A DNA stretch of 15,981 bases, taken from contig JAUIFJ010000051.1 in the NCBI GenBank assembly GCA_030429345.1, positions 1 to 15,981 on the forward strand. The letters run 5' to 3'. This DNA comes from a bacterium (lineage in GTDB: Bacteria > CAIWAD01). The notes below the pieces were generated by a model. It ran no database searches, was not told the DNA's origin, and saw nothing but the letters and a program-made list of their open reading frames with translations. The translations under genes were made by a program, and so were the position numbers. Below are positions 1-15,981 of the stretch, one piece after another (positions within the stretch are counted from its first letter, which is position 1; each line of letters starts with the position of its first letter).

Positions 1-182
1 CCCGTAAGGGTCGATCGCGATCGACCCCTACAAAACGGATCGAAATACAAACCACCGGCGGTGAAAACGAAATCCCCCGTAAGGGTCGATCGCGATCGAC
101 CCCTACGAAACGGATCAAAACACAAACCACCGACGGTGAAAACGAAATCCCCCGTAAGGGTCGATCGCGATCGACCCCTACG
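1..182. repeat. Tandem 75-bp palindromic repeat array (2.4 units)
   Basis: Two complete 75-bp units (1-75, 76-150) and the first 32 bp of a third (151-182). Units 1 and 2 differ at four positions (32, 42, 46 and 58 of the unit). Each unit starts with a perfect 20-bp palindrome whose half is GGGTCGATCG (8-27, 83-102, 158-177). Counting one mismatched pair, the palindrome extends to 28 bp (4-31, 79-106, 154-181). The rest of the unit holds a second small inverted repeat, CACCG-N-CGGTG (53-63, 128-138); the only change between copies there is the central unpaired base. The array begins at the window edge and may continue to the left. It ends 40 bp before the hisS start. It is unrelated in sequence to the REP elements at 10862-12575. 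It looks like an intergenic palindromic repeat family; its function is unknown. Confidence 0.9.
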
Positions 183-221
183 CACGGCGGTCGACCCATT
201 ATAGAAACGGACCCCGAACCC

Positions 222-1547
222 ATGAGCACACGTATCACACCCCGACTCTACAACGGCACGCGGGACTTCCTGCCGGCCGAGATGCTGGCCCGCGAGGAGC
301 TGCTGGCCACCATGCGACGCAGTTTCCAGCTCTACGGCTTCGCCCCGGTGGAGACGCCGGCCATGGAGTACCTGGAGATCCTCCTGGGCAAGTACGGCGA
401 GGACGAGAAGCTGATCTACAAGCTGGACTACCGCAACGACGAGGCCGCGCGGCGGCTGGCCCTGCGCTACGATCACACGGTGCCGCTGGCCCGGCTGATC
501 GGCATGCATTCGGACCTGCCGTTGCCCTTCAAGCGCTACCAGTTCCAGCCGGTCTGGCGCGCCGACCGGCCCCAGCCGCGGCAGGGACGCTTCCGCGAGT
601 TCTGGCAGTGCGACATCGACACCGTGGGCAGCGAGTCCCGCCTGGCCGACGCCGAGATCCTCGCCGCCGCCGCGGAAATGCTGACGGCCCTCGAGCTGCC
701 CGACTACCGCATCCGCGTGAATCACCGCCGGCTGCTGACGACGCTGATCCGCTGGGCCGGCTATCCCGTTCAGCGCGAGGGCGCGGTCTGCGGCGCCATC
801 GACAAGCTGGAGAAGATCGGCCGCGAGGGCGTGCTCAAGGAGCTTGCCGGCCTGCCTGCCGAGGGCGGCGACGGGGAGAAGCTGCTCGATCTGCTGGATC
901 GCGGCGCCGACTGGAGCACCCTGGAGCGACTGTCCGAGCTGGACTCCGGCGACGGTGCGGCCGAGACCGCCCTGGCCGAGCTCGAGGAGCTGCACCGTCT
1001 CTGCCTGGGACTGGGCGTCCCCGAGGAACACCTGCGCCTCGACCTGCACCTGGCCCGTGGCCTCTCGTACTACACCGGGCCGATCTTCGAGACCGTGATC
1101 CCTTCCCTGCCGCACATGGGCAGCGTAATGGGCGGCGGGCGCTATGACGAGCTGATCGGCCTCTATCTCGGGCGTTCCATGCCGGCCACCGGGCTGACCA
1201 TGGGCCTGGACCGCATCCTGGCCGCCATGGCCCAGCTGGGCCGGGAGCACACGCGTACGACACCGGCGGTGGTCTGGATCACGCGCGGTTTCGCCGAGAC
1301 CGACGAGGCGGCCGTCGCCCTGGCCGGGCGCCTGCGCGGCGCCGGGATTCCCTGTGAGCTCTCCCTTGAACAAGGGAAATTGAAGAAGCAGTTCTCCGCG
1401 GCCAACCGGAAGGGAATCCCTCTGGTGATCACCCTGGGCCCCGACGAAGCGGCCGCCGGCAAGGTCACGCTGAAGGACATGCAGAGCGGCAGCCAGGAGA
1501 GCCTGGACGAGGCGGGCCTGCTCGAGCGCCTGCAGGCGGCCCTGTGA
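222..1547 (+). CDS. hisS: Histidine--tRNA ligase (HisRS)
   Basis: Cytoplasmic class II aminoacyl-tRNA synthetase that charges tRNA-His with histidine using ATP. The 441-residue length is normal. Visible landmarks: N-terminal NGTRDFLP (residues 11-18); motif 2 region FKRYQFQPVWRADRP...FREFWQCDID (103-133); the histidine-binding signature LARGLSYYTGPIFE around residues 278-291 with Arg279; GGGRYDELI; and motif 3 GLTMGLDRIL (324-333). The anticodon-binding domain follows to the C-terminus. The classical bacterial form has RGLDYY where this one has RGLSYY; this and the FREFWQCDID style fit the eukaryote-like HisRS subgroup found in several bacterial phyla. ATG 222 gives the expected N-terminus, but no good Shine-Dalgarno sequence is visible; the 40 bp upstream follow the palindromic array and show no convincing promoter. 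The stop overlaps the GTG of the next gene. Confidence 0.97.
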   Translation: MSTRITPRLYNGTRDFLPAEMLAREELLATMRRSFQLYGFAPVETPAMEYLEILLGKYGEDEKLIYKLDYRNDEAARRLALRYDHTVPLARLIGMHSDLPLPFKRYQFQPVWRADRPQPRQGRFREFWQCDIDTVGSESRLADAEILAAAAEMLTALELPDYRIRVNHRRLLTTLIRWAGYPVQREGAVCGAIDKLEKIGREGVLKELAGLPAEGGDGEKLLDLLDRGADWSTLERLSELDSGDGAAETALAELEELHRLCLGLGVPEEHLRLDLHLARGLSYYTGPIFETVIPSLPHMGSVMGGGRYDELIGLYLGRSMPATGLTMGLDRILAAMAQLGREHTRTTPAVVWITRGFAETDEAAVALAGRLRGAGIPCELSLEQGKLKKQFSAANRKGIPLVITLGPDEAAAGKVTLKDMQSGSQESLDEAGLLERLQAAL

Positions 1548-4042
1548 GCCCTCTGCTCCTTCTGCTGCTGGCCGGCAGCGCCACGGCGGCAAGCCGGCTT
1601 CCTGGCGTGCTTCCCGCGCCCGATGGAGCGCGCAGTCCCTGGCCCGCCGTCGATCGGCTGGGGCAAAGCGCTCCCTCCCGGACTGCGGCACGCTCCCCGT
1701 ATACATTCCGGGCGCGCGACAACGGTTCCCCGCGACAGGGCGGCGAGGACGAAACCGGCGCCGTGCTGCTGGAAGAGCCCCCCCTGCGGATTGCGGGCAC
1801 GACCGTCGGCTACCAGGACGACTACACGCCGGGCTGCGCCGCCATGCCCGGAAGCGGAGACGTGGTCTACCGGCTGCAGCCCGCCGAGGACTTCTCCCTG
1901 GAGGCGAGCCTCTGCGGATCGGTGGACTGGCTCGCCGTCATGGCATTGTATCACGGCGGCATTGAATCCGAAAGCCTTTTGTCCTGCGCCAACGGCGGCT
2001 GCCCCGACGGGGCGGCCCTGCTGCACGCGAGCCTCGAGGCCGGAGAGACCTACTACCTGCTGATCGACGGCTTCGCCGGTGAGAGCGGGGACTACGTGCT
2101 CAAACTCTGGACGCCCTGCCCCGCCGCCTCTCCCCTGGTCTGCGGGGAATCCGTCGTGATCCAGGACAGCCTGACCGGCAATGCCTGGTCCGCCTACTGC
2201 GAGCTGAACGAGAGCGGCCCCGAGATGGCCTGGAGCATCGACTTCCCCGGCGGACTTCTCGAAGCGGAACTGTTCTCGCTGAACGGGCTGGATCACGACC
2301 TGGCCCTGCTCGCCGATTGTGATCCTGCCAGCTGCCTGCAGATGCCCTTCCAGGCCGGCGAGCGCGAGATCCTGAGCAATGTCTTTCCCGCGGGGCAGTA
2401 TACGCTGGCCGTCGACATCTGGAACTGGTCCGCCAGCCTGGACCCGGCGCTGGGACTGGATTACAGCCTTTCCTTGAGCTGCGAAACGGAACCCTGCGCG
2501 GAGGTGCCGCCCCTCTTCTGCCTGCATCCGCAGGAATCGGAACCCAACGGCGGCTGGGACGACGAGAACCTCTTCCACGAGCTCATCGCCTGCGGCGACA
2601 CGCTCTGCGGCACGATCTGGGCCGACGGCGGCAACCGCGACCTGGACTGGTTCCGCCTGTCTCACGAGGGCGGCCCCCTGCGCGCCGGCCTGGAAGTCGA
2701 CGCCCTCAACCCGATCCTCTTCCTGACCGATTTCGCCCTGCCCGATGCGGGCGGCATGGTCCTGGCAAGCCGGGATCGCGGACTCTTCTGCGAAGGCGAG
2801 GAACTGCTCCTGCCCGACCTGGATCCCGGCGACTACTACCTGGTGGTGTCGCACAATGCCCTGGTCGGCCTGCCCGACGAGGCGCCCTACCGTTTGTGGC
2901 TCGGCTGCCCAGAGGACCCCTGCGAGGCGCACGAGCCGCCGCAGTGCGCCGGGCAGCAGGAGCTGGAGCCCAACGAGGGCTGGAACTCCGGCAACGAGGA
3001 CTGGAACGACTGGAACGGCCAGGAGGCGCTCTGCGGCACCGTGACCGCCGTGGGCGGATTCCGGGACACGGACTGGTTCCGTTTCACCCTTGCCGACAGC
3101 GCGCAGCTCAGCCTGGCCGTCGATCCCGGCGAGTTCGACCCGATCCTTTTCCTGGCCGACGCGAACCTTCCGCCCATCGGCGTGATCCATGCCGGCGCGG
3201 ACAACCACGGCAGCTGCCAGCCGGAAAGCCTGCGCGTCTCCTGCCTGCCGCCGGGCGAGTACTACGCCATGGTCGCTCCGGCGGGCGGCATCGACCTGCC
3301 GGAAGAACAGCCCTGGGAGCTGCGGATCCACCTGGCCCCACCCGGAGAATGCCCCCAGCCCTGTGTCGGCACCACAATGATCCAGGACGACGAATTGCCC
3401 TGGAGCGCCGAGCTGCCGGCTCCACAGGCGGAGCACCAGCAGCGCCCCTGGCTCTGCGGCGAGGTCAATTCCGCCGGGGCGGACGATGTCTACGAACTGC
3501 AGCTGTCCCAGGCCATGGAGCTGCGGATCACGATGACCGGCCTGGCGCCCCGGGCCGACGAGGTCCTGCTGCTGCTCGACTCCTGCGGCGAGAACGCGAC
3601 CTGCCTGGCCTGGGCCGACGACAACGGTCCCGGGGAGGGTGGCGAAAGCCTGCTCAGCGGCATCCTGCCCGCCGGATCGTATACACTGATCGCCGACTTC
3701 TGGGGCAGCCTGGAAAGCCATCCCTACAGCCTGGAGATCGAGCCGCTCAGCGCGCTGGATCACGAAGCGATGACGCGGCCACGCAGCCTGCGCCTGTCCG
3801 CCGCGCCCAATCCCTTCAATCCGCGCACGAGGCTCGGCTGGGAGCATCCGGGTGGAGCGGCCCGCGTGGATGTCTACAACCTGAACGGGCAACGCCTGCT
3901 GAGAGAGGAACTGCCGCAGCTTTCCGCCGGCAGCCAGACCTGGATGCTGGATGGCGGCGCCTGGGCCAGCGGTGTCTACATCGTCCAGCTGCAGCTGGCC
4001 GAAGGTCCGGCGATACGCCGGAAGATCCTGCTGCTGCGCTAG
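1544..4042 (+). CDS. Secreted multi-domain protein with PPC-like repeats and a C-terminal FlgD-Ig/T9SS-like sorting domain
   Basis: 832 residues. The GTG start overlaps the hisS stop in a GTGA junction, so translation is probably coupled. The N-terminus (SPLLLLLLAGSATAAS) is a signal peptide that lacks the usual basic residues. About five beta-rich modules of roughly 110-140 residues follow. They resemble bacterial pre-peptidase C-terminal (PPC) domains: two contain a D-x-DWFR[LF] strand, and most end in a P-[AP]-G-x-Y-x-L type strand. Linkers between modules are cysteine-rich with the pattern C-x3-PC-x4-PP-x2-C (for example CETEPCAEVPPLFC and CPEDPCEAHEPPQC), suggesting disulfides in an exported protein. 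Residues ~745-832 form a FlgD-Ig-like / type IX sorting-type domain, with NPFNPRT at 756, GVYIVQL near the end and the tail RRKILLLR. No catalytic domain is recognisable; an adhesive or surface-scaffold role is inferred. The PPC assignment is by pattern only. Confidence 0.85.
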   Translation: MSPLLLLLLAGSATAASRLPGVLPAPDGARSPWPAVDRLGQSAPSRTAARSPYTFRARDNGSPRQGGEDETGAVLLEEPPLRIAGTTVGYQDDYTPGCAAMPGSGDVVYRLQPAEDFSLEASLCGSVDWLAVMALYHGGIESESLLSCANGGCPDGAALLHASLEAGETYYLLIDGFAGESGDYVLKLWTPCPAASPLVCGESVVIQDSLTGNAWSAYCELNESGPEMAWSIDFPGGLLEAELFSLNGLDHDLALLADCDPASCLQMPFQAGEREILSNVFPAGQYTLAVDIWNWSASLDPALGLDYSLSLSCETEPCAEVPPLFCLHPQESEPNGGWDDENLFHELIACGDTLCGTIWADGGNRDLDWFRLSHEGGPLRAGLEVDALNPILFLTDFALPDAGGMVLASRDRGLFCEGEELLLPDLDPGDYYLVVSHNALVGLPDEAPYRLWLGCPEDPCEAHEPPQCAGQQELEPNEGWNSGNEDWNDWNGQEALCGTVTAVGGFRDTDWFRFTLADSAQLSLAVDPGEFDPILFLADANLPPIGVIHAGADNHGSCQPESLRVSCLPPGEYYAMVAPAGGIDLPEEQPWELRIHLAPPGECPQPCVGTTMIQDDELPWSAELPAPQAEHQQRPWLCGEVNSAGADDVYELQLSQAMELRITMTGLAPRADEVLLLLDSCGENATCLAWADDNGPGEGGESLLSGILPAGSYTLIADFWGSLESHPYSLEIEPLSALDHEAMTRPRSLRLSAAPNPFNPRTRLGWEHPGGAARVDVYNLNGQRLLREELPQLSAGSQTWMLDGGAWASGVYIVQLQLAEGPAIRRKILLLR

Positions 4043-4077
4043 GCCATCCGCAAGAGGCCGATGGCGCTTTCCTTTTC
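4043..4077 (+). terminator. Possible weak intrinsic terminator after the PPC-like gene
   Basis: The inverted repeat GCCATC (4043-4048) / GATGGC (4060-4065), with an 11-nt loop, is followed by a pyrimidine-rich run GCTTTCCTTTT (to 4077). It starts directly after the stop codon. The stem is short and the U-tract interrupted, so efficiency is uncertain. Confidence 0.45.
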
Positions 4078-4104
4078 CCCTTGTTCAAACATCGAACGAA
4101 GTCC

Positions 4105-4133
4105 TTGCACTCATCCTGAAACAGGGCTATGCT
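4105..4133 (+). promoter_or_regulatory. Sigma70-type promoter for the three-gene secreted-protein unit
   Basis: TTGCAC (4105-4110) and TATGCT (4128-4133) are separated by exactly 17 nt. Each hexamer differs from the TTGACA/TATAAT consensus at two positions. It lies in the 182-bp gap between the preceding gene (with its weak terminator) and the ATG at 4225, predicting a leader of about 85 nt. This is the best -35/-10 pair I could find in the window. Confidence 0.6.
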
Positions 4134-4224
4134 TGCGCGGTCTGTTTGGAATCGATTAGGATTCCGTTTCGTCCAAGAAGAGTTCCGGCGCTTTTCATCC
4201 ACTCTCAACCGCATCAGGTAGCCC

Positions 4225-4650
4225 ATGGACCGACTTCTGCCACAGGCCGTTCTCTGGATCGGTCTGAGCCTTTCATCCGCCGCCGAGGCGACCCAGCTGC
4301 GCCTGCACCTGGCCGCGGGCGGGCTGGTGGAACTGCCGGTCGCCGACCTGCAAAGCCTCCGCTTCGAGGGAGTCCAGCCACCTGCTCCCCGCGTCGACAT
4401 CCGGTTGACTGGTGGTCAGCTGGCCTTGAGCTGGGCTCCCCTGCCCCGAGCGGCCGCCCTCTGGTCGACGGCTACCCCCTACGATACCGGTCCGGCCGCC
4501 TGGGTCCTGGAAGCAGCCTTCGTGGCCGGCTCGCAGGGCACGCAACTCCCCATTGACGCCGGCCGGCGTTTCTACCAGTTGCGATTGGAGGACGCGAGCC
4601 GGACGACCTCCCCTTCCGCAAACGATGGCATCTACACCGATACACCATGA
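4225..4650 (+). CDS. Small secreted protein: LxxH...SLxF N-terminal motif plus FN3-like domain
   Basis: 141 residues. Probable signal peptide (residues 1-22, ending SSAAEA). Then comes a short motif, LRLHLAAGG...LQSLRF (25-47), that recurs in the next two proteins. The remainder (about 50-125) reads like one fibronectin-III-like sandwich: a strand RLTGGQLALSWAPL, then ATPYDTGPAAW, then AGRRFYQLRLED near the end. This is the pattern seen in secreted proteins of FCB-related bacteria. No sorting-type C-terminus and no catalytic motif are visible. First gene of a probable operon, with the promoter at 4105-4133 and the next gene 9 nt downstream. The Shine-Dalgarno is weak (CAGG around 4215-4218). 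Function unknown; the FN3-like call is from pattern, not alignment. Confidence 0.72.
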   Translation: MDRLLPQAVLWIGLSLSSAAEATQLRLHLAAGGLVELPVADLQSLRFEGVQPPAPRVDIRLTGGQLALSWAPLPRAAALWSTATPYDTGPAAWVLEAAFVAGSQGTQLPIDAGRRFYQLRLEDASRTTSPSANDGIYTDTP

Positions 4651-4659
4651 AGGAACCGC

Positions 4660-5118
4660 ATGATCCCGACACGCACCTGGCTGGCAGCGCTGCTGTGCTG
4701 CACGCCCCTGCTCCAGGCGCAAAGCCTGCTGACGATTCATCGAACGGACGGCGAGGCGGAGAGCTTTGCCCTCGAGACGATCCGCAGCCTGCGCTTCACG
4801 GCGTCTACGGAGGTGGAAGACGCCTCCGCGCCGCTGGCGAGCGCCTTCGCGCTGCAGCCCAACTTCCCCAACCCCTTCAATCCCGAAACGACGATCGTGT
4901 ACACGCTCGAGCGTCCGCTGGACCTGAAAGTCGAGATCCACGACCTGCGTGGAGCGCGGGTGGCGACCCTGGCCGATGGGCTGCATGCGGCGGGTCGACA
5001 CGAGCTCCGCTGGACGGGCCGCAACGGGGAGGGGCGTGCCGTGGCGAGCGGAGTCTACCTTCTTGTCGCACAACACGAGGAGCAGAGCCGCACGCGCAAG
5101 CTGCTCCTCCTGAAATGA
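4660..5118 (+). CDS. Mini secreted protein: signal peptide, LxxH...SLxF motif and C-terminal FlgD-Ig/T9SS-like sorting domain
   Basis: 152 residues. Signal peptide at about 1-20 (RTWLAALLCCTPLLQAQ). The shared module LLTIHRTDGE...IRSLRF follows at residues 23-46. A short linker leads straight into a FlgD-Ig-like sorting-type domain (about 65-152) with PNFPNPFNPET (NPFNP from 71), VEIHDLRGARVATL, GVYLLVAQ and the tail RKLLLLK. There is no passenger domain between the module and the sorting domain, which is unusual because these domains normally sit at the end of large cargo proteins. Start chosen at 4660 because AAGGA (4650-4654) sits 5 nt upstream. It is 9 nt after the preceding stop and overlaps or abuts the next gene, so it is certainly co-transcribed if expressed. 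Confidence 0.82.
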   Translation: MIPTRTWLAALLCCTPLLQAQSLLTIHRTDGEAESFALETIRSLRFTASTEVEDASAPLASAFALQPNFPNPFNPETTIVYTLERPLDLKVEIHDLRGARVATLADGLHAAGRHELRWTGRNGEGRAVASGVYLLVAQHEEQSRTRKLLLLK

Positions 5119-5129
5119 GAGGCTTCCAG

Positions 5130-7418
5130 ATGAGCAATCGAACTGCAAGCCTGCTGCTGCTTCTGCTGTCGGTCACTTTCGTCCGGGCGCAGGAGCTGCA
5201 CCTGGTGGATCACGACGGCAACAGCCAGTCCTGGCCACTCTCGGAGCTGACAAGCATCACCTTCGAGGACGATCCCATCCGCTCGGCCAACGACATGCTC
5301 CTGCTCCACCGCCCGGCGGATGTCCTGGGCATCGACCTCTCCGGCATCGACAGCCTGAGTTTCCCGGACGGCGAATGGCTGCGCATCCATAGCCCGGAGG
5401 CGGAGACCGACTATGCCCTGGCAGGCATCGACAGCCTGGGCTTCGGCGACAGCGAGGCCGTCCAGGTGATCTACCGCGAAAGCAGCGCCTGGGTGATCAA
5501 TCCCCTGGAAAGCCTGGGTGTGACGGTGTCCTTCGATGGCGCCCATGTGCTCGTCACCTCCGACGAAGGCATCGAGGATGTGCTCTACGAGCTGAGCGGA
5601 CACACCCAGGACGGCGGCTTCAAGATCTATTCCGAGGAAGACTTCGGCCTGCGCCTGAAGGGCGTGCAGCTGCAGAGCGAAATCGGCCCTGCCATCAACG
5701 TGCAGAATGGAGATGCCGAGATCGAACTGGCCGCGGGCACGGTGAGCCGCCTGGCGGACGGCATGGTCTACAATGATCCCCCCGACGACGAAGACCAGAA
5801 AGGGGCCATCTTCGGCGAGGACGACCTGGTCTTCGGCGGGGAAGGCGCGGTAGTGATCACGGGGCGTGGCGACGACCAGCACGCCCTGGCCTGTGATGAC
5901 TGGATTCTGATCCAAAGTGGCACGATCACCGTTGCCGGCGCCACCAAGGACGCGGTGCACACCAACGACGGCCTGGAAATGACCGGCGGCATCCTTGAGC
6001 TCAGCGCCGACGGGGACGGCCTCGACGGGGGCGCGGGACCGGTCGTGCTCTCTGGCGGAATGCTGGCCATCGAAGTGCCGGAGAACGACAACGACGGCAT
6101 CAAGTGCGACGGGGAGATCACGCTCGATGGCGCGGAGGTCACTCTCCAGGTGGACGGAGACCAGTCCAAGGGCATGAACGCGGCGACAATCCAGCTGCTG
6201 GACGGAACTCTTGTGATCCAGACGACCGGCGATGCCGTGCTCGAGGAGGCCGGATCCGGTTTCGATCCTTCCTACTGCACGGGGATCAAGGCCGATGAGC
6301 TTGTGACACTCGACGGGGCCAATGTCGAGATCACCACCAGCGGCGCGGCGGGCCGCGGCATTTCCAGCGACGGCGACATCTCGCTGCTTTCCGGCAGCCT
6401 GCAGATCAATTCCAGCGAGGACGGCTTCAGCTACACCAACGAGGAGGGCCAGAACGACGCTGCGCAAGGGCATTGCCTGAAGACCGACGGCGACCTGTTG
6501 TTCTCGGGCGGCACGACGACCCTGTCTCACGCCGGCGACGGCGGCCGCGGCATTTCCGTGGACGGCAACCTGCTGGTCGAAAACGAGGGGACTATGCTCG
6601 ACATCACCACCACCGGTGGGTCGATCTCCCTGGGAGGCGGCAATGCGGCCGAAGCCAAGGCCGTCAAGGCCGACAGCCTGATCACAATCATCGGCGGAAC
6701 GCTTACCATTGATTCGGCCGATGACGCCCTGAAGTCGGAAACGGGCATCCACATATCCGGCGGAGAGATCACGATCGAGGATTCAGAAGAAGGCATCGAG
6801 GCCCCGGACATCCACATCACGGGCGGCGACATCTTCGCCCGCTCCGGCGACGACGTGTTGAATGCCACCGCCGGCGTAGACGGGGAATTCAATGATGGCA
6901 GCCTGCTGCTGATCGAAGGCGGTCGCGTCGTACTCGACAGCTATGGCGGGGACTGCATCGACAGCAACGGGAATTTCACCATGGCCGGGGGCACCTTGCT
7001 GGTGCACGGTCCGCCCAACCAGCCGGAAGTGGCTCTTGACATCAATGGAGTCTTCCGAGTGGACGGCGGGCTGCTGGTCAGCGCCGCGGTCAATGGCAAC
7101 CACACGGAAACCCCCAGCAACCAATCGACGGCGCAGGTCTTTTTGCTGCGGCGCAACCAGAGCCTGTCCGGCGGCACCCTGCTGCACATCGAGGACAGCG
7201 AGGGCAACGAGCTGGTCACTTTCGCTCCCTTGCGCAGCTACGGGGCGATCCACTTCAGTTCTCCCGATATCCAGGCCGGCACACAATACATCTTCTACAC
7301 CGGGGGCAGCCACAGCGGCAGCGAGCAGGATGGCCTGTATACAGGTGGATCCTATACGCCTGGAACACAGCGTGCGACGTTTACGGCAAACGGCGGGGTG
7401 CAGCAGATCAACTTCTAG
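5130..7418 (+). CDS. Secreted Cthe_2159-like (carbohydrate-binding, DUF4353-type) beta-helix protein with tandem LxxH...SLxF modules
   Basis: 762 residues from the ATG at 5130. Signal peptide 1-20 (ASLLLLLLSVTFVRA). Residues 22-45, 56-78, 83-105 and, more degenerately, 111-135 are successive copies of the N-terminal module found once in each of the two genes before it. From about residue 145 the protein is made of short Gly/Asp-rich strand repeats such as DGDGLDGG, NDNDGIKCDG, GISSDGDISL and KADSLITIIGG. These are typical of the Cthe_2159 family, a calcium-binding right-handed parallel beta-helix with affinity for acidic sugars and cellulose; sugar binding here is inferred. It lacks the C-terminal sorting domain of its neighbour. 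GAGAGG at 5117-5122, 7 nt upstream, favours ATG 5130. An alternative ATG at 5115 overlaps the previous stop (ATGA) and adds five residues. A strong terminator follows. Confidence 0.88.
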   Translation: MSNRTASLLLLLLSVTFVRAQELHLVDHDGNSQSWPLSELTSITFEDDPIRSANDMLLLHRPADVLGIDLSGIDSLSFPDGEWLRIHSPEAETDYALAGIDSLGFGDSEAVQVIYRESSAWVINPLESLGVTVSFDGAHVLVTSDEGIEDVLYELSGHTQDGGFKIYSEEDFGLRLKGVQLQSEIGPAINVQNGDAEIELAAGTVSRLADGMVYNDPPDDEDQKGAIFGEDDLVFGGEGAVVITGRGDDQHALACDDWILIQSGTITVAGATKDAVHTNDGLEMTGGILELSADGDGLDGGAGPVVLSGGMLAIEVPENDNDGIKCDGEITLDGAEVTLQVDGDQSKGMNAATIQLLDGTLVIQTTGDAVLEEAGSGFDPSYCTGIKADELVTLDGANVEITTSGAAGRGISSDGDISLLSGSLQINSSEDGFSYTNEEGQNDAAQGHCLKTDGDLLFSGGTTTLSHAGDGGRGISVDGNLLVENEGTMLDITTTGGSISLGGGNAAEAKAVKADSLITIIGGTLTIDSADDALKSETGIHISGGEITIEDSEEGIEAPDIHITGGDIFARSGDDVLNATAGVDGEFNDGSLLLIEGGRVVLDSYGGDCIDSNGNFTMAGGTLLVHGPPNQPEVALDINGVFRVDGGLLVSAAVNGNHTETPSNQSTAQVFLLRRNQSLSGGTLLHIEDSEGNELVTFAPLRSYGAIHFSSPDIQAGTQYIFYTGGSHSGSEQDGLYTGGSYTPGTQRATFTANGGVQQINF

Positions 7419-7444
7419 CACGTCCGATTCTTGCACCGCACCTG

Positions 7445-7478
7445 GGGGCCCCGTTCACGACGGGGTCCCTTTTCTTTT
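7445..7478 (+). terminator. Strong intrinsic terminator of the secreted-protein operon
   Basis: A 10-bp stem (7445-7454 with 7460-7469, all Watson-Crick except one G-U) closes a 5-nt loop TCACG. It is followed by TTTTCTTTT (7470-7478). It lies 26 bp after the stop of the beta-helix gene. Confidence 0.88.
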
Positions 7479-7492
7479 GTATCTAGCGATAC
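7479..7492. promoter_or_regulatory. Small inverted repeat upstream of the VOC gene (possible operator)
   Basis: GTATC-TAGC-GATAC (7479-7492) lies directly after the terminator and 28 bp before the VOC start codon. It is in the right place for a regulator site, but it is short and no -35/-10 pair could be paired with it, so this is a weak call. Confidence 0.25.
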
Positions 7493-7520
7493 GAACGATT
7501 TCCCAACAGGAGCATTCCCT

Positions 7521-8000
7521 ATGGCAGCTGCCCCGCCGATCACAGGAATCGCCGAAGTCGTCCTCAACGTGCAGGACTTGCCCGCAATGCGGGAATTCTA
7601 TGTCGGGGTCCTGGGCTTCAACCTGCACAGCGAGCTCTCGCTGGAAACCGAGGACCCCGACCCCGCCGGCAAGCCGACGATCACCTTCCTCACCATCTGC
7701 CCAGGAAACACGCCCCTGGCCCGCGGAGGGCATCCGCCGATGCTGGTCCTGATCGACTACCGGCGCCATGTATACGCCAAAGGGCGGACCGAGGCGGTCG
7801 CCGCGCGCCATTCCACATTGAACCACCTGGCTTTCGAGGTCGCGCCGCAGGATTTTGCCGCACACGAACGAAACCTGCGTGCCGCCGGTCTCGAACTGAC
7901 CCCGTCGGCCTTCCCCGCACTGAAGGCCAGCGCTCTCTTCTTCCGCGATCCCGAAGGCAATGTGATCGAGCTGATCACGCACGATCCGGAGGCGCAATGA
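7521..8000 (+). CDS. VOC (glyoxalase/dioxygenase fold) family protein
   Basis: 159 residues, one VOC domain made of two beta-alpha-beta-beta-beta modules. Module 1 starts with ITGIAEVVLNVQDLPAMREFYVGVLGFNL (the DL...FY...LG hallmark). Module 2 carries LNHLAFEV and ends FFRDPEGNVIELITHD. Likely metal-ligand positions are Glu12 (where many members have His), His102 and Glu150. The substrate cannot be told from sequence; fosfomycin-type thiol transferases, glyoxalases and dioxygenases all share this fold. The start at 7521 is set by AGGAG (7508-7512) with 8-nt spacing and by the domain beginning just after it; the same frame stays open upstream but crosses the terminator. The stop overlaps the ATG of the following (broken) DUF2087 frame in an ATGA junction. 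Confidence 0.9.
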   Translation: MAAAPPITGIAEVVLNVQDLPAMREFYVGVLGFNLHSELSLETEDPDPAGKPTITFLTICPGNTPLARGGHPPMLVLIDYRRHVYAKGRTEAVAARHSTLNHLAFEVAPQDFAAHERNLRAAGLELTPSAFPALKASALFFRDPEGNVIELITHDPEAQ

Positions 8001-8047
8001 AGCCGCCAGCCGACCCCGCCCGCATGCTCGCCGACCTCCTCCGCTGA
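7997..8047 (+). pseudogene. 5' fragment of the DUF2087-type gene, ending at an in-frame TGA
   Basis: The ATG at 7997 overlaps the VOC stop and opens a 16-codon frame (KPPADPARMLADLLR) that ends at TGA 8045-8047. The next codon continues, in the same frame, into GVGPGLPRK and the DUF2087-like domain of the 8051-8314 ORF. DUF2087 proteins usually carry a short leader ending in a D/G-x-GLPRK-like segment, so the two pieces read as one gene of about 105 codons with codon 17 changed to a stop. A sequencing error, a true nonsense mutation, or stop-then-restart at GTG 8051 would all look like this. Confidence 0.55.
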
Positions 8048-8050
8048 GGC

Positions 8051-8314
8051 GTGGGCCCCGGCCTGCCGCGCAAGATCTCCCGACGGCAGCTTCTCCTGCG
8101 CGCGGTCGCCGAGAGCCTGGATGCGGGGCGTTTGTATACGGAACTGGACCTCACGGCGGCACTGCGCGACTGGCTCGACGATGCGGGACCCCAGGTCACC
8201 CTGGACCCCGTCACCCTGCGCCGCGCCCTGGCGGATCACGCCTGGCTTGTGCGCGACGATGCCGGATCCGTGTATCGCCTGGGGACGCGGCATGAGGGAA
8301 GTCCATCGGAGTGA
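8051..8314 (+). CDS. DUF2087-like domain protein (probably the remainder of an interrupted gene)
   Basis: 87 residues from GTG 8051. The core LPRKISRRQLLL, GRLYTELDLTAAL, VTLRRALADHAWL and DDAGSVYRL matches the DUF2087 pattern (LPrK..R, grrYtE.evN..L, tLRReLvd..lleR...YrR). This is a small winged-helix-like domain of unknown function, often attached to or near regulators. GTG 8051 is only 4 nt after a stop codon in the same frame and has no properly spaced ribosome site (GAGG ends 1 nt before it). Expression would therefore need re-initiation after the 16-codon frame that begins at 7997. Note the extra residues between YTELDLTAALRDWL and TLRR compared with a typical member. It may be functional as a shortened protein or be a pseudogene. 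Confidence 0.6.
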   Translation: MGPGLPRKISRRQLLLRAVAESLDAGRLYTELDLTAALRDWLDDAGPQVTLDPVTLRRALADHAWLVRDDAGSVYRLGTRHEGSPSE

Positions 8315-8433
8315 GGGCCATTGCCTTCCGATCGAAACTACGGGGAGAACCCGCAGGCCGTGCTCTCGCTACGGCTGTTCTCGCCGAATCGCCGATGCGC
8401 GGAACCATCGGGTCCAATGAAAGAGTGAGTCGC

Positions 8434-10788
8434 ATGAGGACATGGCTACAAGGATCACATCTGGCAAGTGCCGCTTTCCTGCTTGTCTTCGCCCACACCG
8501 CAAGTGCTGCGAGCGGATCCGGCGACACTCCCCTGCTGAGCGGCCTGGACGACAGGGACAGCGTCTACATCCTGGACCTCTACGGGAAGGGCCGCCAGGA
8601 TCTGGTCTACACCGACCGGGAGTCCGGTTCGATCCTGCTCCGGCCCGGCCGTGCATGGAATCGCGGCTTCGCCGAAGAGCAAGCGCTGGTCGATTCCCTG
8701 CTTCATCCACAGGCTGGCATGGCATTCTGCGATCTGGACGGAGACGGCGACCAGGACCTGCTCTACCAGAACCGATACAGATCCGACGGGTATTACATCA
8801 TCCATGAGATCCGCTGGCTGGAGAATCTCGGGAGGCGCGACGGATTCGCGGAAGATCGCGTGCTCCATTGGGAAATGGAGCGCTACGACCTGGCGGGCAT
8901 GTACGGCTTTTCGAAGGAGTCCAACCCCGTCGGCCTGCTCCTTCCGGGCGACCTGGACCAGGACGGCGATCCGGACCTTGTCTACGCGCGCTTTCCCGGC
9001 ATCGGCCTTCGCTGGCTGGAGCAACTGGCAGCGCCAGATTCCTTCCATGTCTCACGACCGATCCCGGGGCCCGGCGCTGAAGGGAGATCGCTTCGCCTGC
9101 TGGACCTCGATGCGGACGGAGACCTGGACCTGGTCGGCCAGCGGAAGAGAAGCGAGGTTCTCTGCTGGGCGGAAAACCAGGGAGCGCTCCAGGGATTCTC
9201 CCCCTTTCACCCTCTTGTGCTGGACAGCGAAGACCGCCCCGGGAAGATCCGGCGACTCTGGGCCTGGGCGGACCTGAATGGAGATCAGCGGCTGGATGCC
9301 CTGGGAACAGTCGGACGATCGAGGCGGTCCGCCGTCCTCTTCACTCGACCACCGTACGGCTTCGAGAAGGCGGTGGATCTGCCAGTGGATCCCACCTGCA
9401 GGCATCTGCTGCCCCTGGACCTGGACGAGGACGGCGACCTCGACTTGCTGGCACTCACCCACTCAGACGCCGCTCTCCTCCGCTACGAGAACACGGATGG
9501 CGCAGGCAGCTTCCGCCTGAGAGACACGCTGGATGTATACGGATTGCGGATCCGTGTTGCGCGTCTGCTTACCGGGAAGAAGAATCCCTCTCTGCTGCTC
9601 ACAAGCACGGGGGGCGAAGTCTTCCTCCGCGAACTGAAAGACGTGCCCTCCTGGCCGGCTCCTGCCGTCATCCCGCCCGAAGCCCCGATTGTAGACGGAG
9701 CCGGCCCCTTCGCCGCTCATCGGCGCCTGCCCTTCCAGCACCGCTTCCGGCCTTTGTACTTCTTCGCCTGCGATCAGGATGGAGACGGAGGACCCGAACT
9801 GGGATTCTACCGGAACTCCCGCACGCTCGACGGCGCAGAGCTTCCCTTCGGCAAGCGGGCTCCGACGGTCGACACGCCGTTCAATCCGGTATTGGACAAG
9901 TACATCCAATGTGTCGATCTCAACGGCGATGGAGTGCTGGATCGCCTGGTCGCCAACCCCACGACCGGCGTCTACTGGTTCGCAGCCGATCCCGGGACCG
10001 AAGCCTGGGGGCCGCAGCAGGAGATCGGCAACCGGCTTCGCATGCCGACCTCGGTCTGCAGTGGTGACCTGGACGGGGACGGCGCTCCGGATGTGCTGCT
10101 CAGCCTGTCCCTTAGCAATGAAGTGCTCTGGTTCCGCAACCGGGACGGGAAGGGCGCCTTCGACTCCCCCCGGGTGATCACGGACCAGGCTCAGTCCGCG
10201 GATCACGTGAACTGTGCGGATCTCGACATGGACGGTGATCTGGATGTGCTCTGCGCGTCCAACCACGACGACACCTTTTCCTGGTTCGAGAACACGGACG
10301 GGAAGGGCGGATTCGGAAGCAGGCGATTTGTGTCACGGAAATCCAACGGGGCCTTCCACATCCAGGCCGTGGATCTGGACGGCGACGGCGATCCGGACCT
10401 GCTCGGCGCTTCGCGCTGGGGCGCGACGATCGCCTGGTGGGAGAACCGGGACGGGCGGGGAACCTTCGGCAAAGCGCAGGAGATCTCGAACCGGGAAATT
10501 GGTCTCCGTCCTCTGCTCTGCATGGATCTCGATCTCGACGGGGACGCGGACATCCTTGCCGGGCATCGCGACAGCAAGGGCCTGGACGCCTACCTGAACG
10601 ACGGCGCGGGCAACTTCAGCACCCTGCCCATCGTGCGGGCAGAAGAAAAACGCGTGCTCACCCTGTGCTGCATGGATGTAGACGGGGACGGCGACCCCGA
10701 CCTGTTCACGGTTCCCCGGGTTCCGTTAGGGGAAGATCCCGTACTCCACCTGTACCGCAATCTCAGCGCGGACATCCGGCTGGAGTGA
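8434..10788 (+). CDS. Secreted FG-GAP / VCBS-repeat protein, probably two tandem beta-propellers
   Basis: 784 residues with a signal peptide (about 1-24, ending FAHTASAAS). Twelve clear Ca-binding FG-GAP-type motifs, D-x-[DN]-x-D-x-x-x-[DE] (for example DLDGDGDPD), start at residues 100, 173, 224, 280, 329, 447, 495, 545, 596, 647, 698 and 748. Two degenerate copies lie at 48 (DLYGKGRQD) and about 378 (LLTGKKNPS). Many repeats also contain a WxEN or WFxN strand, as expected for propeller blades. FG-GAP proteins are extracellular, often adhesive or sugar-binding; no enzyme domain is visible. Unlike the proteins at 1544 and 4660 it has no C-terminal sorting-type domain. ATG 8434 is chosen because a signal peptide follows immediately; the frame is open 41 codons further upstream but that part is not signal-like. 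No clear promoter lies in the 119-bp gap before it. Confidence 0.9.
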   Translation: MRTWLQGSHLASAAFLLVFAHTASAASGSGDTPLLSGLDDRDSVYILDLYGKGRQDLVYTDRESGSILLRPGRAWNRGFAEEQALVDSLLHPQAGMAFCDLDGDGDQDLLYQNRYRSDGYYIIHEIRWLENLGRRDGFAEDRVLHWEMERYDLAGMYGFSKESNPVGLLLPGDLDQDGDPDLVYARFPGIGLRWLEQLAAPDSFHVSRPIPGPGAEGRSLRLLDLDADGDLDLVGQRKRSEVLCWAENQGALQGFSPFHPLVLDSEDRPGKIRRLWAWADLNGDQRLDALGTVGRSRRSAVLFTRPPYGFEKAVDLPVDPTCRHLLPLDLDEDGDLDLLALTHSDAALLRYENTDGAGSFRLRDTLDVYGLRIRVARLLTGKKNPSLLLTSTGGEVFLRELKDVPSWPAPAVIPPEAPIVDGAGPFAAHRRLPFQHRFRPLYFFACDQDGDGGPELGFYRNSRTLDGAELPFGKRAPTVDTPFNPVLDKYIQCVDLNGDGVLDRLVANPTTGVYWFAADPGTEAWGPQQEIGNRLRMPTSVCSGDLDGDGAPDVLLSLSLSNEVLWFRNRDGKGAFDSPRVITDQAQSADHVNCADLDMDGDLDVLCASNHDDTFSWFENTDGKGGFGSRRFVSRKSNGAFHIQAVDLDGDGDPDLLGASRWGATIAWWENRDGRGTFGKAQEISNREIGLRPLLCMDLDLDGDADILAGHRDSKGLDAYLNDGAGNFSTLPIVRAEEKRVLTLCCMDVDGDGDPDLFTVPRVPLGEDPVLHLYRNLSADIRLE

Positions 10789-11137
10789 GTGTTGCAGGCA
10801 AGCGCCCTCAGACAGCGCAATGAGTTGATCTCGCTTCATGGAAGAGCTCGGCCGATCCCATGGGCGCGAAGCGCACACATATCCCCCTTGCTGCAGGCGA
10901 AAGCCTGCAGCCCCCATTACAATCCCCATCCCTCAAGCCCCCATCGTCCAATTCACCGGACAGTTCCTGTGCAGTCGTGATCCGTCCATTCATCTCGACG
11001 TTCCGCCGATATCAATGTTTATTCGCGGGGGATGTGTTCCATCTCCAACCGGGAAGCTCTATCCTTGGCACGTCAATACAGGGCTGGCCGCATGCGGCAA
11101 GTACTGCTGTGTGCCATCAGGGCAAAAGGACTCTCCA
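10789..11137. other. Intergenic region upstream of the transposase, containing one REP
   Basis: 349 bp with no supported gene. The first 70 bp are unremarkable. 10862-10915 is REP element a. The remaining about 220 bp up to the GTG at 11138 could hold the transposase promoter or the element's left end. I looked for -35/-10 pairs and found none convincing: TTGGCA at 11065-11070 has no partner at 16-18 nt. Confidence 0.6.
10862..10915 (+). repeat. REP element a (single, forward)
   Basis: GGGCGCGAAGCGCAC at 10862-10876, then 13 nt, then a perfect hairpin with 9-bp stem GCTGCAGGC and loop GAAA (10890-10911), then CCCC. The first box contains the mini-hairpin GCGC-GAA-GCGC. It is 222 bp upstream of the transposase start and about 75 bp after the FG-GAP gene stop. 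Confidence 0.88.
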
Positions 11138-11590
11138 GTGAGCTACATCAACATCAATTTCCATGTGGTCTTCTCGACGAAGTATCGCCTGCCCTGGATC
11201 GATCGCGACCTGCGCTGGCCGATCACGGGAATCATGAAGGAGATCATCCGCGAGGATGGCGGCCTGTTGTTTGAAGGCGGGGGAATCGAGGATCACATGC
11301 ACCTGTTGTTCCGCCTGCCTCAGACGGCCAGCCTTCCCCTGGTGTTGCAACGGCTGAAAGCCAGCACCTCGCGCTGGGTGCACAAGGAAGCGGGTCTGAA
11401 CAAGAACTGTCGCTGGCAAAAAGGCTATGCCGCCTTTTCGGTCGGCTACAGGGAGGTACCGATTGTACGACGCTACATCCAGCGCCAGGAAATGCATCAT
11501 CGTCACCTGAACCTGGTGGAAGAATACAAGAACCTTCTCCGCGAACACGGAATCGAGTTCGATGAGAATCGATTGTTTGAAGAGGAGTAG
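11138..11590 (+). CDS. IS200-like / REP-associated tyrosine (Y1 HUH) transposase
   Basis: 150 residues, Transposase_17 (IS200/IS605 TnpA) fold. It would bind hairpins in single-stranded DNA and cut and rejoin them through a 5'-phosphotyrosine. Visible hallmarks: the N-terminal strand SYININFHVVFSTKYR; the HUH metal motif His53-Met54-His55 (EDHMHLLFRLP); LKASTSRWVHKE; WQKGYAAFSV; the catalytic Tyr113 in YIQRQEMHHRH with Gln117; and a C-terminal EYKNLLREHGIEFDE. All expected catalytic residues are present, so it looks intact. GTG 11138 is the start: AAAGGA (11125-11130) lies 7 nt upstream, and the conserved N-terminus begins right there. It belongs to the branch lacking TnpB and often linked to REP repeats, which agrees with the hairpin repeats on both sides. 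Confidence 0.93.
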   Translation: MSYININFHVVFSTKYRLPWIDRDLRWPITGIMKEIIREDGGLLFEGGGIEDHMHLLFRLPQTASLPLVLQRLKASTSRWVHKEAGLNKNCRWQKGYAAFSVGYREVPIVRRYIQRQEMHHRHLNLVEEYKNLLREHGIEFDENRLFEEE

Positions 11591-11608
11591 GGGTTTGACG
11601 ATTTTTTT

Positions 11609-11724
11609 GGGGCTGAGGGCTTGCGCCCACAGCCATGTGTATGAGTGCGCTTCGCGCCCTGGTTGCAATCCTCCGACTGCAAGGGCGCGAAGCGCACCCA
11701 CCCTCCCCTTGCTGCAGGCGAAAG
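11609..11724. repeat. BIME b: inverted pair of REP elements (right half truncated)
   Basis: The left REP is in reverse orientation: hairpin 11611-11634 (GGCTG and GGGC stem segments, A-A mismatch), an 11-nt spacer, then GTGCGCTTCGCGCCCT (11645-11660). After 21 nt, the right REP is forward: AGGGCGCGAAGCGCAC (11682-11697), a 13-nt spacer and the start of the GAAA hairpin (11711-11724), which breaks off after GAAAG. The two 16-nt boxes are perfect inverted repeats, so the whole can fold as one long cruciform. The 121 bp that follow (11725-11845) contain nothing I recognise. 111 of 116 positions match BIME c. Confidence 0.88.
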
Positions 11725-11845
11725 TGATCGCCATGTGCCACTTCACCCGGAACAACCTGGCCAAGGCACGCGCACACGTATTCCGGAACCCTGTACGCAA
11801 TGTGATCGAAATGACCACAATGAGTACGGCTGGCCAGCTTTTTCC

Positions 11846-11975
11846 GGGGCTGAGGGCTTGCGCCCACAGCCATGTGCATGTGTGCGCTTCGCGCCCTGGT
11901 GGCAATCCTCCGATTCCAAGGGCGCGAAGCGCACCCACCCTCCCCTTGCTGCAGGCGAAAGCCTGCAGCCCCCAT
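11846..11975. repeat. BIME c: complete inverted pair of REP elements
   Basis: The left reverse REP has hairpin 11848-11871, an 11-nt spacer and a box at 11882-11897. The right forward REP has a box at 11919-11934, a 13-nt spacer and a complete hairpin at 11948-11969 (9-bp stem GCTGCAGGC, loop GAAA), then CCCCC. It is a near-copy of BIME b, 237 bp away. It lies between the transposase and the CopD-like gene, whose start is 83 bp further on. Confidence 0.9.
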
Positions 11976-12057
11976 CCACAAATCTTCCCTGACCATTCCA
12001 TGTGGTTTCATTCAAAAGCCAGTGTGAACTTCCTTTTCAGGTTCATTCGGAGTTTCC

Positions 12058-12498
12058 ATGTACGGCGTCCTTCTTTTTCTGCATATCCTCGGCGCGACGA
12101 TCTGGACGGGGGGACACATCGTCCTCAGCACGGTCATCCTGCCCCGCGTGCTGCGCGAGGGTTCCCCGCGACTCCTGCTCGAATTCGAGAAGCCCTTCGA
12201 GCGCATCGGCCTCCCGGCTTTGCTGGTCCAGGTGCTGACCGGCATCGAGCTGGCGCGGCGCTACTTGCCAATGAACCAGTGGTTCGACTTCTCCAACCCC
12301 CTGGCGCACGGCATCGCCACCAAGCTGCTGCTGCTGGCGCTGACCCTGGCCTTCGCGCTGCATGCCCAGTTCCGCGTGCTCCCCCGCCTGGGCGAGGGCC
12401 GGCTGAAGCAGATGGCCTGGCACATCGTGCCTGTGACCCTCTTCTCGATTCTCTTCCTGATCGCCGGCGTCGCCTTCCGGGCCGGCTGGTACTACTAG
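12058..12498 (+). CDS. CopD-like integral membrane protein (four TM segments)
   Basis: 146 residues with four hydrophobic segments: about 2-30, 50-69, 86-105 and 118-144. The opening LLFLHILGATIWTGGHIVL carries His9 and His20. Other conserved-looking histidines are in PLAHGIATK, ALHAQF and MAWHIVPVTL. This layout matches small stand-alone CopD-family (copper resistance D-like) membrane proteins found in many bacteria, in which paired histidines are thought to bind heme or copper. A role in metal or redox handling is inferred from the family only. The ATG is preceded by CGGAG (12048-12052) at 5 nt. It sits between two REP loci and 184 bp before katA, in the same direction. There is no visible terminator between it and katA except the REP hairpin. 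Confidence 0.75.
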   Translation: MYGVLLFLHILGATIWTGGHIVLSTVILPRVLREGSPRLLLEFEKPFERIGLPALLVQVLTGIELARRYLPMNQWFDFSNPLAHGIATKLLLLALTLAFALHAQFRVLPRLGEGRLKQMAWHIVPVTLFSILFLIAGVAFRAGWYY

Positions 12499-12521
12499 CC
12501 CGAGAGCTCACCCGATTCCAG

Positions 12522-12575
12522 GGGCGCGAAGCGCACCCACCTTCCCCATGCAGCAGGCGCAAGCCTGCAGCCCCC
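12522..12575 (+). repeat. REP element d (single, forward, variant hairpin)
   Basis: GGGCGCGAAGCGCAC (12522-12536), a 13-nt spacer, then a hairpin 12550-12571 with 6-bp stem GCAGGC, loop GCAA, an A-A mismatch and two further outer pairs, then CCCC. It lies 23 bp after the stop of the CopD-like gene, a typical 3'-UTR position for REPs. Compared with copy a, the loop changed from GAAA to GCAA yet remains a GNRA-type loop. Confidence 0.85.
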
Positions 12576-12630
12576 TTGAGCCATGTCATGAGTCATCCGA
12601 CTAAGAATTCCCAGTCTGCTCCTGGACAGG

Positions 12631-12646
12631 GACCGGATTGCCGGTC
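12631..12646. promoter_or_regulatory. Perfect inverted repeat upstream of katA (possible operator or leader hairpin)
   Basis: GACCGG-ATTG-CCGGTC, 36 bp before the katA start codon. It could be a regulator site or a 5'-leader hairpin. It does not match the OxyR or PerR consensus as I know them, and I found no well-spaced promoter next to it. Confidence 0.3.
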
Positions 12647-12682
12647 GTCCCTCGATTCGCAAACGCCAAAGAGGAGCTCCCC

Positions 12683-14125
12683 ATGCCCAAGAAGAAAAAC
12701 CTGACCACCGCCGCCGGAGCCCCGGTAGGCGACAACCAGAACGTGCAGACCGCCGGCCCCCGCGGGCCGCAGCTGCTGCAGGATGTCTGGTTCCTCGAGA
12801 AGCTGGCGCACTTCGACCGCGAGGTGATCCCCGAACGACGCATGCACGCCAAGGGTTCCGGCGCCTACGGCCGCTTCACCGTGACACATGACATCTCGAA
12901 GGTTACGAAGGCGAAACTCTTCTCCGCCGTGGGCAAGGAGACCGAGCTCTTCGTGCGCTTCTCCACCGTGGCTGGCGAACGCGGCGCAGCCGACGCCGAA
13001 CGGGACATTCGCGGAGTGGCGATCAAGTTCTACACCGAGGAAGGCAACTGGGACCTGGTGGGCAACAACACGCCGGTCTTCTTCCTGCGGGATCCGCTGA
13101 AGTTCCCGGATCTGAATCACGCCGTCAAGCGCGATCCGAAGACCAACCTGCGCAGCGCGCGCAACAACTGGGACTTCTGGACTCTGCTGCCCGAGGCCCT
13201 GCACCAGGTCACGATCACGATGAGCGAGCGCGGCATTCCGAAGAGTTATCGCCACATGAACGCCTACGGCAGCCACGCCTTCAGCCTGATCGCCGCCGAC
13301 GGCACACGGACCTGGGTCAAGTTCCACCTGAAGACGAAGCAGGGCATCCAGTGTCTCACGGACGCCGAGGCCGAAGAGCTGATCGGCCGTGACCGCGAGA
13401 GCCATCAGCGAGATCTCTTCGACTCCATCGAGCAGGGCGACTTTCCCGCCTGGACGATGAAGATCCAGCTGATGAGCGAGGAGCAGGCCCGGCAGTGCCC
13501 CTTCAATCCCTTCGACCTGACCAAGGTCTGGCCGCACAAGGACTATCCGCTGATCGAGGTCGGCGAACTTGTCCTCGACCGCAACCCGGAAAACTATTTC
13601 GCCGAGGTCGAGCAGAGCGCCTTCAACCCGGCATCCGTCGTTCCCGGCATCGGCTTCAGCCCGGACAAGATGCTGCAGGGCCGCCTCTTCAGCTATGGCG
13701 ACGCACAACGCTACCGACTGGGAGTGAATCACCTGCAGATCCCGGTCAACAAGCCCCGCTGCCCCTTCCATTCGTATCACCGCGACGGCATGATGCGCAC
13801 CGACGACAACCAGGGCGGCACCCTGGGCTACGAGCCCAACAGCTACGGCGAGTGGCAGGAGCAGCCCGCGGCCAAGGAGCCGCCGCTGGCCCTGCAGGGC
13901 GAGGCCGCCCACTGGAACTTCCGCGAGGACGACGAGGACTACTTCAGCCAGCCCGGCGAGCTCTTCCGCCTGATGAGCCCGGCGCAGCAGAAGGTCCTCT
14001 TCGAGAACACGGCCCGCGCCATGGGCGACGCTCCCGAGGAGATCAAGCGCCGGCACATCGAGAACTGCCGCAAGGCGGACCCGGCCTACGGCGAAGGCGT
14101 CGCCGCGGCCATGGGCCTGAGCTGA
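12683..14125 (+). CDS. katA: Monofunctional heme catalase, small-subunit (clade 3) type
   Basis: 480 residues. It degrades hydrogen peroxide to water and oxygen in the cytoplasm. Catalytic positions are all present: distal His55 ([12 protein letters not shown]), Asn128 ([14 protein letters not shown]) and the proximal heme-ligating Tyr338 ([14 protein letters not shown]). Their spacing equals that of H. pylori KatA plus one residue. The catalase N-terminal signature [15 protein letters not shown] is intact. The length and the absence of a C-terminal flavodoxin-like extension put it among the small-subunit, NADPH-binding catalases. ATG 12683 has an excellent ribosome site, GAGGAG (12671-12676), 6 nt upstream; the same frame opens 15 codons earlier but that extension is not catalase-like. 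It is followed by a terminator, so it is either monocistronic or the end of a unit with the CopD-like gene. Confidence 0.97.
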
Positions 14126-14163
14126 TTCCGAACGGGAAACGAGAAACCTGACTCGGTTCCAGG

Positions 14164-14195
14164 GGCCCGGCGAAACACCATTCCGCCGGGCCTTT
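14164..14195 (+). terminator. Intrinsic terminator of katA
   Basis: Perfect 9-bp stem GGCCCGGCG (14164-14172) / CGCCGGGCC (14184-14192) with an 11-nt loop, followed by TTTCG. The U-tract is short but the stem is very GC-rich, and it lies 38 bp after the katA stop. Confidence 0.75.
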
Positions 14196-14356
14196 CGTAT
14201 ACGGCCTCTGCGTGCCTGCCCGCGTGTGGCACTCCATCGGCGGAATACCCGGCCGTCGGAGAAGTCCTTCGCGCAGCGCCAACACGGCTTCCCCGCCGGA
14301 CGGCATCATGGGACTGGCCTTCCGATGATCCTGCTTCCTGTCCCAAGGGGGAAGGC

Positions 14357-14381
14357 ATTGCTGGAGGCAATCCCGTATACT
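14357..14381 (+). promoter_or_regulatory. Possible promoter/operator region of the antiporter gene
   Basis: The 250-bp gap before 14446 contains TATACT (14376-14381), a good -10 hexamer. The inverted repeat ATTGC-TGGAG-GCAAT (14357-14371) lies just upstream. TTGCTG (14358-14363) is only 12 nt from the -10, too close for a standard -35, so any promoter here would need an activator or another sigma factor. Apart from this I see nothing in 14203-14445. Confidence 0.35.
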
Positions 14382-14445
14382 GTAGAACGAGCGCTTCCAT
14401 TCCAGTGCGAAGAGTTTCGACCGTGATACTCCTGCCGCCAGCCGC

Positions 14446-15654
14446 ATGAACATTCTGCTTTCCCTGGGACTCTTTCTCCTTCTGGGCCTGACGGGTGGCC
14501 GCCTGCTGGGCCGTTTCGGCGTGCCGCAGGTTGTGGGCTACATTCTCGTCGGCGTGCTGCTCGGCGATTCCGTGCTCGGTCTTGCCAGCCGGGAGATCCT
14601 GGAAAACCTGGGACCGATGACCTCGCTGGCCCTGGCCTTCATCGGCTTCATGGTCGGAGGGGAGCTGAACGGCGAACTGCTGATGAAGTACGGCCGGCAG
14701 TTCCTGAGCATCCTGCTCTGCGAGGGCCTGCTGGCCATGGCCCTGGTCTGCGGGCTGACGATCCTCGCAACGGGCAATGTGGCCCTGGGCATCCTGCTGG
14801 GCGCGCTCAGCTCGGCAACGGCCCCGGCGGCGACGGTCGACGTGTTATGGGAATACCGCGCCAGGGGCCCGCTGACCTCGACGATCCTCGCCATCGTGGC
14901 TCTCGACGACGCCCTGGCGCTTCTGCTCTACGGCTTCGCCTTCGCCTTCGCCGACGCCCTGATCGCGGGCGGTCCCCTGAGCGTGCAGAGCATGGTTTTT
15001 CTGCCCCTGGTGACGATCATCGGCTCCCTGGCCCTGGGCGTGCTCGCCGGCCTGGCCGTCGACACCGTGATGCAGGCCATCGACAAGCGCGCCGACCGCC
15101 TGATCATCCTCGTCGCCTCGATCCTGCTGGTCAGCGGCCTGGCCCTCTGGCTGGACCTCTCGCTGATCCTGACCTCGATGGCCCTGGGCATCACCCTGAC
15201 CAACCGCCACCCGGAACGCAACGAATCCTGCTTCACCATCGCCCGGGAGTTCACTCCGCCCCTCTACCTGGTCTTCTTCCTCTTCGTCGGCGCCCGCCTG
15301 CAGATCGGCCTCCTGCCCTCGATGGGCATCCTGGGCGGCCTCTACGTCCTCGGCCGCACCGTCGGCAAACTGGCCGGCTCCTGGCTGGGCGCCACCCTCT
15401 CGAAGGCCGCCCCCGCCGTCCGCAAATACCTCGGCTTCGCCCTCTTCTCCCAGGCCGGCGTCGCCATCGGCCTGGCGCTGGATGTGCATCAGCACTTCAG
15501 CGGCCTCGGGCCGGCAGGGGAAGCCCTGGGGTACACCGTTATTAATGTGATTGCGGCGACGACCTTGCTGGTGCAGATCATCGGGCCGGTCTCGGTGAAG
15601 TTCGCGATTGGACGGGCGGGGGAGATTCCGGTGAGGCGGGGGAAGGGGGGATAG
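14446..15654 (+). CDS. CPA2-family cation:proton antiporter (Kef/NapA-like membrane domain)
   Basis: 402 residues, nearly all hydrophobic, with about 12-13 predicted TM segments. It begins NILLSLGLFLLLGLTGGRLLGRFGVPQVVGYILVGVLLG, the usual first two helices of the CPA2 family. The ion-binding core is visible: ALSSATAPAATVDVLWEY in helix 5, then VALDDALALLLYGF with the paired Asp154-Asp155 expected of electrogenic CPA2 Na+/H+ exchangers. Later segments include FTPPLYLVFFLFVGARLQI and FALFSQAGVAIGLAL. It ends with a basic tail and has no TrkA-N or TrkA-C nucleotide-binding domain, so it is NapA-like rather than KefB/C-like in length. Substrate (Na+, K+ or other) is not determinable. Start: ATG 14446, without a strong ribosome site. 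Confidence 0.9.
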   Translation: MNILLSLGLFLLLGLTGGRLLGRFGVPQVVGYILVGVLLGDSVLGLASREILENLGPMTSLALAFIGFMVGGELNGELLMKYGRQFLSILLCEGLLAMALVCGLTILATGNVALGILLGALSSATAPAATVDVLWEYRARGPLTSTILAIVALDDALALLLYGFAFAFADALIAGGPLSVQSMVFLPLVTIIGSLALGVLAGLAVDTVMQAIDKRADRLIILVASILLVSGLALWLDLSLILTSMALGITLTNRHPERNESCFTIAREFTPPLYLVFFLFVGARLQIGLLPSMGILGGLYVLGRTVGKLAGSWLGATLSKAAPAVRKYLGFALFSQAGVAIGLALDVHQHFSGLGPAGEALGYTVINVIAATTLLVQIIGPVSVKFAIGRAGEIPVRRGKGG

Positions 15655-15981
15655 GGGTGTCGATCTCTAAGAGGCTTCGCAATAGTTTATTCCGTTCCGT
15701 TCTCATTTGCCTTGGCGAACGGGGTGGGTTGCGTTAGGTTCTGGTGGATGTGGGCTGGAAATATCCTCATATGCGACATATGATTGAGGATAACTGTTCG
15801 ATAATAGTCCAGCTCAATTGAGATAGACGGGGATGGAGCTGACTATAGGCTTCTGCAGACCGCCTACTCTTAGTTAGAACGTAGCAGTCGATTACCTGTA
15901 AGCTGCAGGGATGAAAGTTGGCTGCTGGTGTTTGAACCTGTGAAGTGCGGCGTGTGGCATCTCGTGTGCCAACCGCTTCTC
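15655..15981. other. Lower-GC region without a recognisable gene (runs off the window)
   Basis: 327 bp whose base composition drops visibly below that of the genes (about half G+C, and near 43% in the line starting at 15781). No ORF of useful length is present on either strand. It contains an imperfect hairpin with TATCCTCA (15762-15769) pairing TGAGGATA (15785-15792) around CATATG-CGA-CATATG, and a weaker inverted repeat CCGTTC/GAACGG around 15694-15720. No tRNA, attC site, T-tract terminator or IS end could be identified. Confidence 0.6.

Follow-up and report, generated by a model that had tools for sequence, protein, structure and literature searches.

Organization of the P1-P2-P3 cassette

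The window, by which we mean the whole 15,981-nt stretch of bacterial DNA analysed, carries three co-directional ORFs, here called P1, P2 and P3 (Table 1), each starting with a signal peptide and separated by gaps of 9 nt (P1-P2) and 11 nt (P2-P3), in keeping with the three-gene cassette of exported proteins proposed in the first-pass annotation. For P3, an in-frame ATG at 5115 is an alternative start and overlaps the P2 stop as ATGA. A terminator-like hairpin closes the cassette and bears out the strong terminator called in that annotation; the good promoter it had also called was not recovered, the scan detecting none upstream of the cassette at its threshold. The GC content of the cassette (~64%) is near that of the flanking DNA, and lateral acquisition is possible.

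Table 1. Features of the cassette, with positions in the window and, for modules and domains, residues of the encoded protein
Feature	Position (strand)	Residues	Description
P1	4225..4650 (+)		141-aa ORF: signal peptide, one module and ~90 aa without Pfam or NCBIfam match; no T9SS CTD; probable second client
Module copy in P1	4297..4365 (+)	25-47	LRLHLAAGGLVELPVADLQSLRF
P2	4660..5118 (+)		152-aa ORF: signal peptide, one module and T9SS type A sorting domain, nothing further; proposed adaptor
Module copy in P2	4729..4797 (+)	24-46	LTIHRTDGEAESFALETIRSLRF; small-partner signature I-R-S
T9SS type A CTD of P2	4864..5106 (+)	69-149 of 152	TIGR04183, 30.0 bits, cut-off 23; also PF13860 FlgD_ig
P3	5130..7418 (+)		762-aa ORF: signal peptide, three modules and Cthe_2159 beta-helix; no CTD, no lipobox
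Module copy a in P3	5196..5264 (+)	23-45	LHLVDHDGNSQSWPLSELTSITF
Module copy b in P3	5295..5363 (+)	56-78	MLLLHRPADVLGIDLSGIDSLSF; large-partner signature I-D-S
Module copy c in P3	5376..5444 (+)	83-105	WLRIHSPEAETDYALAGIDSLGF; large-partner signature I-D-S
P3 beta-helix region	5460..7415 (+)		PF14262 Cthe_2159; mostly pLDDT about 90; PDB 4peu/4phb best matches
Intrinsic terminator-like hairpin	7444..7470 (+)		Clear stem of 12 pairs with T run, -22.6 kcal/mol; closes cassette

A 23-residue module follows each signal peptide

Straight after the signal peptide, P1, P2 and P3 each have an ungapped 23-residue module that no Pfam or NCBIfam model matched here. When the window copies were compared pairwise against shuffles, the match was marginal (p = 0.06, 0.23 and 0.04), and we therefore used a profile trained on outside copies instead. 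This profile comprised 63 module copies, all from Bacteroidia genomes and first found with window-seeded profiles, such that the test is independent in sequence and not in discovery. It scored P1 at 11.2, P2 at 21.8 and P3 at 19.3 bits at the same positions as read in the window, compared with 1.7, 3.6 and 8.3 bits for the best of 2000 shuffles of each, and matched no other tested window protein. The module is thus a real shared element, as had been read from the sequence behind all three signal peptides.

P3 carries three tandem copies, and the module is consequently a repeat unit. Copies b and c, which were absent from the first-pass annotation, share 10/23 identities with each other and score weakly alone with the Bacteroidia-only profile. 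In a profile search of the genome, the module was found in the cassette only. The predicted order of elements in P2 and P3, taken from low-confidence models, is strand-turn-strand-short helix-strand.

Chance or convergence, by which the copies would be the ordinary first strands of unrelated folds that happen to stand behind signal peptides, would fit the marginal pairwise similarity of the three window copies taken alone. This reading is largely refuted, and we give it hardly any credence, given that a profile from other genomes matches all three proteins at the same position above every shuffle, that the module has almost no indels across phyla and that the gene pairing described below is conserved.

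Domains of P1, P2 and P3

For P1, no Pfam family was matched even at E up to 10, so the FN3-like fold suggested in the first-pass annotation was not upheld; NCBIfam gave no match and a T9SS CTD was not detected. P2 is over the TIGR04183 cut-off and consists, besides signal peptide and module, of a sorting domain only, as predicted. Among its Pfam matches, PF13860 FlgD_ig (40.6 bits) ranks above PF18962 Por_Secre_tail (21.2 bits, below its cut-off of 27). The single-sequence model of P2 was too weak to be used in a fold search, with the module at pLDDT about 55 in the monomer.

P3 matches PF14262 at 179.4 bits (cut-off 25.8), and its nearest solved structures, both by sequence and by Foldseek, are 4peu/4phb, which confirms the beta-helix seen earlier. 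The monomer model is confident over most of residues 111-762 and very uncertain over the module region (residues 24-107, pLDDT below 50). In this model the beta-helix starts near residue 111 and the modules lie outside it, at very low confidence, which argues that they are not merely first strands of the fold. In L012, an Opitutales relative with 49-52% identity, the N-terminal region is unlike that of P3; the module is thus separable from the beta-helix. Neither a CTD (by Pfam or NCBIfam) nor a lipobox was found in P3. Searches of four other genomes of its own small phylum found no PF14262 relatives, and plasmid and phage collections gave partial beta-helix matches only. Binding of cellulose and polygalacturonate by the Cthe_2159 family is reported for Clostridium thermocellum (PMC6712302), and by family membership P3 may likewise bind polysaccharide.

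The module recurs in adjacent gene pairs across Bacteroidia

With an E-value limit of 0.05, module-profile searches of Bacteroidales/Bacteroidia matched 16 of 295 genomes; with a limit of 0.01, 25 of 395 were matched. Apart from a few false matches, all discarded (L093 and L102, periplasmic and SH3-like by eye, and L100), the matches were secreted proteins and not random ones, as the first-pass annotation would have it, and the module is indeed wider than this locus. Examination of 40 loci revealed a small module-CTD protein whose gene immediately precedes that of a larger module-bearing protein; the gaps are mostly -4 to 16 nt. The small partner, mostly 150-175 aa, comprises a signal peptide, one or two modules and a T9SS sorting domain, with no further domain; the larger partner has one or more modules together with a FISUMP, lamin-tail or Cthe_2159 domain.

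Adjacency was counted by rule (small defined as <230 aa and within 250 nt) in loci selected solely by the module profile. A small CTD protein was directly upstream of 28 of the 42 module-bearing non-small proteins, compared with 3 of 181 other genes (Fisher p = 6e-22, relatedness ignored); two of these three exceptions (L103, L105) arise where a short unrelated gene separates the partners. Clustering at 40% identity splits the small proteins into at least 22 groups, so the count does not merely repeat a single lineage. P2-P3 is this two-gene unit: P3 follows P2 by 11 nt on the same strand, has an N-terminal module and lacks a CTD. P1 is probably a second client, likewise a CTD-less module protein.

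The two partners differ in domains and in residue signature

All 30 small proteins (30/30) matched TIGR04183 and PF18962, compared with none of the 39 large ones (0/39), with the qualification that the 30-row alignment took its small partners from short upstream ORFs and that CTD-like and FlgD_ig domains resemble each other. Among the 39 large proteins we found FISUMP (25-26), lamin-tail (4), Cthe_2159 (4, including P3) and other domains, and no protein in the examined loci combined the module with both a CTD and another domain. A common docking or assembly element had been proposed for these co-operonic, otherwise unrelated exported proteins. The docking part is supported by the recurrence in adjacent gene pairs. 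As one partner is module plus CTD and the other is always CTD-less, the assembly part narrows to a secretion or anchoring adaptor plus its client.

SprA (TIGR04189) is over the curated cut-off in the genome that carries the cassette (664 bits summed) as well as in its four relatives, and turned up in 67 of the 68 Bacteroidia genomes sampled. Being near universal, it does not discriminate, and SprA presence was rejected as a discriminator for the module pair. We also considered that the small protein might be a regulator or periplasmic chaperone of its neighbour, its CTD-like domain being a generic FlgD_ig-like Ig fold not used by the T9SS. The better match of P2 to PF13860 than to PF18962 points that way; nonetheless, P2 exceeds the TIGR04183 cut-off, every small protein matches both sorting-domain models and SprA is present in the genome, which makes such a role very improbable.

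The modules of the two partners also differ in sequence. I-D-S was present in 29 of 32 large-partner copies and shifted by one residue in the other three. At the D site, R, K, Q or N was found in 21/31 small-partner copies and 0/32 large-partner copies, while D was found in 3/31 small copies, which tend to read I-R-K/S. In the window, P2 has TIRS and P3b and P3c have GIDS, so the pair follows the partner signature rule; P3a (LTS) and P1 (LQS) lie outside it. Tree signal was correlated between adaptor and client modules (r = 0.50); the correlation was rejected as a sign of module-specific pairing, since the adaptor CTD correlates as much with the client module (r = 0.49).

The module could alternatively be a self-association or capping beta-hairpin of surface proteins, with the operon partners serving the same surface structure and the small one not moving the large. 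Two or three tandem copies in several proteins do resemble a sheet-building repeat, and arrays with several clients exist. We nevertheless find this quite unlikely, because it leaves unexplained both why the adaptor is only module plus CTD while the client never has a CTD, and why the two partner types have different signatures.

Controls and exceptions

As a control, Cthe_2159 and FISUMP proteins were sampled by family and not by module. Six PF14262 proteins of Bacteroidia without the module scored over the Pfam cut-off. Five of them carry a lipobox (L222, L223, L224, L225 and L227) and the sixth, L226, has a signal peptide only; an own CTD was considered for L226 and rejected, as its CTD-like end is not recognised by TIGR04183. 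The Cthe_2159 proteins L094, L109 and L111 have tandem modules and an adaptor and no lipobox, as in the window; L094 comes from G368, the seventh genome of the family-based search, and L109 and L111 came from the module search.

Among 56 family-sampled FISUMP proteins, about 23 have a lipobox (by eye), 5 a CTD and 4 the module (by eye). An adaptor was directly upstream of two of these four (L176 and L212) and absent at the others (L185 and L186). When module carriers in this sample were counted automatically with a stricter threshold, L185 was the only one flagged, and that count alone therefore gives no support. FISUMP proteins with a signal peptide and without module, CTD or lipobox also exist, as does L226 among the Cthe_2159 proteins, so that a missing anchor is not in itself a sign of an adaptor and the adaptor-client scheme is incomplete. 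Module proteins without an adjacent adaptor comprise L079, L112, L185, L186 and members of the FISUMP arrays L096/L097/L104.

A proposed adaptor-client unit of the type IX secretion system

We suggest that the cassette encodes an adaptor-client unit of type IX secretion, in which P2 couples the CTD-less P3 and P1 to export or anchoring; this is the reading we favor, and we hold it to be reasonably probable. P2, in which a docking module is joined to a T9SS type A sorting domain, would act as a small adaptor; P3, with its carbohydrate-binding-type beta-helix, and probably P1 would be its clients, sharing the docking module and lacking a sorting domain. Once adaptor and client have been exported by Sec, their modules would pair, probably through beta-strands, and one CTD would route or anchor the whole complex at the cell surface. 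The modules, the domain asymmetry, the recurrence and adjacency of the pair, the residue signature and SprA in the genome are the observed basis of this proposal, from which we infer physical module-module pairing, translocation as a complex and surface location. Coupling before or after outer-membrane passage would both be compatible with the sequence evidence.

The main rival, capture after export, keeps the module pairing. Here, the small protein would be exported and anchored by the T9SS as a surface receptor, and the client would arrive otherwise and be captured via its module, with no export in trans. All of the sequence evidence for pairing fits this equally, as the module might work either inside or outside the outer membrane. 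We consider it unlikely, as the clients carry a Sec signal peptide alone, with no recognised outer-membrane export signal, and as the adjacent, often overlapping genes suggest co-production and early pairing.

T9SS secretomes are predicted from the CTD. Cargo of the system is held to require a CTD (PMC11285876), and we found no description of CTD-less cargo with a CTD adaptor in the literature searched, mainly outside subscription journals. P2 resembles T9SS type A CTD cargo (Por_Secre_tail, TIGR04183/PF18962) in its Sec signal peptide, its C-terminal type A sorting domain and the presence of SprA in the genome, but its passenger is the 23-residue module alone and the passenger domains sit on neighbouring CTD-less proteins. 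Proteins with a type B CTD have PorP/SprF-like shuttle or anchor partners, often encoded together with them (PMC9143113, PMC12618676). There, as proposed here, where a T9SS surface protein ends up depends on a partner protein; in the type B case, however, the CTD is on the cargo and the partner is an outer-membrane shuttle, whereas in the present pair the partner looks soluble and carries the CTD, which the cargo lacks.

P3 resembles the Cthe_2159 family in its beta-helix, by profile score and best Foldseek matches, and differs from it in being longer, with three N-terminal modules and no lipobox, while most relatives examined are lipoproteins. The FISUMP (TIGR02145/PF09603) and lamin-tail (PF00932) proteins of Bacteroidota are the clients most often seen with this module, likewise downstream of the same small adaptor, although their client domain is unrelated to that of P3. 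A search of the literature, mainly outside subscription journals, yielded no published description of their pairing with the small adaptor.

If the adaptor-client reading is correct, the T9SS can export proteins that lack its signal, which adds a class of in-trans clients and makes the T9SS-dependent surface protein set larger than CTD searches show. It would account for where many CTD-less FISUMP, lamin-tail and Cthe_2159 proteins of Bacteroidota are located, suggest a role for a widespread N-terminal motif and provide a short natural docking tag for surface display. The broader claim, that the T9SS exports or anchors proteins in trans via minimal CTD adaptors and a short beta module, and with more than one docking type, the second being the LTQGFQQ/YQAVAR type, is one on which we are evenly divided, leaning slightly against.

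This second, analogous arrangement was observed in the family-based FISUMP sample: small CTD proteins whose N-terminal region differs (SLSWTIGE...LTQGFQQ) are encoded directly upstream of CTD-less proteins that start with a YQAVAR-type motif (L178, L179 and L180).

Variation in gene pairs and proposed clients

A second adaptor-like pair was observed at comparison loci L178 (4577-7015), L179, L180 (3243-5080) and L171, in which the upstream partner is small and carries a signal peptide, then SLSWTIGE...LTQGFQQ and a sorting domain (CTD); in L171 this place is taken by a CTD protein of 652 aa. The downstream partner, directly adjoining it, lacks a CTD and has the N-terminal motif YQAVAR...N. For two related genomes (L103 and L105), a short gene (RFEDAIAWQKSK...) separates the adaptor from its larger, CTD-less client. 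The Opitutales relative of the beta-helix protein P3 (L012, 627-2954) is 49-52% identical across the beta-helix. In place of the module, its N-terminal region has another motif, also repeated (WVWVSSYPHVY... / WVWMSSFPYIY...), which may be a functional substitute.

Features surrounding the cassette

Because the protein adjoining the cassette on its upstream side has its own sorting domain, the window organism seems also to use ordinary CTD cargo. Further downstream, the Y1 transposase and surrounding palindromes look like a REP-associated transposase with its own repeats. The tandem repeat contains a palindrome, GGGTCGATCGCGATCGACCC.

Additional features in the window
Feature	Position	Description
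832-aa protein	1544-4042	pre-peptidase domain; own T9SS sorting domain
IS200-like Y1 transposase	10838-11587	PF01797 match
Repeated palindromic units	10764-12575	GCTGCAGGCGAAAGCCTGCAGC and GGGCGCGAAGCGCAC; four copies, around Y1 transposase
Tandem repeat	1-182	75-nt unit, 2.4 copies, 96% match; upstream of hisS

Follow-up and report, generated by a model that had tools for sequence, protein, structure and literature searches.

RESULTS

The window, by which we mean the entire 15,981-nt contig C52 of a 4.24-Mb genome that is 98% complete, carries the transposase gene tnpA amid six units of a palindromic repeat, together with a bystander gene (Table 1). Because homologues indicate so, the GTG codon is taken as the start of tnpA; the frame stays open farther upstream, through REP unit 1, to an ATG at position 10838 (250 aa). 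Elsewhere in the window, positions 4647-7418 encode a large protein with Cthe_2159 carbohydrate-binding domains.

Table 1. Positions of tnpA, the repeat units and neighboring features in the window, and of the sixth repeat family in the same genome
Feature	Position	Strand	Remarks
REP unit 1 (S hairpin, spacer and L hairpin, the last at 10890-10911), upstream of tnpA	10862..10913	+	
tnpA, subclass 1.2 HUH-Y1 transposase, 150 aa	11138..11590	+	GTG start; Pfam Y1_Tnp, NCBIfam IS200, invariant residues
Two inverted pairs (BIME/REPIN-like)	11585..11961	.	~140-nt segment repeated
REP unit 2, first inverted pair, left arm	11610..11659	-	Also R1 model match, E=0.019
REP unit 3, first inverted pair, right arm	11683..11725	+	Truncated within L
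REP unit 4, second inverted pair, left arm	11847..11896	-	Also R1 model match, E=0.0018
REP unit 5, second inverted pair, right arm	11920..11971	+	
CopD-domain membrane protein, bystander between units 5 and 6	12058..12498	+	
REP unit 6, between CopD-like gene and catalase gene	12522..12573	+	
Sixth-family sites (genome G000)	C8:83908, C11:50276, C13:157890, C13:58446, C75:91546, C28:23269, C28:123937, C66:46311, C25:136142		

The tnpA product contains a Y1_Tnp domain (Pfam, E=3e-24) with the motifs D52-H53-M-H55, WQ at residues 93-94, Y113 and YIQRQEMHH. Its His53, His55 and Tyr113 are invariant across an alignment of the five paralogues in this genome, so that the intact Y1 HUH transposase read from the DNA in the initial annotation stands. 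The accompanying assignment to the REP-associated tyrosine transposases (RAYTs) does not: the enzyme exceeds the NCBIfam IS200 cut-off (64 versus 55 bits), scores far below that of REP_Tyr_transpos (25.7 versus 80 bits), and has Y---Q in place of the class-2 motif Y---NP. In a tree that included class-2 RAYT-like sequences, the branch dividing class 1 from class 2 had a support of 100/100 and the window enzyme lay outside class 2; a single clade for subclass 1.2 was not rejected (p-AU 0.51), but its support in the tree was weak. When the five-paralogue profile was compared with the PDB by sequence, it retrieved IS200-type structures only (ISDra2, IS608 and Sulfolobus), and a structure search with an AlphaFold2 model of the window TnpA (pLDDT 89) gave ISDra2 and IS608 as the best PDB matches, with E. 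coli TnpAREP (4er8) ranking lower. The window enzyme is thus an IS200-type transposase of class 1, not a class-2 RAYT, and, judged by its sequence, it carries the signature Y---Q--HH of TnpA_Y1 subclass 1.2.

Each repeat unit of the window family consists of a short hairpin (S, with a GCGC-GAA-GCGC core), a spacer of 11 to 14 nt and a long hairpin (L, for example CTGCAGGC-GAAA-GCCTGCAG). The 15-nt box GGGCGCGAAGCGCAC, present in the window as exact copies at 10862+, 11645-, 11683+, 11882-, 11920+ and 12522+, and the hairpin are parts of one unit of about 50 nt. All six units at four places, including the two inverted pairs, were found as initially annotated, with the refinement that unit 3 breaks off in its long hairpin; the L hairpin of unit 2, GGCTGTGGGCGCAAGCCCTCAGCC, contains a T.T mismatch. 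Both inverted pairs belong to a segment of about 140 nt that is repeated with 89% identity at a spacing of 237 nt. The genome-wide search for the box proposed in the same annotation yielded nine exact copies, three of them outside the window (one on contig C63, two on C75), and the reversed pattern gave none in 4.24 Mb; the family has at least seven further units outside the window. The R1 model that matched two of the units (Table 1) was built from other genomes only.

The window's genome holds five subclass-1.2 genes with a mutual identity of 37 to 47%, in agreement with the few, diverged copies of that subclass, and each sits amid a different dispersed repeat family, which we name after the contig of its gene. 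The five repeat modules, joined as one query, had 177 matches in the genome, and iterated profiles gave 13 (C52), 17 (C9), 33 (C46), 21 (C44) and 27 (C8) units, counts that are lower bounds since they come from stretches covering part of the genome. There are therefore at least 111 units, nearly all of them extragenic. The association is specific to the single enzyme: counted within 2 kb, the units of each family lie near their own gene (6, 4, 8, 8 and 5 along the diagonal of the family-by-gene matrix), every off-diagonal cell is 0, and the six other Y1 genes, of which five are class-2-like, have no unit of the five families within that distance. These class-2 RAYT-like genes are found at C59:13859, C75:130296, C9:21960, C55:370 and C11:169668. 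Two of the five exceed the REP_Tyr cut-off, and the cell carries transposases of both classes.

All five families share the plan of S, 11 to 14 nt, and L. The bases abutting L are GGTAG in C46, GATAG in C44, GTTAG with variants in C8, ATAAAG in C9 and CTTG or CATG in C52. The initial annotation had seen no GTAG guide, and this holds for the window family, which has no GT[AG]G at the hairpin foot; it does not extend to C46, C44, a sixth family and most relatives with a detected unit, where RTAG stands directly 5' of L. Compared with this tag, that of the window family is decayed (CTTG/CATG). Among neighboring units, 39 pairs are inverted with S inside, 11 are inverted the other way round and 10 point in the same direction. 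The C8 family displays compensatory changes in both S and L (5 pairs, 24 cells), with a covariation of 0.227 versus 0.081 after shuffling.

With ORFs accepted by a third-position GC (codon-bias) filter, 76 of the 80 units away from tnpA lie outside ORFs, though ORFs cover 76% of that DNA; the genes on either side converge in 30 cases, are codirectional in 27 and diverge in 2. Without the codon-bias filter, 49 of the 80 units would count as inside ORFs, a measure that we discarded as uninformative given the high GC content of the genome. C46-family pairs lie at the contig ends of C22, C27, C32, C40 and C92, where the repeats probably broke the assembly, and the true copy number is therefore probably higher. 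The sixth two-hairpin family has a full GTAG tag (GCCGCAAAGCGGC-GACAGAATAGTAG-CTGCGGGTGCCAACCCGCAG; nine matches at up to three mismatches). No cognate subclass-1.2 gene was found near its copies, and it may be an orphan REP population that has lost its enzyme or whose enzyme is missing from the assembly.

Specificity extends to the comparison between genomes. For each of ten genomes, we took repeats from one gene's flank and combined all ten sets in a single query; among the matches listed, 2 to 49 per genome, all fall in each genome's own segment. The families with few copies (2 to 3 in G002, G003 and G005) could reflect local duplication. Within six of the ten genomes, the subclass-1.2 copies are 33 to 56% identical, except for one pair at 82%, which shares one repeat family. 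A covariance model made from 16 units of 16 other loci (E<=0.01, 150 candidates scored per genome) identified 78 units in the window's genome; among the ten relatives' genomes, nine had 3 to 76 and G003 had none, and three genomes belonging to the same family as the window's genome gave none either. The five repeat families are likewise absent from these three genomes (G011-G013), the family and class being represented by only four other genomes in the set searched. The refuting condition that the repeats be equally abundant in relatives without the transposase is answered by these three genomes: the host lineage does not carry the repeats as a rule.

As relatives, we took the best 80 matches to the five-paralogue alignment in a scan of genome contigs; these come mostly from metagenome-assembled genomes, mostly of the PVC superphylum, Acidobacteriota and Bacteroidota, without cyanobacterial members. 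Their loci span Planctomycetota, Verrucomicrobiota, Chlamydiota, Acidobacteriota, Bacteroidota, Calditrichota, Sumerlaeota, Hydrogenedentota, Fibrobacterota, Pseudomonadota and others, and Y---Q--HH is present in 79 of the 80. Among the 67 loci with both 500-nt flanks complete, the upstream and downstream flanks share a repeat of at least 40 bits in 54 (81%), compared with 4 of 67 for flanks exchanged among loci and 2 of 201 for other positions in these loci (1 to 6%). Sharing was seen in Verrucomicrobiota (13/13), Planctomycetota (20/25), Acidobacteriota (5/6), Bacteroidota (7/10), Chlamydiota (3/4) and Pseudomonadota (2/2), plus single cases in further phyla; in 13 of the 67, no shared flank repeat reached the threshold.

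We searched the relatives for S and L at 6 to 18 nt from each other by pairing and G+C content only, so that neither TAG nor the 12-nt spacing played a part in detection. Near the genes, this gave 151 two-hairpin units (1.66 per kb, in 49 of 80 loci), and far from them 27 (0.057 per kb). TAG immediately precedes L in 69 of the 151 near units versus 1 of the 27 far ones, and in 0 of 13 units in class-2 gene flanks, an approximate control of 17 loci, two of which may have been clipped out of frame or at the edge of a contig. A spacing of 12 is the mode (52 of 151 units), and 42 of these 52 have TAG; in the 25 loci that combine this spacing with TAG, G predominates at spacer positions 1 (18 loci) and 5 (19 loci). 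The commonest architecture among relatives is thus S, 12 nt ending in RTAG, and L. S changed on both sides in four of its five pairs, and although the hairpins served as the selection criterion, so that their pairing is not independent, their variation is. Across these aligned units, the comparison shows that the structure of S is kept while its sequence changes.

As for ends and mobility, no Rfam family matched the units above the gathering score. Beside the two hairpins, the only trace of a cleavage motif was a weak one, an A preceding S and AA following L. The search for an empty and filled site pair of the repeats returned none, and no transposition event was observed. On the copies in the Pirellulaceae genome KatS3mg111 (G004, L156-L175), conserved DNA extends beyond the unit with no sharp ends. 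There, a repeat of about 120 nt is embedded in longer stretches of conserved sequence, as would be expected had larger composite modules been dispersed.

DISCUSSION

Our data place tnpA within its own family of dispersed extragenic palindromes, the arrangement by which REPs are defined. The locus is most probably REPtron-like, with a class-1 (IS200-type) enzyme and a bipartite repeat family of about 50 nt that we infer to be mobilized by it. The proposal that this is a distinct RAYT-REP class survives in part: the five enzyme-repeat pairs and the relatives support a REP/transposase class of its own, much more strongly than a single locus would, but its enzyme is not a RAYT in the usual sense. 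Since its own two-hairpin repeats surround the enzyme here and in about ten phyla, it probably disperses short repeats across the chromosome rather than producing copies of itself.

By analogy with IS608/ISDra2 TnpA and E. coli TnpAREP, we propose the following model. The substrate would be a unit of S, a spacer of 11 to 14 nt ending canonically in RTAG at the foot of L, and L, usually in inverted pairs with S inside. TnpA would bind L and its 5' guide on single-stranded DNA, Tyr113 would perform the cleavage, and REP units and pairs would be moved or copied in trans to extragenic sites, with the tnpA gene itself staying unmoved. S may act as a second, structurally constrained recognition element that is absent from known REPs. 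More tentatively, it is quite possible, if short of probable, that these genes form a separate REP/transposase lineage, widespread in the PVC superphylum, Acidobacteriota and Bacteroidota, that arose or was retained within IS200-type class 1 and in which S and L are presented jointly to the two active sites of a TnpA dimer, a mode undescribed for any REP.

Several observations would also suit an ordinary IS200/IS605 insertion sequence with subterminal hairpins, whose end remnants, MITE- or PATE-like, would make up the dispersed units: the enzyme passes the IS200 cut-off, its nearest folds are those of ISDra2 and IS608, and inverted repeats of about 90 to 100 nt lie near both gene ends in many relatives. 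Nevertheless, we did not find the mark of such elements, several nearly identical copies with a left end and a right end. Paralogues within a genome are 33 to 56% identical (one pair 82%), the dispersed unit is a single REP of about 50 nt or an inverted pair instead of a left plus a right end, and direct repeats on both sides are common (18 of the 56 best flank matches). We therefore regard an insertion sequence as unlikely.

It is even less probable that class-2 RAYTs spread the repeats and that the subclass-1.2 genes merely lie in repeat-rich islands. The genome does contain five class-2 homologues, two of them above the cut-off, but all five families are absent from the 2 kb around class-2 genes, and every family has exactly one subclass-1.2 gene nearby; moreover, class-2 flanks in other genomes are without S-TAG-L units, as far as the approximate control goes. 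We give as little credence to the hairpins being solely RNA elements, such as terminators or mRNA stabilizers, maintained by selection with no mobility. This would suit their position, mostly at gene 3' ends, but leaves unexplained that there is one family per transposase, that the repeats are absent from same-family genomes and that they are paired with the gene in many phyla. An RNA-element function may be a secondary role of the hairpins.

The class-1 REPtron that we favor bears on a subclass whose role was open, because it was published with neither insertion-sequence features nor REPs: subclass 1.2 is listed in a table as without REPs, and described as without IS ends and mostly from Cyanobacteria and Bacteroidetes (Quentin et al. 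2018, PMC6006769). The REP association contradicts this published descriptor, which is not a sequence criterion. Subclass 1.2 gains candidate substrates, one repeat family per enzyme, with a recognizable code of S hairpin, 12-nt spacer, RTAG and L hairpin. This suggests that REP systems also exist outside class 2, and supplies a candidate enzyme for the GTAG-type repeats known from the PVC superphylum. Genomes that combine five such enzyme-repeat pairs lend themselves to specificity tests. In the literature accessible to us, we found no paper tying subclass 1.2 to REPs or to PVC GTAG repeats, or describing S-12-RTAG-L; we claim no priority.

The published subclass 1.2 (PMC6006769) resembles the enzymes described here in Y---Q--HH and WQ, in its length of about 148 aa, in its low copy number and in its paralogues, about 36% identical; the genes described here differ in being flanked in most cases by REP-like units, in about ten phyla. 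With the class-2 RAYT/TnpAREP REPtrons of E. coli and Stenotrophomonas (PMC2817692, PMC8266576), they share a single-copy enzyme beside cognate dispersed extragenic palindromes, inverted pairs and, in some of the families, a GTAG-type tag at the hairpin foot, but the enzyme is of class 1 and each unit contains an additional short hairpin at a fixed distance. GTAG-tagged palindromes were reported from the PVC superphylum in 2013, in Planctomycetes and Verrucomicrobia (Di Nocera et al., PMC3733652); in the parts of that report available to us, they are described as single hairpins, unlike the present units, and neither an S hairpin nor a link to subclass 1.2 is described. Finally, IS608 and ISDra2 TnpA have the same fold, the same HUH-Y1 catalytic residues and the same logic of a hairpin plus a 5' guide. 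They belong, however, to mobile insertion sequences with distinct left and right ends, whereas the genes analyzed here are single and diverged.
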